Shown piece after piece: positions 1-64,000 of a stretch of DNA of 64,000 nt (the stretch's first letter is position 1; each line of letters begins with the position of its first letter). Position numbers and translations under genes: made by a program. The notes below the pieces were generated by a model. The model worked only from the letters and a program-made list of their open reading frames with translations, was not told where the DNA came from and made no database searches. The stretch covers positions 1-64,000 of the forward strand of contig WASS01000013.1 of the NCBI GenBank assembly GCA_009712635.1. The letters are read 5' to 3'. The DNA is from Hungatella sp. (lineage in GTDB: Bacteria > Bacillota > Clostridia > Lachnospirales > Lachnospiraceae).

Positions 1-90
1 GGGTCTCTGGCTCCTGCTGGGTCTCTGGCTCCTGCTGGGTCTCTGGCTCCTGCTGGGTCTCTGGCTCCTGCTGGGTCTCTGGCTCCTGCT
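1..90 (-). repeat. Five 18-bp tandem repeats coding EPETQQ
   Basis: Five consecutive copies of the 18-mer GGGTCTCTGGCTCCTGCT (plus strand) lie head to tail and reach the window edge, so the array may be longer. A sixth, diverged partial copy follows at 91-106. Each unit is in frame and codes for EPETQQ on the minus strand. The copies shown are identical at the DNA level, which points to recent slippage expansion. Confidence 0.9.
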
Positions 91-376
91 GCGTCTCCGG
101 CGTTCCATTGGTTGGATCTACAGCCAGACTGTCAACAATTGTCTCCGTTACAATAACTGCTGACAATCGGTTTGGCAGATTCAACTCGCTAAGCTTTGTA
201 CCAATCGGCACTGATTGAAATTGTATCTCGTCTGCCAGCGGTTCAAATGCGGTTATTTCCATCTCGCGATCCGATGGCAGAATATCCGCCGATGCCGGAA
301 ACGGCATTGCCCCCAACGCCACAACCATTGACAATACCATAGCCAAAGAGCGTTTTAAAGGTTCGTGTTTTTTCAT
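1..376 (-). CDS. Secreted repeat protein, N-terminal part (cut by window edge)
   Basis: The open frame starts at an ATG at 374-376 behind a clear TAGGAGGAAA ribosome site and runs off the left edge of the window. The first 30 residues form a typical Sec signal peptide: charged MKKHEPLKR, a hydrophobic stretch, then cleavage after PASA. The mature part begins with about 60 residues including VPIGTKLSELNLP, a pattern I associate with the start of bacterial Ig-like modules in clostridial surface proteins. It then enters tandem EPETQQ repeats. Function is unknown; a cell-wall or extracellular location is inferred from the signal peptide and the spacer-like repeats. The rest of the protein is outside the window. 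Confidence 0.75.
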   Translation of the reverse strand, partial: MKKHEPLKRSLAMVLSMVVALGAMPFPASADILPSDREMEITAFEPLADEIQFQSVPIGTKLSELNLPNRLSAVIVTETIVDSLAVDPTNGTPETQQEPETQQEPETQQEPETQQEPETQQEPET

Positions 377-490
377 ATGCTTTCCTCCTAATGTATTGAT
401 GTTGTATTTCCTGCCCGAGCCTTTCAACAGTTTTCCCCCTGTTGTATTACTTGCGATATTATACAACACTCCAATAAACGGAGAATAAAC

Positions 491-531
491 GAAAAAATCC
501 GGCTTCTGTATGGGAACGCAGAAAGCCGGAT
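491..531 (-). terminator. Rho-independent terminator of the two-component operon
   Basis: Read on the minus strand, ATCCGGCTT and AAGCCGGAT form a stem with an additional CTG/CAG helix inside, followed directly by TTTTTTCG. It lies just downstream of the response regulator stop codon at 551. Confidence 0.85.
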
Positions 532-550
532 GTATAAAAGTATGCTTTAT

Positions 551-1615
551 TTAAAAATGCTTTTTCAGAAATAGTAGCGGGTGAGGCACTTCATCGGAGA
601 GCAGCAGGCCTAATTCTTTGCGCAGCTGTTTTTCTTTTTTCTTCCTCCCGGTCCTGTTATAAAAATCCAAAAGTTTGTCGGAAGCACCTTCGTGATATGG
701 ATCCAGCTCCAGTGCATGCAGATACATCCGTTCTGCTTCTTCCGTCCGATTCTGATCTTCTCTCAGCTCTCCCGCTTTTAAAAGATTGGATATCATGTTT
801 TTTTCCAGAGTATGGGCTTTTGGGAAGGACCATTCATAGGTCTTTCCCTGAAACAGTTCTCCACGGTAAAGCTCTTTCAGCCGTTCCATTTCCTTCTCTG
901 TCTTCCATGCCAGGTTCTGCATCTGCTGGAATTCATATAAATCACAGTAAATCCGCCTGGTATCCAGAGAAATCTGTTTTCTGGTAGTGATCAGGCATTC
1001 TTCCATGCCAAACTGCTGCAATGCCTTTCGTACATAATAAACGGTGGAGTTTAAGTTTTTCATTGCCTTATCTAAAGGGAAGCCCTCCCACAACGTGTCC
1101 GCAATTTCATCCCTGCTGACGCTGACCTTACAGACTAAATAAGCAAACAGCTCCTCCACCTTCGGAGAACGCCAGCTGATCGCCTGTCCGCCCTCCTCCT
1201 GAACCAATACACTAAATCCCCCCAAACATTTAATATATAACTGCTGTGCTTCCCTGTGATTCTTTCTGGCAAGCCGGTCTATTGTCTTGACCAGACGATC
1301 CCTTTTGATTGGTTTCAATAGATAATCTACTGCTTCCAGTTCAAAAGCTTCCACTGCGTATTCTCCGTATCCGGTAACAAACACCACACTAGCCCTGCTT
1401 TGTTTGTCCATCAGAATATTGGCAAACTCCATGCCATCCATTTCAGGCATAGTGATATCAAGAAATATCACATCCACAGGATTTTCTTCTATGTATTTTA
1501 GCGCGTCCAATGCTGTAGCAAAGGAACCACACAGCGTGATCTCCCCGATCTCCTCCAATAAGATGGTAAGCCGGCTGCGGGCCAGCTCCTCGTCGTCCAC
1601 AATAATTGCTCTCAT
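551..1615 (-). CDS. Response regulator with receiver and BTAD/SARP-like output domain
   Basis: 354 aa. Residues 1-115 are a CheY-like receiver: acidic pocket D7/D8, phosphoacceptor D53 in FLDITMPEMDG, conserved Thr in FVTGYG and Lys in LLKPIK. From about residue 125 to the end the protein is a winged-helix OmpR/AfsR-type DNA-binding region followed by a helical bacterial transcriptional activator domain (EKNMISNLLKAGELREDQNRTEEAERMYLHALELDP is TPR-like). The start codon overlaps the kinase stop by four bases (ATGA), so the pair is translationally coupled. This SARP-like output is unusual for a partner of a LytS-type kinase, where LytTR is commoner. Target genes cannot be read from the sequence. 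Confidence 0.85.
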   Translation of the reverse strand: MRAIIVDDEELARSRLTILLEEIGEITLCGSFATALDALKYIEENPVDVIFLDITMPEMDGMEFANILMDKQSRASVVFVTGYGEYAVEAFELEAVDYLLKPIKRDRLVKTIDRLARKNHREAQQLYIKCLGGFSVLVQEEGGQAISWRSPKVEELFAYLVCKVSVSRDEIADTLWEGFPLDKAMKNLNSTVYYVRKALQQFGMEECLITTRKQISLDTRRIYCDLYEFQQMQNLAWKTEKEMERLKELYRGELFQGKTYEWSFPKAHTLEKNMISNLLKAGELREDQNRTEEAERMYLHALELDPYHEGASDKLLDFYNRTGRKKKEKQLRKELGLLLSDEVPHPLLFLKKHF

Positions 1616-3543
1616 ACCGGTCTGTCTCCTTTCTTACAGTTCCATCTTCCTGCCAGCTTTATATCTGTTAAAGGCAGACCAAATACCACCCTGGTTCCTT
1701 TTCCAACTTCACTTTCTATGGTTAATCCCTTTTTATAGAGCATCATAAGCCTCTGATTAATATTCCAGATTCCGATCCCGCCTGATTCTGGTTTTTCCTC
1801 CAGCAACCCGCTGATTCTCTCTTTTTCTATCCCAATTCCATTATCCTTAATTGTAAAGACAGCCTCCGTCCCCTGACGCTTTACAGATATGATAACTTTC
1901 CCACCGACAATTGCTTTCATTAATCCATGGCGTACTGCATTCTCCACAAGCGGCTGCAAAATCAGATGGGGTATGGGGAGATTTATGGTTTCGTCAATAT
2001 CATACTCAACCTGAAGGCGGTCTCCAAATCGGGTTTTTTCGATGTAGAGATAGGCTTCTAACAGCTCCATCTCCTTGGCAAGAGTCGTCATTGCGTCAAT
2101 CCGTTTGAAATCAAAGCTGCGGCGCAGGTATTGTGACAGTTCTATCACTACTTCTTCTGCCTTTTGCGGTTTCGTTGCACACAGAGCCGCAATGGAATTA
2201 AGGGCATTATAGAGAAAATGGGGATTAATCTGAGCCCGTAAAAATGCAATTTCCGCTTCCTGTGTTCTCATGACTGAGGTCTGAAGCTGACGGATCGCAT
2301 TTAAGTAATGTACGGATAGCAGAAAAATCATTACGATTGCAAAGATCATCATAAATACCTGGGAAAATCCAGAGTCAGTTTTAAATCCCAGAGAAAACAA
2401 AATACAGTCGAAAGAATAAAAGTTAACTGCCAATACAGAAACAAATAAAAGCAGCCCTTCCGCCTTCTCTACAAATAAAAGAATGGCCCTGATCAGCAGC
2501 ACCAGAAGAATAATGGTGTTGCTGACCATCACCAGCTGATGAATCTTATAATATTCATAGATGGGAAATGTCAGTATCACCAATAAGTAGCCTCCGTACA
2601 CACAGGAGATGATTTTTGTGGGACGAAGAGGAATCAAACCATTCTTAAATTCATGAAAAACCCAGAGAAGAGTAATGAAATTTACTGACAAAAACAGATC
2701 TTTCATTTTAAAGGCCATGGTGAACGAAATTTCAGGTAAAATAAGAAGCAGGGGACGCTGGTCTGACAGCCCGTTACCGATTGCAAAAAGCGAGCAAAAC
2801 AGAGAAAACAGGGGAAGTATGTACTCTTTAATTCCTTTCATCCTTGCAACTATAAAAAAGATCAGATATAAAAAGGCGATTGTCAGTAGAACTGCAAAAA
2901 TTGCCAATGCCAGCATAAGATCTCTTTGATGCTGATGAAGCATCACATTTTCACTGCCAAGTTCTATGGAAACAGGAATACCGGAATTCATATACTCATA
3001 ATTGGCAACCTGAATTAGAATTTCTATTTTGTCACTGTCACTTTCAAAAAAACCTAACTTTGGTGAATTACCCGAACGATAGTCCTTAGACGTCTGCGCC
3101 GGTAATCCGTCAGAAATTAATTCCTCCCCATTTACATATACTTTACTGGAAAATCGGGCATTTCCTTTTTTCAGAGCCAGCACTTCTCGCGCTGGTACGT
3201 GATCTAATACCAGACGGTAGGTAGCACAACCGAATGCCGGAAGTTTTTCCCCTTTTATGAACTTACCATTCCATAAACCTGGTACCTGCATATAGACTTT
3301 ATCATACGATGAAATCTGTGTCTGAAAATCCTGGGGCATCAACAGCTGATTCCAGTAAAATTCCCATTCTCCATCCAATCGGAGAATTTTTGTCTCATTC
3401 ATATCCCAGCCTGATAAATCAATCAGCCCTTTTACTGCATGAAATTCATTTGAAGACTCCACTCTCTTTTCAGGCATAGATAGAAAAAGCAGTAAAAGAA
3501 ATGCAAACAGGATAAAAAATACCGTAATTGATCGTTTAACCAA
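1612..3543 (-). CDS. Sensor histidine kinase, 7TMR-DISM type with LytS-like kinase core
   Basis: The preferred start is a TTG at 3541-3543 with GGAGG seven bases upstream; an ATG at 3591 lacks such a site. The protein (643 aa from the TTG) begins with a membrane anchor, followed by an extracellular jelly-roll-like 7TMR-DISM extracellular domain (LDGEWEFYWNQLL near its start), then about seven membrane helices. The kinase core has the His box INPHFLYNALNSI, with the phospho-His codon at 2218-2220 (residue 442), and a HATPase_c region with the N box LVENAVRHG and G boxes DNGIGI and GIGIWN. In the DISM family the outer domain is thought to bind carbohydrates or related small molecules. The neighbouring secreted repeat gene is a possible but unproven target. 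Confidence 0.88.
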   Translation of the reverse strand: MVKRSITVFFILFAFLLLLFLSMPEKRVESSNEFHAVKGLIDLSGWDMNETKILRLDGEWEFYWNQLLMPQDFQTQISSYDKVYMQVPGLWNGKFIKGEKLPAFGCATYRLVLDHVPAREVLALKKGNARFSSKVYVNGEELISDGLPAQTSKDYRSGNSPKLGFFESDSDKIEILIQVANYEYMNSGIPVSIELGSENVMLHQHQRDLMLALAIFAVLLTIAFLYLIFFIVARMKGIKEYILPLFSLFCSLFAIGNGLSDQRPLLLILPEISFTMAFKMKDLFLSVNFITLLWVFHEFKNGLIPLRPTKIISCVYGGYLLVILTFPIYEYYKIHQLVMVSNTIILLVLLIRAILLFVEKAEGLLLFVSVLAVNFYSFDCILFSLGFKTDSGFSQVFMMIFAIVMIFLLSVHYLNAIRQLQTSVMRTQEAEIAFLRAQINPHFLYNALNSIAALCATKPQKAEEVVIELSQYLRRSFDFKRIDAMTTLAKEMELLEAYLYIEKTRFGDRLQVEYDIDETINLPIPHLILQPLVENAVRHGLMKAIVGGKVIISVKRQGTEAVFTIKDNGIGIEKERISGLLEEKPESGGIGIWNINQRLMMLYKKGLTIESEVGKGTRVVFGLPLTDIKLAGRWNCKKGDRPV

Positions 3544-3627
3544 GCAGTCACCTCCGTTATTGGAATATTTATAAAACCTTAAAAAGCCCAAAGAATTTTA
3601 TTTTCCTTCAGGCTTCTGTTTCTAAAT

Positions 3628-4266
3628 CTATTGATTGGGATACAAAAATCCCTTTACACGGTCCGCAGTATCATCCTGTGCAATAAAATATATGGTATCG
3701 CCTTCCGTCAGCGCCACGTAGGGCCCCGGGGACTTCATCACCAGATCCTTTCTGCTGACAGCGATCACAGTCGCACCGGTATGCTGCCAGAATTGAATCT
3801 CGGTAACTGTCTTATTCAAATAAGCACAGTCCTTTGTGATCCGAATTTCAAAAGGCATAAACGGATTCATAGACCGGAAATGAACTGAAGCTTCTATGAG
3901 GTCATTCATACACTCATTTAAATAGTCCATCTCTTTCTTCTGGCGGGATACACTCTTTAATAAATTCTCTTTAATGGTGTCAATGGTCTCCAGTTTGCTG
4001 TTCTGCTGAATATAATCCGCTGCCTTTTTCTGGGATCGGATTATGATACCGCTGCCCTTTTCCGATGATACAATTCCCAGATCACTGAGAATGCAAATAG
4101 ACCTGCGGGCTGTTTCCGGCGAAACGCCATACTGGCTCGCAAGGGAAGAACGGGCATATATTTTTTCGCCTTCCGCGTACTCCCCATTGGCAATGCGGGC
4201 TGCCACCTCGATTGCAATCTGCTGGTAACGGGGAATAACGGTTCTGGTCTTTGGCTCTATGTCCAT
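3628..4266 (-). CDS. GntR-type regulator with RCK_C (TrkA-C) domain, BusR-like
   Basis: 212 aa. Residues about 10-80 are a GntR winged helix (PRYQQIAIEVAARIANGEYAEGEKI, SSLASQYGVSPETARRSICIL, GSGIII). A coiled-coil-like helix follows (about 90-125), and residues 128-212 match an RCK_C/TrkA-C fold (ATVIAVSRKDLVMKSPGPYVALTEGDTIYFIAQDD). This order of domains is that of BusR, the c-di-AMP-responsive repressor of the BusAB osmolyte importer in lactic acid bacteria. No osmolyte or potassium transporter lies nearby, so the target and ligand are inferred from the family only. The start is the only ATG near the domain edge; an AAAGGA motif lies about 12 bases upstream. Confidence 0.8.
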   Translation of the reverse strand: MDIEPKTRTVIPRYQQIAIEVAARIANGEYAEGEKIYARSSLASQYGVSPETARRSICILSDLGIVSSEKGSGIIIRSQKKAADYIQQNSKLETIDTIKENLLKSVSRQKKEMDYLNECMNDLIEASVHFRSMNPFMPFEIRITKDCAYLNKTVTEIQFWQHTGATVIAVSRKDLVMKSPGPYVALTEGDTIYFIAQDDTADRVKGFLYPNQ

Positions 4267-4345
4267 GTGATTATCATTTCCTTTTCTGAATTATAATATA
4301 AAACAGATTTAGTATAGCCTAAAACCAGACGAAAAACAAGCCATG

Positions 4346-4621
4346 TTAATTCTCTGTCTCACCATCAGCATCCATGAGAATTTCCAGAATTTTAACAGCC
4401 TTCTGATAACTGATATCTTCTACCTGATGGAGCCGGTTCACTACCTGTCTTGTAATCAGTCCTTTCTCTCCCTCAGCCCCAGAAACAGTATCTTTTTCCT
4501 TATAATAGTATGTAATGCCATTCGTCAGTTTCACATAATCTTCTGTAATTTCTTCCACACTGTAATTGTTTTCATGATCTCCCTCACAGACCGTAATCTT
4601 GTCACCAATACAAAGATTCAT
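4346..4621 (-). CDS. Small protein of unknown function
   Basis: 91 aa when started at the ATG at 4619-4621, which has GGGAGG seven bases upstream; a start five codons earlier has no such site. The protein has two parts: a beta-rich N-terminus (LCIGDKITVCEGDHENNYSVEEITEDYVKLTNG) that reads like a small barrel, and a helical C-terminus (YQKAVKILEILMD). It is soluble, acidic, and contains no recognised catalytic motif. I do not recognise the family. It lies between the BusR-like regulator and the flavodoxin, all on the same strand, with gaps of 79 and 122 bp, so a shared transcript is possible. Confidence 0.65.
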   Translation of the reverse strand: MNLCIGDKITVCEGDHENNYSVEEITEDYVKLTNGITYYYKEKDTVSGAEGEKGLITRQVVNRLHQVEDISYQKAVKILEILMDADGETEN

Positions 4622-4743
4622 ACCAAAACCTCCCACAGAATAATTAGAATAAAGATAACTATTACTATTATATCATAATTATATAGAAAAATATAGTATT
4701 GTCTGCCTTGTTTATATTTTTATACAGCTTTTTAGTTTCACCC

Positions 4744-5331
4744 TTAATTACACATTCCACATTGTATACAAGGCTCCCCATCCATGCATACCGCTTCGCT
4801 GGCAGCTGTATAATCTGTAATCCGCTCTTCCAGAAAAGCCCCTGCACATTCTATATCAGCCTCATCGGGATGCTTACGTGACTCATCATGACGCCGGATC
4901 CCCTCTTCATCTAAAAAATGGGGGTGTTCCGGAGGCAGCTTCTTTCGATATTCCGTCCGCTGTATGTCAATTTTCCCCTGAGACATAAATACTCCCATAC
5001 AGATGTTGTTCTCTGAGATTGATTGAAAAACGGCTTTTTTCACCTTATTCCCATACTCACTGTTGGGATAACCGCCCATGGTTCCCACAGCAATAATCTT
5101 TTTATTTCTACAGTGTTCTAAAAACATCTGGCTGTTATAATCTAAATTACCGCGCCGGCACCAGAAAAACAGAATAACCAGTTCTCCAATGCCATCAGAA
5201 GAGGTAAGAAACTCATTATCATGCAAAGAAAATGAATTATTTTTTCTGCTTAATTTCTCTAATACGCCATTTGCAAGCTTCTCCGTATTTCCAGTCAGCG
5301 ATGATAAATAGACGTATATGTTGTCGTTCAT
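4744..5331 (-). CDS. Flavodoxin-like protein with C-terminal cysteine cluster
   Basis: About 195 aa. The ATG at 5329-5331 is preferred because AGGTGA lies at the right distance upstream; a GTG three codons earlier is inside that site. The N-terminus has a flavodoxin-type phosphate loop (YLSSLTGNTEKLANGV) and later GTMGGYPNSEYGNKV, typical of a flavodoxin_3-like family of short oxidoreductases that carry FMN. The very end (CMDGEPCIQCGMCN) adds four cysteines spaced C-x5-C-x2-C-x2-C, which is not part of a standard flavodoxin and could bind an iron-sulfur cluster or metal. No electron-transfer partner is adjacent. Confidence 0.75.
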   Translation of the reverse strand: MNDNIYVYLSSLTGNTEKLANGVLEKLSRKNNSFSLHDNEFLTSSDGIGELVILFFWCRRGNLDYNSQMFLEHCRNKKIIAVGTMGGYPNSEYGNKVKKAVFQSISENNICMGVFMSQGKIDIQRTEYRKKLPPEHPHFLDEEGIRRHDESRKHPDEADIECAGAFLEERITDYTAASEAVCMDGEPCIQCGMCN

Positions 5332-5378
5332 CTTATTCACCTGTTATTTTTATACTTTTTTAACTTTATCATATATTT

Positions 5379-5409
5379 AAAAATGGTATGTTGCACACGC
5401 AACATACCA
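5379..5409 (-). terminator. Terminator after the GH2 gene
   Basis: A perfect 11-bp inverted repeat (TGGTATGTTGC, four-base loop, GCAACATACCA) at 5384-5409 is followed on the minus strand by TTTTT. It lies 80 bp downstream of the GH2 stop. Confidence 0.85.
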
Positions 5410-5488
5410 AAGATAAAATGGTTAAAATAATTATAATCTTAAATTCTAAATTTGTAAATGCCCCTGTTTCTAAGGCTTGATAACTTAT

Positions 5489-7726
5489 CTAGTACTTTTT
5501 TACCTGATTTAATGCATGGTTCAAATCTTCCATTTTAAAATCAGGGTTACGGTCTTTATCACGGCCAAGAATACTAAGTAGAGAGAGTCCTAAGGGAATA
5601 CCTTCTTCCTTTTCTACTGTTTCGGCAGTTGCAGGGGCGAATTTGTAAAATACCTTCATGGCCTCCTGATTTTGTGTAATATCATAAGCACTGTCCTTCA
5701 ATGAAAAATAACCCTCTCTGATGAGATCATCTTCTTTTAAGAACCAGTTTCGTACTGCTTTACCAGCACCGGAATCAGGCAATTGATAGGAAGATTCTTT
5801 TTCCTCTACTTTTTCAAAAGTTACCTCATCCGATGCACAATCCGTTTCCAGACTCCGGACCACAAAAGTATTTTCCCCTGGTAATAACTGGATATCTTTG
5901 AAAATAACCGTACCATTTCCATTGTTATGGGCAGAGCTGATTAATTCCTTCCCCTGATTTCCATACAATGCAGCTTCTTTCTGGTTTGTATATACTTTTA
6001 TATCAACAGCATTTTCTGTCCTTTTAACAAAGCGTTTGGAGCAGATATGGATAAACGGTTCTTTTGACCACATTGCTTTATAATAATAGAAAGCATCTTT
6101 TCTTACTTTACGGTCATATGTTACAAGACCTTTCTGATTAATGTACTTCTTCCCTCCCTCATTTCTTCTGGAGCTGGAAAAGTCAAACATATTCCATACA
6201 AAGCTTCCCCACAGATAATCCTTGCTGTCAAAAATCCGATACACTGTTTCACTGTATAAAGCCTGATATTCCTCAGAGTAATCCCTCACTGCCGGCTGCC
6301 CGGAATGAAGGGCTGTGTTTGTATCAACGCCATACTCGCTGACACCAATCGGCATCTCAGGGCAGGCAGCATGGAACTGATCCAGAAAACCATCATAATC
6401 ATTCATTTCACCATAATACCAGCCAAAATAAATGTTATAACCAATCATATCCGTGATCTTGTTTAATTCACTTTCAAATTTTACCGTATAGAGATTTGCA
6501 CCCGTTACAAGCCGGGTATTATCAAGTTTACGGGCATATAAATATAATTCACGGCACATTTCATGCATGTAAGGCGCATCTTTAAACATGGCTATCTCAT
6601 TTTGAATTCCCCAGAAGCAGATAGAAGGGTGGTGAATATTTTGTAAAATTAATTCTGTCAGCTGGTATTTTGCATTTTCAAACAGTTCTTTGTCCTCAGT
6701 CATCTTAAGCATGGGAATCTCAGCCCAGACTATATATCCTTCCTGGTCGCAACAGTCATAATGATACTGGGGATGCTGATAATGAGAAAGACGAATGGCA
6801 TTCGCCCCGATTTCCCCAATTAATTTAAAACTAATATCCTGCTGCTCTTTGGTAACCGCAGAAAAACTTTCTGCAAAATCCTGATGCATGGATACACCAC
6901 AAATTTTTTCTTTCCTTCCATTTAGATAAAAGCCAGTCTGGGGATCCATTTTAATGCTGCGAAAACCAATAGACTCACAGACCTCATCTACAACATTCCC
7001 ATTCACACATAAGGCTGCCCGCAGCAGATAGAGTCTGCCCTCTCCCTTTCCATCCCATAAATATGGATGTGGGATCTGAAATCTCACTGTTTCATTTGCC
7101 GGTCCTGATGCCTGGGCTGCCACAGTTCCGTCCTCTTTAAAGACATCGTAGCGGATTATTGCTCCTTCCGGCGCAATTGCATGAGAATCGATTTCAAGCA
7201 ATCCATTCCCGCCTTCCAGACTGGTACTTGCAATAATTCCATTGGTGCCATAATATAAGTAGTCGAAATGCTCTTTTTCCGTTATCAGCAAATTTACATT
7301 GCGATAAAGTCCTCCGAAAATGGTGAAGTCACCAAAAATAGGTGATATTGTCTGATTTTGTGCATTGCTCACATATACTTCCAGACGCAGTTCCTTTTCC
7401 GCCAATAAAGAATCAGGCAGTTCAACGCGGAAACAGGAATATGCTCCCCGGTGTTCCCCAATCTGTATCTCATTAACAAATACCTTACAATGCTGATCAG
7501 CACCTTCAAATTCCAGAAATACCTTCTGCCATTCTTCTGATACCGTAAGCAGCCTCCGGTAAACAGCCAGTCCCTGGTACTGATCTTCATCTGTATACCA
7601 TGTGTGAGGGAGTGTGACCTTTAAAGTACCCTTCCCGCTTAATATCTCCGGTGTATTTGGATTTGAAATATCACCATCAGGTAATTTTAAAAATTCCCAT
7701 CCCTCATTCAATGATAATTTATTCAT
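5489..7726 (-). CDS. Glycoside hydrolase family 2 (beta-glucuronidase or beta-galactosidase)
   Basis: 745 aa. The family order is visible: an N-terminal sugar-binding jelly roll (LNEGWEFLKLPDG, PHTWYTDEDQYQGLAVYRR), an Ig-like middle domain and a TIM barrel from about residue 260. The acid/base is E377 in GIQNEIAM and the nucleophile is E464 in GVSEYGV. Just after the barrel, NQKG contains an N-x-K triad as used to flag beta-glucuronidases, but similar NxK sequences occur in other GH2 enzymes, so substrate is undecided between glucuronides and galactosides. There is no signal peptide, so it acts in the cytosol. It overlaps the upstream transporter by eight bases and is clearly co-translated with it. 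Confidence 0.88.
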   Translation of the reverse strand: MNKLSLNEGWEFLKLPDGDISNPNTPEILSGKGTLKVTLPHTWYTDEDQYQGLAVYRRLLTVSEEWQKVFLEFEGADQHCKVFVNEIQIGEHRGAYSCFRVELPDSLLAEKELRLEVYVSNAQNQTISPIFGDFTIFGGLYRNVNLLITEKEHFDYLYYGTNGIIASTSLEGGNGLLEIDSHAIAPEGAIIRYDVFKEDGTVAAQASGPANETVRFQIPHPYLWDGKGEGRLYLLRAALCVNGNVVDEVCESIGFRSIKMDPQTGFYLNGRKEKICGVSMHQDFAESFSAVTKEQQDISFKLIGEIGANAIRLSHYQHPQYHYDCCDQEGYIVWAEIPMLKMTEDKELFENAKYQLTELILQNIHHPSICFWGIQNEIAMFKDAPYMHEMCRELYLYARKLDNTRLVTGANLYTVKFESELNKITDMIGYNIYFGWYYGEMNDYDGFLDQFHAACPEMPIGVSEYGVDTNTALHSGQPAVRDYSEEYQALYSETVYRIFDSKDYLWGSFVWNMFDFSSSRRNEGGKKYINQKGLVTYDRKVRKDAFYYYKAMWSKEPFIHICSKRFVKRTENAVDIKVYTNQKEAALYGNQGKELISSAHNNGNGTVIFKDIQLLPGENTFVVRSLETDCASDEVTFEKVEEKESSYQLPDSGAGKAVRNWFLKEDDLIREGYFSLKDSAYDITQNQEAMKVFYKFAPATAETVEKEEGIPLGLSLLSILGRDKDRNPDFKMEDLNHALNQVKKY

Positions 7727-9230
7727 TTGATTCCCTCATTTTATAAATAATTCCTTCAATACTTTTCATCTTTTCTGGTGTTAAGTCGTAAAACTTCATA
7801 GCCACAATATTAAATACCGCTCCGATTAATTCCAGACCATAGTAGAATACTATCGCTAATATCAGCAAAGAGCTGCTGTAAGGTGTTTCAAGATCAGGAA
7901 ATTTGTCTGCGAAACCGATGGCTGCAAAGCCGAATCCTACTAATAGCGGGCCAAAGGAAGAAATCATTTTATCCATAAAACTGAATAAGGTTCCTACCAT
8001 TCCAGGAATATACTTTCCACTTCTGCTTGCCTCATAATCAGTAACGTCCGCAATCATAGGAGGAATAATGGAACTGGTGATCATCTGGAATCCTCCGCCT
8101 AAAACGGAAACCAGGAACAGCATAATTGTAAAAAAGGAAAATCCGGCAAAAGCCTGACCGTAGCCATTGGTATAACCTGGAAGGTTTAATGTTTTAGGAT
8201 CACAAAGCAGCCATAATCCGATTGCCAGAACATCCATAATTACAACACCCCAGCTTCCAAGCTGCATGGCTTTTTTTAAACCAAGCTTTCTTCCAATGGT
8301 GCCAATTCCAAGAGTCATCATCACAAGTCCAATCACTGTGGTGTACATGGTCCAGCCGCCGGAAAGCTTATAATTTCCTGCAGCAATTCCGTAAAGAACC
8401 AATACAATAGCACTAGTCTTACAGGTATTGGCAAGCATATCGGTGGATCTTGTTATAATCATCATCTGAAGTGGACGGTTCTTGATCAGTACCTGTATAT
8501 AATCCGACATTTTTACCTGAGGCGCTTTTTTTGTACTTGTGTCGCTGAAAAAACGAATGTCCTTTGGTGCGATTGAAATATAAGCAATTACAATACCTAA
8601 TGTCGCAAGGAGTGCAACAATCAGCCAGTACTCATGGAATAATTCCGCACTTTTAAGAGATCCATATTTTACTGCCAGTGATGCGACAACCATTGTCATT
8701 ACGGCACGCATAATACGTACAATGACAGTTCCCACAATGCTGAGAATTGGCCGTTGAGACGGATCATTTGTCAGACACACATTTCCAACATGATTGCTGA
8801 TATTTAAAAATGTATAACCAATATAATACAAAAGAGTAAATACAACAAAAAATACGGTTCTGATACCAGTTTCCGGCAGACGGTCCGTTACATTAAACAT
8901 CAGGTAACTATTGAAAAATAACATTGTTCCGCCCAGTACCAGACATAGCCTGGTTTTTCCAAACCGTCCCCCATACTTATCCACCAGGAAACCTACGATG
9001 GGATCTGTAATCCCGTCCCACAAACGCATAATTGTTGAGAAACTGGATGCCAATACAACTGCCATTCCCACATATCCATTCAAATAATAAGACATAATCA
9101 TGGTAATGCCCATATAAAGGTTAACTGCCATGTTGGCTCCGCTGAATCCGAAAATCCGCCAGACCGGAACGTAATGTATCCCATCCTCCTTCATATATTT
9201 TTGGATCTTTTCATTTGAGTTACTATCCAT
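7719..9230 (-). CDS. GPH-family glycoside/hexuronide:cation symporter
   Basis: 503 aa with about twelve hydrophobic segments and the GPH (MelB/UidB) signature region RLWDGITDPIVGFLVDKYGGRFGKTR near residue 70. GPH proteins import glycosides, pentosides or hexuronides with a proton or sodium. ATG start with GGGAGG just upstream. It is the first gene of a two-gene unit with the GH2 enzyme and is divergent from an AraC regulator, the arrangement expected for an inducible glycoside uptake system. The AraC site candidate at 9299-9338 sits in the shared promoter region. Confidence 0.88.
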   Translation of the reverse strand: MDSNSNEKIQKYMKEDGIHYVPVWRIFGFSGANMAVNLYMGITMIMSYYLNGYVGMAVVLASSFSTIMRLWDGITDPIVGFLVDKYGGRFGKTRLCLVLGGTMLFFNSYLMFNVTDRLPETGIRTVFFVVFTLLYYIGYTFLNISNHVGNVCLTNDPSQRPILSIVGTVIVRIMRAVMTMVVASLAVKYGSLKSAELFHEYWLIVALLATLGIVIAYISIAPKDIRFFSDTSTKKAPQVKMSDYIQVLIKNRPLQMMIITRSTDMLANTCKTSAIVLVLYGIAAGNYKLSGGWTMYTTVIGLVMMTLGIGTIGRKLGLKKAMQLGSWGVVIMDVLAIGLWLLCDPKTLNLPGYTNGYGQAFAGFSFFTIMLFLVSVLGGGFQMITSSIIPPMIADVTDYEASRSGKYIPGMVGTLFSFMDKMISSFGPLLVGFGFAAIGFADKFPDLETPYSSSLLILAIVFYYGLELIGAVFNIVAMKFYDLTPEKMKSIEGIIYKMRESNE

Positions 9231-9298
9231 AATGTCCTCCCTGTTTTATTAAAAACTTGATTCGCTTCGCGTATTTAAGATAGCATATTTATTATTTT

Positions 9299-9338
9299 TG
9301 TGATAGAATAATATCACAGATAATAGCACTTTATCACA
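9299..9338. promoter_or_regulatory. Candidate AraC operator between GPH/GH2 and araC-type gene
   Basis: TGTGATA at 9299-9305 and TATCACA at 9312-9318 form a perfect palindrome with a 6-bp spacer. A second TATCACA at 9332-9338 repeats the right half exactly 20 bp further on, about two helical turns, as is common for dimeric AraC sites. It lies in the 131-bp divergent promoter region. Confidence 0.5.
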
Positions 9339-9361
9339 ATATTGTTTAGAAAGGCAATCCT

Positions 9362-10564
9362 ATGAAAGATCAGACTTACGAGAAATTTAAAGTTGCCTCC
9401 TCATTAATTCAGGATTTTTATCATTTACAAATTAACATACTTGAGCAGGAAGACCAGATAGAGGAATTTATTAATAAAAACCGCCTCCATAGTGTACAGG
9501 CTTTTTTTTCCAGTGAGATACTAAAGCTTTATACGAAACAGTTTTCTCCAGACAGCATCTATTATCTGACTGATGCATTCATGGTGCATCTGGTTGTTTT
9601 TTTTATTGAAGAAAATCCTATTGTTTTAGGTCCTTTCTGCACCCTGCTTATGACGACAAAAGATGCACGTACCATCTTTGAGCAATACAAAATAACAAAC
9701 TTAAGTCAGACAGACTTTTTTTCTTATCTCAGCTCCCTTCCTGCCATAAAGGAATCGGAACTAATCCGCATGGTTACTTCCATGATTCATACGGTCTGTC
9801 CACAGGGACCGGAAAAACAGATCAGGAATGTGAACTTCTTTCATCTTCCAGGATCAATACCAGAGGAATATGGAACCAGGGAACATTACACAGTTTTACT
9901 GGAAAAACGTTACACATACGAGCAGCATTTTATTCAGGCGATTGAAAACGGGAACTCCAGATCAGCTATCTTTAATCTTCACAATATGCAGATGGATGTG
10001 GCCTATTTAAAACGCATCGGCACTACACTTGAAAATGAACGGATTGGAGCAGCTATTACAAGAACAACCGTAAGACTTGCAGCATTGCGCGCCGGTCTTC
10101 CGGCAATTGTGGTCGACAGACTTTCATCCCAGAATACAGCAATCACCCATAGTGCAAAAAATGTGGAGGAAATTCTGACTGCAAAAGAAAAGATGATCCG
10201 AGAATTCTGTAATGCCATCTACCACTACAAAGATCAGAAATATAGTTTTCTGGTACAAAGTGCATTATACTTTTTTGACCATCAATACTACAAAGAGATC
10301 AAGCTGAAAGAACTTGCTGATGAACTGAACGTGTCTCTTAATCATCTGATTTGCGAATTTCGGAAAGAAACCGGATTTACTCCAAATTCATATCTGCAAA
10401 AAAACAGAATGAAGCAAGCCTCCATTCTGATTTCCAGCACCGACATGACCATGCAGGAAATCAGCAGTTCCGTGGGCATATCCGATGCTAATTATTTTAT
10501 TAAGGTATTTAAAAAATATTATGGGGAAACTCCCACCAAGTACAGAAAAAAATACAGAACTTAG
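9362..10564 (+). CDS. AraC-family transcription regulator
   Basis: 400 aa. The C-terminal about 100 residues are a standard AraC double helix-turn-helix (YKEIKLKELADELNVSLNHLICEFRKETGFTPNSYLQKNRMKQASILI ... ISDANYFIKVFKKYYGETPTKYR). The long N-terminal 290 residues are of the type seen in clostridial AraC regulators next to glycoside operons; no cupin motif is obvious. AGAAAGG lies ahead of the ATG. It is transcribed away from the GPH-GH2 unit and its probable target is that unit. It shares overall length and layout with the regulator at 16.1 kb, suggesting paralogs. Confidence 0.88.
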   Translation: MKDQTYEKFKVASSLIQDFYHLQINILEQEDQIEEFINKNRLHSVQAFFSSEILKLYTKQFSPDSIYYLTDAFMVHLVVFFIEENPIVLGPFCTLLMTTKDARTIFEQYKITNLSQTDFFSYLSSLPAIKESELIRMVTSMIHTVCPQGPEKQIRNVNFFHLPGSIPEEYGTREHYTVLLEKRYTYEQHFIQAIENGNSRSAIFNLHNMQMDVAYLKRIGTTLENERIGAAITRTTVRLAALRAGLPAIVVDRLSSQNTAITHSAKNVEEILTAKEKMIREFCNAIYHYKDQKYSFLVQSALYFFDHQYYKEIKLKELADELNVSLNHLICEFRKETGFTPNSYLQKNRMKQASILISSTDMTMQEISSSVGISDANYFIKVFKKYYGETPTKYRKKYRT

Positions 10565-10573
10565 TTTCTTCTA

Positions 10574-12322
10574 CTACAGTCTGGTATCCCATCTGTTACA
10601 GAATACTTTGTCATTTGCTGTACCAGAGAATTTACTGTTTCCGCATATTTTATCAATTGCAGCTCTGATATTCTCCTGATTGCTGCCATAGGCATTGACA
10701 AAGGTATGAAGCTGCGGAACATCGATTAAGTGATTGGTATAATTAAGACTGATCCCGATGGTCGGCACCTCCATATTATACCAGGGCAGCTCACAGCTGT
10801 GATTGCAGCTCCAGCGTATGCGCACATTATTCTCCTGTGCATATCCTTTCACGTTTATTACAAGGAATACAATATCATGGTTGTCAATAAATGACTGGCG
10901 TGATTCGTGTCCCAGCATCTTCACAAAGTTCATGGGAGAAACTCCGTTTTCAACTTCCAGATCATGGTAATTGGGGCATACTTCAACATCAAATCCTGCT
11001 CTCTCTAATTCTCTGATTAGTGTTTCTTTCACAGGATCGCCTTTGTATGCCTTGCTGGTGGGGGTACTCTGGACATAAACCAGATATGCTCTCTTTTTCG
11101 AATGTACATCCACAGGTATGAGCTGCTTTGTGTCTTTCACCAGCGTAATACATTCATCTGCTGCCTGTTTTGTAAAGGCATGGTGCTCTTCACATCCAAT
11201 CCATTTATCTTTCCATTCCGGACCCGGTATTCTTACTGATTCATCATAAAGGTGTAACTTTGCCTTTAGCCCAAGGATACGGGTAACTGCATCAGAAAGA
11301 CGCTCCTCAGTTACTATACCGTTTTTAATTCCTTCCCTAAGAAATTCCATATCTTCTTCCACATCATTGGCAAACAAAAACATGTCACAACCGGCTGCTA
11401 TGGCTTTTGGAATCGCATCACATCTCTTAACCATGGCAGTCATTCCCACCATATGAGATGCATCCGTCGTAATTACACCGTTGAATTTCATCTCATTGCG
11501 AAGCAGATCCGTTATTAATTCAGGGGCAAGTGTTGCCGGCATTATTTCTTCATCTTTTATTCCAGGGCGTAACTTTCTGCTCATTTCCGGTAATGCAATA
11601 TGTCCCGCCATAATTGACTCCAGACCTTCATCAATCATGGTCTGATATACGTTTCGAAAACTATCATTCCATTCTTCCACGCTCAGGGAATTTACACCAA
11701 GTGCCAGATGCTGATCCAGTTCTTCCACGCCATCTCCCGGGAAATGTTTGCAGCAGCAGGCCATATTGGCATTGGCCTCCTTAATTCCCTTTATGTATGC
11801 TCTTGCATTGTCAGTTACAACCTGAACATTATCACCATAGCTTCTTGTATTCACAATGGTATTTCGCCAGTTCATGTAAATATCTGTAATCGGATTAAAC
11901 ATCCAGTTACAGCCCACTGCTGTCGCTTCCCTGCCCGCCGTCAATCCGGTATGATATGCATGATCGGTGCCGTTTCCTGCTCCGCACTGCGCTGCTGTGG
12001 CAACAAATGTGCCTTCTGGTATACAGCCATTCCCGCCTTCATCGCAATTTGCTGCAATCAGCAAGGGTATCCTGCTGTGCTTCTGATATAGGGTGTTCTG
12101 CTGGTAAACAGCTTCCTTATCCCCTCCCTGCCAGCGCAGGCCTCCCTGATGAGAATGACTCAAAGTGTTTTTTATTTGTTCTTCATTTACTCCGGGCGTT
12201 GCCTTCATCAGAATGAACAATTGTCCGACTTTCTCTTCCAAAGTCATTTCACTATAAGTCTGTTCCACCCATGAGATCTGTTCCTCATTTAAGCAGAATG
12301 GTTTTTCCTTCAAATTTACCAT
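10574..12322 (-). CDS. Glycoside hydrolase family 3 (NagZ-like)
   Basis: 582 aa from the ATG at 12320-12322, which has AGAGGA seven bases upstream and follows the HAD gene stop by four bases; the longer open frame overlaps that gene. Residues 1-330 form the GH3 barrel, with MTLEEKVGQLFILM, the loop CCKHFPGDGVEELDQHLA and the nucleophile Asp in GVITTDASHM. The KHFPGDG loop with a following D-x-H resembles the Asp-His dyad loop of beta-N-acetylglucosaminidases rather than the loop of beta-glucosidases. A C-terminal alpha/beta domain completes it. There is no signal peptide. Substrate could be an N-acetylhexosaminide or another beta-glycoside brought in by the adjacent GPH transporter. It is convergent with the AraC gene, with only 9 bp between. 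Confidence 0.85.
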   Translation of the reverse strand: MVNLKEKPFCLNEEQISWVEQTYSEMTLEEKVGQLFILMKATPGVNEEQIKNTLSHSHQGGLRWQGGDKEAVYQQNTLYQKHSRIPLLIAANCDEGGNGCIPEGTFVATAAQCGAGNGTDHAYHTGLTAGREATAVGCNWMFNPITDIYMNWRNTIVNTRSYGDNVQVVTDNARAYIKGIKEANANMACCCKHFPGDGVEELDQHLALGVNSLSVEEWNDSFRNVYQTMIDEGLESIMAGHIALPEMSRKLRPGIKDEEIMPATLAPELITDLLRNEMKFNGVITTDASHMVGMTAMVKRCDAIPKAIAAGCDMFLFANDVEEDMEFLREGIKNGIVTEERLSDAVTRILGLKAKLHLYDESVRIPGPEWKDKWIGCEEHHAFTKQAADECITLVKDTKQLIPVDVHSKKRAYLVYVQSTPTSKAYKGDPVKETLIRELERAGFDVEVCPNYHDLEVENGVSPMNFVKMLGHESRQSFIDNHDIVFLVINVKGYAQENNVRIRWSCNHSCELPWYNMEVPTIGISLNYTNHLIDVPQLHTFVNAYGSNQENIRAAIDKICGNSKFSGTANDKVFCNRWDTRL

Positions 12323-12326
12323 TATA

Positions 12327-13178
12327 TTATCCTCTTTCTTTTTGTACAAAGTTATCATAGAATTTCCTTTTGTAATAAATGGAATCCTCTCTAAAATCCT
12401 GTTGAAGAAATTTACCAAATACATGTTCTGAAAACTCATTCCACGATTTTGCTTCCTGTTTCACAAGAATGGGATAAAAAAGAACGTGATTCTCATCTGC
12501 AGCTTTTTCATCTCCCGGGGCATCTCCGATCATGATTACATGGTTCGTATCATAGCCCTTTCTTAATAGCTCATGGATGCAATGGGATTTACTGCCAATA
12601 TTTTGTGTTAACAGTAAATCAATATGCGCAAGCAATCCATGATCAGACCATTCTTCCATGACTGCCTCATAATTTGCGGAAGAAACAATTGCAATATCAG
12701 CATACTGATGTACCTGTTCCAGTACTTCCTTTACATTCTCAAAAGGTAATTTTTCCTGAGGTGATAATTCTTTTATTTTATTATTTAAATTTTCTGACCA
12801 CTGCAATGCCTTTTCCAGACATTCTGTCTTACTCTTTGAAATTCGATCTATTAGAGATTCATTTGATAATTCTTTAGTTGTATCAACCCAATCCTGAAAA
12901 CAATCCAGTCCATTTATCTCAATATACTGCTCATTAATTTCTCTCAGCGCTATTGCAAGACCTTTAAAACGGTTGATTCCTCTTAGATCCGAATACAAAT
13001 TAATCTCATTCCAGCGGTCAAGAATAGTCTCTTCCCAACGCTGTAAATTCCATACTTCAATCAGACAGGGTCCAAAACATTTTTTATGTTTCACATCCAT
13101 GGTATCCATGGCACATCCATCCGAATCCACACATACCAGGAACTCTTTTCTTTTTTGATAATTCATAATTGTCTGCAT
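12327..13178 (-). CDS. HAD-superfamily hydrolase
   Basis: 283 aa. HAD motif I is VDSDGCAMDT near residue 18, motif II the Ser in IVSSANYE, and motif IV GDAPGDEKAA. The helical cap between motifs I and II (about residues 30-130) is long and of C1 type. The family removes phosphate from small molecules such as sugar phosphates or phosphoglycolate; the substrate cannot be read. The gene lies between the esterase and GH3 with gaps of only 3 and 4 bp, so it belongs to the same glycoside operon. A phosphatase in this place hints that a phosphorylated sugar or aglycone arises in the pathway, which is inference. Confidence 0.8.
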   Translation of the reverse strand: MQTIMNYQKRKEFLVCVDSDGCAMDTMDVKHKKCFGPCLIEVWNLQRWEETILDRWNEINLYSDLRGINRFKGLAIALREINEQYIEINGLDCFQDWVDTTKELSNESLIDRISKSKTECLEKALQWSENLNNKIKELSPQEKLPFENVKEVLEQVHQYADIAIVSSANYEAVMEEWSDHGLLAHIDLLLTQNIGSKSHCIHELLRKGYDTNHVIMIGDAPGDEKAADENHVLFYPILVKQEAKSWNEFSEHVFGKFLQQDFREDSIYYKRKFYDNFVQKERG

Positions 13179-13181
13179 TTT

Positions 13182-14498
13182 TTATTGACTCCCTGCTATT
13201 TTACCCATCCCTATCTCTGAATCTGAAAATATCATAACATCATCCTGAGTATTATTTGTTGTTTTCCATTCTGGAAGTGATTCATGGTTGGGATTCCCAT
13301 GTTTTGCAAAGTTACTGAAATACTCCATCATTGCATCAGATAACTTATAATCCTTTTCTTCCCATGGCCTCCAGCAGTTTTTCAGGGCACCAATGGTGTA
13401 CCAAAGCTCACTGGAATGCCAGGAGCCATTCTCATCTCCCGGAAGGTTTCTGGAAAAATAAAAACAATACGAAGGAATCATCTTCTGTTCTGACTGCAGG
13501 ATTGCCCAATCCTTTGCCATTCTGTGCATTTCTTCCGGCAGTAGATCATCCTTTGTACTTCCCATCAGGTATGGAATCTTTGCCTGAATCCTCTTTGTAT
13601 TTATTTCTTCTGTACATAAGGGTACGATTCCCCCATCAATAACCGGCATACAGTTCTGTATCCCATTGGGATATTTCTGCAACACTGCAAACATGGAATC
13701 CAGTAAGTCTCTGGCATCGCATTTAATCCATTCTTCTAAGTTTGTTCCAAGCTTAGTAAGAACCTCTTTCCAGAACGGGTACGTCTTCTCCACATAAGTT
13801 GAATTGGCAAATGTTTCACTGACACCGCCTCCGCTTGTCATAATTGCCTTTGAGATATATTTTTTTGCCAGTGTTGACAAACATAATTGCTGCAGACTCA
13901 TGGCACCTGCGGACTGTCCCATTACTGTAATATTGGAGGGATCGCCGTCAAACCGTTTTATATTATGGCTGATCCATTTCAGAGCAGTCAACTGGTCATA
14001 AAGACCGTAGTTTCCGGTATGACCATCTCTTTTTTCCAGCTCGGGCAGGGAACAAAAGCCAAATGGCCCTAACCGATAATTGCATGTAACAAAAATCACG
14101 CCCTTTTTTGCATAGCCAGAACCATCAAACGGTTTTTCATTGCCGCAGCCGCCCTGAAACATTCCTCCATGTACGTAAAAAATAACAGGTGCATTTTCAC
14201 AGTATTCCGGTTTCCATATGTTTAGAAAAAAGCAGTCCTCACTGTATGTATATACTTCCTCTTTTCTAAATTCTTTATAATAAAATGAATCTTCCTGCTC
14301 TTTGTAAAATGTTCTTCTCTGAATGCTTGCATCTTTAAAACTGGTTGCATCAAAAACGTCATTCCAGCCTGTTACTTCTATGGGGTACTCCCACCTTCCG
14401 CCAGTTGCGTACCTCACACCATAAAACTCATGAATACCGGTTCCAGAATCAATCCCTTTTAATTTGCCGCAAGCAGTTTCAATGATTATTTCTTTCAT
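13182..14498 (-). CDS. Type B carboxylesterase
   Basis: 438 aa. Clear carboxylesterase/lipase type B signs: oxyanion motif YVHGGMFQGG, nucleophile elbow GQSAGAMS, and the catalytic His in SWHSSELWYTIG followed by the usual YFSNFAKHGNPN end region. It is about 60 residues shorter than common members (about 500 aa), mainly in the lid region. No signal peptide is present, so it is intracellular. The stop overlaps no neighbour; its start overlaps the transporter stop by four bases. In this operon a likely job is removal of acyl or aromatic ester groups from imported plant glycosides before GH3 acts. Confidence 0.85.
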   Translation of the reverse strand: MKEIIIETACGKLKGIDSGTGIHEFYGVRYATGGRWEYPIEVTGWNDVFDATSFKDASIQRRTFYKEQEDSFYYKEFRKEEVYTYSEDCFFLNIWKPEYCENAPVIFYVHGGMFQGGCGNEKPFDGSGYAKKGVIFVTCNYRLGPFGFCSLPELEKRDGHTGNYGLYDQLTALKWISHNIKRFDGDPSNITVMGQSAGAMSLQQLCLSTLAKKYISKAIMTSGGGVSETFANSTYVEKTYPFWKEVLTKLGTNLEEWIKCDARDLLDSMFAVLQKYPNGIQNCMPVIDGGIVPLCTEEINTKRIQAKIPYLMGSTKDDLLPEEMHRMAKDWAILQSEQKMIPSYCFYFSRNLPGDENGSWHSSELWYTIGALKNCWRPWEEKDYKLSDAMMEYFSNFAKHGNPNHESLPEWKTTNNTQDDVMIFSDSEIGMGKIAGSQ

Positions 14499-15895
14499 TT
14501 TTCTCCATTTCCTTCCGCAAAACTTCGCCTCTGCGCTAATTCAGCATAAAGTTTATCTGTTTTTGTTTTTGATAAATTAAAGATGAGACCCATGCCAATG
14601 ATCTCTACAACTCCGGCAATGGCAGGCATAATTGTTACCATACTTCTTATTCCTTCTCCAACACCTGCCTGCTGGGTTGCAACCCCCGAAACATATCCAA
14701 TGGCGGCCAAAAGATAGGTTGTACCACTGTGTGTAATGGAGGTTGCGATCTTTTTGCTGAATGTATAGATGGAATACAATGTACCATCTGCTCTTTTATT
14801 CGTCATTACTTCCTGATAATCAATGCAGTCGGTAATAAACGCCCAGATTAACATCATAAAACCAGTCTGCCCAACATTGGATAATGTGCTTAATACCAGG
14901 TATACATATACGTTAGAGATTGGGAAAAGAAATAAGCAGGAAGAAAATATCACATTGTAGACTGCACTGGCAATGATTACTTTTCTCTTTCCAAATTTAT
15001 GTGCAAGTTTGGGAATTAACGGGTATAGGATAAACAATACAGGAATACTTAAGGGTGATGTCAGTGCCATCATTCTGGGTGCATGATAATATTCTCTGTA
15101 CAAATAGCTTGACATAGCCCCCATGGATGCTGATGCAATACAATTTCCAAAGGATGCAACCATTACTCCAATTAATGGTCTGTTTTTGGCTGCCTCTTTT
15201 AAAACATCAAAAAATTTATAATCATTTGTTGTCTGCCTTTTAATATCTGCTTCTGAATATCTTTCTGTCGTTAATGTTAATAAAATAATATAAAAAATAA
15301 TGCTGGTTACACAGGCAACGATTGCAAGGAGGAAAAATGCCTGAGGATTTACAGTCTGATCCTTATTCCAGACAAGCATTGGAACTAATGGCAAAAATAA
15401 TACTCCCACTGATGTTCCGCCAAGGCTTCTTGCCCTTGATAATTTTGTTCTTTCAACTGGATCTCTTGTTATTACAGAAGCCATCGCCCCGTAAGGCATG
15501 GAAGTACCAGTATAGCTCATTCCGTAAATCAGGTAACCGCATGCAATCCAGATGTGTTTCATCGTCATAGACCAGCTGGAAACGTCGGCAAAGCACATAA
15601 GAACAGATAATGCTAATGGGATCATTGCGATTCTAATATAAGGCTTAAATTTATCTCCCGATTTGCCAATTCGTATTCTGTCCGGTAATGAGCCGATTAA
15701 TGGGTCATTGATTGCATCCCAGATTTTTGCAAACAGAAATAAACCGGCCATCCATTTCGCATTGATTCCCAGCACATAAGTACTGAATGTGAGTATGTAC
15801 ATATCAATGTATAAATTGACCATACTGCCTGCCAAGTCACCGAATACGTACCCCAATTGGTCTTTAAACCCAAATTTCTTTTTTATTTTTTCCAT
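14495..15895 (-). CDS. GPH-family glycoside:cation symporter (second copy)
   Basis: 466 aa from the ATG at 15893-15895 with GGAGG eight bases upstream; an earlier GTG lies inside that site. About twelve membrane segments and the GPH region KIWDAINDPLIGSLPDRIRIGKSGDKFKPYIR near the N-terminus. It heads the operon GPH-esterase-HAD-GH3, each pair overlapping or separated by a few bases, and is divergent from its own AraC regulator. It is a family relative of the 7.7-9.2 kb symporter but differs enough in the visible segments to have another substrate. Confidence 0.87.
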   Translation of the reverse strand: MEKIKKKFGFKDQLGYVFGDLAGSMVNLYIDMYILTFSTYVLGINAKWMAGLFLFAKIWDAINDPLIGSLPDRIRIGKSGDKFKPYIRIAMIPLALSVLMCFADVSSWSMTMKHIWIACGYLIYGMSYTGTSMPYGAMASVITRDPVERTKLSRARSLGGTSVGVLFLPLVPMLVWNKDQTVNPQAFFLLAIVACVTSIIFYIILLTLTTERYSEADIKRQTTNDYKFFDVLKEAAKNRPLIGVMVASFGNCIASASMGAMSSYLYREYYHAPRMMALTSPLSIPVLFILYPLIPKLAHKFGKRKVIIASAVYNVIFSSCLFLFPISNVYVYLVLSTLSNVGQTGFMMLIWAFITDCIDYQEVMTNKRADGTLYSIYTFSKKIATSITHSGTTYLLAAIGYVSGVATQQAGVGEGIRSMVTIMPAIAGVVEIIGMGLIFNLSKTKTDKLYAELAQRRSFAEGNGEK

Positions 15896-15986
15896 TGTAG
15901 TGCCCTCCACCTGTTATATATACATTGCCATAGTTCTATCAAATAGTAACAATTAATCAGGAGGGATAACAGAATTATTTTTATTA

Positions 15987-16041
15987 AAAATAGCATAATT
16001 TTTAGATTTGTATTGTTTGCATATGGATTTTATGCTATTTT
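15987..16041. promoter_or_regulatory. Long inverted repeat in divergent GPH/araC promoter region
   Basis: AAAATAGCATAA at 15987-15998 and its exact reverse complement TTATGCTATTTT at 16030-16041 are 43 bp apart centre to centre, about four helical turns. The pair lies between the divergent transporter and AraC genes and is a good candidate for a looping or two-site operator. Confidence 0.5.
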
Positions 16042-16083
16042 AAATAAAAGCAACGGAACCAGTCCTTAAGAAGTGTTTTAGAA

Positions 16084-17325
16084 ATGAGGTATGCATTAAT
16101 GATGTATGAGAATTACATTGAATTAGCCAAAAATATATTTGACAGTCAGAACATCCAGACCCTCCAACTGACCTCTCCGTTTAATAATATCAGCCAGGTG
16201 GATTACGCCTTACGTTCCTACTTATATCCACAGCAGAATCCTTATGAAAAAATCAAACACTGGCTTATTTATGACTGTGTATTTCCTAATATTTATTTTA
16301 TAGAAAGTTCTTACCATATCTCCAATCTATACCTAAAGCTCCCTACTGCCGATCATACAAATTCTTATTTATCCATCGGTCCTTTTCTCTTTAGCAGGCC
16401 AACGGCTGAGGAGATTCATCAAATAGCAGGAGCGTACCCGTCTCCCCATATGGAGCAGGAATTAATCCTCTTTTATAACAATCTCCCATTAACAATGGCA
16501 CGGGAGAAGTTCCAGGCCTTTATTACTGCGCTTTTTTCACCTGTCCTTGGACCAGAAATGAGAATCATTGATCAGAGTCATTCAGATATCTTAAATAATC
16601 TGATTCCTGTCAATGATTTTGAACATTCTTTCTCTGAAGGTGATTTGTCACTGAATCTGGTGGAACAGCGATATCTGATTGAACAGCAGATGATTGCCGC
16701 TGTGAAACAGCAAAACATCAAGGAAGCAATCCGCTTACACAAGAAAATGCTCCAGTTTAATTATGGACAGCGAAATTCAAACCAGCTGCGTAATTCCAAA
16801 AATTTCATGATTGTATTTAATACGCTATTAAGAACCGCTTCCAGAGACTGCCAGGTTCACCCATTCTACATTGATAGAATATCCCATTATTATGCCATTG
16901 AAATTGAACAATGTACCAATGATCTTCAATTAACCAAACTTTCAACTGATATGATTCGCAAATACTGCCTGCTGATCCACAACCATTCTGTCAAAAAATA
17001 CTCTGACAACATACAGGACTGTGTCACATATATCGATCTCCATTATAATGAAAATCTCACTCTGAAGAAATTGGCCGGGCACTTAAACCTGAACAGCAGT
17101 TATCTTTCTACTCTCTTTAAGAAAGAACTGGGTAAGACAGTAACAGACTATATTACTCAGACCCGCATTAAACAGGCTTTATTATTATTAAATTCCACTA
17201 AGCAATCAATGGGGGATGTGGCCAATCAATGTGGATTTGATGATATCAATTACTTTTCCAGAATATTTAAAAAATATCAGGGAATGTCACCCAGTTCCTA
17301 TCGGAAAATGATTCAGGATAGCTGA
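16084..17325 (+). CDS. AraC-family transcription regulator (second copy)
   Basis: 413 aa. The C-terminal helix-turn-helix pair is visible (ENLTLKKLAGHLNLNSSYLSTLFKKELGKTVTDYITQTRIKQALLLL ... GFDDINYFSRIFKKYQGMSPSSYRK). The N-terminal 300 residues resemble in length and style the regulator at 9.4 kb. The ribosome site ahead of the ATG at 16084 is weak; ATGs six and seven codons later are possible starts. It is divergent from the GPH-esterase-HAD-GH3 operon and probably activates it. Confidence 0.85.
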   Translation: MRYALMMYENYIELAKNIFDSQNIQTLQLTSPFNNISQVDYALRSYLYPQQNPYEKIKHWLIYDCVFPNIYFIESSYHISNLYLKLPTADHTNSYLSIGPFLFSRPTAEEIHQIAGAYPSPHMEQELILFYNNLPLTMAREKFQAFITALFSPVLGPEMRIIDQSHSDILNNLIPVNDFEHSFSEGDLSLNLVEQRYLIEQQMIAAVKQQNIKEAIRLHKKMLQFNYGQRNSNQLRNSKNFMIVFNTLLRTASRDCQVHPFYIDRISHYYAIEIEQCTNDLQLTKLSTDMIRKYCLLIHNHSVKKYSDNIQDCVTYIDLHYNENLTLKKLAGHLNLNSSYLSTLFKKELGKTVTDYITQTRIKQALLLLNSTKQSMGDVANQCGFDDINYFSRIFKKYQGMSPSSYRKMIQDS

Positions 17326-17476
17326 ATTTATAAAAAAACAAATAAAAGCTTACATACTATTAATTTTTGTGATATACTAACTGAGCTAATTTTAAATATG
17401 GTACATAATTGGAAACGCACACTCCTCCCGGATGATAACGAACAACACATTCATAATCATTAAGGAGGATTTTTTT

Positions 17477-17935
17477 ATGCCAAAAAACAAATTTCAAGAC
17501 GTCATTTTTACTGCTATCATGGCAGTTGTAATGGTATATGGAATGATTGTTTACAACGTCGCCCTGAATATGAGAGGGATTACAACCGGGACATTTATTG
17601 CAGCACTTCATGAATTGCCTGTCATGGCTCCAATCGCATTTATTTTGGAATATTTTGTGGTAGGGAAAATAGCAAAGATGCTTGCTTTTAAAGTGATAAG
17701 ACCGGATGACAGACCTCAATTTATTACATATGCAATATCGATCTGCATTTGCTGCATTATGTGCCCGGTTATGAGTCTGATCGCAACAATACTTTTCAAA
17801 GAGCCGGGGATGGGGACCTGGATACAGACGTGGGCAATGAATTTCCCAATGGCAATTTTATATCAGATGTTTTATTGCGGACCAGTTGTCAGACTTGTTT
17901 TTCGATTAATTTTTAAGGAAACAGAGAATATATAA
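17477..17935 (+). CDS. DUF2798 family membrane protein
   Basis: 152 aa from the ATG at 17477, with AAGGAGG eight bases upstream; the longer frame starting at 17432 lacks a site. Four hydrophobic segments are visible (VIFTAIMAVVMVYGMIVYNVAL, ELPVMAPIAFILEYFVVG, ITYAISICICCIMCPVMSLI, FPMAILYQMFYCGPVVRLVF), in the pairwise layout of DUF2798 proteins. Function of this family is unknown to me. The gene stands alone with its own terminator. Confidence 0.75.
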   Translation: MPKNKFQDVIFTAIMAVVMVYGMIVYNVALNMRGITTGTFIAALHELPVMAPIAFILEYFVVGKIAKMLAFKVIRPDDRPQFITYAISICICCIMCPVMSLIATILFKEPGMGTWIQTWAMNFPMAILYQMFYCGPVVRLVFRLIFKETENI

Positions 17936-17956
17936 TTCAGTGAAACCATTGATTGA

Positions 17957-17990
17957 AAAGCAGACAGTAATTTCACTGCCTGCTTTTTCT
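17957..17990. terminator. Bidirectional terminator between DUF2798 and GH1 genes
   Basis: AAAAGCAGACAGT and ACTGCCTGCTTTT form a stem with one mismatch and a short AATTTC loop. It is followed by T-rich sequence on both strands and sits between convergent genes. Confidence 0.75.
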
Positions 17991-18021
17991 CAATTTTATC
18001 TAAGTAGAATTCTTATGTTCT

Positions 18022-19488
<1,467 letters not shown>

Positions 19489-20346
19489 CTATCGTTGAAT
19501 TCTGTGTCCCAGGAAATCAGCCAGGCGTTCATCGGAATAGATTAAATCAACGGTCTTATATCTATGTTTATATCCTTCACCCATTGGTGATTGAAACGGT
19601 ACGTCTTCTTTGTAGTTTTCTTTCAGCTCATGATCAAAGCATTCTACTAAATCATCCAGATACTCAATTCCAATGGGAAATTTATTATGTGCGGGATAAA
19701 GGGCAGTGATACGGTCTCTGTCTTCTCCCAGACGTTTCAAGCTATTGAAGGTCTCTGAAAATGCAGCCTGTTCGTCGCTGCTTAAAAAATGCCAGATATT
19801 ATTTGCGGTCAGCTGATCTCCTGAAAAAAGTCTTCCTGTTTCCTGTTCCAGAAACATAATGTGACCATAGCTGTGACCTGGTGTGTGGAAAATCTCCACA
19901 TGCTTTCCACCCAGATCAATCACATCATGATTCAGCAGAAAATGAGGATTCAGTTTCTTGGAAATAGGCGTATTGATATAGGTGTCTTCCTCTATTGCAC
20001 CTTTTAGCTGGGGCATCTTATTGAGACGGTAAGTGAGCATCTTACTCTTAACAGTCGGATTGTCGTTCATCAGAAGTTTTCCATAGTCCAGCGGGTGAAT
20101 CCACAGATCCCCAAAGTGTCCCGCCCCTAATGCGTGATCCGGATCTCCATGGGTTACTGCCAGAATGACGGGCAGCGTTGTAATTGACTGAATAATTGGG
20201 TGAATGTCCTCATATCCATAACCACAGTCAATTAACAATGCTTTTTCTTCTCCAATCAGAAGGTAGCAATGAACGCTCTCTGTCTCGGTAATAACATATA
20301 AATCATCTGCTATTTTTTCTGTTTTATTAATTCTGGTTGAAATCAT
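19489..20346 (-). CDS. MBL-fold metallo-hydrolase in the beta-glucoside operon
   Basis: 285 aa. Metallo-beta-lactamase fold with the metal motif HGDPDHALGAGHF (a HxDxDH variant of HxHxDH), a second metal His in FHTPGHSYGH and the Asp of FSGDQL. Members cleave esters, thioesters or phosphodiesters; the substrate here is unknown. ATG start with GGAG eight bases upstream. It lies between the PTS gene and GH1. A hydrolase that opens acyl or lactone groups on the sugar or aglycone would make sense, but this is inference from position only. Confidence 0.8.
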   Translation of the reverse strand: MISTRINKTEKIADDLYVITETESVHCYLLIGEEKALLIDCGYGYEDIHPIIQSITTLPVILAVTHGDPDHALGAGHFGDLWIHPLDYGKLLMNDNPTVKSKMLTYRLNKMPQLKGAIEEDTYINTPISKKLNPHFLLNHDVIDLGGKHVEIFHTPGHSYGHIMFLEQETGRLFSGDQLTANNIWHFLSSDEQAAFSETFNSLKRLGEDRDRITALYPAHNKFPIGIEYLDDLVECFDHELKENYKEDVPFQSPMGEGYKHRYKTVDLIYSDERLADFLGHRIQR

Positions 20347-20365
20347 TCACTCATCTCCTTTGTTG

Positions 20366-20400
20366 AAAAATGCCAGTCCTGCAAAGAAACTGGCATTTTC
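20366..20400 (-). terminator. Intercistronic terminator/attenuator after the PTS gene
   Basis: AATGCCAGT at 20370-20378 and ACTGGCATT at 20390-20398 form a perfect 9-bp stem, followed on the minus strand by TTTTTC. Because it lies between the PTS and MBL genes it may lower expression of MBL and GH1 relative to the transporter. Confidence 0.75.
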
Positions 20401-20411
20401 CTTATTATTCA

Positions 20412-21823
20412 TTATGAAGCAGCTGATTCTTCTCCATATACACTGTCATCAAATCCAAGAATCCATGTTGCTGCAAAGCTCACTGCAATTGTAATAACAA
20501 CAGCTGCAACAGCAAAATAGAAATTATTCATACTTCCGTCCGGATTCATGAATATAGGCATGGTAAAGAAGGATGGTGCTCCAAAATTAAACACTTTAAC
20601 GGAAAAGATGGCACAGAATACGGCATTGGCAACGCAGGCGATCCAGGTTGCAATCAGCGGTCTCTTCATTCTTACGCAGATACCATATAATGTGGGTTCC
20701 GTAACACCTGCCAGAAATGATGTGATGGCGCAAGATGAGGCAAGTGTTCTTAAATTTTTATTTTTTGTTTTGAACAGGCAGGCCAGTGCAACGCCAAACT
20801 GGGAAAAATTCATTCCAATAAATGCTGTAAATAACATATTGTCATATCCCACTGTTGAAAACATTGTCATGACCAGCGGAATAAGTGCAAGATGCATGCC
20901 GGTTAATACAAGAAGTGGTGCGAGACTGCCGATTACTAATACAGTCGCCCAGGGTGCTGCACTGTTAACTGCTCCCATAACTGCAAGAAGAGCATCTCCT
21001 AAATAGCTTCCGACAGGTCCTGTTACACACAGCATAACAGGCATCATTATGATTACACACAACAGTGGTTTAAAAACAAACTTAATGGCTGCCGGTACTA
21101 TTTTTTCAACAAACCTCTCCACATACTTAAATACCCAGATTGTGAAAATAACAGGTATTACCGTTGATGAATAATCTACCGCTTTCACCGGCAGTCCGAA
21201 AAGATGTACGGGGCTGCCAAGGCTGGTAAACCCAATCAGAGTAGGGCTGATAAAAATAACACCAAAGAATACACTCATCATGATATCACAGCAAAATTTC
21301 TTCGCTGAAGTGTATGCCAGAAATACAGGAAGAAAATAAAGTGCTGCATTACCAAACATTTTGATGATGGTATAGGTTGTACCCTCTGTGCTGAGTCCCA
21401 GTTTTGTCATAATCACAAGGATTGCGGAAATAAGACCGCTGCACATGATCAGAGGAATCGCAGGACCAATGATTGCCGACAGCACGTTTAGAAACATGGA
21501 TAAGACACCCTGTTTCTCTGTCTTATCTCCTGCAGGTGCATTTAGCTTCTCACTCCCTGAATTATTTTCCTTTATATTAAATTTATTGATTATGATATCG
21601 TATACCTTTGCTACATCATTTCCGATTACTACCTGTACACCTCCAGCGCTTTCCACCACGCCAGTATATCCGGATTCCTTTTCAGTGCGTCTAAGTCTGC
21701 CTGATCCATACTTAATAACTGAGTACGAACTCTGGTTGCACAATGAAAGATTTTGGTAATGTTATCCGCTCCCCCAAGTCCTTTCACAATATCATCAGCT
21801 AGTGCATTATAGTTTTTTGCCAT
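20412..21823 (-). pseudogene. PTS beta-glucoside EIIBC component, broken by a 1-nt frameshift
   Basis: The gene starts at the ATG at 21821-21823 (AAGGAGGAG upstream) with a normal EIIB domain: KIFHCATRVR carries the phospho-Cys, C28. After PDIL the frame shifts: the family needs GVVESAGGVQVVIG, but the original frame reads AWWKALEVYR and stops at 21629. The missing part is intact in the next frame (20412-21743), including the linker, about ten membrane segments and the EIIC motif GVTEPTLYG. Restoring one G near 21659-21663 joins both parts into a protein of about 470 aa. There is no EIIA domain. Either a real inactivating deletion, a sequencing error, or a recoding site; no convincing slippery sequence is seen. 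Confidence 0.85.
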
Positions 21824-21904
21824 ACTAAACTCCTCCTTTTTCTCGTACATGCGTTTCCCTGATAATGTTATTATAATGTACGAAAAAACAATTGGAAATT
21901 CAAA

Positions 21905-21930
21905 CTTTTTCGTCATTAATAGCGAAAAAG
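21905..21930. promoter_or_regulatory. Inverted repeat upstream of the PTS gene
   Basis: CTTTTTCG at 21905-21912 and CGAAAAAG at 21923-21930 are perfect inverted repeats around a 10-bp spacer. The site lies between the PRD regulator stop and the PTS start, about 80 bp ahead of the PTS ATG. It could be the binding site of the PRD activator; a weak terminator for the regulator gene is the alternative. Confidence 0.4.
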
Positions 21931-21936
21931 AATGTA

Positions 21937-23718
21937 TTATGGCATACTTGCAATCTGTGCAGCGACGAAATCAAAAAATTCCACGATATCCCCATCTCCT
22001 CCAAAATGGATCAGCCAGATGGTTGTAATCTGTTTTCCACCATACTGAAATGGTCGTTCCAGCTCAATTTTGTGAAATAGATTTTTTTCACTTCTGTTAT
22101 GTGAAATGATATAAAGGACTTTACTCCCAATACTTTCAACGGTTGTAACTTTTTCTTCAAATGGAATACCCACATTCTCAAGCAGTTCTTTTATGCTGTT
22201 ACATTCACCAGATACCTTTATTTTATATCCTGGTTTCAAATATTTATCGATCTGGAGCTTCATTCTGCCTATCTTCCATTCCGCCAGCATCTCCTCCGTC
22301 TTTTTCTTTAACTGACTGAGCTGATGATTGTTAATGAACAGATCGACATAAAAAAATCTCTTATCGACCAGAGCCAGTTCCCTTTCTGTTGTCAGCAAAA
22401 GTTGTGTTTCTCCTTTGTACTTGCTTCTCTTATTTTCGAATAAATACATTGGAATTGCAGTAATGGTTCCGATCTGTTCACCATTGCTTTTCTTTAGCTT
22501 ATTTTCCAGATTATATATACTGCTTGCACTATTGTCACTGACTAGCAGCACATCTATTTTTTTACGCTCTGATTCAACAGCTGTTGCAAGATAGAGGATG
22601 AGATATCCCAATTCTGCATCTGGGATATCAATATTCAGTGACTGGCAAAGGCATGTTTTTAACAGATGCAATTCCATGGGATAATGGGATAACAGATCCT
22701 TGGTGTAATTGCCAACATTGGTTCTGCCGCTTCGGATTCTTCTGATCATTCGTTCCACGTGATCCGTCATGGCAGCTTTTAAATCTTTACTGATTTTTAT
22801 TTTATATCCGGTTTCAGCAGCCACCTGGTGTATAAATTCGTCAATGTTTCTCCCAATGTCAGCATTTGCTATGGGATTTTTGCAGACGATATTAAGTTCC
22901 TGAATCCGTCCTTCCATGGACTGCTTTTCCGCTTCACTGAACAAATAGTTAAATTCTGTTTTCACCTGATCAACGATTTCATTGGTAATGTCAGAAAGCA
23001 GGAGGCTGTCACATGGCATATCTTCTTCAAAACCCATTCTTGACCTTGCGATGGAAATGAGAAGATACAAAGCAAAGTCAGAATAGGCCTCTCCGCTTAC
23101 GATAAAATCAAATTTAGTAAAAATTCTTCCTATTATTGATTCCATCTTTTTCTGATCCTCAAAAATCATTTTCATAACTTCAGTGGTTTGAAAGTAATCG
23201 CAGCTGCCTGTGATCGTTTTCATGCAAAGTATTCGTTTCGTATTTTCCGGCGCGTCCAGACGAATCCCTTTATTGCTTGATATTTTCAGAACAGCACCTG
23301 CATTTCTTGCAACAATGCGCTTCACCTGCGGGATATCTGCACTTACGGATGATTTGGAATAAAACAGCCGATCTGCTATCGTCCCGATACTGATGTAATC
23401 TTTTTCAAACAGCAGCAGCATCAGGATATGCTTGGAATGTATATACTTATCTTTACTGGCTTTCTTACGCATGGTTTCGTTAAGGATGTATTGCAGTGTG
23501 CTCTGATCATCCTTCAGCCGATAGCCAAGTCTGTTATTGGAAATAATTCCAGGCTCGCCAGACAAATTGTTTTGAGATATAACACTGTTGATATTTTTGA
23601 TCTCATTTTGTAAGGTACGATTGCTGGCACCAATCATTTCTGCAAGAACCGAACCTTGTACCCAGGAATCTACCCCGGATAGAAAAGCCAGGATCTGACA
23701 CTGTCGTTCTGTGAACAT
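21937..23718 (-). CDS. PRD-containing transcription regulator (BglG/MtlR/LicR type)
   Basis: 593 aa from the ATG at 23716-23718, with GAGGTGA upstream. Order: N-terminal HTH (MFTERQCQILAFLSGVDSWVQGSVLAEMIGASNRTLQNEIKNIN), a second Mga/HTH-like region (SIGTIADRLFYSKSSVSADI), two PRD-like helical domains (about 195-290 and 300-400) and a C-terminal EIIB-like fold (IDVLLVSDNSASSIYNLENKL). Expected PRD histidines are only partly present (DHVERMI has one; others are replaced by Tyr or Leu). The double DNA-binding region marks it as a transcription activator rather than an RNA antiterminator. Its target is most likely the PTS-MBL-GH1 unit downstream. Confidence 0.85.
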   Translation of the reverse strand: MFTERQCQILAFLSGVDSWVQGSVLAEMIGASNRTLQNEIKNINSVISQNNLSGEPGIISNNRLGYRLKDDQSTLQYILNETMRKKASKDKYIHSKHILMLLLFEKDYISIGTIADRLFYSKSSVSADIPQVKRIVARNAGAVLKISSNKGIRLDAPENTKRILCMKTITGSCDYFQTTEVMKMIFEDQKKMESIIGRIFTKFDFIVSGEAYSDFALYLLISIARSRMGFEEDMPCDSLLLSDITNEIVDQVKTEFNYLFSEAEKQSMEGRIQELNIVCKNPIANADIGRNIDEFIHQVAAETGYKIKISKDLKAAMTDHVERMIRRIRSGRTNVGNYTKDLLSHYPMELHLLKTCLCQSLNIDIPDAELGYLILYLATAVESERKKIDVLLVSDNSASSIYNLENKLKKSNGEQIGTITAIPMYLFENKRSKYKGETQLLLTTERELALVDKRFFYVDLFINNHQLSQLKKKTEEMLAEWKIGRMKLQIDKYLKPGYKIKVSGECNSIKELLENVGIPFEEKVTTVESIGSKVLYIISHNRSEKNLFHKIELERPFQYGGKQITTIWLIHFGGDGDIVEFFDFVAAQIASMP

Positions 23719-23771
23719 GGATTTCACCTCTTTTCGGTAAGATGCTTGATGGCTATCATTATAAATTGAAA

Positions 23772-23793
23772 ACGGAGGCTTTCATACCTCCGT
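23772..23793 (-). terminator. Terminator after the DUF2809 gene
   Basis: ACGGAGG and CCTCCGT form a perfect 7-bp stem with an 8-base loop, followed on the minus strand by TTTTC. It would end the gene train that starts near 30.8 kb. Confidence 0.6.
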
Positions 23794-23858
23794 GATTTTC
23801 TTGAAATTGATATACTGATTATTTTTACACTAATTTAAATACTTCCTATAAAGAAAGA

Positions 23859-23888
23859 ATCTTATACGCAATACTGCATCGTTTTTTG
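23859..23888. repeat. Flanking 30-bp sequence, copy B
   Basis: This 30-mer matches 30935-30964 at 25 of 30 positions in the same orientation. On the minus strand both copies read AHxKKRCS in one frame and then meet a stop codon a few codons later, and most differences fall at third codon positions. Copy B reads AHIKKRCSIAYKILSL-stop, preceded closely by a stop codon. It looks like a decayed piece of a once-coding sequence. The two copies bracket the 24.0-30.8 kb operon. Confidence 0.5.
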
Positions 23889-24010
23889 ATGTGAGCTATT
23901 CAATAGTTATTCCTTGCTCTAACCCAACAGAGCTTCCAAAGTTATATTATTTCGCCCATGACCCACCTAGATCGGCCTTATGTAGTATATAATCTGATAT
24001 TCAGTCATAT

Positions 24011-24409
24011 TTAAAGTGTACTTCTGCTTTTTATCCTCTCCAATGCTTCAAGCAGCATACACCCAACACCATAACATGCAATATCCTTTATATCAAACAC
24101 CGAACCTATTACGATTCGTAAAAACCTGTTATCTTCCAGCCCAAGTACGTGTACTAATTTGAAATATTGCAACACCTCTACTCCTGCTGCAAATAAGAAT
24201 ACATACAATGGAAGTAATCTGCATTTTTCTGGTATAAAGATCCTCGTGAAGCTATACACTAAAATTACTACCAACATATCTCCTACATATGGACGTATAA
24301 AAGAATCATGTACATATAACGCAATTATCACTTCTATAAGCAGGAGCAATACAAATGCAATCCCATACTTAATTCTTAACTGATTTCTTTTTGCCTTTTG
24401 TAAGCTCAT
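24011..24409 (-). CDS. DUF2809 family membrane protein
   Basis: 132 aa from the ATG at 24407-24409 (GGAGAGAGTT upstream). Four hydrophobic segments: FVLLLLIEVIIALYV, VGDMLVVILVYSFTRIF, LLPLYVFLFAAGVEVLQYF and IACYGVGCMLLEAL, with the conserved VEVLQYFKLVHVLGL and SVFDIKDIACY of DUF2809. The function of the family is not known to me. It overlaps the end of the MmcQ/YjbR gene by about 40 bases and so ends the gene train. It may be a passenger rather than part of a defence function. Confidence 0.75.
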   Translation of the reverse strand: MSLQKAKRNQLRIKYGIAFVLLLLIEVIIALYVHDSFIRPYVGDMLVVILVYSFTRIFIPEKCRLLPLYVFLFAAGVEVLQYFKLVHVLGLEDNRFLRIVIGSVFDIKDIACYGVGCMLLEALERIKSRSTL

Positions 24410-24728
24410 AACTCTCTCCAATCATTCTGATAATATCTTTATCTGGAATTGTGCCATCAAGAATTATGGAATTCCAATGTTCTTTATTCTGATGATATGC
24501 CGGTATTACAGAAGTAAATGTGCTTCTCCAGAAATCTCTCCACTCTGGGTCACATTTGACGTTTATCCAGATACTGCCTTCCCTCTCATAGATCCAGGCA
24601 AATGCTTTTTTATTGGTCTTATGGCGGATTAAGGTCCAGTTTGCATCGTGAAATGGATAGTCCTCATAGACCTCTTTTAATTTCATGCATAAATTTATTA
24701 CTTCTGAACGTTCTTTCAAAATCATCAC
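24369..24728 (-). CDS. MmcQ/YjbR family protein
   Basis: 119 aa. The family pattern of a small alpha/beta CyaY-like fold is visible: YEDYPFHDANWTLIRHKTNKKAFAWIYEREGSIWINVKCDPEWRDFWRSTFTSVIPAYHQNKEHWNSIILDGTIPDKDI. Members are often described as DNA-binding, but no biochemical role is firm. It follows the Nudix gene by 29 bp and overlaps the DUF2809 gene. Membership of the same transcript is likely from spacing. Confidence 0.78.
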   Translation of the reverse strand: MMILKERSEVINLCMKLKEVYEDYPFHDANWTLIRHKTNKKAFAWIYEREGSIWINVKCDPEWRDFWRSTFTSVIPAYHQNKEHWNSIILDGTIPDKDIIRMIGESYELTKGKKKSVKN

Positions 24729-24757
24729 CCACTTTATACTATTATAGATATGACTAT

Positions 24758-25159
24758 CTATAAAGACATACGGATTTTATCTACTAGAGTTATATCCGCA
24801 GGTAACCAGCCCACAGAATTCATTTCTTCCTTGGTCAACCATTTTGCATCCTCATGCTCTTTTAAAACCAGATCCCCTGCAACAATTTCTGACCAGAAAC
24901 AATCCATAGACAGATGAAATGTAGGATAATCATATTCAATGGTATGAATCAACTCTCCTACTGAAATCTCTGTTTCTAATTCTTCCTTTATCTCTCTTAC
25001 CAGTGCCTCTTGAGGAGTCTCACCATCTTCAATTTTTCCACCAGGAAATTCCCAACCACCTTTTAAATCGCCATAACCTCGCTGAGTGGCAAAAATAATT
25101 GGTTCTCCCTTTACATTAACATCCTTAATCACTGCAGCTACTACTCTAACTATTTTCAT
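24758..25159 (-). CDS. Nudix (MutT-like) nucleoside triphosphate pyrophosphohydrolase
   Basis: 133 aa. The Nudix box is clear at residues 40-62: GGKIEDGETPQEALVREIKEEL, with the metal-binding REIKEEL. The tail (SMDCFWSEIVAGDLVLKEHEDAKWLTKEEM) is typical of 8-oxo-dGTP or CTP/5-methyl-dCTP pyrophosphohydrolases. It removes pyrophosphate from nucleotide triphosphates, usually damaged or modified ones. Its start overlaps the helicase stop by four bases (ATGA), so the two are translated together, which suggests a joint function rather than simple housekeeping. Confidence 0.88.
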   Translation of the reverse strand: MKIVRVVAAVIKDVNVKGEPIIFATQRGYGDLKGGWEFPGGKIEDGETPQEALVREIKEELETEISVGELIHTIEYDYPTFHLSMDCFWSEIVAGDLVLKEHEDAKWLTKEEMNSVGWLPADITLVDKIRMSL

Positions 25160-28100
25160 CCTGCCATCACTTCCTCTTTCTTAATATTACTTTGCAAATA
25201 ACGCAAAAGATCCTCTCTAACCGCATGATGCATCTTCATTTGAAACTTTGCAATATCACGTTCTTTTCCATAATTATCGTTCTTGCGAGCTGGTTTAGCC
25301 TCTATTACTTCAAACTGTCCTACATAATAGAAGTCTGTTTCTGCATCACTTTTCTTAACTAAAAGATGTTTTCTCTGTGCTGTCATCACATCCGCTACAT
25401 AAGAACTATTAATTCCTCTTCCTATCTGAGAATCCCATCGAAATATCATATTATCTTCAAAGGCATCAGCATAATCCGGTTTTCCATCAACATAATTTTT
25501 ATCATCAGAACTTTCTTCTTTATGATATGTCACAAAAATAAACACATCTTCATTTATTCGCTTCATACCATACATAATTGAGGATAAATCCTTACCACAA
25601 TTCATTAAAAGGCTCACATCACGCCTAGAATATTTTTCATACAAAACAAATGGTGTGCCATTTTCCTGATTAATTAAATACCTTTCTTTATATCTTCTAA
25701 GTCCTACTTGAATAATATCATTGACCTGTTTGTAGAATTCCATATGGAGAAGACGGTCCGTAAAACCCTTAAGCCTTTGTAATGTTCTCTTTGCACCATA
25801 ATTAACAATATCAATATGGCAGTATTTTTTGTACTCCTCTTCTTTGCTTACAAATTTTCCTTGTAGAACTTCTATCGCATTATTAAAAGAGGTTAAGTCA
25901 AGCTCATACCCGTAAGTATACTGAAACTCCTGTTTTATCTGATCAACATAGATTACTTCATGGTTTAAAAAGCACTTTAATATTTCAAGTTCATATGGTC
26001 TTGTTCCACTCAGTATCGTTTTCGACAAATACTCTAAGGTAATCAATTCCTGTTCTGATATCCTCTCCATATAAAGTTCTTTCTCTACTGACACTAAGAA
26101 ACTTTGATAGGTCTTATATTCTCTGATAATTATAAGTGGATCTGTTTCTGCATTTTCGTAAAAATCTAAAAGATATGGAACTCTACCTAATCGATTCTTC
26201 AAAGAAAAATAGCTTTCTTTGATAATCGATTTGATCCCTTTAATCTTATCAATTGACAAAAAAATCTTTTCTTTAGCAATCTCGTCAAAATGAATCGTAG
26301 AAGCACCCGGTATCGTACTGTTTCCACTAATAATGTATTTGCGAATCGTGTCTGGATTATAAGAACGATCTCCTGATAATGCGACTGGAATCATAAAGTT
26401 GTTATTATAATTACCAATAAAATCTAGAATTACAACATACTCTTTTCCTTCTGCTTTCCTAAGACCTCTTCCCAGCTGCTGAATAAATACAATTGGCGAC
26501 TGTGTAGGTCGAAGCATAATTACCTGATTAACTTCTATGATATCTACACCTTCGTTTAAAATTTCTACTGAAAATATGTAATCCAAGGGTTGCCTGTTTT
26601 CAAAATCATCATCTTCATCTATGGCCAATCTCTCAAATGCTTCTTGCCGTTCCTCCTCAGAGGAATTGCCATTCAAGGCGATTGTTCTATATAATTTACC
26701 ATTTGACGGATTAATAATCTGATTAAATTTCGCTGATAATTCTTCAGACTCGTCTATTCGACCACAAAATATTAATCCCTTTACTCTATCGCCACTATAT
26801 CCGTAATAATTAGCCTGCTCAATAATATGACGTACTCGTTCAGCCCCTGTTAATTGATTAAAATCTCTTTCGGAAATGTTTTTGGCTTTAATCTTCTTAT
26901 CATCCATCATTGAAATATCACTGATACCAAAATAATGAAATGGACAGAGCATATTTTCTTCCATAGCCTGCTGAAGACGAATCTCATAAGCTATTTGGTA
27001 ATTAAAAATTTCATAAATATTCTTCTCTGCAATATTATCATTTCGGGTATCAGGGGTTGCCGTCATACCGAGCCAAAGCATGGGTTTGAAATAATTCATT
27101 ACTTTTTGATAAGTATCCGCAGAGATATGATGTGCTTCATCTAGTATAATACAATCAAACTCATCATAATTATATTTAAATAAATGTTCATCTCTGTTCA
27201 GAGTCTGTACTGTTGCAAATACAAAATCACAATCATATTCATGATATCCAGCCCCAACTAAACCCATTGAGACTGACTTATCAAATACCTTTTGATAAGA
27301 TTTCCTGGACTGACGCGCAAGCTGCCCTCTATGAACTAAAAATAATACTCTTTTAAATGCAAGCTCACGCATTGCAAATGCTGAAGCATAAGTTTTTCCT
27401 GTTCCCGTTGCTGAAATCAGAAGTGCTCTTTCTTTACCAGCACCTAATATTTTTCTAAGATTTGTAATAAATCCTACCTGCATACTATTGGGCTGTAATC
27501 TGTATTTTTCAATAGATGGAACCTCGTCTTGCTTGGCAATCTTACGTTGGTGCTTAATGAAATTATATCGTTCTTCATAATTTTCATAAAATTCATCGAA
27601 CTTAAGTGAATATCTGGAGTCCCAAAGTTCATAGAATTCTCCAATAATCTCCTGCGCCATCTCTCCCTGCTCAGTAGAAATAACTCTTGTATTCCATTCT
27701 CTATTAATTGTTAATGCTGCGCTTGTAATATTGGAACTACCAATTATAATCCGATAGATTTCTTCCTTTTTAAATATATATCCCTTCGTATGAAATCCTT
27801 TATCAGCGACTTCTACATCAAACATTTTAAGAGTTATGTTTTTAAGTTCATTTAACTTTTTTAGTGCTTTAGGTTCACTAAAATTTAAATAATTGGTTGT
27901 TAGAATCTCTCCAGGAATGCTTTTCTTCTCAAGTTCTTTCAACGTCTGAAGAAGGGGAGTAATCCCCCCCATTGTTATAAAAGCAACACTTATTTGAAAC
28001 TGATCACATGTTAAAAGTTCATTCTCTATAGTCGATAGTACTTTTTTACCTACTTTATGATTATTTGAAACAAACTGAGGCTTGTAAGCCAGATTAGATG

Positions 28101-28167
28101 AAAACGTACTATCAACATATGCCGTTTCAAACCCATTCCTAATTTCAGCCAATTTTTCTTTTGTCAT
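25156..28167 (-). CDS. PLD nuclease - DEAH helicase - DUF3427 fusion protein
   Basis: 1003 aa. Residues 30-200 are a phospholipase D-type nuclease domain with H126-x-K128 in FHTKGYIF and GSSN at 143-146. Residues 225-620 are a superfamily 2 helicase: Walker A GTGKT at 255-259, DEAH at 343-346, motif III GMTATP, and motif VI QQLGRGLRKAEG. From about 640 to the end is the DUF3427 region, with YEKYSRRDVSLLMN and FEVIEAKPARKNDNYGKERDI, which reads like a target-recognition or nuclease-like domain. This combination occurs in putative restriction or repair helicases. It is preceded by an HNH gene (15 bp gap) and followed by an overlapping Nudix gene. The DNA is visibly AT-rich compared with the dnaE region. 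Confidence 0.88.
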   Translation of the reverse strand: MTKEKLAEIRNGFETAYVDSTFSSNLAYKPQFVSNNHKVGKKVLSTIENELLTCDQFQISVAFITMGGITPLLQTLKELEKKSIPGEILTTNYLNFSEPKALKKLNELKNITLKMFDVEVADKGFHTKGYIFKKEEIYRIIIGSSNITSAALTINREWNTRVISTEQGEMAQEIIGEFYELWDSRYSLKFDEFYENYEERYNFIKHQRKIAKQDEVPSIEKYRLQPNSMQVGFITNLRKILGAGKERALLISATGTGKTYASAFAMRELAFKRVLFLVHRGQLARQSRKSYQKVFDKSVSMGLVGAGYHEYDCDFVFATVQTLNRDEHLFKYNYDEFDCIILDEAHHISADTYQKVMNYFKPMLWLGMTATPDTRNDNIAEKNIYEIFNYQIAYEIRLQQAMEENMLCPFHYFGISDISMMDDKKIKAKNISERDFNQLTGAERVRHIIEQANYYGYSGDRVKGLIFCGRIDESEELSAKFNQIINPSNGKLYRTIALNGNSSEEERQEAFERLAIDEDDDFENRQPLDYIFSVEILNEGVDIIEVNQVIMLRPTQSPIVFIQQLGRGLRKAEGKEYVVILDFIGNYNNNFMIPVALSGDRSYNPDTIRKYIISGNSTIPGASTIHFDEIAKEKIFLSIDKIKGIKSIIKESYFSLKNRLGRVPYLLDFYENAETDPLIIIREYKTYQSFLVSVEKELYMERISEQELITLEYLSKTILSGTRPYELEILKCFLNHEVIYVDQIKQEFQYTYGYELDLTSFNNAIEVLQGKFVSKEEEYKKYCHIDIVNYGAKRTLQRLKGFTDRLLHMEFYKQVNDIIQVGLRRYKERYLINQENGTPFVLYEKYSRRDVSLLMNCGKDLSSIMYGMKRINEDVFIFVTYHKEESSDDKNYVDGKPDYADAFEDNMIFRWDSQIGRGINSSYVADVMTAQRKHLLVKKSDAETDFYYVGQFEVIEAKPARKNDNYGKERDIAKFQMKMHHAVREDLLRYLQSNIKKEEVMAG

Positions 28168-28182
28168 GTACCCATTCCCCTT

Positions 28183-29352
28183 TTACCAAATTTGGTACCC
28201 TTGTCTTCTCGCCGAATCATAGACCGGCTGCATGTTTTTCTCAAGAATATGATAAAATTCTTCTTTTGAATTTCCTTTTCTATATAGCTCCTGATTCGCC
28301 CATATGGAATGCAAATTATCACGAAAGCAAGACTCGTACTTTTTTCTAATAACTGGCTTTCTTTCATCATGAATTATGCCATACAAAATATACTGGTTAC
28401 ATGCAAATCGTCCAAAAAACGGATCCCACTTTGGAAGCTTATTACTTTTTGATGAATTTAACGCGGAATCCATAGGCATTAAATTCCATAATTCATCGTT
28501 CATTACGAAGGACCAAGGAATAAAATGATCCACATCGTAACTTCCTTTTACTATCGGTGAATTCTTAAAGACATCCACGATAGGTTTCTCATCCAAAACT
28601 GCTTCCCAAAGTTTCCTAACGCTATTAATCCTGCGCATTTTTTCATCCATTGGTGCCAGCTTATATATAAGTCCTGGGACTTCAGGATTATTATTCTGAA
28701 GCCACTTTACCTTTTCATACTGAATCCAGCCAAGTATTGATACGGTATTGTCCTGAATCATCTTTATCCATGATTCACTAAAATAGACTTCTTTCTTAAG
28801 TTTACTTCCTGTTCCAAGTGTATAGGGCAGTAATGATATCTGATTGACTCGTTCTATATAAGAAACCATTCTTTGAGTACTACCCCAATCCGCTCTTTCT
28901 TTACACTTATCAAAAAATCCTGAAAGCGCCCGATACGGAACCATATGAGTTAACTGAATTTTATAAAGAGCCAATTCTTTATCATACTGTTTTATTTTAT
29001 TCTTAATCTCTATCTTGGAAGCATTTGCTGGAAGCTGGCTTAACTCCTGCAGCGTAAAAACGGCTCTTTCCAACCCGTCTTTTATCCGGCCTTCAATCAC
29101 ACCGCTTAGATGAATATGAAATTCTAAAACCGTATACCACGCATTTGCAATCATCTCATCAATAATATCGTTAAAGCTGGTCTCTTTTAGGTCTTCTGAA
29201 ATTAAATGTACGATTGCCTCAAGCCAATAGAACTTATAACAGTATGACGGGTTTTTCATCATAAGAGAGAATGATTCTATATCAAGACTGTTATAATACT
29301 TTCCATCAATATTTAATTGATATCCGATTTTTTCATAATCAAATTGAGGCAT
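28183..29352 (-). CDS. HNH endonuclease domain protein
   Basis: 389 aa. An HNH motif lies near the end of the second third: DVDHFIPWSF (D275, H276), ELWNLMP (N290) and NSSKSNKLP (N299-K305), the form seen in HNH_4-like nucleases. The first 240 residues are mostly helical and unfamiliar. It has no methylase or specificity partner nearby. The gene lies directly ahead of the PLD-helicase-DUF3427 gene, with a 15 bp gap, so nuclease and helicase are probably made together. Role in cutting foreign or modified DNA is inferred from domain content. Confidence 0.83.
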   Translation of the reverse strand: MPQFDYEKIGYQLNIDGKYYNSLDIESFSLMMKNPSYCYKFYWLEAIVHLISEDLKETSFNDIIDEMIANAWYTVLEFHIHLSGVIEGRIKDGLERAVFTLQELSQLPANASKIEIKNKIKQYDKELALYKIQLTHMVPYRALSGFFDKCKERADWGSTQRMVSYIERVNQISLLPYTLGTGSKLKKEVYFSESWIKMIQDNTVSILGWIQYEKVKWLQNNNPEVPGLIYKLAPMDEKMRRINSVRKLWEAVLDEKPIVDVFKNSPIVKGSYDVDHFIPWSFVMNDELWNLMPMDSALNSSKSNKLPKWDPFFGRFACNQYILYGIIHDERKPVIRKKYESCFRDNLHSIWANQELYRKGNSKEEFYHILEKNMQPVYDSARRQGYQIW

Positions 29353-29403
29353 TTATCCTCATCCCCCTTGTCTCACTGAACTGGTGCGATTCGATTCTCT
29401 GAA

Positions 29404-29745
29404 TCATCTCTGTTTCAGTTGATCATACTTTTCCTTGCTGCCCTTAGCTAATTCTACTGGATACTTTTCATTGTTTCTCTTAATCTTGGCCTGAACAATC
29501 TCATCTATATCAAGATCGCACGCATCTGCCATAAGCACACAGTAATTTATTACATCAGCTAATTCTTCTCTTATCTTGTCCATCTTCTCTGTGCATTTCA
29601 CATCCTCAGCACTCCACTGAAAAACTTCCAATAGTTCAGCCGCTTCCAGAGAAATTGATATGGCTAAATCCTTCGGATTATGAAATTGTCTCCAGTCGCG
29701 TTCATCACGAAATTGCAATATCTTATTTATTGTTTCTTGTGTCAT
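29404..29745 (-). CDS. MazG-like nucleotide pyrophosphohydrolase
   Basis: 113 aa, all-alpha NTP-PPase fold. Metal-binding residues are in LEAAELLEVFQWS and EELADVINYCVLMAD (the E-E-x-x-D pattern of MazG/RS21-C6 type enzymes), and the tail KRNNEKYPVELAKGSKEKYDQL is typical of short members that act on dCTP or modified dNTPs. GAGGG lies ahead of the ATG. It precedes the HNH gene by 51 bp. Together with the Nudix protein it means that two NTP-hydrolysing enzymes lie on both sides of the nuclease/helicase pair. Confidence 0.85.
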   Translation of the reverse strand: MTQETINKILQFRDERDWRQFHNPKDLAISISLEAAELLEVFQWSAEDVKCTEKMDKIREELADVINYCVLMADACDLDIDEIVQAKIKRNNEKYPVELAKGSKEKYDQLKQR

Positions 29746-29774
29746 TAATATTCCCTCTTAATTCATCCTGCTTT

Positions 29775-30485
29775 TTAAAAGAACCGGTGCAAAAAGTTCA
29801 AAATGTTTTCTTTTCTAACTGGCTCACTGTGGCCCACCACTGCCAACTCAAAGTCAATAATACTTAGCTCCTCATATAATTGTTTTGTTTTCTCCAAATC
29901 TCTGTAATGATTTTGATAAAAGTCATCATTATAAATATCACCTAAAAATATCACTCTTTCCTCTGGAATGAAAACAGCCACGGAATCGTCACTATGGGCA
30001 GAAGGAAGGTGCATACATTCGCACGTAAGACTGCCGCAGTCCAATACAATTTTTTGCTCAAAGGTTATCAGTGCTGGAACGATCTTTATTTCTTTTAATT
30101 TGGGATACTCTGCCCGGATGTGCTCATCAGCAAACGAAATTTCTTCTCCGGATATCAACCGCTCTTTCATTTTGGCATCGGTAAATTCCCAGGAAGACAT
30201 TCTGACCAATTCCTGGTTGGTTTTTGTATGTGCAATTGTTTCCGCATCAACAGCATGCAGCCCATATGTATGATCCCAATGCCAGTGTGTGATAACACAA
30301 TATTTCGTTTTTTTTAATCCTTGCTGTGTTACAAAAAAATTATAATCTTTCACATGATTCGCCGAATTGCCCGCATCAACCATTACCGAACATCGATCAC
30401 CATTGATATAACCCAAAACAGGGCGATCGCTGTTGGAATCGCATTCCGTATAATATATATTTTTTGTTAACTGATTCAATCTCAT
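29775..30485 (-). CDS. MBL-fold metallo-hydrolase
   Basis: 236 aa from the ATG at 30483-30485, with AGGAGA seven bases upstream. Metal motif HWHWDHTYGLH, a second metal His in CMHLPSAHSDDSVAV and the Asp in FLGDIYNDDF are all present, so it should be active. Substrate unknown. It begins 10 bp after the HPr-like gene and ends 29 bp before the MazG-like gene, so it may link the two parts of the gene train. It is not closely similar to the MBL protein at 19.5 kb. Confidence 0.8.
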   Translation of the reverse strand: MRLNQLTKNIYYTECDSNSDRPVLGYINGDRCSVMVDAGNSANHVKDYNFFVTQQGLKKTKYCVITHWHWDHTYGLHAVDAETIAHTKTNQELVRMSSWEFTDAKMKERLISGEEISFADEHIRAEYPKLKEIKIVPALITFEQKIVLDCGSLTCECMHLPSAHSDDSVAVFIPEERVIFLGDIYNDDFYQNHYRDLEKTKQLYEELSIIDFELAVVGHSEPVRKENILNFLHRFF

Positions 30486-30495
30486 AAAATGTCTC

Positions 30496-30768
30496 CTATT
30501 CTCCAAAGCCGCTGTCCGCAAAATTTGCTATGGACAAAATCGCTTCTTTTTCATCCTCGCCCTGGGCTTCAAACGTCAGCTTGTCCCCCATTATTGCGTT
30601 CATATCCATTACGGAGAGTACATTCTTTGCATTATATTTCCTGGTGAGGTCTTCATTTTTACAGACTGTAATTTCACTTATAAATCCCATAGCAAGCTTT
30701 GACAGCAAACTGGCTGGTCTTGCATGTAATCCATATGGGTTTGGTACGGTCACGATAACGATTTCCAT
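30496..30768 (-). CDS. HPr-like protein with active His but no regulatory Ser
   Basis: 90 aa from the ATG at 30766-30768, GGGAGG six bases upstream. The phosphorylation motif GLHARPASLL has the His15 equivalent and neighbouring Arg. At the site where normal HPr carries Ser46 (KSIxG), the protein reads NAKNVLSVMDM, with Asn in place of Ser; a serine four residues on is at the usual Gly/Ser position of the following loop. It could carry PEP-derived phosphate but would not be a substrate of HPr kinase. It has its own promoter and precedes the MBL hydrolase by 10 bp. A true dual-site HPr must lie elsewhere. Confidence 0.83.
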   Translation of the reverse strand: MEIVIVTVPNPYGLHARPASLLSKLAMGFISEITVCKNEDLTRKYNAKNVLSVMDMNAIMGDKLTFEAQGEDEKEAILSIANFADSGFGE

Positions 30769-30832
30769 GGTATTCCTCCCGTTCTTATACAGTAATAGCG
30801 GCATTTAGAAGATCATCAATCTCTTTAAGGAA

Positions 30833-30861
30833 AGTATAGTTTGTAATGGTAGTTCTGTAAA
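30833..30861 (-). promoter_or_regulatory. Promoter of the HPr-like gene and probable start of the gene train
   Basis: On the minus strand TTTACA (30856-30861) and TATACT (30833-30838) are separated by exactly 17 bases, 65 bases ahead of the HPr-like start codon. Confidence 0.65.
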
Positions 30862-30885
30862 GGAAAAAACAGATTTTCATTAAAT

Positions 30886-30910
30886 AGAGCCATGCGTCTG
30901 GCACGGCCCT
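30886..30910 (-). promoter_or_regulatory. Hairpin upstream of the HPr-like promoter
   Basis: AGGGCCGUGC and GCAUGGCUCU can pair fully over 10 positions, including two or three G-U pairs, around a CAGAC loop on the minus strand. There is no T-run behind it. It could be a weak terminator for the small upstream open frame or a regulatory stem. Confidence 0.35.
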
Positions 30911-30934
30911 GTTCAAATAATTTATATCTGCATG

Positions 30935-30964
30935 ATCTTATGCACCATACTACATCGTTTCTTG
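30935..30964. repeat. Flanking 30-bp sequence, copy A
   Basis: Partner of 23859-23888, with 25 of 30 bases identical. On the minus strand it reads AHDKKRCSMVHKIMQI and then a stop. It overlaps the region just downstream of the small open frame at 30965-31141, in another frame. Confidence 0.5.
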
Positions 30965-31141
30965 TCATGGGCTAAACCAACGCACAGTACCTCTTTCTAA
31001 AACATTTTCAGAACGTCTATCTTCATAATAACATATTACTCCCAGTCTTACCAGTCCAGGCCAATGTATTCGAAATGTGATCATTGTCTCAATTTTTACA
31101 ATCCCATTTTCATTGGTTGCTTTTTTAGTTAGTCTATCCAT
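30965..31141 (-). CDS. Possible small protein, 58 aa
   Basis: An open frame from an ATG at 31139-31141 codes for a 58-aa peptide starting MDRLTKKATNENGIVKIETM and ending VRWFSP. Starts of the MDRLTK type are common in small phage-related clostridial proteins. The ribosome site is only fair: GGAG lies about 11 bases ahead. No domain is recognised. It is the only candidate gene in the 600 bp between the HPr-like gene and the endolysin and could also be a chance frame or a decayed fragment. Confidence 0.35.
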   Translation of the reverse strand: MDRLTKKATNENGIVKIETMITFRIHWPGLVRLGVICYYEDRRSENVLERGTVRWFSP

Positions 31142-31241
31142 TTATCACTCGACTCCGTTTAAACGCATTATATCTATAAACTTTCCGCATATTTAAACAG
31201 GATAATATCCTTTCTTCATTTTAGTTTGGCTTTAAGAATGC

Positions 31242-31287
31242 AAAAAAAGACATCTCAGATAGTATTTCTACTAACTGAAATGTCTTT
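31242..31287 (-). terminator. Strong terminator downstream of the endolysin gene
   Basis: On the minus strand AAAGACATTTCAG pairs with CTGAGATGTCTTT with single mismatches, and an inner TAGTA-GAAA-TACTA helix closes on a GAAA tetraloop. Seven T residues follow at once. It lies about 120 bp past the endolysin stop. Confidence 0.88.
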
Positions 31288-31406
31288 AATTGGGTTTACA
31301 ATAGGATTCCTCTCGGGTTCCTATTCCATAAATTACTTATCCAAGCTCTTCATCGTCGGGTAGATTAAGACATGAAATTTATAAGTTTTTATTATCCTGC
31401 AACACC

Positions 31407-32237
31407 TCAATTATAAAGAGCGTACATCGTACCAGGGCCAGCTAATCCGTCAGCACTAAGACCTTTGCTTGATTGAAATCGTTTAACCGCTGAAGTTGTT
31501 CCACTTCCAAAGGTACCATCTACTCCATTTGGATCAAATCCCCGGCAATAGAGCATCCCCTGCATAATATGAACTGCATTACCTTTATCTCCGGATTTCA
31601 ATGTTTTTACAGCTGCTTTGGAGCCAGCTCCAAATACACCATCTGCAGTCACACCAAGAATTCTCTGATATGCTTTTGTTGCTGCTTTCTTTGTATTAGA
31701 ACCGTATAATCCATCCGCTGTCAGACCAGATGAATAATTGCTGTTCAGCCAGTTCTGAAATGCTCTAATTGTAGCATCTCCTGTTGTGGTTCCACCACTA
31801 GAGGTCCCATATAAAAACATTTCCTTTTCTGCTGCCCGCCTTTTAACCAATCCGTCGAGCACCTCACCACCAGCATAAATCCACTTGTCGAATTCATTGG
31901 CTGCTCCGTTAATATCTCCTTGGTTTAACTTTTTAAGAAGCGTACTAGAACCAAAGTTACCCCCACCTAAGTTGAATGTGAAAGATACCAGTGCATCAAA
32001 CTGATTCTGACTAATGGCATATGTAACTTTATTATTTACTGTATTCTCAGCTGATTTTAGATCAGACTTCAAATACGCCTCCGCCTGTGCTTCTGTGATT
32101 GTCATACCGGATTTCACACCAGAGGTATGCCCATACCCTATGGTCCACACTCCTACAGAATCCTGATACGCCGTCAGTCTCAAACCTTCAAAAGATTTAA
32201 TTAAATTAATACCTGCTTGTGATGTTGAAAAACTCAT
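31407..32237 (-). CDS. GH24 phage-type lysozyme with two peptidoglycan-binding domains
   Basis: 276 aa. Residues 1-145 are a T4/lambdoid GH24 lysozyme with the catalytic triad E17 (SFEG), D26 (YQD) and T32 (WTIGYGHT). Two PG_binding_1 domains follow (about 155-210 and 215-276, with TADGLYGSNTKKA, DGVFGAGSKAA and DGTFGSGTTSAVKRFQ). It cleaves the glycan strands of peptidoglycan. There is no signal peptide and no holin or other phage gene within reach, so it is a solitary endolysin, either domesticated or left from a prophage. GGAGG lies at the right distance, but is inside a long potential hairpin (32245-32293). Confidence 0.88.
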   Translation of the reverse strand: MSFSTSQAGINLIKSFEGLRLTAYQDSVGVWTIGYGHTSGVKSGMTITEAQAEAYLKSDLKSAENTVNNKVTYAISQNQFDALVSFTFNLGGGNFGSSTLLKKLNQGDINGAANEFDKWIYAGGEVLDGLVKRRAAEKEMFLYGTSSGGTTTGDATIRAFQNWLNSNYSSGLTADGLYGSNTKKAATKAYQRILGVTADGVFGAGSKAAVKTLKSGDKGNAVHIMQGMLYCRGFDPNGVDGTFGSGTTSAVKRFQSSKGLSADGLAGPGTMYALYN

Positions 32238-32244
32238 AATAATA

Positions 32245-32293
32245 CCTCCGTTCTTTTTTAATGTACATGTACACTTATTAAAAAGAACGAAGG
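32245..32293 (-). promoter_or_regulatory. Long hairpin that hides the endolysin ribosome-binding site
   Basis: On the minus strand CCTTCGTTCTTTTTAAT is complementary, with one bulged base and one G-U pair, to ATTAAAAAAGAACGGAGG, which contains the Shine-Dalgarno sequence of the endolysin. The loop holds the perfect 12-bp palindrome TGTACATGTACA (32262-32273). The structure could block translation until melted, or the palindrome could be an operator. Confidence 0.6.
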
Positions 32294-32332
32294 CGATAAA
32301 ATGTAAACCTCTTTTAAATTCTAATGTATTAT

Positions 32333-33073
32333 TTAATTATTAATATCAAACTCAGCTTTTGTATTATAACCTATAAAATACAGCGGTTCTTTGCTACTTT
32401 TTTTATGTAAAAATGCAACTGCTCCCTGCTTACTTTCCCCTTTGATCATTGAAAGATTATATATGTTATTTTCCAGATATGATGATACATCCTCCCCATT
32501 ACTGTCACCATTAGAAAGGGCAAAATACAATTTTCCACTCTCCATAGAACCCCTGTTTTCTGCCAGATAAAGTTCCTCTGCTTCTCCTTCAGTATATGAT
32601 ACATTAAATGTTATGACTATATATTCCATATTATTTTCTGGTTTTGTCAGCTCTGCATTACCTTTGGATAGCAGTTTATAAGCATCATCTCCCCTTTGTA
32701 TGCTTTCCAGTTTAAGCGTTGCTTTTACAGGGACTTCCTGACCATCTACCAATTGTTTTCCTTCTATTATTTTTGAAACTTCAGAATTCTGTTTCTCTGT
32801 ATTGGATACGTCCTTCTGATTTATGTCAACTTTTGTTTCTCGGCTGCTAGTTGTTTCCTCTTTTTTAGATGTCTCTTCGGATTTACTTTTTGTCTGGGCT
32901 TCTTCACTGGAACTTATTTCTTCTTTCGTACTCTTTGTCTCTTCTGAACTGCTCTGCTCCACACGAATCGGTTGGGTCTCAACATTCATAGAATCATCAC
33001 TGGCCTTTTTACTCTGACATCCTGATAATACTGATGCAACTACTAACATAGTTAATACATATTTTGTTCTCAT
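32333..33073 (-). CDS. Lipoprotein with Ser/Glu/Lys-rich linker and DUF4352-like end domain
   Basis: 246 aa from the ATG at 33071-33073, which has AAGGGG seven bases upstream; the ATG two codons earlier is too close. A signal peptide with lipobox LSGC ends near residue 20, so the protein is anchored to the outer face of the membrane. Residues 25-95 are a low-complexity linker rich in S, E, K and T. The last 130 residues form a beta-rich domain (EVPVKATLKLESIQRGDDAYKLL, NMEYIVITFNVSYTEG, KQGAVAFLHKKS) resembling DUF4352-type telomere-repeat-like Ig folds. Ligand unknown. It is ahead of the endolysin in the same direction. Confidence 0.75.
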   Translation of the reverse strand: MRTKYVLTMLVVASVLSGCQSKKASDDSMNVETQPIRVEQSSSEETKSTKEEISSSEEAQTKSKSEETSKKEETTSSRETKVDINQKDVSNTEKQNSEVSKIIEGKQLVDGQEVPVKATLKLESIQRGDDAYKLLSKGNAELTKPENNMEYIVITFNVSYTEGEAEELYLAENRGSMESGKLYFALSNGDSNGEDVSSYLENNIYNLSMIKGESKQGAVAFLHKKSSKEPLYFIGYNTKAEFDINN

Positions 33074-33164
33074 TCTCATTCCCCTTCTTAAGCAACTAAG
33101 CCCACGTTGGTGTGACTTTGTTATTCATTATATTGACTCTAGTATAAATATTTTCAATTTATTT

Positions 33165-33193
33165 ATTTTACCATAATATTAATTTATTGGCAA
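33165..33193 (-). promoter_or_regulatory. Promoter of the lipoprotein gene
   Basis: TTGCCA (33188-33193) and TAAAAT (33165-33170) on the minus strand with exactly 17 bases between, about 90 bases ahead of the start codon. The rest of the 315-bp gap 33074-33388 holds only this promoter and the lysS terminator. Confidence 0.65.
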
Positions 33194-33298
33194 TACATCT
33201 AATATACCTCTGCCAGGTTATCTGAATTTCAATTCAAAAGGGGGACTCCTGGTTTGGAGAGGTGCAAATACTGAATCAAAAAAGTTTTATTTTATATA

Positions 33299-33350
33299 AA
33301 AGAAAAGCCCTCACTACTGGTTCATTCAGCAGAAAGAGCTTTTCTTTTTC
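33299..33350 (-). terminator. Terminator after lysS
   Basis: AAAGAAAAGCTC and GGGCTTTTCTTTT on the minus strand pair around a long, partly structured loop, followed by T-rich sequence, directly downstream of the lysS stop at 33389. Confidence 0.7.
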
Positions 33351-33388
33351 TATTGTTAGGATCGAACTATAAAAGTTCCATCATTTAT

Positions 33389-34894
33389 TTATTTCTCCAG
33401 ACTCTTCATCGTCGGAAACAACAACACATCCCTGATCGCATAACTATCCGTAAGCAGCATCACAAACCGGTCAATACCAATTCCAATACCGCCAGTCGGT
33501 GGCATACCGATCATCAGCGCATTCACGAAATCTTCATCCATCGAGTTCGCTTCATCATCTCCCGCTGCCAGAAGTGCTTCCTGAGCCTTAAATCTTTCAA
33601 TCTGATCCAGCGGATCATTCAACTCAGAATAAGCATTTGCCATCTCACGTCTGGTAATAAACAGCTCGAACCGCTCTGTATATTCCGGATCGCTTGGTTT
33701 CTTCTTTGTAAGAGGTGAAATTTCAACCGGATGATCAATAATGAACGTAGGCTGAATCAAATGCTCCTCTACAAACTCTTCAAACAGAAGGCTTAAAATA
33801 TCGCCCTTCTTATGTCTTGCTTCGTAAGCCACATGGTACTGATCTGCAAGTGCTTTCGCTTCTTCATCTGTATGAATGGCAGTAAAATCAATATCCTTAT
33901 ATTTCTTCAGAGCGTCAACCATGGAAATACGCTCGAATGGTTTAGACAAATCAATCTCTACTCCATCATAGGTGACAACTGCTGTGCCAAGCACCTTTAA
34001 TGCAACCTCACGGAATAAATTCTCCACCAGATCCATCATGCCGTGGTAATCAGTATATGCCTGATAGAGCTCCATCAGTGTAAATTCAGGATTATGTCTG
34101 GTATCCACGCCTTCGTTACGGAAAACACGTCCAATTTCATAAACCCGCTCTAAACCGCCTACGATCAGTCTCTTTAAATAAAGTTCCAGAGAAATACGCA
34201 GCTTAACGTCCTCATCAAGGGCGTTATAATGGGTATCAAAAGGTCTTGCCGCTGCTCCGCCTGCATTGGCCACCAGCATAGGAGTCTCAACCTCCATAAA
34301 GCCCTGTGCGTCCAGATGATTACGAATCTCCTTAATAATCTGGGAACGCTTAACAAAAGTATCGCGTACTTCCGGATTCATAATTAAATCAACATATCTC
34401 TGTCTGTAACGAAGATCGGTATTAGTAAGGCCATGGAACTTCTCAGGCAGAATCTGCAGACTCTTGGTCAGCAGTTCCACGCTTTCCGCATGGATGGAAA
34501 CCTCTCCTGTCTTAGTGGTAAATGCGGTTCCCTTGATTCCAACGATATCACCGATATCAAGTTTTTTAAATTCTTTATAGGATTCTTCGCCAATGCTGTC
34601 TCTTGCTACATAGGACTGAATATTACCCTTTAAATCCTGGACATTACAAAAGGAGGCCTTTCCCATAACCCGCTTGGACATCAGACGTCCTGCGATGGAG
34701 ACTTCCTTGCCTTCCCAGACTTCATAATTTTCTTTGATCTCACTGCTGTGTACGGTAACATCGTACTTTGTAACCTTAAACGGATCTTTTCCTGATTCCT
34801 GAAGCTCAGCCAGTTTCTCCCGGCGAACCTTAAGTAAATGGTTTAAATCCTCTTCTACAACCTGATTCTGGTTTTGATTCTGCTGTTCTGCCAC
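33389..34894 (-). CDS. lysS: Lysyl-tRNA synthetase, class II
   Basis: 501 aa, the usual length. An N-terminal OB-fold anticodon-binding domain (about 55-165) is followed by the class II core: motif 2 [23 protein letters not shown] and motif 3 [17 protein letters not shown]. It charges tRNA-Lys. The start has a TTGG/AGGAG-like site (AAAGGAGTG) upstream. It follows greA by 40 bp and shares the strong greA promoter. Confidence 0.97.
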
Positions 34895-34934
34895 TTATTT
34901 TCACTCCTTTGTGAACTATGTTAAGGAAGTACTC

Positions 34935-35417
34935 TTAAGACACTCTCTGAATCTCAAGTACTTTATACTGAATGACTCCTGACTGAGTCTCAACGTCAAC
35001 AACGTCTCCCACTTTTTTACCAATCAGTGCCTGACCTACCGGAGATTCATTGGAAATCTTGTTCTGAAGGCTGTTTGCTTCGGTGGAACCAACAATCTTG
35101 AATTCCATCTCTTCGTCTTCATCCACATCGTAGACTTTTACTTTACAGCCAATATTAATCTTATCTAAGTCTATTTCATCTTCTACGACTACTTCTGCAT
35201 TCTTAAGCAGCTTCTCCAGCTCTTCGATACGCAGCTCGATGTCTCTCTGCTCATCTTTGGCAGCATCATACTCTGCATTCTCGGATAAATCACCCTGTTC
35301 TCTGGCTTCCTTTATTTTCTGGGCAACTTCTTTTCTTTTGACTACTTTTAAGTTCTGAAGCTCATCTTCGTATCTCTTAAGACCTTCATAGGTTAAAATA
35401 TTTTTCTTGTCTACCAT
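34935..35417 (-). CDS. greA: Transcription elongation factor GreA
   Basis: 160 aa. N-terminal coiled coil ([49 protein letters not shown]) with the acidic D/E tip that reaches the RNA polymerase catalytic centre, and a C-terminal FKBP-like domain with [19 protein letters not shown]. It restarts backtracked RNA polymerase by transcript cleavage. It is first in the greA-lysS transcript. Confidence 0.96.
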
Positions 35418-35466
35418 GGTTTTTTACTTCCTCCTGGTTACTTACTCGCTAAATCACATTCCAGAT

Positions 35467-35495
35467 ATTATAGCTTAAACATCTGTAATTGTCAA
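35467..35495 (-). promoter_or_regulatory. Perfect consensus sigma-A promoter of greA-lysS
   Basis: TTGACA (35490-35495), 17 bases, TATAAT (35467-35472) on the minus strand, just past the dusB stop. Both hexamers and the spacer match the consensus exactly. Confidence 0.92.
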
Positions 35496-35516
35496 GATTC
35501 GCGTCCCTTTTTCTGG

Positions 35517-36485
35517 TTACAATGCTCCAATTCTTTCTTTAACAAAACGCCTTAATTCTTCCATTGTTTCCACCTGATTGATATCGTTTCTCAATTTGGC
35601 CGAATGGGGAAGTCCGGCAGTATACCACGCCATATGCTTCCTCATCTCCCGCATGGCAACCGTCTCTCCTTTGTGCTCTGCCTGCATGGTTCCATGACGC
35701 AGAATCATCTCGCTGATCTCAGCCGGAGTCGGTGGCTGTAACAGCTCTCCTGTCTCTAAATAATGCAGTGTCCTGGAAAAGATCCAGGGATTTCCTTTTG
35801 CACCCCGGGCGATCATGACTCCGTCACAGCCGGTCTGATCGATTAAGGCCTTGGCATCTTCCGGCTCAAAGACATCGCCGTTGCCGATGACAGGAATGGA
35901 GACAGCTTCCTTCACCTGCCTGATGATATCCCAGTCCGCAGTTCCGGAATAGTACTGCTCTCTGGTTCTGCCGTGAACTGCAATGGCTGCCACGCCGCTG
36001 CTTTCTGCCATACGGGCAAATTCCACTGCATTGCAGTCTTCCTCTGTAAAGCCTTTTCTGAACTTTACCGTGACCGGCTTTTTCACTGCCTTTACCATGG
36101 CAGTCAGGATCTTCTCCGCCAGCTTTATATCCTTCATCAGTGCGGAGCCTTCGCCGTTATTTACAATCTTTGGTACCGGGCAGCCCATGTTCACATCGAT
36201 TAAGGCAAATGGCCGGGATTCTATGGCAGCTGCCATATTCGCCATGATGTCCGGGTCGGAACCGAAGAGCTGGACACTCACTGGTCCTTCCTGATCGGAT
36301 ACGCTTAACAGCTCATTGGTGTTCTTGTTCTTATATAAAATGGCTTTGGCACTGACCATCTCTGTGACCGACAGTCCGCAGCCCTGCTCCCTGCAAAGAA
36401 AACGAAATGGCAGGTCCGTAACCCCTGCCATCGGCGCCAGTATCAGATTATTGTCAAACGTTACATTTCCTATTCTAAGTTTCAA
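35517..36485 (-). CDS. dusB: tRNA-dihydrouridine synthase
   Basis: 322 aa. FMN-binding TIM barrel with APMAGVTDLPFR at the start, the catalytic Cys in NMGCPVPKIVNNGEGSALM, VHGRTREQYYSG and GNGDVFEP. It reduces specific uridines in the tRNA D-loop. Start overlaps the stop of the DUF6145 gene by four bases. Confidence 0.95.
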   Translation of the reverse strand: MKLRIGNVTFDNNLILAPMAGVTDLPFRFLCREQGCGLSVTEMVSAKAILYKNKNTNELLSVSDQEGPVSVQLFGSDPDIMANMAAAIESRPFALIDVNMGCPVPKIVNNGEGSALMKDIKLAEKILTAMVKAVKKPVTVKFRKGFTEEDCNAVEFARMAESSGVAAIAVHGRTREQYYSGTADWDIIRQVKEAVSIPVIGNGDVFEPEDAKALIDQTGCDGVMIARGAKGNPWIFSRTLHYLETGELLQPPTPAEISEMILRHGTMQAEHKGETVAMREMRKHMAWYTAGLPHSAKLRNDINQVETMEELRRFVKERIGAL

Positions 36486-36838
36486 CTGTCTTTTTCTCCG
36501 TCTTCTAATTCTTCTCCCAGATAAAAAACACGGTAGTACATCTCAAGGGACTGCAAAAGCTCCCGTTTTTCCCGCTGGTACTGCTTAATCTTTAATACAC
36601 TTCCGATTTCATCGAACAAATAGTCCTCTTCCGGTGCGGTTACTTTAAATTCCAACGTTCCATCCTCGTCAAACTCCAAAACCAGAACTCCGCCTATATC
36701 TTCGGTATAGAGCACACACATGATCTGAAGCTCCTGCCGGATGTTTTCCGGAAGACTTTTAAACTGTTCGTTAAAATAATATTTCTGTTCATAAGAATTG
36801 GCGCCGCACAGCACCACTTTATCTTCAGCCTGCTCCAT
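36482..36838 (-). CDS. DUF6145-like protein
   Basis: 118 aa from the ATG at 36836-36838, with a weak GGTGA upstream; an ATG eleven codons earlier lacks any site. The sequence is acidic, with LCGANSYEQKYYFNEQFKSLPENIRQELQIMCVLYTEDIGGVLVLEFDEDGTLEF, a pattern I associate with a Lachnospiraceae family that always sits next to dusB. Function unknown. It is translationally coupled to dusB. Confidence 0.75.
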   Translation of the reverse strand: MEQAEDKVVLCGANSYEQKYYFNEQFKSLPENIRQELQIMCVLYTEDIGGVLVLEFDEDGTLEFKVTAPEEDYLFDEIGSVLKIKQYQREKRELLQSLEMYYRVFYLGEELEDGEKDS

Positions 36839-36940
36839 ATCTGTCACCGTTCTTTCTGCCCGACCACGCATTCAAGCATGTTTTGTCCCCCTTCGGATAC
36901 AAAGCATGCTTTCTGGTGTCGTTATGTTTACCGGTTTATA

Positions 36941-36969
36941 ATTGTACCATACAAAAATAGAAAAAACAA
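36941..36969 (-). promoter_or_regulatory. Promoter of DUF6145-dusB
   Basis: TTGTTT (36964-36969) and TACAAT (36941-36946) with a 17-base spacer on the minus strand, directly after the stop of the LacI gene. Confidence 0.65.
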
Positions 36970-36973
36970 TAGC

Positions 36974-37981
36974 CTAAAAATCCGTTGTACAGCGCTTTAC
37001 CAGCCTGCAGGGTACCTTGCAGTTCCGGCTGATTTGAGGATCTTTCTCCTGAAGAATCTTCATCATGTTACTGATGGTTATATTACACAGTTCCTCCACC
37101 CGGTTATCCACGCTTGACAGCTCCGGATCACTGCAGATGGAAAGTGCGGAATTGTTAAAGCCTGTGATACAGATATCCTCTGGTATCTTTAAAAGCTTGG
37201 CATTCGCATACTTAATTGCTCCCACTGCAAGACCGTCGTCTGTACCGATCACACTGTCAAACCGCAAATCCCGTCGTTCCAGCAAAATATCACGTACGGT
37301 GTGGATCCTGTTTTTTACATACAGCTTTAAATCTCCCAGCACCGGCAGACCATGGCTTTTTAAAGCTGACTCATAGCCGGCAAGCTTCCTTACGGCACTG
37401 TAGGAATGAGAATCGCACAGAAATAGAATTCTGCGGCGGCCTGATTCGATCATCTGGCTGGTCACATCATAGGTGATCTGATAATCATCTCCATAGGCGC
37501 AGTAAATATTCTCACCATCTAAATATCCATTAATTAAGAAGACCGGAACCTGTCTGGCTGCATCAAGCACATATTGTACTCGGCTTTCTTCCCCCTCAGC
37601 ACCTGCATAGGTGGAACCCACCATAATTAACGCATCAATGCGTTTGGCTAAGAGAAGACTTACGTACTTCTCCTTAATTGACTGTTCAAAACCGCTGCAG
37701 CACAGGATACAGTCGTAACCGTGTTCATGCATACGGCTTTCTAAATGGGCAACTGCAGTTGCCATATAGGCATCGGATACATCCGGACATAGGATGCCGA
37801 TGGTCTTCATGGAGTCAAGACCCAACCCCCGGGCAAATACATTGGGTGTGTAGCCATTCTCCTCCATGATTGCCCTGACTTTTTGTTTTGTTTTTTCACT
37901 TACGCGGGGGCTGTCGTTTACCACCCTGGAAACGGTAGCAATGGAAACTCCTGCAAGCTCTGCGATATCATATATGTTCAT
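36974..37981 (-). CDS. LacI-family regulator of the galacturonate genes
   Basis: 335 aa. N-terminal LacI helix-turn-helix MNIYDIAELAGVSIATVSRVVNDSPRVSEKTKQKVRAIMEENGYTPN, hinge helix near residue 50 and a periplasmic-binding-protein-like sensor domain (TIGILCPDVSDAYMA onwards). It is divergent from uxaA, with two LacI-type palindromes in the 357-bp gap (38100-38111 and 38279-38292), and a third identical core ahead of the ABC importer at 47906-47917. It therefore probably represses uronate catabolism and pectin-fragment uptake until an inducer such as a uronate derivative appears. Confidence 0.88.
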   Translation of the reverse strand: MNIYDIAELAGVSIATVSRVVNDSPRVSEKTKQKVRAIMEENGYTPNVFARGLGLDSMKTIGILCPDVSDAYMATAVAHLESRMHEHGYDCILCCSGFEQSIKEKYVSLLLAKRIDALIMVGSTYAGAEGEESRVQYVLDAARQVPVFLINGYLDGENIYCAYGDDYQITYDVTSQMIESGRRRILFLCDSHSYSAVRKLAGYESALKSHGLPVLGDLKLYVKNRIHTVRDILLERRDLRFDSVIGTDDGLAVGAIKYANAKLLKIPEDICITGFNNSALSICSDPELSSVDNRVEELCNITISNMMKILQEKDPQISRNCKVPCRLVKRCTTDF

Positions 37982-38099
37982 CCTGGTGTCCCTCTAAACG
38001 TCTTTATTATTCACCGCCTGAACGGAATTCAGACAGACGTTTCCCCTTTTACTGTGCCAGCGTTTTTCGTCGCTCTGTTAAGCCATATCAGCAGGGAGC

Positions 38100-38111
38100 G
38101 TAAGCGCTTAC
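38100..38111. promoter_or_regulatory. LacI-type operator
   Basis: Perfect 12-bp palindrome GTAAGCGCTTAC in the lacI-uxaA gap, 119 bp ahead of the lacI start codon. It has the central CG typical of LacI-family sites. Confidence 0.75.
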
Positions 38112-38246
38112 ACTTATCTCGATTCATTATACATAATAATTTTGTATTACGCAACTGTTATTACCAGGGAAACATGAAAAATCGTGTATGTTTTTTCTAT
38201 ATTGTTCCCATAATTAAAAGAAATATGTTTCTTTTATGTTTGCCTA

Positions 38247-38275
38247 TTGACTAAGAGAAAAAAATGGTGTATGTT
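38247..38275 (+). promoter_or_regulatory. Promoter of uxaA-uxaB
   Basis: TTGACT (38247-38252), 17 bases, TATGTT (38270-38275). A LacI-type palindrome starts three bases further on, over the expected transcription start. Confidence 0.75.
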
Positions 38276-38278
38276 TTA

Positions 38279-38292
38279 TGTAAGTACTTACA
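38279..38292. promoter_or_regulatory. LacI-type operator over the uxaA transcription start
   Basis: Perfect 14-bp palindrome TGTAAGTACTTACA, differing from the 38100 site only at the two central bases of the core. The position just behind the -10 box suits a repressor. Confidence 0.75.
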
Positions 38293-38338
38293 TTGCATCT
38301 GAATATTGAAACTGGTACTAAGAAAGGAAAGGAAGCTT

Positions 38339-39820
38339 ATGCAGGACTTTATCAAAATTAATTCCGAAGACAACGTGGCAGTCGCATTAAAGCCGCTTGC
38401 TTCCGGCAGTGCTGTCGAGGTAGACGGTACAGCGGTTATTCTTCTGGAAGACATCCCACAGGGTCATAAATTTGCCCTGACAGATATACCTGCCGGCTCA
38501 TCCGTCATCAAATACGGCTGTGCCATCGGCATAGCAAAGGAGAATATTGGGACTGGGGCCTGGATTCACACACACAATTTAAAAACAGGATTAGGGGATT
38601 TACTGACTTACACGTACAACAAACAGGAGATCGAAGTTACTCCAACAGAAGAACGCTTTTTTAACGGTTACCGCAGACCCGACGGACGTGTGGGCGTGCG
38701 TAACGAAATCTGGATTATTCCAACCGTAGGCTGCGTGAATAAAATCGCAACAGCCATTGAACGTGCCTCTTTAAAACACGTAAAAGGAAGCATTGATGCA
38801 GTTGCTGCTTTCCCTCACCCATACGGATGTTCCCAGATGGGCGATGATCAGGAATTTACCAGAACGATTCTGGCAGATTTAATCAATCATCCAAACGCTG
38901 GCGGCGTACTGGTACTTGGTCTTGGATGTGAGAACAGCAACATTACCGAATTAAAACGCTATATCGGAGAATACGATGAGCGCAGAGTCAAATTCCTGGT
39001 AGCTCAGGAGTCAGAAGACGAGATCTCCGATTCTCTTGAACTCATCGATCAGCTGGCAGAGTATGCAGGAACGTTTCACAGAGAGCCTATCAGCTGCAGC
39101 GAACTGGTAATCGGAATGAAGTGCGGCGGTTCCGACGGATTATCCGGAATTACAGCCAATCCGACCGTTGGAGAATTTTCAGATATGCTGGTTTCAAAGG
39201 GAGGAACTACGATTCTTACAGAAGTTCCAGAGATGTTTGGTGCGGAAACTCTTCTTATGAACCGCTGCCAGAACGAAGAAACCTTTGAAAAAACTGTTGA
39301 TTTAATAAATGACTTTAAGAATTATTTTACAAGCCACAATCAGACCATTTATGAGAATCCTTCTCCAGGCAATAAAAAAGGCGGTATTTCCACACTTGAG
39401 GACAAGTCCCTGGGATGTGTTCAGAAATCCGGCAGAATGCCTGTGGTTGATGTCTTAAAATACGGTGAACCGGTACGCAATAAAGGACTGAACCTTTTAA
39501 GCGCTCCAGGCAACGATCTGGTGGCTTCCACAGCTCTTGCTGCATCAGGCGCCCATATCGTTTTGTTTACAACCGGACGCGGCACTCCATTTGCATGCCC
39601 CGTACCAACCATGAAGATTTCCACCAACTCTGCTCTCAGCCAGAAGAAGAATAACTGGATTGATTTCAACTGCGGAGTGCTTGTGGAAGGAACCGATATG
39701 GAGACTCTTAAAAATCAGTTTTTTGACTTTGTAATTGAAGTTGCCTCCGGCAAGATGGTGAAATCAGAAGAAGCAGGTTTCCACGATATGGCCATCTTCA
39801 AGCAGGGCGTAACATTATAA
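38339..39820 (+). CDS. uxaA: Altronate dehydratase
   Basis: 493 aa from the ATG at 38339, with GGAAAGGAAGC upstream; a start eleven codons earlier has no site. An N-terminal SAF domain (about 1-90: FIKINSEDNVAVALKPL, AIGIAKENIGTGAWIHTHNLKT) is followed by the UxaA core with GYRRPDGRVGVRNEIWIIPTVGCVNKIA, HPYGCSQMGDD, GLGCENSN and KCGGSDGLSGITANP. It removes water from D-altronate to give 2-keto-3-deoxygluconate using iron or manganese. uxaB follows after 34 bp. Confidence 0.95.
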   Translation: MQDFIKINSEDNVAVALKPLASGSAVEVDGTAVILLEDIPQGHKFALTDIPAGSSVIKYGCAIGIAKENIGTGAWIHTHNLKTGLGDLLTYTYNKQEIEVTPTEERFFNGYRRPDGRVGVRNEIWIIPTVGCVNKIATAIERASLKHVKGSIDAVAAFPHPYGCSQMGDDQEFTRTILADLINHPNAGGVLVLGLGCENSNITELKRYIGEYDERRVKFLVAQESEDEISDSLELIDQLAEYAGTFHREPISCSELVIGMKCGGSDGLSGITANPTVGEFSDMLVSKGGTTILTEVPEMFGAETLLMNRCQNEETFEKTVDLINDFKNYFTSHNQTIYENPSPGNKKGGISTLEDKSLGCVQKSGRMPVVDVLKYGEPVRNKGLNLLSAPGNDLVASTALAASGAHIVLFTTGRGTPFACPVPTMKISTNSALSQKKNNWIDFNCGVLVEGTDMETLKNQFFDFVIEVASGKMVKSEEAGFHDMAIFKQGVTL

Positions 39821-39854
39821 AATATTTCTGACAACTAATAAGGAGACAAACGGA

Positions 39855-41342
39855 ATGGAAAAGTTAAGCTACCAAACACTGGAAAAACTGGGTTATGACG
39901 GATATTTATTAAAAGATGCACCAGAACGTGTACTGCAGTTCGGCGAAGGAAATTTCTTAAGAGCTTTTGTTGATTATTTTATCGATGTTCTCAATGAGAA
40001 GACCGGATTTAATTCAAAGGTTGTTTTATGTCAGCCAATCGCTCCTGGTCTGGCTGATATGATCAATGAGCAGGAAGGTCTCTATACACTCTTCCTCCGC
40101 GGCTTTGAAAATGGCCAGAAGGTAAATGACAAGCGTGTCATTTCCTGCGTAAGCAGATGTTTAAATCCTTACAGCGAGTATGAAACCGTTCTTGCCTGTG
40201 CAGAAAACCCGGACCTCCGGTTTATTGCCTGCAACACCACTGAGGCCGGAATTACTTATGACCCTTCCTGCCAGTTTACCGATGTACCGGCTGACAGCTA
40301 TCCTGGAAAACTGACACAGTTCTTATACAGACGTTTTGAGAAGTTCGGCAAGGAAGCTGGAAAAGGATTTGTGATTCTTTCCTGCGAGCTGATTGATAAC
40401 AACGGAAAAGAACTGGAAAAATGTGTATTAAGCTATGCAAAACAGTGGAATTTAGGCGATGAGTTCTTAAACTGGATTAAAGCAGAGAATATCTTCTGCT
40501 CCACACTGGTTGACCGTATCGTAACCGGTTATCCAAGAAGCGAAGCCGCTGAGATCTGTGAAGAATTAGGCTATATTGACAACATCATCGATACTGGTGA
40601 AGTATTTGGCTTCTGGGTAATCGAAGGACCAGACAGCTTAAAGAAAGAACTTCCATTTGAAGAGGCAGGTCTTCCTGTTGTTATCTGCGGAGATCATAAG
40701 CCATACAAGCAGAGAAAAGTTCGTATTTTAAACGGTGCTCATACCTCTTTTGTTTTAGGTGCTTACCTGGCTGGTCAGGACATCGTGCGCAACTGTATGG
40801 ATGATGAAGTGATCTGCGGTTTCATGAACAAGACCATTTACGATGAAATCATTCCTACCTTAACTCTTCCGGAGGAAGAATTAAAGAGCTTTGCAGCTTC
40901 TGTAACAGAGCGTTTCAAAAACCCATTTATTGACCATGCGCTGCTGGCTATTTCCTTAAACTCCACTTCCAAATGGAAAGCCCGCGTAATGCCGTCTTTA
41001 AAGGGATTTGTAGAGAAGAATCATGCGCTTCCAAGCTGCATCACTGCTTCCTTTGCATTCTATATTGCATTCTACCATGGAACTACACTGACAGAAGACG
41101 GACTGACTGCGGTACGTCCTGCTGGTGATACGTATACAGTAAAGGATGATAAGCAGATTCTCCAGTTCTTCTATGACCATAAAGACGAGGATGCTGCTGC
41201 TCTTACCCACTCTGTCTGCACAAATACAGAGTTCTGGGGTGAGGATTTAACTGCCATTGAAGGCTTTGAAGCGGCTGTCAGCGGATATTTAAAAGATATC
41301 GAAGTAAAGGGCGCTTACGCAGTTATGAAGGAATGTTTATAA
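39855..41342 (+). CDS. uxaB: Tagaturonate reductase (altronate oxidoreductase)
   Basis: 495 aa, mannitol dehydrogenase family of long chain. N-terminal NAD-binding region with RVLQFGEGNFLRAFVDYFIDVLNEK, catalytic region with NGAHTSFVLGAYLAGQDIVRNCMDD (the K-x5-N-x2-H family site lies around RKVRILNGAH). It reduces tagaturonate to altronate with NADH. AAGGAGACAAACGG lies ahead of the ATG. The uronate isomerase (UxaC), the first step of the pathway, is not in this window. Confidence 0.94.
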   Translation: MEKLSYQTLEKLGYDGYLLKDAPERVLQFGEGNFLRAFVDYFIDVLNEKTGFNSKVVLCQPIAPGLADMINEQEGLYTLFLRGFENGQKVNDKRVISCVSRCLNPYSEYETVLACAENPDLRFIACNTTEAGITYDPSCQFTDVPADSYPGKLTQFLYRRFEKFGKEAGKGFVILSCELIDNNGKELEKCVLSYAKQWNLGDEFLNWIKAENIFCSTLVDRIVTGYPRSEAAEICEELGYIDNIIDTGEVFGFWVIEGPDSLKKELPFEEAGLPVVICGDHKPYKQRKVRILNGAHTSFVLGAYLAGQDIVRNCMDDEVICGFMNKTIYDEIIPTLTLPEEELKSFAASVTERFKNPFIDHALLAISLNSTSKWKARVMPSLKGFVEKNHALPSCITASFAFYIAFYHGTTLTEDGLTAVRPAGDTYTVKDDKQILQFFYDHKDEDAAALTHSVCTNTEFWGEDLTAIEGFEAAVSGYLKDIEVKGAYAVMKECL

Positions 41343-41353
41343 TCAGGATATAA

Positions 41354-41394
41354 AAAAGAGCTTTGATTGGTGTATAAACCAGTCGAAGCTCTTT
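41354..41394. terminator. Bidirectional terminator between uxaB and the isomerase gene
   Basis: AAAGAGCTTTGATTGGT and ACCAGTCGAAGCTCTTT pair with two mismatches around a six-base loop. T-rich sequence follows on both strands and the flanking genes converge. Confidence 0.88.
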
Positions 41395-41413
41395 CTTTAT
41401 CAGGAACTACTGC

Positions 41414-42247
41414 TTAATTGCAGCTGTAATTTTCAAGAAACTTTCTTGACCACTCTGCATTATCCGGGGTACTGTCCTCGATTGTCATCTGAATGTATGG
41501 TTTATCTTTCTTTGCAAAATTCAGAATTGTATCATATTTCATCACTCCGGTTCCAGGTGCTCCGGAAACCACTTTATCGCCTTCAATGACGAAATCCTTC
41601 ATATGAAGAACGTCGGTATACTCTCCCAGATCCTCGATGGCTTCTTTAATCACCTTGTCATACTCACTGCTGTTTTCTACAGACAGTAAATTAACCGGAT
41701 CAAGAATGATTCTTAAATTCGGGGAATTGATTGCTTTTAACACTTTAAGAGCCTGCTTGGAATTGTATACGATATGGCTCCATACGGGTTCAATTGCCAT
41801 GATTACACCGAATTTTTCAGCACATTCAACAACCGGACGGAAGTTGGTAATAAATGTCTGAAGGGCTTCTTCTGTATGAGATGCTGGCTCAAAACGGTAT
41901 TCTGCATTGGGGTTTCCTGTCTCGGTTCCCACCACGCTGCAGCCTAAGATGGAAGCAAAACGAAGATGGGCAAAATAACGCTCCTGAATCTTCTTAATCT
42001 CTACCGGATCGGGATGTGCCAGGTTTAAATAGCAGCCTAAAACAGCGATATCCATATGATACTCTCCGAATTTGTTCCGAAGATAGGAAGCAAATCCCGG
42101 TGTTAAGGCAGAATTCTCCACTGAATGATCATTGATTGTCTTTGTCAAAGCCAGGTGTACACAGGAAAAACCCTGCTCGCTGGCTATTTTTAAACGTTCC
42201 TCTATGGTACCTGGTGCCACATCGTGTAATCGAATTCCAATCTGCAT
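41414..42247 (-). CDS. Sugar phosphate isomerase/epimerase-like TIM barrel protein
   Basis: 277 aa, AP endonuclease 2/xylose isomerase-like barrel. Visible metal-site segments: GTETGNPNAEYRF, VIMAIEPVWSHIVYNSKQALKVLK (metal Glu), LRIILDPVNLL (Asp), VLHMKDFVIEG (His) and MTIEDSTPDN (Glu). It would isomerise or epimerise a sugar or sugar acid. It is the last gene of the SBP-permease-GH28 operon, 14 bp behind GH28, so a galacturonate- or rhamnose-derived substrate is likely. Confidence 0.82.
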   Translation of the reverse strand: MQIGIRLHDVAPGTIEERLKIASEQGFSCVHLALTKTINDHSVENSALTPGFASYLRNKFGEYHMDIAVLGCYLNLAHPDPVEIKKIQERYFAHLRFASILGCSVVGTETGNPNAEYRFEPASHTEEALQTFITNFRPVVECAEKFGVIMAIEPVWSHIVYNSKQALKVLKAINSPNLRIILDPVNLLSVENSSEYDKVIKEAIEDLGEYTDVLHMKDFVIEGDKVVSGAPGTGVMKYDTILNFAKKDKPYIQMTIEDSTPDNAEWSRKFLENYSCN

Positions 42248-42261
42248 TGTGCTCTTCTCCT

Positions 42262-43815
42262 TTAGATCGTTTCGTAATGATTAATATTGCTTAATTCAAA
42301 TGCTTCCCCTTCCTGTCCGGAAATTTGAACATTTTCACAGATCAGGGTGTCCACATTGCTGATACAAAAGCCTTTTTTAGTGCACTCTCCCACTCCGCTT
42401 AACATAGCAGGAGCTCCTGACTTCGCCTCTTTCGCAAAGGAGATGTCAACGTTCTTAAATTCAATGCGTTCAATCTTCTTTTCCGGAAGACCATAGAGAA
42501 AGGAAGCTGCCACATGACAATTAGCCGCTTTTATATTGGTAAAGCTGAATCTGCCGATCTCAGGTGTTCTGTCATCAACCGGAAGTGGTTCCCTGCACTG
42601 AACGTATTCTGATTTACCATCGGGATCACAGAAGTAGAAGCCATTGACTACAAACGGAGTCATGACATGATCCATATCAATGTGGTCAAAGGTAATATCC
42701 GTAAGAACGGAGTCCTTTCCTCTTCCTCTTCTGGTCTTGATCCGCAGGCCTCTGTCTGTATGACGGAACAGACAGCGTTCTACCAGAATATTTTTCACAC
42801 CTGCACCCACTTCACTTCCAATGGTAACGGCTCCGTGACCGTTTTCCATCAGACACTGGCGAATGGTGATGTTCTCAGAAGGTTTTTTATATCTGCGTCC
42901 CATATAAATCTTGCCTGACTTGATGGCAATGCAGTCATCCCCCAGGGAAAAATGAAGTCCCAGTATCTCCACGTCCTTACAGGATTCCGGATCCAGTCCG
43001 TCTGTATTGGGGGAATCTGCCGGATTGCTGATGCTTAAATTTAAAAACTTTAAGTCTTCACTGAAATAAGGATGGAGAACCCAGGTCGGACTGTCTTTTA
43101 AAGAGAATCCCTGAAGAGTAATCTTTCTGCATCGTTCCAGAAATACCATACGCGGGCGGAACGCTCCCTTCATCACTCTTACATTGTCCCACCAGTTGTC
43201 AAAGGATGCCTGTCCATTGATGGTTCCTCTGCCATAGATTACAACATCTTCCACATCAATACCGGTGATGATGCCTGCAAACATGGGAAGGGGGTTGCCC
43301 TCCCAGGTTCCCAGATTATAATCATCTGTTTCATCGTAACTCTCAATCATTCCGGGGAACTTTGGAAACTGATACCGGTCAGTCTCTGCAAGGAGCTCCG
43401 CTCCCTCTGAAAGTTCAATCTTAATATGGCTCTTTAAAAACAGACTGGTAACCTTGTATTTTCCTGCGGGAATCAGCACTCTTCCATCTTTGGGACATGC
43501 CATAATCGCAGCCTGAATGAAAGGAGTGTCGTTTTGGATTCCGTCTCCAAGAGCGCCAACTTCCCTGACATTAATGGTAACAAATTCATAATCCGTATGA
43601 AAATTTACCTTTGCCTTTTCTCCATTTCTTTCCAGAGAAATATTATAGTCCATATCCGGCTTTAAGTCAAACAATGTAAATACAACCTGCTTTGTCTCTC
43701 CCCGGTTTTCTCCGTTTACCAGAATCTGGCCTGGAGTATCAAATTCATAGATAGTTTCTGTGATTGTCTCTATGGTTACAGAACGCGCTGTCTGAAATAC
43801 AACTCTTAATTCCAT
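42262..43815 (-). CDS. Glycoside hydrolase family 28 (exo-polygalacturonase type)
   Basis: 517 aa from the ATG at 43813-43815 (GGTGAGG upstream). A fibronectin-like N-terminal part of about 90 residues (MELRVVFQTARSVTIETITETI) precedes the beta helix. All four GH28 motifs are present: NTDGLDPES, GDDCIAIKSG, GHGAVTIGSE and RIKTRRG, giving the three catalytic Asp and the His. There is no signal peptide, so it works on imported oligogalacturonides in the cytosol, which fits an exo-acting enzyme. It follows the permeases after 92 bp. Confidence 0.92.
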   Translation of the reverse strand: MELRVVFQTARSVTIETITETIYEFDTPGQILVNGENRGETKQVVFTLFDLKPDMDYNISLERNGEKAKVNFHTDYEFVTINVREVGALGDGIQNDTPFIQAAIMACPKDGRVLIPAGKYKVTSLFLKSHIKIELSEGAELLAETDRYQFPKFPGMIESYDETDDYNLGTWEGNPLPMFAGIITGIDVEDVVIYGRGTINGQASFDNWWDNVRVMKGAFRPRMVFLERCRKITLQGFSLKDSPTWVLHPYFSEDLKFLNLSISNPADSPNTDGLDPESCKDVEILGLHFSLGDDCIAIKSGKIYMGRRYKKPSENITIRQCLMENGHGAVTIGSEVGAGVKNILVERCLFRHTDRGLRIKTRRGRGKDSVLTDITFDHIDMDHVMTPFVVNGFYFCDPDGKSEYVQCREPLPVDDRTPEIGRFSFTNIKAANCHVAASFLYGLPEKKIERIEFKNVDISFAKEAKSGAPAMLSGVGECTKKGFCISNVDTLICENVQISGQEGEAFELSNINHYETI

Positions 43816-43907
43816 ACTGTTAAACCTCACCTGTAAGTTTTCCTGTGCTATTGTTTTTTCTATTGAAAAAGAGCGCAGCAATTACATACCACGCCCTCTT
43901 TTTGATC

Positions 43908-44759
43908 TTAACCTTTTACTCCGCCTGCAGCAATACCATCAATGAAGGAATCCTGCGCACAGAAGAATACAATCAGAGAAGGAATAATGGAGATAAGTGA
44001 CATCGCCAGAATTCTGTTCCACTGAAATCCTACATCACCGTCCATTGACATACGTAAGTAAATGGAGTTTGTATATTTCGGCATGTCGGAAACGTAGATC
44101 AGGGGTCCCATAAAGTCATTGGAAGTCCACATAAACTGGAACAACGCAACAGATACCAGTGATGGTTTTAACATGGGAACAATGACATACCATAATGTTT
44201 TAATTGAATTACAGCCGTCAATCTTAGCTGCCTCTTCCAGCTCTTTTGGCACACCTCTTAAGAACTGAACCAGCATGAATAAGAAGTATGTGTCTCCTGC
44301 AAATAAAGAAGGAATTACAAGAGGAAGATAGGAATTTGTCCAGCCCCAGTTATTAAACATAATGTACTGAGGTGCATTTAAAACTACCTGAGGAAGGAAC
44401 AGGGTGGAAATCATAAGAGAAAAGAGAATTGCTTTTCCCTTGAATTCAAACCGTCCGAAACCGTAAGCAGTAATGGTAGCTGATATTACAGTGAAAATAA
44501 CCTTGGGCACTACGATTTTATAAGTGTTTAAAAGTGATTTAATCAGGTTGATTTTACCGCCGTAATCAACGAATGCATTGGCATAACCGTCTGTAACCGG
44601 GTTCTTAGGCCAGAACCATGCGCTGGTAAAAATCTCTGAGTTGGTTTTAAAGGTCGCACCTACCATCCAGATCAGGGGATAAACCATAATGAATCCAATT
44701 ATTACGAGAAGAGTATAACGGACCACTGTACTTATTTTTCTTTTTGTCTCTTTCGTCAT
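43908..44759 (-). CDS. ABC sugar importer permease, MalG-like (CUT1)
   Basis: 283 aa with six membrane segments and the EAA loop ELEEAAKIDGCNSIKTLWYVIVPMLKPSL, which contacts the ATPase. GGGAGG lies eight bases ahead of the ATG. Second permease of the importer. No ATPase gene is in the operon, so a shared MsmX-type ATPase encoded elsewhere is needed. Confidence 0.93.
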   Translation of the reverse strand: MTKETKRKISTVVRYTLLVIIGFIMVYPLIWMVGATFKTNSEIFTSAWFWPKNPVTDGYANAFVDYGGKINLIKSLLNTYKIVVPKVIFTVISATITAYGFGRFEFKGKAILFSLMISTLFLPQVVLNAPQYIMFNNWGWTNSYLPLVIPSLFAGDTYFLFMLVQFLRGVPKELEEAAKIDGCNSIKTLWYVIVPMLKPSLVSVALFQFMWTSNDFMGPLIYVSDMPKYTNSIYLRMSMDGDVGFQWNRILAMSLISIIPSLIVFFCAQDSFIDGIAAGGVKG

Positions 44760-44764
44760 GTCAT

Positions 44765-45664
44765 CTACCTCCCGTCTTCATCTGAGTAATATACCCATTT
44801 CTTCTGGCTAACAAATGCAACTGCCGTAAATGTCATGACAATCAGGAACAGAATCCATGCCTGGGCACTTGCCATACCCATCTTGTGACGAAGGAACGCA
44901 TTGTTGTAAATAAGAATGGAAATCAGTGTAGTTGCACCGTTTGGTCCGCCCTTTGTTACAAGGAATGGTCCGTTAAATTCCTGGAATGCCTGGCATAACT
45001 GAGTGATCAGGTTGTAGAAAATAACCGGTGTAATTAATGGAACTGTAATTTTAAAGAACTGGGTCCATTTACCTGCTCCGTCTATGGAAGCAGCTTCATA
45101 TAAATCTTCCGATACACCCTTTAAAGCTGCAAGGAAAATTACCATGGCTGAACCAAACTGCCATACTCGTAACATAATAATAACGAATAAAGCACCGTTG
45201 GCAGATGCCATCCAGTTGATTTTTTCACCGCCAAACGCTGTAACAACCGCATTGATCAGACCATCTGTATTAAATACAGCTCTCCACAAGATGGCAATAG
45301 CGATGGATCCACCCAGAATGGAGGGAATATAATAAGCAGTTCTGAAAAAATTAACTCCCTTTAATTTGAAGTTCAGAATATAAGCAATAAATAATGCGAA
45401 GGTCAGCTTTAAAGGAACGTCAAAAATTGCATATTTAAAAGTTACCATAAATGCTCTTGTAATATCAGAATCCGTAAAAATCTTATTGTAGTTCATCATA
45501 CCTGTTTTCGTTACGCCATTAAACAGATCGTAATTTGTAAAGCTATAGTACAATGAAGAGGCGAATGGATAAACTTTAAAAAGTATAAATCCAATCAGCC
45601 ATGGCAGGACAAAGAAGAATCCCGCATTTTCAGCCAGGAACTTACGCATACCCTTTGACTTCAT
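44765..45664 (-). CDS. ABC sugar importer permease, LplB/UgpA-like (CUT1)
   Basis: 299 aa from the ATG at 45662-45664; an ATG three codons earlier is directly against the AGGAGG and less likely. Six membrane segments and the EAA loop DLYEAASIDGAGKWTQFFKITVPLITPV. It pairs with the following permease (5 bp gap). Start codon region overlaps the stop of the GH105-like gene, so translation is coupled. Confidence 0.93.
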   Translation of the reverse strand: MKSKGMRKFLAENAGFFFVLPWLIGFILFKVYPFASSLYYSFTNYDLFNGVTKTGMMNYNKIFTDSDITRAFMVTFKYAIFDVPLKLTFALFIAYILNFKLKGVNFFRTAYYIPSILGGSIAIAILWRAVFNTDGLINAVVTAFGGEKINWMASANGALFVIIMLRVWQFGSAMVIFLAALKGVSEDLYEAASIDGAGKWTQFFKITVPLITPVIFYNLITQLCQAFQEFNGPFLVTKGGPNGATTLISILIYNNAFLRHKMGMASAQAWILFLIVMTFTAVAFVSQKKWVYYSDEDGR

Positions 45665-45669
45665 ACTGC

Positions 45670-46338
45670 TCATACCTCCTGTTTATTAAAAATTATATGC
45701 TGCGCACAGATCATATCTTTTAAACCTGTACATGTATTATTATCAATCCCCGCAATAGTTCTCCATACAAGTTCCCCGAAATTACCGTATTTTTCTTTTT
45801 GAAGCACGCCAATGTTGCATGCTTTCAGAATGGAATAACCAATTTCCATAATTTCAGAAGAATTGGGGAGGTCTTTCATCTTCTCCTTGACTATAACCTT
45901 AAACAAATCCCTTAATTCCCTATAATATTCATAGATCTCTTCTGACATCTGAGCAATCGTATCAATCAGTGACACAAGATCATCTCCTGTAAAATGCTGC
46001 TTCTCCCGAAACATGGCCACAATCTCATTATAATGCTCTTTACTTTTATACTTTGTGTCATACGCTGTTACAAACGGCATAAGCTCCAAGGTCCACTCCG
46101 GGGCTTTCATGACATCTTCTATCTTTTGTTTGTACTTCTCATTACCGGTTTGTTCCAAAGCGAAAAAATAAGCGGAATAATCCTGTGCCGGCAGACTTCC
46201 TGCCGTCCCTTCCGGGGCTTCCATACAGCTTAACTGATCCATAACAAATTCTTTGAACGCATCTTCTTTCGTTGCTTCATACATTTGTACTGCTCCCATG
46301 AGCTGATATGGTTTTAATGTCTCATTTCTGCATTCCAT
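45670..46338 (-). CDS. Unknown protein, possibly a divergent half-length GH88/GH105-like domain
   Basis: 222 aa, helical. I do not recognise a close family, but the pattern AVQMYEATKEDAFKEFV ... AYFFALEQTGNEKYKQKIEDVM lines up with the start of the real GH105 protein at 49 kb (ILEMYSITKDSKYLEFA ... TLFELYDLTGKEKYRKAIDLV). It is only about half the length of a GH105 barrel and has no visible catalytic Asp-His set. The ribosome site is weak. It sits between the binding protein and the permeases of the importer and overlaps the first permease, an odd place for a soluble protein, suggesting a role in handling or sensing the imported oligosaccharide. Confidence 0.7.
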   Translation of the reverse strand: MECRNETLKPYQLMGAVQMYEATKEDAFKEFVMDQLSCMEAPEGTAGSLPAQDYSAYFFALEQTGNEKYKQKIEDVMKAPEWTLELMPFVTAYDTKYKSKEHYNEIVAMFREKQHFTGDDLVSLIDTIAQMSEEIYEYYRELRDLFKVIVKEKMKDLPNSSEIMEIGYSILKACNIGVLQKEKYGNFGELVWRTIAGIDNNTCTGLKDMICAQHIIFNKQEV

Positions 46339-46366
46339 GACGTTTTGTCTGCCCTTTTCTTTATGG

Positions 46367-46392
46367 GAGCCGCCATAATCCTATGGCGGCTC
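46367..46392 (-). promoter_or_regulatory. Intercistronic hairpin after the binding-protein gene
   Basis: GAGCCGCCATA and TATGGCGGCTC form a strong 11-bp stem with a short loop, without a T-run. In this place it would protect the mRNA of the binding protein from 3-prime decay or partly stop transcription, giving more binding protein than permease. Confidence 0.7.
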
Positions 46393-46428
46393 GTATGAAA
46401 TATGAATATCTTATCTTTTTATAGACAA

Positions 46429-47808
46429 TTAATTCTCAAGTGTATCAGTAACACCCTTGATCAGTTCTTTTGCTGCTGCTGCAGAATCTAACTCTTTAGA
46501 GCTTAATTTGCCAAATACTTTGTAGTAAACGCCGTCTGGGTTAGCCTTTAAGTCATTGTGCTCAAATTTGCTGTCCAGAGTGAACTTGCTGTAGTTCATA
46601 ACTTTTGTATTAGCTTCAATGGTAAGAGGATCGCCAAGCTTGTTATCCTGAAGGATCTTTAAGCCTGCTGCAGAACAAGGAATACCTCTTTCTGTAGAAC
46701 CGATCTTAACGCCTTCTTCATCATTTAACAGGAAGTTGATCAGCATAGCTGCTTCCTTCGGATGCTTGGAGTTTCCAGCAACTGCATATGCCATGGAGAT
46801 CTTTGTAAATCCGCCGTTGTTGTCGCCCATCTTAACGAACTCGCCAACTACGAATTCCTGACCAGGTTTGTTTACGCTGCCTTCAAGAGCTTTTTTGAAC
46901 TTGGAAGCTGAGGAATCCCACTCAAAGATACCAGCATACTTTCCATCGATCCATTTTGCATTCTTATCAAGAGAGTCAGCCATATCACCGCTGATAGTAG
47001 CAAGAGTAGGAATTACATGTTTCTCTTCCAGTCCTGTGATAAAGTCCATACCGTCTTTAACTTCTTCTTCTGTATAGCTGACTGCACCGTCTTCTACCCA
47101 GTTTTTGCCATACTTGGATTCCAGATAGTAAACCATAAGGATCATACGGTCATATTCGCCAAGTGCCAGTGGATACATATCAGGATCTTTTGCTTTGAAT
47201 GCTTCTCCTGCTTTGTATAAGGAATCAAGATCTGTAGGAAGTGCAACACCAACCTCATCAAATGCTGTCTTATTCCAGTAGAACAGACGGCCTGTTAAAG
47301 AAATCGGAACTGCCATTAATTTATTGTCCACCTTGCAAAGATCAAGGCTCTCTGGTGTGAACTGCTTTAAATCAAGAACATCGGAGTAATCCTCCAGGTT
47401 TGCGAAAGATTTTCCGCCCTGGCTGTAGGATTCAATCCAGTTCCAGTTGATCTGCATAACATCAGCAGCATTGCCGCCTAAGATGTTTAAAGACTGCTTC
47501 TCTTCCCAGCCAGTCCATGCACCGTATTCAGGAGTTACAGTGATGTTTGGATATTTTGCCTGGAAAGCTTTGATTGCTTCCTCGGTTGCTGCATGTCTTG
47601 TGTCGCCGCCCCACCATGAAAATTTCAGTTCTACTGGTTCTGTAGAAGTTGTAGCTCCAGCAGTTGTTGTTTCAGCAGCAGCTGCTTTCGTAGTTTCTGC
47701 AGGTGCAGCAGTGGTTGTTTCAGCAGTTTTGCCTGACCCGCATGCAGATAGAGACATTGCCATAACAGTCGCTAACCCCATTGCTGTCCACTGTTTGATT
47801 TTTCTCAT
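46429..47808 (-). CDS. ABC importer sugar-binding lipoprotein (CUT1)
   Basis: 459 aa from the ATG at 47806-47808 (GGAGAGAG upstream). Signal peptide with lipobox LSAC at about residue 22, then a Thr/Ala-rich linker of about 35 residues, then a type 1 extracellular solute-binding domain (LKFSWWGGDTRHAATEEAIKAFQAKYPNITVTPEYGAW). It is anchored outside the membrane and delivers oligosaccharides, probably oligogalacturonides, to the two permeases. First gene of the operon SBP-unknown-permease-permease-GH28-isomerase. A LacI-type operator lies about 100 bp upstream. Confidence 0.93.
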   Translation of the reverse strand: MRKIKQWTAMGLATVMAMSLSACGSGKTAETTTAAPAETTKAAAAETTTAGATTSTEPVELKFSWWGGDTRHAATEEAIKAFQAKYPNITVTPEYGAWTGWEEKQSLNILGGNAADVMQINWNWIESYSQGGKSFANLEDYSDVLDLKQFTPESLDLCKVDNKLMAVPISLTGRLFYWNKTAFDEVGVALPTDLDSLYKAGEAFKAKDPDMYPLALGEYDRMILMVYYLESKYGKNWVEDGAVSYTEEEVKDGMDFITGLEEKHVIPTLATISGDMADSLDKNAKWIDGKYAGIFEWDSSASKFKKALEGSVNKPGQEFVVGEFVKMGDNNGGFTKISMAYAVAGNSKHPKEAAMLINFLLNDEEGVKIGSTERGIPCSAAGLKILQDNKLGDPLTIEANTKVMNYSKFTLDSKFEHNDLKANPDGVYYKVFGKLSSKELDSAAAAKELIKGVTDTLEN

Positions 47809-47905
47809 CTTTTTCTCTCTCCTTTTTCTCTCCCTCATAAATGAGTTCTTTAAAAGTATCATGTAAATGTTTTCGCATTTTTAATATAGAAATATGTACT
47901 TTTGC

Positions 47906-47917
47906 GTAAGCGCTTAC
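47906..47917. promoter_or_regulatory. LacI-type operator ahead of the ABC importer
   Basis: GTAAGCGCTTAC, identical in all 12 bases to the site at 38100-38111. A TATAAT-like box on the minus strand (47934-47939) lies just upstream, so the operator would cover the start of the transcript. Confidence 0.78.
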
Positions 47918-48043
47918 ACAACACTTTTTTATTATTATAACACCTATGTCCTTATAATTCATTTCAAATTCGGCACAAAACATTGCATATTTTGACATCC
48001 TATGATATTATTTTAGTAGTATTAGCCAAGGAGAATGCAAATA

Positions 48044-48910
48044 ATGAAAGTACTTACTTCATATTCGGAAGGAATTGACCGGTGTTTTGAAAGCCATTAC
48101 TTTTCCATTGCACATCTGCACAAGGAAAGCAGTGTTTTAAGCATGCACAGCCACCGGTGCTGTGAGTTCTACTTTTCTATCAGCGGCGGACGTACCTTTT
48201 TGATTGAAGATAACAATTACCGCATAGAACCTGGCGATTTATTTATGATTAATCCCCGGGAAAAGCATCAGATTCTTCAGATGGATTCCTCCATCCCCCA
48301 TGAACGGTATGCTGTTTTTATTGATCCGGAGTATTTAAAGACTATTTCCACTGATTATACCGATTTAACCTACTGTTTCACCCACCGGCCGGATAACTTT
48401 TCCCACAGGATCCACTTAAACCAGGGACAGCAGCGGCGGTTTACCTACTATTTTAATAAACTGGCAGTAGAGGAAGGGTTCGGGCACGATGTGGAAGAAC
48501 GCTCTGCTTTTGCGGAGTTTATGGTGTTTTTAACAAAATGTGCAGTTGAAGCAGATCTGGGAGAACGGTCAGAAGAACAAAGACAGTATTTTAACAGCAA
48601 GGTGGCTGATATTATTACCTATATCCACCATAACATTGATTCTTCCCTAAGCATTGGGGAGATTGCCGCCCATTTTTATTTAAGCACCTCGTACCTTTGC
48701 AGACTCTTTAAGAAAGGGACAGGCACTACCATCAACTCCTATATTACCACCAGAAGAATTGAACTGGCGCAGACGCTGTTAGCAGGCGGATACAGTGTTA
48801 ACGAAGTATACAGCATGTGCGGCTTTAATGATTACAGCAATTTCTTTAAAGCCTTTACAAAGAAAACAGGAATATCGCCGAAGAAATTCGCACAAAACAG
48901 CTTAAGTTAA
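48044..48910 (+). CDS. AraC-family regulator with cupin sensor domain
   Basis: 288 aa from the ATG at 48044 with AAGGAG ten bases upstream; an ATG nine bases earlier overlaps that site. The N-terminal 130 residues show an AraC-type cupin (HLHKESSVLSMHSHRCCEFYFSISGGRTFLIEDNNYRIEPGDLFMINPREKHQI). The C-terminus has the double HTH (SLSIGEIAAHFYLSTSYLCRLFKKGTGTTINSYITTRRIELAQTLL, FNDYSNFFKAFTKKTGISPKKF). It is divergent from the importer operon and is its likely activator, so that operon would be under double control by AraC and LacI regulators. Confidence 0.9.
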   Translation: MKVLTSYSEGIDRCFESHYFSIAHLHKESSVLSMHSHRCCEFYFSISGGRTFLIEDNNYRIEPGDLFMINPREKHQILQMDSSIPHERYAVFIDPEYLKTISTDYTDLTYCFTHRPDNFSHRIHLNQGQQRRFTYYFNKLAVEEGFGHDVEERSAFAEFMVFLTKCAVEADLGERSEEQRQYFNSKVADIITYIHHNIDSSLSIGEIAAHFYLSTSYLCRLFKKGTGTTINSYITTRRIELAQTLLAGGYSVNEVYSMCGFNDYSNFFKAFTKKTGISPKKFAQNSLS

Positions 48911-48950
48911 AAGGGAATGAAGGCGGCCTGCCTCATTCCCTTTTATTTTC
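48909..48950. terminator. Bidirectional terminator between araC-type gene and GH105
   Basis: AAAAGGGAATGAAGGC and GCCTCATTCCCTTTT form a near-perfect stem, with A- and T-rich sequence on both sides, between convergent genes. Confidence 0.88.
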
Positions 48951-50086
48951 TATGACTGATATTCCCATCCGCAACGCTTCATCTCTGTATATGCAAGAAG
49001 GAATGGTCCTACACCCTTTGCATCATCTTTTACCACTGGTTCAGACATATAGTACTGGAAGGTTCCGTCTCTTCTGTCTTTTCCGCCCAGACCTGCTACC
49101 AGACAGATTCCGCCTAAGCTCATATTTCCTTCTTCCATATGAAGATATGTTTTACAGATCCCCTCAAATGCTTTTTTTCCGTATTCTGCATATGAATCAG
49201 GCAGATAACCAAGGCGCACGCCTTTTAAGATGGCATAGGAAAAGATTGCACTTCCGCTGGTTTCCAGATAGTTCTTATCCATTCCACCCAGATTGACCAC
49301 CTGATACCACATGCCGCTTGGGTCCTGATATTTTAACATGGCATCAATCAGGGACTGGAATGCTTCCTTCATCTGATGCAGTGCGTCCTGCTCCTTGTGA
49401 TTGTCTTTATCCATGGTATCAAGAAGTGCCATGGAGTACCAGCCCAGTGCTCTTAACCAGAAATTCTGGGAAAGTCCTGTCACTTTATCACACCAGAACA
49501 TCTCTCTGGAGGAATCATAGGCATGATAATAAAGTCCTGTCTCACTATCCCGCATATGCTTTGTTATATTGGCAAACTGGCTGTAAATATCTTCGCATTT
49601 TTTTCTGTCATTGAAGCGGGCTTCGTATTCCATATAAAATGGCTGACACATATAAAGACCGTCGAGCCACACCTGATTGGGATATATATTTTTATGCCAG
49701 AAATTACCCTCTTTTGTTCTGGGCATCTTTTCAATCTGGCTGTAAACCAGATCAATTGCCTTTCTGTACTTTTCCTTTCCGGTCAGATCGTAAAGTTCAA
49801 ACAGGGTTTTTCCTGCATTTACATTATCAATGTTCAGCTCTTCTACATCATATCCCTCAATGGATCCGGCTTCCTTTACACGGTAATCAATAAACGTATC
49901 TGCAAATTCCAGATATTTGGAATCCTTTGTAATGGAATACATCTCCAGGATTGCCTTAATCATGCAGCCGTCAATGTAATTCCAGCCGGCTTTCTCTCCC
50001 TGAAGAATCTTTTCAATGTTCCAGACCGGACGGTCCGGAGTACTTTTTTCCATTAGTTCATTGATATATCGCTCAATTACATCCAT
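48950..50086 (-). CDS. Unsaturated rhamnogalacturonyl hydrolase (GH105/GH88 type)
   Basis: 378 aa from the ATG at 50084-50086 (AGAGAGG upstream). Alpha/alpha barrel with WNYIDGCMIKAILEMY, ELNIDNVNAGKTLFELYDLTG, VWLDGLYMCQPFYMEYEAR, WLRALGWYSMALLDTM and SGSAIFSYAILKGVRLGYL, the usual landmarks of YteR/RhiN-type enzymes. They split the unsaturated galacturonyl residue from oligosaccharides made by pectate or rhamnogalacturonan lyases. There is no signal peptide, so the substrate is imported first. It has its own promoter. Confidence 0.92.
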   Translation of the reverse strand: MDVIERYINELMEKSTPDRPVWNIEKILQGEKAGWNYIDGCMIKAILEMYSITKDSKYLEFADTFIDYRVKEAGSIEGYDVEELNIDNVNAGKTLFELYDLTGKEKYRKAIDLVYSQIEKMPRTKEGNFWHKNIYPNQVWLDGLYMCQPFYMEYEARFNDRKKCEDIYSQFANITKHMRDSETGLYYHAYDSSREMFWCDKVTGLSQNFWLRALGWYSMALLDTMDKDNHKEQDALHQMKEAFQSLIDAMLKYQDPSGMWYQVVNLGGMDKNYLETSGSAIFSYAILKGVRLGYLPDSYAEYGKKAFEGICKTYLHMEEGNMSLGGICLVAGLGGKDRRDGTFQYYMSEPVVKDDAKGVGPFLLAYTEMKRCGWEYQS

Positions 50087-50099
50087 GGTTAGTTTCCTC

Positions 50100-50134
50100 T
50101 CTTTGTTCATAATCAATTTGGTCTTTGTTCATAA
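50100..50134. repeat. Direct repeat of TCTTTGTTCATAA in the GH105 leader
   Basis: The 13-mer occurs at 50100-50112 and 50122-50134, exactly 22 bp apart (about two helical turns), between the GH105 promoter and start codon. It may be the binding site of a regulator such as an AraC protein, or a duplicated leader. Confidence 0.5.
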
Positions 50135-50148
50135 AATCCCTGTTTTTT

Positions 50149-50177
50149 ATCATAGCATGGTTTTTCTGACTTGTCAC
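50149..50177 (-). promoter_or_regulatory. Promoter of the GH105 gene
   Basis: GTGACA (50172-50177) and TATGAT (50149-50154) on the minus strand with 17 bases between. Confidence 0.6.
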
Positions 50178-50318
50178 GGGTGAGATTGACAGGTAATCAA
50201 TGACTGTACAATATCCATAATTTAACCTGCCATTTTTTATGAACTTTTTATCTTACTTCTATTAAAACTTATGATAAGATAATCTGGATTACATCAGTTT
50301 AAGGGAGCATTACATATC

Positions 50319-51155
50319 ATGAAGCATTTTACAGAACTCATTCGCATTACCAAAAAGCAGACCGGCAAAGAAAAAGTGACCGCTGCTGCATCTTTAAACG
50401 CCTACCTCTTAGACCCTGTCTCTGTTGCTCCAAAACGTCTGCGTCCGGCAGTGATCATCTGCCCGGGAGGCGGTTATGAGCACTTATCGGACCGGGAAGG
50501 GGAACCCATTGCCATGCAGTTTCTATCCATGGGCTGCCATGCATTTGTTCTTAATTACAGCATAGCTCCGGAGGAATTTCCATATCCTCAGATGGAACTG
50601 GCTGCATCTGTCTCACTGGTCCGTTCCCATGCAGAGGAATGGCTGATCGATCCGGAAAAGATTATCGTCTGCGGTTTCTCAGCAGGAGGCCATCTTGCCT
50701 GCAGTCTGGGAGCATTCTGGAATCAGGAGTTCTTATATGGTCCGTTAGAACTTACTCCGGAAGAAATTAAACCAAATGGCATGATACTGGCATATCCGGT
50801 AATTTCTTCCGGACCTTACTGCCACCAGGGTTCCTTCCTTAATTTATTAGGAGCCGATGGGGCTAATGAAGCAGCACGCCGCCTGGTTTCTCTTGAATAT
50901 CAGGTAGGTTCCCACACTCCGCCAGTCTTCTTATGGCATACCTCCACTGACGATGCCGTACCAGTGAAAAACAGTTACTTATTGGCGGATGCACTCACGG
51001 AACACGGTGTCAGTGTGGAAATGCATATCTATCCTACAGGCTGCCACGGACTGTCTTTAGCGAACAGGGAAGTTTCCGGCGAGGACGGCCGCTGCATCGT
51101 TCCCCAGTGCCAGAACTGGATTTCTCTGGCTAAAACCTGGCTGGAACATCTATAG
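50319..51155 (+). CDS. Alpha/beta hydrolase, acetylesterase-like
   Basis: 278 aa. Oxyanion region CPGGGYEHLSDREGEPIA, nucleophile Ser in CGFSAGGHLA, catalytic Asp in WHTSTDDAVPV and His in GCHGLSL. Length and motifs fit the BD-FAE/acetyl xylan esterase-like group that removes acetyl groups from plant oligosaccharides. AAGGGAG lies ahead of the ATG. It is divergent from GH105; a role in deacetylating pectin fragments is likely from the context. Confidence 0.85.
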   Translation: MKHFTELIRITKKQTGKEKVTAAASLNAYLLDPVSVAPKRLRPAVIICPGGGYEHLSDREGEPIAMQFLSMGCHAFVLNYSIAPEEFPYPQMELAASVSLVRSHAEEWLIDPEKIIVCGFSAGGHLACSLGAFWNQEFLYGPLELTPEEIKPNGMILAYPVISSGPYCHQGSFLNLLGADGANEAARRLVSLEYQVGSHTPPVFLWHTSTDDAVPVKNSYLLADALTEHGVSVEMHIYPTGCHGLSLANREVSGEDGRCIVPQCQNWISLAKTWLEHL

Positions 51156-51160
51156 GCATC

Positions 51161-51207
51161 AAAAAGGCGGGGCACCGGGAGTATTTCTACTTCCGGCTGT
51201 CCCGCCT
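51161..51207 (-). terminator. Terminator after pfkA
   Basis: On the minus strand AGGCGGGACAGCCGG and CCGGTGCCCCGCCT pair with a few mismatches, followed by TTTTTG. The site lies between the convergent esterase and pfkA genes. Confidence 0.85.
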
Positions 51208-51230
51208 GTTCTATCATTTTATGGTTCTTA

Positions 51231-52247
<1,017 letters not shown>

Positions 52248-52270
52248 TTACATTTCATACATGTTGTATT

Positions 52271-55200
52271 CTAATTCATTTTGCCAATCTTTTCAAGTTT
52301 TTTTTCTACAAGTCTGACATTTATTTCACCAAGTTTTTTGGTTAAAATATCAATAAGTCCATCGGAAGCATTTACATTCCAGTTGGCTGGGAGCACTTTC
52401 TTTGCCCGTTCACGCTCCAGATAGATGATTACGGAATCACTGCCCTCGGATTCCCGCAGCAGCTCAAGAATCTCCCGCTCCGTTTCCACATAGGTATCCT
52501 TGTCAGGGAATTTCAGCCAAAGTTCTTTGGGAACTGCTGAAAATGGAATGACTCTCTCACAGATCAGCTTTCCAACCGGATCATCTCCAACGGAAGCTCT
52601 GCCCTGGATAAACACCTTGGAATCCTCTACGAACAGCTCTCTCTTGCTTTCATAATCCTTTGGAAATACAATGACCTCCACAGATCCCACCAGATCTTCC
52701 AGGGTCAGGAATGCCATCATCTTGTTGTTTCTGGTAGTTTTTACGTTTTTGCCTGTAATCATACCACCAATGGTTACGTAAGCACCGTCCTGAACGTTTG
52801 TTTTCTGGGTTTCCTCGTCTACGATAAAATCTACAGTTACTGCCGTAATGTGATTTCTCCAGGTCTCCTCATATGCTTCCAGCGGATGGCCGCTTACATA
52901 GATGCCAAGAGTCTCCTTTTCAAACGCCAGAAGATCTTCCTTCCCAAACTCACCCACATCAGGAAATGTAATCTGATAGTTGCTTTTCTCTTCCTCACCG
53001 GCAAGATCAAACAGAGTAATCTGCCCTTCCATGGTATTCTTACGTTCCTTGCTTCTCTGGTCAAGAAGCTCCTGCGCAATCAAAAGCTTCTGCTTTCTGG
53101 TGCCGGGAAGAGTGTCAAGGGCTCCTGACTTGATGAAATTCTCAAGAGTCCGCTTATTGACTTCTTTGTTGCTCATTCGGTCGATAAAGTCTTCCATATC
53201 GTGATAGAGTCCGTTTGTAATCCTCTCTGCCACAATCTGCTCCACCACAGATTTGCCTACGCTTTTAATGGCAGAAAGGCCATAACGAATGGACTTGCCT
53301 GAAACGGAAAATCCGCTTTCTCCCTCATTGATATCCGGCGGAAGTATGGAAATTCCCATTTGCCTGCAGCTTAGGATATACTCTGAAACCTTAGACACGT
53401 TGTCCATAACAGAGGTTAAAAGTGCTGCCATAAACTCCTGGGGATAATAGTATTTTAAAAATGCAGTCTGATAGGATACGACTGCATAAGCAGCTGCATG
53501 GGATTTATTAAATGCATATTTGGCGAAATCAATCATCTCATCATAGATCTGATTGGCAGTTTTTTCATCCACTCCATTGGCGATACAGCCGGCTACCCCT
53601 TCTTCCGCATTGCCATATACGAAATTCTGGCGTTCCTTCTCCATAACATAAGTTTTCTTCTTAGACATGGCACGGCGCACCAGATCGCTTCGGCCCATGG
53701 TATATCCGGCAAGATCGCGGACGATCTGCATTACCTGCTCCTGATATACAATACATCCATGGGTGGGCCCCAGTATGTGCTCCAGCTGAGGACAGTCATA
53801 GGTGATGGAATTCCGGTCATTCTTTCCTTTTAAATACTTGGGAATAAAATCCATGGGGCCGGGACGGTAAAGAGAAATTCCGGCGATAATATCTTCCAGA
53901 CTCTCCGGCTTTAACTCCTTCATGAAACTCTTCATGCCGGAACTTTCCAGCTGGAATACCCCGTCGTCCTTTCCGGAGCCGATGGAATCAAGCACAGCCT
54001 TGTCATTATAATCAATTTGATCCATATCAAGGACTAGATCCCGGTTCTTCTTGATTGCTTCCACTGCATTCTGAATCACCGTAAGGGTTCTAAGACCCAG
54101 GAAGTCCATCTTTAAAAGTCCCAGCTCCTCCAGTGTGGTCATGGTAAACTGGGTGGTTATGGTTCCGTCCGCTGCTTTTGACAAAGGAACGTATTCATCC
54201 ACCGAAGTACGGCTGATTACAACTCCCGCCGCATGCATGGAGGTATGTCTTGGCAGACCTTCCAGACGCATGGACATATCAATTAAGTATTTTACTTCAG
54301 GGTCATCGTTGTAGGCACTACGCAGGTCAGGGCTTTGTTTCAGCGCCTTTTCCAGTGTCATGCCAAGGTCACCCGGTATCATCTTGGCAATGGCGTCACA
54401 GCGGGCGTAAGGCATATCCAGCACCCTTCCTACGTCTCTCACCACACCCTTTGCTGCCAGGGTACCGAAGGTAACGATCTGAACCACCTGATCCTTGCCA
54501 TACTTCTCCACTACATAGTCAATGACTTCCTGCCGCCGTTCAAAGCAGAAATCCACGTCAATATCAGGCATGGAGACTCGTTCCGGATTTAAGAAACGCT
54601 CAAAAAGAAGGTTATACCGAATGGGATCAATGTCCGTGATCCCGAGACAGTAGGAGACGATACTTCCGGCAGCAGATCCTCTTCCCGGACCAACCATGAT
54701 ATCTTTGGATCTGGCATAATGAATGAAATCCCATACAATCAGGAAGTAGTCGACATATCCCATGGTATGAATGACATCCAGCTCGTATGAGAGCCGGTCC
54801 TTTAAAGTCCCGTCATCATCGGGATAATGGCGTAAAAAGCCCTCGGTACATAGTTTATTTAAATAAGTCCAGGAGTCAAAGCCTTCCGGTACATCGTACT
54901 TTGGCAGCTTGGTAACTCCGAATTCAATCTCAATATTACACCGCTCGGCAATCTTATGGGTATTCTCCACCGCCTGGGTTGCATAAGAGAAAAGCTTCTT
55001 CATCTCTTCTTCGGATTTGCAGTAATACTGGCCTCCCTCGTAGCGCATCCGGTTTTCGTCTGTCACCTTCTTACCGGTCTGAATGCACAGCAATATATCG
55101 TGGGGTGTGGCATCCTCTGCATAGGTATAATGAATATCATTGGTAGCCACCAGTTCGATTCCGGTCTCCGCGCTCATACGCACCAGTTCATGATTCACAG

Positions 55201-55753
55201 TCTTCTGCATGGGAATGCCGTGATCCTGAAGCTCAAGAAAGAAATTGCCCTCTCCGAAGATCTCCTGATAATGAAGAGCCGCTTCCTTTCCCTTTTCATA
55301 CTGGCCCCTGCCAATATAGCGCTGCACCTCTCCTGCCAGGCAGGCACTGAGAGCGATCACGCCCTCATGATATTCTTTTAATATCTCATAATCCACTCTT
55401 GGTTTATAATAAAATCCATCTACAAATCCTTTGGAAACAATCTTCATCAAATTCTGATAGCCCTGATTGTTCTCAGCAAGAAGTACCAGATGGTAGTACC
55501 GGTCTTCCCCGCCTGCAAGCTCTCTGTCAAATCTGGAACCGGATGTCACGTACACCTCACAGCCGATTATGGGCTTGATGCCGGCTTCCCTGGCAGCTCT
55601 GTAAAAATCAATCACACCATACATGACGCCATGGTCTGTGATTGCCATACTGTCCATTCCCAGTTCTTTCGCTCTGGCAGTCAGTTCCTTAATTTTGCAG
55701 GACCCATCAAGCAGGCTGTATTCTGTATGGACATGCAAATGTGTAAATGCCAT
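52271..55753 (-). CDS. dnaE: DNA polymerase III alpha subunit (DnaE type)
   Basis: 1160 aa. N-terminal PHP domain (FTHLHVHTEYSLLDGSCKI), polymerase core with the catalytic PDIDVDFCFERR and GRGSAAGSIVSYCLGIT, helix-hairpin-helix region, and C-terminal OB fold (GAYVTIGGMITGKNVKTTRNNKMMAFLTLEDL). Replicative polymerase subunit; in clostridia it works beside PolC. AGGAG lies ahead of the ATG. Confidence 0.97.
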   Translation of the reverse strand: MAFTHLHVHTEYSLLDGSCKIKELTARAKELGMDSMAITDHGVMYGVIDFYRAAREAGIKPIIGCEVYVTSGSRFDRELAGGEDRYYHLVLLAENNQGYQNLMKIVSKGFVDGFYYKPRVDYEILKEYHEGVIALSACLAGEVQRYIGRGQYEKGKEAALHYQEIFGEGNFFLELQDHGIPMQKTVNHELVRMSAETGIELVATNDIHYTYAEDATPHDILLCIQTGKKVTDENRMRYEGGQYYCKSEEEMKKLFSYATQAVENTHKIAERCNIEIEFGVTKLPKYDVPEGFDSWTYLNKLCTEGFLRHYPDDDGTLKDRLSYELDVIHTMGYVDYFLIVWDFIHYARSKDIMVGPGRGSAAGSIVSYCLGITDIDPIRYNLLFERFLNPERVSMPDIDVDFCFERRQEVIDYVVEKYGKDQVVQIVTFGTLAAKGVVRDVGRVLDMPYARCDAIAKMIPGDLGMTLEKALKQSPDLRSAYNDDPEVKYLIDMSMRLEGLPRHTSMHAAGVVISRTSVDEYVPLSKAADGTITTQFTMTTLEELGLLKMDFLGLRTLTVIQNAVEAIKKNRDLVLDMDQIDYNDKAVLDSIGSGKDDGVFQLESSGMKSFMKELKPESLEDIIAGISLYRPGPMDFIPKYLKGKNDRNSITYDCPQLEHILGPTHGCIVYQEQVMQIVRDLAGYTMGRSDLVRRAMSKKKTYVMEKERQNFVYGNAEEGVAGCIANGVDEKTANQIYDEMIDFAKYAFNKSHAAAYAVVSYQTAFLKYYYPQEFMAALLTSVMDNVSKVSEYILSCRQMGISILPPDINEGESGFSVSGKSIRYGLSAIKSVGKSVVEQIVAERITNGLYHDMEDFIDRMSNKEVNKRTLENFIKSGALDTLPGTRKQKLLIAQELLDQRSKERKNTMEGQITLFDLAGEEEKSNYQITFPDVGEFGKEDLLAFEKETLGIYVSGHPLEAYEETWRNHITAVTVDFIVDEETQKTNVQDGAYVTIGGMITGKNVKTTRNNKMMAFLTLEDLVGSVEVIVFPKDYESKRELFVEDSKVFIQGRASVGDDPVGKLICERVIPFSAVPKELWLKFPDKDTYVETEREILELLRESEGSDSVIIYLERERAKKVLPANWNVNASDGLIDILTKKLGEINVRLVEKKLEKIGKMN

Positions 55754-55785
55754 CTGTCGTTTCTCCTTCTATCCTCATTTCTTCT

Positions 55786-55794
55786 ATTATAACA
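55786..55794 (-). promoter_or_regulatory. Extended -10 promoter of dnaE
   Basis: TGTTATAAT on the minus strand is an extended -10 element, about 35 bases ahead of the dnaE start codon. No good -35 box is seen. Confidence 0.5.
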
Positions 55795-55849
55795 TAAAAA
55801 GACAGCCCCTGAAAATAATTTGCGTGAAATTAAAAAGGGAGATATATAA

Positions 55850-55891
55850 GAGGCGGAGCTTCCATTGTCAGGCAATGGCAGTCTCCGCCTC
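55850..55891 (-). terminator. Long GC-rich hairpin after the Crh-like gene
   Basis: GAGGCGGAG...CCATTG and CAATGG...CTCCGCCTC form a stem of about 17 bp with one small mismatch. The following minus-strand sequence is only moderately T-rich, so it is a probable but not ideal terminator of the uvrC-to-crh gene set. Confidence 0.65.
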
Positions 55892-55914
55892 AAAAACACG
55901 TTATATTCCAGATA

Positions 55915-56172
55915 TTATTCCTGATTGCTTAAGTATTTCTCGATCTCACTGACCGCATGCTCTTCATCTGTACCATCAGCTGTAATTGTAATCTGCTCTC
56001 CTGCAGCAAGGCCGAGAGTCATCATACCCATAATACTTTTGGCATTCACTCTTTTTGATTCGATTTCAACATAAATGTTGCTTTCATACTGGCTGGCAAC
56101 CTGAACCAGCATAGCAACTGGTCTCGCCTCCAAACCTGATGCAAGTTCCACGGTGACTGTTTTTCTTACCAT
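55915..56172 (-). CDS. Crh-like HPr paralog, Glu in place of catalytic His
   Basis: 85 aa from the ATG at 56170-56172. HPr fold, but the site GLHARP reads GLEARPVAML, with Glu where His15 should be, so it cannot take phosphate from PEP. The Ser46 region NAKSIMGMM is intact, so HprK can still phosphorylate it. This is the pattern of Crh (Gln15 in Bacillus), a co-repressor for CcpA. The order rapZ-whiA-crh is the same as in Bacillus, supporting orthology, and hprK is in the same gene set. Confidence 0.87.
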   Translation of the reverse strand: MVRKTVTVELASGLEARPVAMLVQVASQYESNIYVEIESKRVNAKSIMGMMTLGLAAGEQITITADGTDEEHAVSEIEKYLSNQE

Positions 56173-56183
56173 AATTATCCTCC

Positions 56184-57170
56184 TCATTCCTCTGAACGGG
56201 TCTGTTCCGTTCCGCTGCCCACGCCTGTCCCGCGCAGCCGCCCTGCCAAATCACAAAGCTTTCTAAGTCGGTGGTTCACTCCTGATTTACCAACAGGAGG
56301 GTCCAGAGCTTCTCCAAGCTCCTTTAATGTTGCGTCCGGCCTCTCCAGTCTCTCTCTGGCAATCTCCATTAAATTGTCAGGAAGATTATCAAGTCCGATT
56401 GTATCTCTGATATATTCTATATCTTCTATCTGCTTTACCGCAGCTGATACCGTTTTATTAATATTTGCAGTCTCACAGTTGACCTGTCTGTTCACGCTGT
56501 TGCGCATATCCTTTAAGATCCTGATGTTCTCAAGCTCCATTAAAGCAACCGGGGCCTCCATGACATTTAAAATATCAACAATCTGGCTTCCCTCTTTGAT
56601 ATAGACAACAAAATAACGCTTTCTCTTAACTATCTTTGCATCAAGTTCAAACGTTGCAATAATCGATTTCAACTGCTCTGCTTTTTCTTCTGTGGCACAT
56701 ACAATTTCATAATGGTAGAACTTCTCCGGATCACTTAAGGATCCTGACGAGAGAAATGCACCCCGTATAAATGCTCTCCTGCAGCATGACTGCTGGATCA
56801 CCACGTTCTTTACTACACTAAGATTCTCTCCTACTTCTCCGTTTTCGTCAAGGAGTTTGGTTGCATGAAGTACCCGAATGGCATCTTCATGTTCCCGGAT
56901 CGTCACCGTATAAGTACGGTTTTTATTCAAGTAGGCATTTCTTCTAATAGAGACATCAGTACTTATATTAAATGTTTTTTTCAATAATGTAAAGTACTTT
57001 CTTGCAACTGCTACATTTTCTGTATGGATTTTAATCGTATAGCGGTCATCTTCCGATATGATTATCTTGCCGCAAAGGCTGATGATCGCAGCCATTTCTG
57101 CGATCTGACAGTGTCTTGCCGGGCTGATCTGCCTGGAAAGCTCTTCTTTTAATTTGGAAGAAAATGACAT
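56184..57170 (-). CDS. whiA: WhiA, DNA-binding cell-division regulator
   Basis: 328 aa. N-terminal LAGLIDADG-like homing-endonuclease fold (SFSSKLKEELSRQISPARHC, CCRRAFIRGAFLSSGSLSDPEKFYHYEIV) and a C-terminal helix-turn-helix (RLERPDATLKELGEALDPPVGKSGVNHRLRKL). Conserved in Gram-positives. It begins 2 bp behind rapZ and is followed by the Crh-like gene. Confidence 0.95.
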   Translation of the reverse strand: MSFSSKLKEELSRQISPARHCQIAEMAAIISLCGKIIISEDDRYTIKIHTENVAVARKYFTLLKKTFNISTDVSIRRNAYLNKNRTYTVTIREHEDAIRVLHATKLLDENGEVGENLSVVKNVVIQQSCCRRAFIRGAFLSSGSLSDPEKFYHYEIVCATEEKAEQLKSIIATFELDAKIVKRKRYFVVYIKEGSQIVDILNVMEAPVALMELENIRILKDMRNSVNRQVNCETANINKTVSAAVKQIEDIEYIRDTIGLDNLPDNLMEIARERLERPDATLKELGEALDPPVGKSGVNHRLRKLCDLAGRLRGTGVGSGTEQTRSEE

Positions 57171-57172
57171 AT

Positions 57173-58054
57173 CTAGACCACCCTTTTTCCTGTATTATCC
57201 TTCTCTATATCCCGGTGTTCGATCTTAATTCCGAACTCAGCCCTGGACTTAAACTTTTCGTAAACCGCCTTGGCAACGGTTACGGATCGGTGCTTACCGC
57301 CGGTACAGCCAATGGCTATCACCAGCTGATTCTTTCCTTCCAGAACATAGTTCGGAAGCAGGAACTCCAGCATATCATAAAGCTTGTTCAAAAACAGATC
57401 AGCGGTTCCATGCTGCATCACATAGTCCCGCACTTCTTTTTCTTCCCCTGTCCTGTTTCGCAGTTCTTCCACATAATAGGGATTGGGCAGAAACCTTACA
57501 TCAAATACCAGATCTGCATCCGATGGTATTCCATATTTAAATCCGAACGAGAGGATGGTAATGTATAAATTCCGGTAAGATTCATGTTTCATGAAAATCT
57601 TTTCCAGCTCCTGCCTCAGTTCTTTGGTGAGAAGCTTGCTGGTATCGATGATATAATCAGCCTCTTCCTTCAGAAAAGCAAGCTTCCCACGCTCTTTCTC
57701 AATTCCGCTGTCGATTCTGCCGCCTGCTGCCAGTGGATGGGCTCTTCTGGTTTCTTTATACCGCTTAATCAGTATTTCATCTCCGGCATCCAGGAAAAGA
57801 ATCTCAAAAGGAACCCGGTTTCTGGACCATTCATCAAAGATCCTGTTTAAAACCGATAAATCCTCCCCGCTTCTGATATCGATACCCAAAGCAGCGTTCT
57901 GGATTCCTTCCGGATTTTTAGAGGTCAGCTCCGCAAACGTCTCAATGAGGGGAATAGGAAGATTATCCACACAGTAGAATCCCATATCCTCCAGCATCTT
58001 GAGCGCCTGGGTCTTCCCCGCGCCTGACATGCCTGTCACAATTACAAGCCTCAC
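57173..58054 (-). CDS. rapZ: RapZ/YvcJ nucleotide-binding protein
   Basis: 293 aa. Walker A GMSGAGKTQALK at the N-terminus and the C-terminal signature GCTGGKHRSVTVA. In Gram-negatives RapZ guides RNase E to small RNAs; in Gram-positives YvcJ binds GTP, role less clear. It lies between murB and whiA, in the conserved order. Confidence 0.94.
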   Translation of the reverse strand: MRLVIVTGMSGAGKTQALKMLEDMGFYCVDNLPIPLIETFAELTSKNPEGIQNAALGIDIRSGEDLSVLNRIFDEWSRNRVPFEILFLDAGDEILIKRYKETRRAHPLAAGGRIDSGIEKERGKLAFLKEEADYIIDTSKLLTKELRQELEKIFMKHESYRNLYITILSFGFKYGIPSDADLVFDVRFLPNPYYVEELRNRTGEEKEVRDYVMQHGTADLFLNKLYDMLEFLLPNYVLEGKNQLVIAIGCTGGKHRSVTVAKAVYEKFKSRAEFGIKIEHRDIEKDNTGKRVV

Positions 58055-58073
58055 TGTATACTCCTTTGCACCG

Positions 58074-58985
58074 TTAAAACTTTCCCAGTGTCTTTACTTC
58101 CATCTCAAGCATTACTCCGGTTTTTTCGTATACCCTGTTCTTTATCTCTTCACATAAGGCTATGATGTCCGCCGCAGTTGCCTGATTCTTATTAATCACG
58201 AATCCGCAGTGTTTTTCTGAAACCTGGGCACCTCCTACGGAAAATCCCCGAAGTCCTGCGTCTTCGATCAGCTTCCCGGCGAAATGTCCTTCCGGGCGTT
58301 TAAAGGTGCTTCCTGCACTTGGAAATTCCAAGGGCTGCTTTTCTTTTCTTCTGCGTGCCAGCTCATCCATTCGTTCTTTAATCGAAACCGGATCGCCTTC
58401 TTTCAAGCGAATGTTTGCTTCCACCACCACATACTGCTTTGGTATAATGCAGCTGGTCCGGTATCCCAAAGAAAGCTCGCTGGCGGGAATCTCTTTTATA
58501 TCACCATCCCCTGTTACTACTTTTACACTGCGAAGCACCTCTTTCATCTCCGAACCATATGCACCGGCATTCATGACTACAGCTCCCCCCAGTGTTCCCG
58601 GTATTCCGGCAGCAAACTCAAAGCCTGTCAGTGATGCCTTATATGCTTCCTGTGCAATTCTCGCCAGAGAAAGTCCTGCTCCGGCTTTTATCATCCCCGT
58701 TTCGTGATTCACATGACAGCTGTTAAAGCTGTCCATAGAGATAACCACCCCGTCAAAACCCTGATCCCCTACCAGAAGATTACTTCCATTGCCTAAAATG
58801 AAGTACGTTTCATTCTCCTGCTTACAAGTCTTAATGACTGCAGCAAGTTCCTTTTCATCTCCCGGAGTTACAAAGCAGGCTGCCGGTCCCCCAACCCGGA
58901 AGGATGTATGTCTTCGCATCTCTTCCCCTGCTTTTATATGGTTTTTATCGGCTGCACCAAGAAGTTTTTCATAAATTCCAGTCAT
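58074..58985 (-). CDS. murB: UDP-N-acetylenolpyruvoylglucosamine reductase
   Basis: 303 aa from the ATG at 58983-58985; GAGGTG lies four to nine bases ahead, and the alternative upstream TTG is inside it. FAD-binding: RRHTSFRVGGPAACFV, ILGNGSNLLVGDQGF, GIPGTLGGAVVMNAGAYG. Catalytic Ser in AGSTFKRPEGHFAGKLIEDAGLRG (type II MurB) and Glu near the end. Second step of UDP-MurNAc synthesis. Confidence 0.96.
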   Translation of the reverse strand: MTGIYEKLLGAADKNHIKAGEEMRRHTSFRVGGPAACFVTPGDEKELAAVIKTCKQENETYFILGNGSNLLVGDQGFDGVVISMDSFNSCHVNHETGMIKAGAGLSLARIAQEAYKASLTGFEFAAGIPGTLGGAVVMNAGAYGSEMKEVLRSVKVVTGDGDIKEIPASELSLGYRTSCIIPKQYVVVEANIRLKEGDPVSIKERMDELARRRKEKQPLEFPSAGSTFKRPEGHFAGKLIEDAGLRGFSVGGAQVSEKHCGFVINKNQATAADIIALCEEIKNRVYEKTGVMLEMEVKTLGKF

Positions 58986-58993
58986 CAGACACC

Positions 58994-59926
58994 TCAATCA
59001 TCCTGTTTTCTTGATAAGTTTGCCTGGACGCGGTTGTATAATTCCTGTGCCGCGTTGTACCCCATCTTCTTCTGTCTGTAATTGACGGCAGCTGATTCAA
59101 CGATAATGGCCAGATTACGGCCCGGACGAACGGGAATGGAATGGCATACTACCTGATTGCCTAAGAACTCCGTGTAATTGTCCTCGATCCCCAGTCTGTC
59201 GTACTCTTTATCCTTATCCCAGTCTTCCAGCTTAATCACCATATCAATGGCCTGTGTGTCCTTTACACTCTCTACACCGAACAATGTCTTCACATCGATA
59301 ATTCCGATTCCTCGTAATTCGATAAAATGTCTTGTGATCTCCGGCGCGCTTCCGATTAAGGTATCATCACTCACCTTGCGGATCTCAACCACATCATCGG
59401 TTACAAGACGGTGGCCTCTCTTAATCAGTTCCAGAGCTGCTTCGCTTTTGCCGATGCCGCTCTCTCCCATAATCAGCACTCCCTCGCCAAATACGTCAAC
59501 TAAAACGCCGTGAATGCTGATACATGGCGCCAGCTTTACCTTCAGCCAGCGAATTACCTCTGCCATTAAATCAGACGTGGTTTTATCTGAAACCAGGCAG
59601 GGGATTCCGTAATGATTGCAAAGTGCCAGCATATCCTCATCGGGATTCTGGCTGCGGCTGTATACCAGACACGGAATCTGATAGGAAAGCAGCTTATCGT
59701 ACATCTCCATCTTTCTTTCATGATTCATCTGGTTTATATATTCCTGCTCTACATATCCGATAATCTGAACCCGTTCATTATCAAAGTGATCAAAAAAACC
59801 GGTCAGCTGGAGAGCCGGACGGTTTACATCCGGATGGCTGAGCACAATTTTCTCCGCATCGATCTCCGGCGTCATATTCCGGAGATTCATTTTTTCAATC
59901 AGATCTGTGATTGCTACTCCATGCAT
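58994..59926 (-). CDS. hprK: HPr kinase/phosphorylase
   Basis: 310 aa from the ATG at 59924-59926, with AAGGAG nine bases upstream, the family length; earlier ATGs would add 11-30 unneeded residues. N-terminal domain of unknown ligand, then Walker A GESGIGKSEAALEL and the HprK signature ELRGIGIIDVKTLFG. It adds phosphate to, or removes it from, Ser46 of HPr and Crh. The only visible Ser46-bearing substrate in the window is the Crh-like protein. Confidence 0.96.
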   Translation of the reverse strand: MHGVAITDLIEKMNLRNMTPEIDAEKIVLSHPDVNRPALQLTGFFDHFDNERVQIIGYVEQEYINQMNHERKMEMYDKLLSYQIPCLVYSRSQNPDEDMLALCNHYGIPCLVSDKTTSDLMAEVIRWLKVKLAPCISIHGVLVDVFGEGVLIMGESGIGKSEAALELIKRGHRLVTDDVVEIRKVSDDTLIGSAPEITRHFIELRGIGIIDVKTLFGVESVKDTQAIDMVIKLEDWDKDKEYDRLGIEDNYTEFLGNQVVCHSIPVRPGRNLAIIVESAAVNYRQKKMGYNAAQELYNRVQANLSRKQDD

Positions 59927-59996
59927 GGTGAAATGCTCCTTTTCATCTGTTTTTTTCATACTAACACAGATTTCGTGTTTTGAAAAGCTGTGGGTA

Positions 59997-61868
59997 CTAA
60001 TTATGAAAGAATTCATACACGCTTTTAGCTGAACGGGAATTCATGCCTTCCGTGGCTTCCAGCTCTTCCAGTGTGGCTTCTTTCACCGCTTCCAGCCCCT
60101 TAAACCGGCGCATCAAAGCCTTTCTCCGCCCCGGGCCGATATTGGGAATGTCATCAAGAATTGATTTTACCTGCCCTTTGCTTCTTAAACTTCTGTGATA
60201 TTCAATGGCAAACCGGTGGGCTTCATCCTGAATTCTTGTGATCAGTTTAAACCCTTCCGAATGCCGGTCAATGGGAATTTCCACATTGTTATAGTACAGC
60301 CCCCTGGTCCGGTGATTGTCATCTTTCACCATTCCGCATACCGGAATGGCAAGCCCCAGCTGCTCTATGACCTCCAGAGCGATGTTCACCTGGCCTTTTC
60401 CTCCATCCATCATGATTAAATCAGGGAAACGGGTAAAGCTTCCAAGTTCTTCCTCGACGCCCTTCTCCCTTAAGCTTTCCGCTTCCTGTAACCCATGGGA
60501 AAATCTTCTGGTAAGAACCTCATTCATGGAAGCATAGTCATTGGCTCCCTTTACCCATTTTATTTTGAATTTCCTGTAATCATTCCGCTTGGGTCTTCCG
60601 TTTTCGTAAACGATCATGGACCCTACCGACTCAAAACCGCTTATATTAGAAATATCAAATGCCTCAATCCGTTTTACACCAGTAAGACCCAGCAGACTTC
60701 CTACCTCATTCATGGCGCCGACGGTACGAAGCTCCTCCCGCTTGATCTTTTCTTTATCCTGGGAAAGCACCAGAGCCGCATTTCTCTCTGCCAGCTCCAC
60801 AAGACGTTCTTTCTGCCCCTTTTTCGGTATAATGAGTTTTACTTTCTGTCCCCGTTTGGCAGACAGCCACTCTCCAATCACCTCTTCCTCCTCAAGCTGG
60901 GTCTGAACCCATATCTCTCTTGGAATAAAGGGAGTTCCGGAATAAAACTGTTTTACAAAGCTGGTTAAAATCTGGCCGTTGTCTTCTGCAGTCGCCACAT
61001 TCACATGGAAATGTTCTCTTCCGATTAACTTTCCCTCACGCACAAAAAAGACCTGGACCACAGCATCTTTTTCATCTTTTGCCATGGCGATAATATCCCG
61101 GTCTTCCATACCGCTGTCTGTGATCTTCTGTTTTTGGGCAATCTGTTTTACACTGGTTAATAAATCTCTGTATTCGATGGCTTTTTCAAAATCCATCTCA
61201 TCGGATGCAGCCTGCATCTTTTCTTCCAGCATGGCAATGACAGGCGCGTATTTGCCTCCAAGAAAATCAAGTACTAAACCGATGGATTTCCCATAGTCTT
61301 CCTGGCTGATATATCCCTGGCAGGGCGCCTGGCACTGTTTGATATGATAGTTTAAGCAGGGTCTTTCTTTCCCGATATCTCTGGGCAGATTCCGGTTGCA
61401 GGTTCTGATCTGATACAGCTTGTGAATCAGTTCAATGGTATCCTTTACCGCTCCTGCACTGGTATAGGGACCAAAATATCTGCTTTTATCCTTTTTCATA
61501 TCTCTGGAAAACAGGACTCTTGGAAATTCCTCGTACATGGTAACCTTAATGTAAGGATAAGTTTTATCATCCTTTAACATGGTGTTATAACGGGGGCGGT
61601 GCTCCTTGATTAAATTGCATTCCAATACAAGTGCTTCCAGTTCCGAGTCTGTTATAATGTATTCAAAACGGGCGATTCTCGATACCATCTGTTCGATCTT
61701 TGCCGTTTTATTTCTGCTGCTTTGAAAATACTGCCTGACCCTGTTTTTTAAGCTGATAGCTTTTCCAACATAGATAATTTCGTCCCGCCTGTCGTGCATG
61801 ATATACACACCAGGCTGGGACGGCAGTTTTTTTAATTCTTCTTCTATATTAAATTCGATGTGGTCCAC
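59997..61868 (-). CDS. uvrC: Excinuclease ABC subunit C
   Basis: 623 aa, GTG start at 61866-61868 behind GAGGTGA. GIY-YIG nuclease ([31 protein letters not shown]), Cys-rich region ([30 protein letters not shown]), UVR domain, RNase H-like nuclease ([21 protein letters not shown]) and C-terminal double HhH ([16 protein letters not shown]). Makes the two cuts in nucleotide excision repair. Confidence 0.96.
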
Positions 61869-61878
61869 CTGGTTCGAA

Positions 61879-62400
61879 TCACCTCAATCTTGTTCCGTCG
61901 TATTTGATCTGTAGTTCCAGATAACGCTCTACTGCGTAGTATTTTTCTTCCGGCTCCGAATCCGCTCTTCCAATCTCCATGATTTCACAGATTGCAAGGA
62001 GTTCTTCCGCCGTAAATTTGTCTTTATAGGTTCTTAAGACCTCCAGCTTCTCATGATACGTCTCTGCGTCAAGAAATGCAAGCAGATTTTTATTGGGACC
62101 GTGGTGTTCTTCTTTCTTTTCCTCTTCTTTTTGTTCCGCTTCCGGCTGGTCCTTAGAATCGGAATCCTTTAAATCCACCCGCTCAAACCGGTACTTCTGA
62201 AGAACATCCGGATATTTTTCATGATCCACCTCGCTGATAAACATGGAGAGAGGACGTACATAAACATCAAAGGTTCCGTACAGAGCCTGATAAACTACCA
62301 TCTTTTCTCTGGTCTCGGAATGAATCGCAACTGCTACTACCTGATACATCTTATCCTTAAAATGTCTGTAAAATTCTCCTGGTCTTGGTGTTCTCTCCAT
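61879..62400 (-). CDS. DUF1653 domain protein
   Basis: 173 aa from the ATG at 62398-62400 (GTGAGG six bases upstream). The first 75 residues are the DUF1653 domain ([54 protein letters not shown]). A charged Glu/Lys linker and a helical tail follow ([37 protein letters not shown]). Function unknown. It lies 10 bp ahead of uvrC. Confidence 0.82.
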
Positions 62401-62408
62401 CGCTTTCC

Positions 62409-63860
62409 TCACTTTTCATTTCTTAAACCGCCCGTGGTCACGATCACAACAGGTGGCTTATTCCTTTTTTCTTTTTTTTCTGAAGCTTCCCCGGAACTGG
62501 ACTGCTGCCTGGTTGTCTCTTCTTCCACCGCGCCTTCCAGACTCTTCTCCGCTTCACTCTGAACTTTGACCGGAGCCTGTGTGGTTTTAGCAGCCGCAGT
62601 TTTTGATTCTTCCTCTTTCGTGGCTCTTTGCTGGGCAATCCTGGCCTCTTCCTTTTTCGCCTCTTCCTCAGATAACAGGGCATCCCAGGTATAGCGGTTG
62701 GAGGCACTCCAAAGAATCCATTCGTCGTACCCTGCATCGTAAACCGCCTGGATCTGTTCTCTGACTTCTTTTTTTCCATATGGAATATGGTGATCCAGAT
62801 AAGAGGCAGTAAAGTCCTGAAGCCAGGGACGTACCTCCGCCTGTTTTACTGCCACTCCGCGGGTCTTTTCCAAATCTGATTTAGAAAGCTTTAAGGCTGC
62901 ACGAATGGTCTTATAAGGTTCTGTATCCGGATGATCGATTCCGAAATTACCGTCGCCGTAGTGGGACGGATAAATCATGGGGCAGATATAGTCCAGATGG
63001 TTTGCCATATCACTGTAAACCTGTCCCACAGCCTGGGCATCCACATTGCTGCCGATTATGGTTCCGAATACATCGGCTGAAACCGTGATATTGCTGGCAG
63101 AGAGTTTCCCATAGGCGTATTGAATGAATTCTGTTATAATATCGGTTTTCGAACGTCCTTTGGTCTCATCCCCATCAAAAACTACCTGCTTCATGGAGCT
63201 GTCCGTAGCAAATCGGATGTAGTCAAACTGGACTTCGTCAAAGCCTGCTCTGGAAGCGGCTTCTCCCACTTCCACAAGATAATCCCAGACTTCCGTGCGG
63301 TACGGATTCACCCACGCAAGTCCCTTATTATCTCTGTGCAGACTTCCATCCTTGTTTTTTAAGCTCCATTCCGGTTTCTGCTCTGCCAGATAAGGATCAC
63401 GAAATGCGACCACCCTTGCAATGGTATAAATGCCTCTTGCTTTTAACTGTGCCATCATGGCAGGCATGTCCTGAATATACTTTTTCTCCGCTCCGATTTC
63501 CTTCACTGTGGGAGCGCCGTCCATTGCAAACGTAATTCTGCCGTCGTCATTCTTAACGTCGATTACCACTGCATTGATTTCTGTACCCTCAATCTTGTCA
63601 AGAATAGCCTGAAAGCCCTCAGATCCAGCCATATATCCGGAAATATAGATTCCCTTCACTTTCACTGGGGATTTCTTCGGAAGCGCCGACACGGGAAGGG
63701 TCTCCTCCTGCTTGTCCGCCTCACTGCTCTCGCTGGAATCGTCAGTGGTCTCGTCACTGGAAGGACTGTTCTTCTGAGTCTCAGGGATACCTTTATATCT
63801 GCTGCATCCGGACGCTACTAATGAGCATACAATTACTGCCAAAAGCCATCGTTTCATCAT
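62409..63860 (-). CDS. Lipoprotein with putative glycoside hydrolase (DUF4015) domain
   Basis: 483 aa (or one fewer from the next ATG). Lipobox VASGC near residue 19. A Ser/Asp/Glu-rich spacer leads to a TIM-barrel-like DUF4015 domain (VKGIYISGYMAGSEGFQAILDKIEGTEINAVVIDVKNDDGRITF, DEVQFDYIRFATD, PMIYPSHYGDGNFGIDHPD), which ends in WILWSASNRYTW. A charged Glu/Lys/Ala tail follows. It is membrane-anchored outside and probably acts on a cell-wall or exopolysaccharide glycan. First gene of the gene set that runs to the Crh-like gene. Confidence 0.88.
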   Translation of the reverse strand: MMKRWLLAVIVCSLVASGCSRYKGIPETQKNSPSSDETTDDSSESSEADKQEETLPVSALPKKSPVKVKGIYISGYMAGSEGFQAILDKIEGTEINAVVIDVKNDDGRITFAMDGAPTVKEIGAEKKYIQDMPAMMAQLKARGIYTIARVVAFRDPYLAEQKPEWSLKNKDGSLHRDNKGLAWVNPYRTEVWDYLVEVGEAASRAGFDEVQFDYIRFATDSSMKQVVFDGDETKGRSKTDIITEFIQYAYGKLSASNITVSADVFGTIIGSNVDAQAVGQVYSDMANHLDYICPMIYPSHYGDGNFGIDHPDTEPYKTIRAALKLSKSDLEKTRGVAVKQAEVRPWLQDFTASYLDHHIPYGKKEVREQIQAVYDAGYDEWILWSASNRYTWDALLSEEEAKKEEARIAQQRATKEEESKTAAAKTTQAPVKVQSEAEKSLEGAVEEETTRQQSSSGEASEKKEKRNKPPVVIVTTGGLRNEK

Positions 63861-63914
63861 TTCACTTTCACTTTCTTTATGGTCTTCAGTGTTTTATTGT
63901 AATAATTATTTAAC

Positions 63915-63943
63915 ATTTTACCACATTTTGTAAAATTTTCCAA
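63915..63943 (-). promoter_or_regulatory. Promoter ahead of the DUF4015 gene set
   Basis: TTGGAA (63938-63943) and TAAAAT (63915-63920) on the minus strand with 17 bases between, about 55 bases ahead of the start codon. Confidence 0.65.
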
Positions 63944-63961
63944 ATAAATTTAATATTCCGG

Positions 63962-63980
63962 ATGCAGCCCTTTGCTGCAT
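63962..63980. other. Short hairpin at the right edge
   Basis: ATGCAGC and GCTGCAT form a perfect 7-bp stem with a CCTTT loop. There is no clear T-run on either strand. It may be the end of a gene outside the window or a regulatory stem. Confidence 0.35.
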
Positions 63981-64000
63981 GATTTAAAAACCAGTAATTT

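Follow-up and report, generated by a model that had tools for sequence, protein, structure and literature searches.

SauUSI of Staphylococcus aureus (PDB 7clg) is described as a one-protein enzyme that cuts DNA containing m5C or hm5C but not m4C, and its single polypeptide reportedly sufficed both in vitro and when cloned into E. coli (PMC3874153). Its modelled base pocket comprises M829, Y831, F841, I842, D858, and W868 (PMC7913695). Hydrolysis of 5-substituted dCTP has been reported for the Nudix protein Q5LBB1/3GWY, with kcat/Km values of 4.8e6 for 5-Me-dCTP, 4.4e6 for 5-MeOH-dCTP, which was taken as the hydroxymethyl compound, and 8.5e4 for 5-OH-dCTP (PMC5158307). No restriction enzyme is mentioned together with Q5LBB1/3GWY or E. 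coli NudG in the portions of the literature consulted. Human DCTPP1 (RS21-C6) prefers dCTP and 5-methyl-dCTP, and in cultured cells it reduces both the 5-methyl-dCTP level and the methylation of DNA (PMC4491611). In the defence database PADLOC, the SauUSI-type enzyme and a Nudix candidate, PDC-S07, are carried as separate entries. The latter is a single-gene candidate whose name occurs in a survey of S. thermophilus, the available part of which gives neither a substrate nor a partner (PMC11514479). No account of a SauUSI-Nudix pairing was found in the literature searched.

The window (the whole 64,000-nucleotide stretch analysed) contains eight open reading frames that a sequence-only reading had grouped into one candidate defence operon. 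All eight are present in a single direction, and each is supported by a Pfam match (Table 1). The 15-bp gap between the HNH and helicase genes and the 4-bp overlap between the helicase and Nudix genes are also as claimed. Given the listed TTG starts, the HPr and MBL genes overlap by 26 bp, and the MmcQ and DUF2809 genes by 53 bp. The stretch is indeed AT-rich, with a GC content of 0.34–0.36 at 24–30 kb versus 0.36–0.47 elsewhere, as evaluated in 2-kb windows.

Table 1. Features of the locus, with positions in the window and the match or observation that defines each.
Feature	Positions	Strand	Basis
HPr-like protein	30496-30804	minus	Pfam PF00381
MBL-fold hydrolase	29775-30521	minus	Pfam PF00753
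MazG-like all-alpha NTP pyrophosphatase, resembling DCTPP1/RS21-C6	29404-29745	minus	Pfam PF12643
HNH nuclease-like protein (HNH_4 = residues 267-307)	28183-29352	minus	Pfam PF13395
SauUSI-type type IV restriction enzyme, 1003 aa	25156-28167	minus	PF13091 (PLDc_2) + PF04851 (ResIII) + PF11907 (DUF3427)
Nudix hydrolase, predicted 5-methyl-/5-hydroxymethyl-dCTP pyrophosphatase	24758-25159	minus	Pfam PF00293
MmcQ/YjbR	24369-24728	minus	Pfam PF04237
DUF2809	24011-24421	minus	Pfam PF10990
Exchangeable segment Nudix-SauUSI-HNH	24737-29418	no strand	Absent from two sister species that have both flanks

Judged by its sequence, the helicase belongs with the type IV restriction enzyme SauUSI, to which it is related along its full length. 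It matched 7clg over residues 10–992 (E = 1.1e-172) and the PADLOC model mREase_IV PDLC03658 over its whole length (E = 4.8e-177). The helicase and SauUSI share a domain order of PLD nuclease, SF2 helicase-like ATPase, coupler, and SRA/DUF3427 recognition domain. In the N-terminal PLD domain, H126 and K128 of the HxK motif are invariant among 17 aligned sequences, the motif being aligned to H119 of SauUSI. The key residues of Walker A and DEAH are likewise invariant in the ATPase (ResIII, 5.5e-36), so that the PLD and DEAH motifs noted as intact in the sequence-only reading proved to be so. The C-terminal DUF3427/SRA domain was detected with PF11907 (1.7e-71), and its alignment reaches residue 952 of 7clg. 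Of the six modelled pocket residues, F841, D858, and W868 are identical, I842 is replaced by V, and two differ strongly (M829Y and Y831M). Among 120 relatives, Met occupies the Y831 position in 32 and Ala the W868 position in 65; since these positions vary, the modification recognised may vary as well. The window enzyme differs further from SauUSI in being adjoined by HNH and MazG genes. A Nudix gene is common to both loci: it lies 1 bp upstream of SauUSI itself in the S. aureus record NZ_CP077890, whereas it lies downstream in the window.

The Nudix protein gave 3gwy as its best PDB match (5.6e-23), which is thus its nearest solved sequence, and it also matched PDC-S07 (1.9e-47). The PADLOC run therefore recovered both the restriction enzyme and the Nudix, and the assignment of the locus to defence is upheld. 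An alignment was made of open reading frames with at least 45% identity, from which identical ones were removed to leave 176 of 181 matches; the Nudix-box residues are conserved in 99–100% of these homologues. The metal residues of both NTP pyrophosphatases had been called intact, which is true of the ExxE and ExxD motifs of MazG; the Nudix-box residues are conserved, but the last glycine of the box is a glutamate in the window protein. On these likenesses the protein is predicted to be a 5-methyl-/5-hydroxymethyl-dCTP pyrophosphatase. E. coli NudG is 34% identical to it and has unrelated gene neighbours.

The association of this Nudix with SauUSI-type enzymes was evaluated in several samples. 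Of 561 relatives, the 80 best were scanned, almost all of them Lachnospiraceae or other Clostridia by title. A Nudix gene adjoins the SauUSI homologue in 75 of these 80 named loci, 72 of the 75 within 300 bp, and is missing from two loci that have room for one. Other families of the phylum were sampled separately because of this predominance of Clostridia. There, the Nudix lies beside the SauUSI homologue in 11 of 14 loci, in upstream codirectional, downstream codirectional, and convergent arrangements, and three loci are without it. At the genome level, 60 of the 61 genomes that carry SauUSI in near full-length form (alignment >2.2 kb) also have the Nudix, versus 72 of 238 others, which may hold SauUSI fragments (Fisher p = 1.3e-24; this set shares species with the 80 loci and is not an independent sample). 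The sole exception is genome G297, in which SauUSI is present and the Nudix was not found. Three genomes keep the Nudix elsewhere, away from SauUSI, though such in-trans cases are few (3/4). The pairing is also seen in five of the six best plasmid matches, SauUSI itself included. In a Fusobacterium record, no Nudix match was found within 10.8 kb, and the open reading frame following SauUSI is not a Nudix. When 50 homologous loci were clustered by gene family, the Nudix family recurred in 44, HNH in 7, and MazG in 4, and no family besides Nudix exceeded 7. For the PLD-helicases, at least 150 matches were obtained, of which 113 were kept, comprising 90 SauUSI-type places and 23 of a second PLD-helicase group; helicase-only matches were discarded, as were further fragments of a gene already counted.

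The outer genes behave differently. MBL, HPr, and DUF2809 occur in none of the 80 named loci among the best of 561 relatives, and MmcQ occurs in two; DUF2809 was found in one of 60 other loci. Two sister species retain MazG and the four outer genes but have, beside the same MazG, a C5-methyltransferase/Eco47II-type system in place of Nudix-SauUSI-HNH. The HPr, MBL, MmcQ/YjbR, and DUF2809 genes are flanks outside the system. An eight-gene operon was consequently rejected: the outer genes rarely or never recur, they persist with MazG where the central genes are gone, and the eight were not seen travelling together in the 80 named loci, the 50 clustered loci, or the sister species. Only some of the genes form a unit. 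Random variation around the helicase, which had been named as a sign against the grouping, holds for these four neighbours and is false of Nudix, HNH, and MazG.

HNH lies near the SauUSI homologue in 16 of the same 80 loci and is a recurrent, not constant, partner. Sequence searches with this protein returned only weak Cas9-HNH matches; as a guess, it could be a second nuclease. It is linked to MazG at 11 places within 3 kb versus 0.08 expected for 3.0-Mb genomes and uniform placement (71 of 75 HNH matches were kept, four second fragments being dropped). The MazG protein matched 4qgp (2.4e-21) and the dCTP pyrophosphatase 1 structures 2a3q and 6sqw (1.6e-19). Seven of eight DCTPP1 pocket residues listed in PMC4491611, namely Trp47, Glu63, Glu66, Trp73, Glu95, Asp98, and Tyr102, are identical as read from the alignment, while His38 is opposite a gap and has no counterpart in this bacterial short form. 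From this likeness, MazG would also act on 5-substituted dCTP. A nuclease/helicase paired with enzymes predicted to act on modified nucleotides, as first proposed, is borne out; the broader target, damaged or modified dNTPs, can be narrowed to 5-substituted dCTP.

Other 5-methylcytosine enzymes were found near the Nudix. A C5 methyltransferase is present in 5 of 60 loci where the Nudix lies away from SauUSI; these are 59 of the 62 Nudix places that lie more than 10 kb from any SauUSI-type or second-group match, together with one locus beside the second PLD-helicase. A Nudix-Vsr fusion was found, and a Treponema Nudix has two C5 methyltransferases and an Eco47II enzyme nearby. Other observations count against the proposal made below: in another genome, a C5 methyltransferase lies 4.8 kb from a SauUSI-linked Nudix, and the genome of the window has two C5 methyltransferases. 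The link is only local, as genomes with the Nudix and without SauUSI showed no excess of C5 methyltransferases (28/53 versus 124/246, p = 0.76). The idea that genomes with SauUSI exclude C5 methyltransferases was also considered and rejected, such genomes being not significantly poorer in them (25/61 versus 127/238, p = 0.088).

The homology, intact motifs, near-constant pairing, three arrangements, linkage to 5-methylcytosine enzymes, and site exchange led us to propose that methylcytosine restriction is coupled to cleaning of the nucleotide pool, with self-protection the likeliest purpose, a reading that we favour with modest confidence. The SauUSI-family enzyme would recognise 5-methylcytosine, and probably 5-hydroxymethylcytosine, in incoming DNA; the ATPase would drive it along the DNA, and the PLD nuclease would shred it. 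The Nudix, helped by the MazG-like enzyme, would hydrolyse 5-methyl- and 5-hydroxymethyl-dCTP to the monophosphate, so that methylated cytosine from degraded foreign or host DNA is kept out of the cell's own chromosome. A chromosome into which such cytosine had been copied would be cut by SauUSI, and the Nudix may accordingly serve as a metabolic safeguard; we infer self-protection as its purpose. Taken together, the pair would exclude methylcytosine from both DNA and the nucleotide pool.

An offensive role was weighed against this, in which Nudix and MazG deplete the modified dCTP on which phages with 5-hydroxymethyl- or 5-methylcytosine genomes depend, SauUSI cuts phage DNA that is modified anyway, and self-protection is secondary. 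The nearly equal activity of 3GWY on 5-Me- and 5-MeOH-dCTP, the status of the Nudix as a PADLOC defence candidate, and the exchange of restriction systems at the cassette site are consistent with it; the links of the Nudix to C5-methyltransferase systems and its fusion to Vsr are, in contrast, contexts of the cell's own 5-methylcytosine. SauUSI moreover almost never occurs without the Nudix, whereas the Nudix often occurs without SauUSI, which is the pattern expected of a safeguard, and we regard the offensive role as unlikely.

A MutT-like housekeeping role on 8-oxo-dGTP or damaged nucleotides, linked to the nuclease since DNA breakage is mutagenic, is disfavoured and appears improbable. The family models lean slightly toward it, the window Nudix scoring 84.9 bits with the MutT equivalog (cut-off 97.9) and 78.2 with the NudG-type NCBIfam model PRK10546 (cut-off 156), neither of which was reached; our claim is hence limited to NudG-like working and not NudG identity. 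Also in its favour, the second PDB match, 5x1x, which carries the same aspartate as the window protein, and several plasmid relatives are annotated as MutT. Against it, this residue, Asp122, is D in 99% of the 176 homologues and in E. coli NudG, but N at the aligned position of E. coli MutT. The published activity of 3GWY and the handling of 5-methylcytosine by the linked genes argue in the same direction. Neutral co-inheritance, in which the Nudix merely shares a restriction cassette that acts as an exchangeable block within the genus, is highly improbable, considering the three arrangements including the convergent one, the three genomes that keep the Nudix elsewhere, and the lack of any other family above 7 of the 50 loci.

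Coupling of restriction to pool cleaning could extend to the whole group. We tentatively suggest, at close to an even chance, that SauUSI-type enzymes, including SauUSI, are two-component systems of a DNA nuclease and a dedicated methylated-dCTP enzyme, and that salvage-linked autoimmunity is a general constraint met by a metabolic antidote, which in some cases is reinforced by the unrelated MazG/DCTPP1 fold. If SauUSI normally has such a pool partner, this bears on self-poisoning when methylated DNA is recycled, and the system would be a prokaryotic counterpart to human DCTPP1. A likely substrate would also be assigned to PDC-S07, a question open to a simple enzyme assay. Against the coupling, the SauUSI polypeptide alone reportedly suffices, so that cutting itself does not require the Nudix; E. 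coli, however, has a NudG, and this might stand in for the Nudix.

An ORF check recovered the eight minus-strand genes (24011..30768) that the sequence-only reading had proposed as a candidate defence or DNA-processing operon, with the coordinates and gaps it had listed; its domain assignments agreed with Pfam, and the stretch is AT-rich as it had described. By alignment, the helicase is a relative of SauUSI: residues 10 to 992 aligned with residues 9-952 of SauUSI (PDB 7clg) at E=1.1e-172, H119 of SauUSI paired with the catalytic histidine, and the PADLOC profile for type IV methyl-directed restriction enzymes matched at 4.8e-177. The closest named relatives, among the best 80 of 561, came from Lachnospiraceae and other Clostridia by title. 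SauUSI is reported to cleave DNA containing m5C and hm5C, though not m4C, and to be active as a single polypeptide (PMC3874153, in part). Its SRA domain is described as recognizing the site while the ATPase drives the enzyme along DNA, which is shredded (excerpts of PMC7913695). The SauUSI model places six residues about the flipped base. The window protein shares three of these with SauUSI (F841, D858, and W868) and has Val, Tyr, and Met at I842, M829, and Y831, respectively. Across 120 relatives, D858 is retained in 119, but the Y831 position holds Tyr (64), Met (32), Phe (23), or Leu (1), and the W868 position Trp (54), Ala (65), or Met (1). The window homologue therefore likely reads a flipped cytosine, while the 5-substituent preferred by its branch may vary.

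The Nudix protein is a near-constant partner of this nuclease. Among the best 80 of 561 relatives, it adjoined SauUSI in 75 named loci, lying within 300 bp in 72 of them, and a contig edge cut three of the five loci lacking it. A neighbourhood count gave the same Nudix family in 44 of 50 SauUSI loci, every other family reaching at most 7. Among the matches listed for 299 genomes of the family, one per genus, a Nudix occurred in 60 of the 61 carrying a near full-length SauUSI (alignment >2.2 kb; the exception was genome G297) and in 72 of the 238 others (Fisher p=1.3e-24, uncorrected for kinship). In 57 of those 60 it lay within 10 kb of SauUSI, and in 3 elsewhere in the genome.

The SauUSI-Nudix pairing survives REARRANGEMENT. 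Strong SauUSI matches were found in 17 of 398 genomes spread over the phylum, and 14 of these loci, from other families, were fetched and inspected. A Nudix lay within about 150 bp in 11 of them (downstream on the same strand in 1, upstream on the same strand in 4, downstream and convergent in 6), the gap in locus L299 being derived from the match coordinates of the phylum-wide search. The three without it were two full-length matches from a single family and a partial one. A plasmid collection held 19 records with a match; in the seven inspected, the Nudix was directly upstream of the SauUSI homologue in Hymenobacter, Lactiplantibacillus, Latilactobacillus, Limosilactobacillus, and S. aureus, and was absent beside the homologue in Fusobacterium and beside a second-group PLD-helicase in Peptoclostridium. 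In S. aureus the gene is that of SauUSI proper, matching 7clg with 1095 bits across 500 residues and interrupted beyond that point in this record; 1 bp separates it from the end of the Nudix gene. The 2021 SauUSI paper does not use the words Nudix, pyrophosph-, MutT, or operon. SauUSI, Nudix, and HNH occur together, at 66-76% identity, in a human faecal record filed as 'Bacteriophage sp.' (MT836554), possibly a mobile element or carried-over bacterial DNA.

Asp occupies position 122 of the Nudix, which probably matters for base choice, in 99% of 176 homologues, in the five SauUSI-linked proteins from Hymenobacter, lactobacilli, and S. aureus, and in E. coli NudG; E. coli MutT has Asn there. 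The best solved relative, 3GWY, has reported kcat/Km values (M-1 s-1) of 4.8e6 for 5-Me-dCTP, 4.4e6 for 5-MeOH-dCTP (taken as hydroxymethyl), 6.7e6 for 5-Me-CTP, and 8.5e4 for 5-OH-dCTP (PMC5158307, in part). The two dCTP modifications it favours, the probable substrates of the window Nudix as well, are those that SauUSI cuts in DNA. The NCBIfam MutT model slightly outscored the NudG-type model on the window protein, both under cut-off, which was counted against 5-methyl- or 5-hydroxymethyl-dCTP as the substrate.

The MazG-like protein matched 4qgp and RS21-C6/DCTPP1 most closely. DCTPP1 reportedly prefers dCTP and 5-methyl-dCTP and lowers cellular 5-methyl-dCTP (PMC4491611, in part), and the window protein matches it at seven of eight pocket positions, including both tryptophans contacting the 5-methyl group in a docking model. 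In the 299 genomes, MazG occupied 69 places (67 genomes) and HNH 71 (62 genomes). Pairs within 3 kb numbered 11 for HNH and MazG (0.08 expected), 11 for HNH and SauUSI (0.12), 6 for MazG and SauUSI (0.09), and 10 for HNH and Nudix (0.13), so that most MazG and HNH copies lie elsewhere. Among the best 80 of 561 relatives, HNH was present in 16 named loci and MazG in 7, all with HNH; the SauUSI homologue of Lactiplantibacillus and that of Limosilactobacillus each have a MazG-like gene immediately after them. Two unrelated folds, each with relatives cleaving 5-methyl-dCTP, thus recur next to one kind of nuclease.

Degradation of methylated DNA cut by SauUSI would yield 5-methyl-dCMP, and kinases may phosphorylate this further to the triphosphate. 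Polymerases are reported to accept 5-methyl-dCTP (PMC10742078, in part), and its incorporation would create SauUSI targets in the cell's own chromosome unless the Nudix, here also MazG, removed it. Homology and linkage make it slightly more probable than the contrary that methylcytosine restriction is coupled to nucleotide-pool cleaning for self-protection. That SauUSI-type enzymes, SauUSI included, comprise a DNA nuclease and a dedicated methylated-dCTP enzyme we put at just short of an even chance. The NCBIfam scores, together with the reported activity of SauUSI as a single polypeptide, lowered both estimates slightly. SauUSI is very rarely without the Nudix, and the Nudix often without SauUSI, a strong asymmetry of the kind a safeguard predicts. 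SauUSI alone is reportedly functional when cloned in E. coli (PMC3874153, in part); the Nudix is thus dispensable for cutting, and the safeguard is not contradicted because E. coli has NudG. An offensive Nudix attacking modified-dCTP pools of phages predicts the same enzyme and is the less probable reading; links of the Nudix to C5 methyltransferases and Vsr favour sanitation.

Links to C5 methyltransferases were sought in 60 fetched loci, made up of 59 out of 62 Nudix places lying away from SauUSI plus L180, which adjoins a second-group PLD-helicase. A C5 methyltransferase lay within the fetched stretch in 5 of them vs none of 50 SauUSI-linked loci; a SauUSI-linked Nudix outside those 50, in genome G007, had one 4.8 kb away. 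A Treponema plasmid carried two C5 methyltransferases and an Eco47II-type enzyme near the Nudix, and a Collinsella protein is a fusion of Nudix with Vsr, an endonuclease of deaminated 5-methylcytosine repair. DUF3427 remnants occurred in 2 of the 60, and the remaining neighbours were mixed. Counted per genome, C5 methyltransferases co-occurred with a Nudix lacking SauUSI no more than expected by chance.

PADLOC lists the SauUSI-type protein and the Nudix (PDC-S07) as separate entries; surveys mention PDC-S07 by name, and the PDC-S names reportedly stem from a preprint. In the titles and abstract openings of published papers on SauUSI or type IV restriction, Nudix enzymes, 5-methyl-dCTP, 5-methylcytosine, and MazG in defence islands, neither the pairing nor its proposed role was described.

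Several loci carry a SAM-dependent methyltransferase-like protein of about 200 residues (GSGRD motif), absent from the window genes, whose gene overlaps or abuts HNH. Of the ten loci L081-L090 that were fetched, 6 show it overlapping the start of the second-group PLD-helicase gene. This group is about 30% identical to SauUSI, one member run through Pfam had no DUF3427, and 7 of its 23 places have a Nudix within 3 kb. An HNH gene overlaps the end of the fused Nudix-methyltransferase gene in L062 and L144, and the L144 methyltransferase domain also matches PADLOC mad2.

Coordinates of accessory and fused genes in fetched loci (L) and the window
Feature	Locus	Coordinates	Basis
Methyltransferase-like protein	L037	6791-7423	
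Methyltransferase-like protein	L061	15377-16078	
Methyltransferase-like protein	L066	5976-6569	
Methyltransferase-like protein	L128	7484-8104	
Methyltransferase-like protein	L081-L084, L089, L090		
Nudix-methyltransferase fusion	L062	2837-3850	clustering
Nudix-methyltransferase fusion	L144	5998-7011	Pfam
Nudix-methyltransferase fusion	L170	6001-6990	Pfam
Second-group PLD-helicase (example)	L034	12195-14708	
Second-group PLD-helicase (examples)	L081-L088		
Nudix-DNA alkylation repair fusion	L154	4954-6066	
Nudix-metallo-beta-lactamase fold fusion	L127	5078-6082	
Endolysin	window	31407-32237	

The Nudix orthologue is also fused to two other domains (table). In L186, L256, L275, and L279, as in the window, MmcQ/YjbR-type genes lie no more than about 4.5 kb from the Nudix, too few cases for a link. 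In the Priestia megaterium plasmids L276 and L278, a divergent HNH endonuclease gene (HNH_2 by Pfam in L276) stands beside the Nudix. The endolysin adjoining the window cluster is of phage-lysozyme type with peptidoglycan-binding repeats, and genome G312 has lost part of it.
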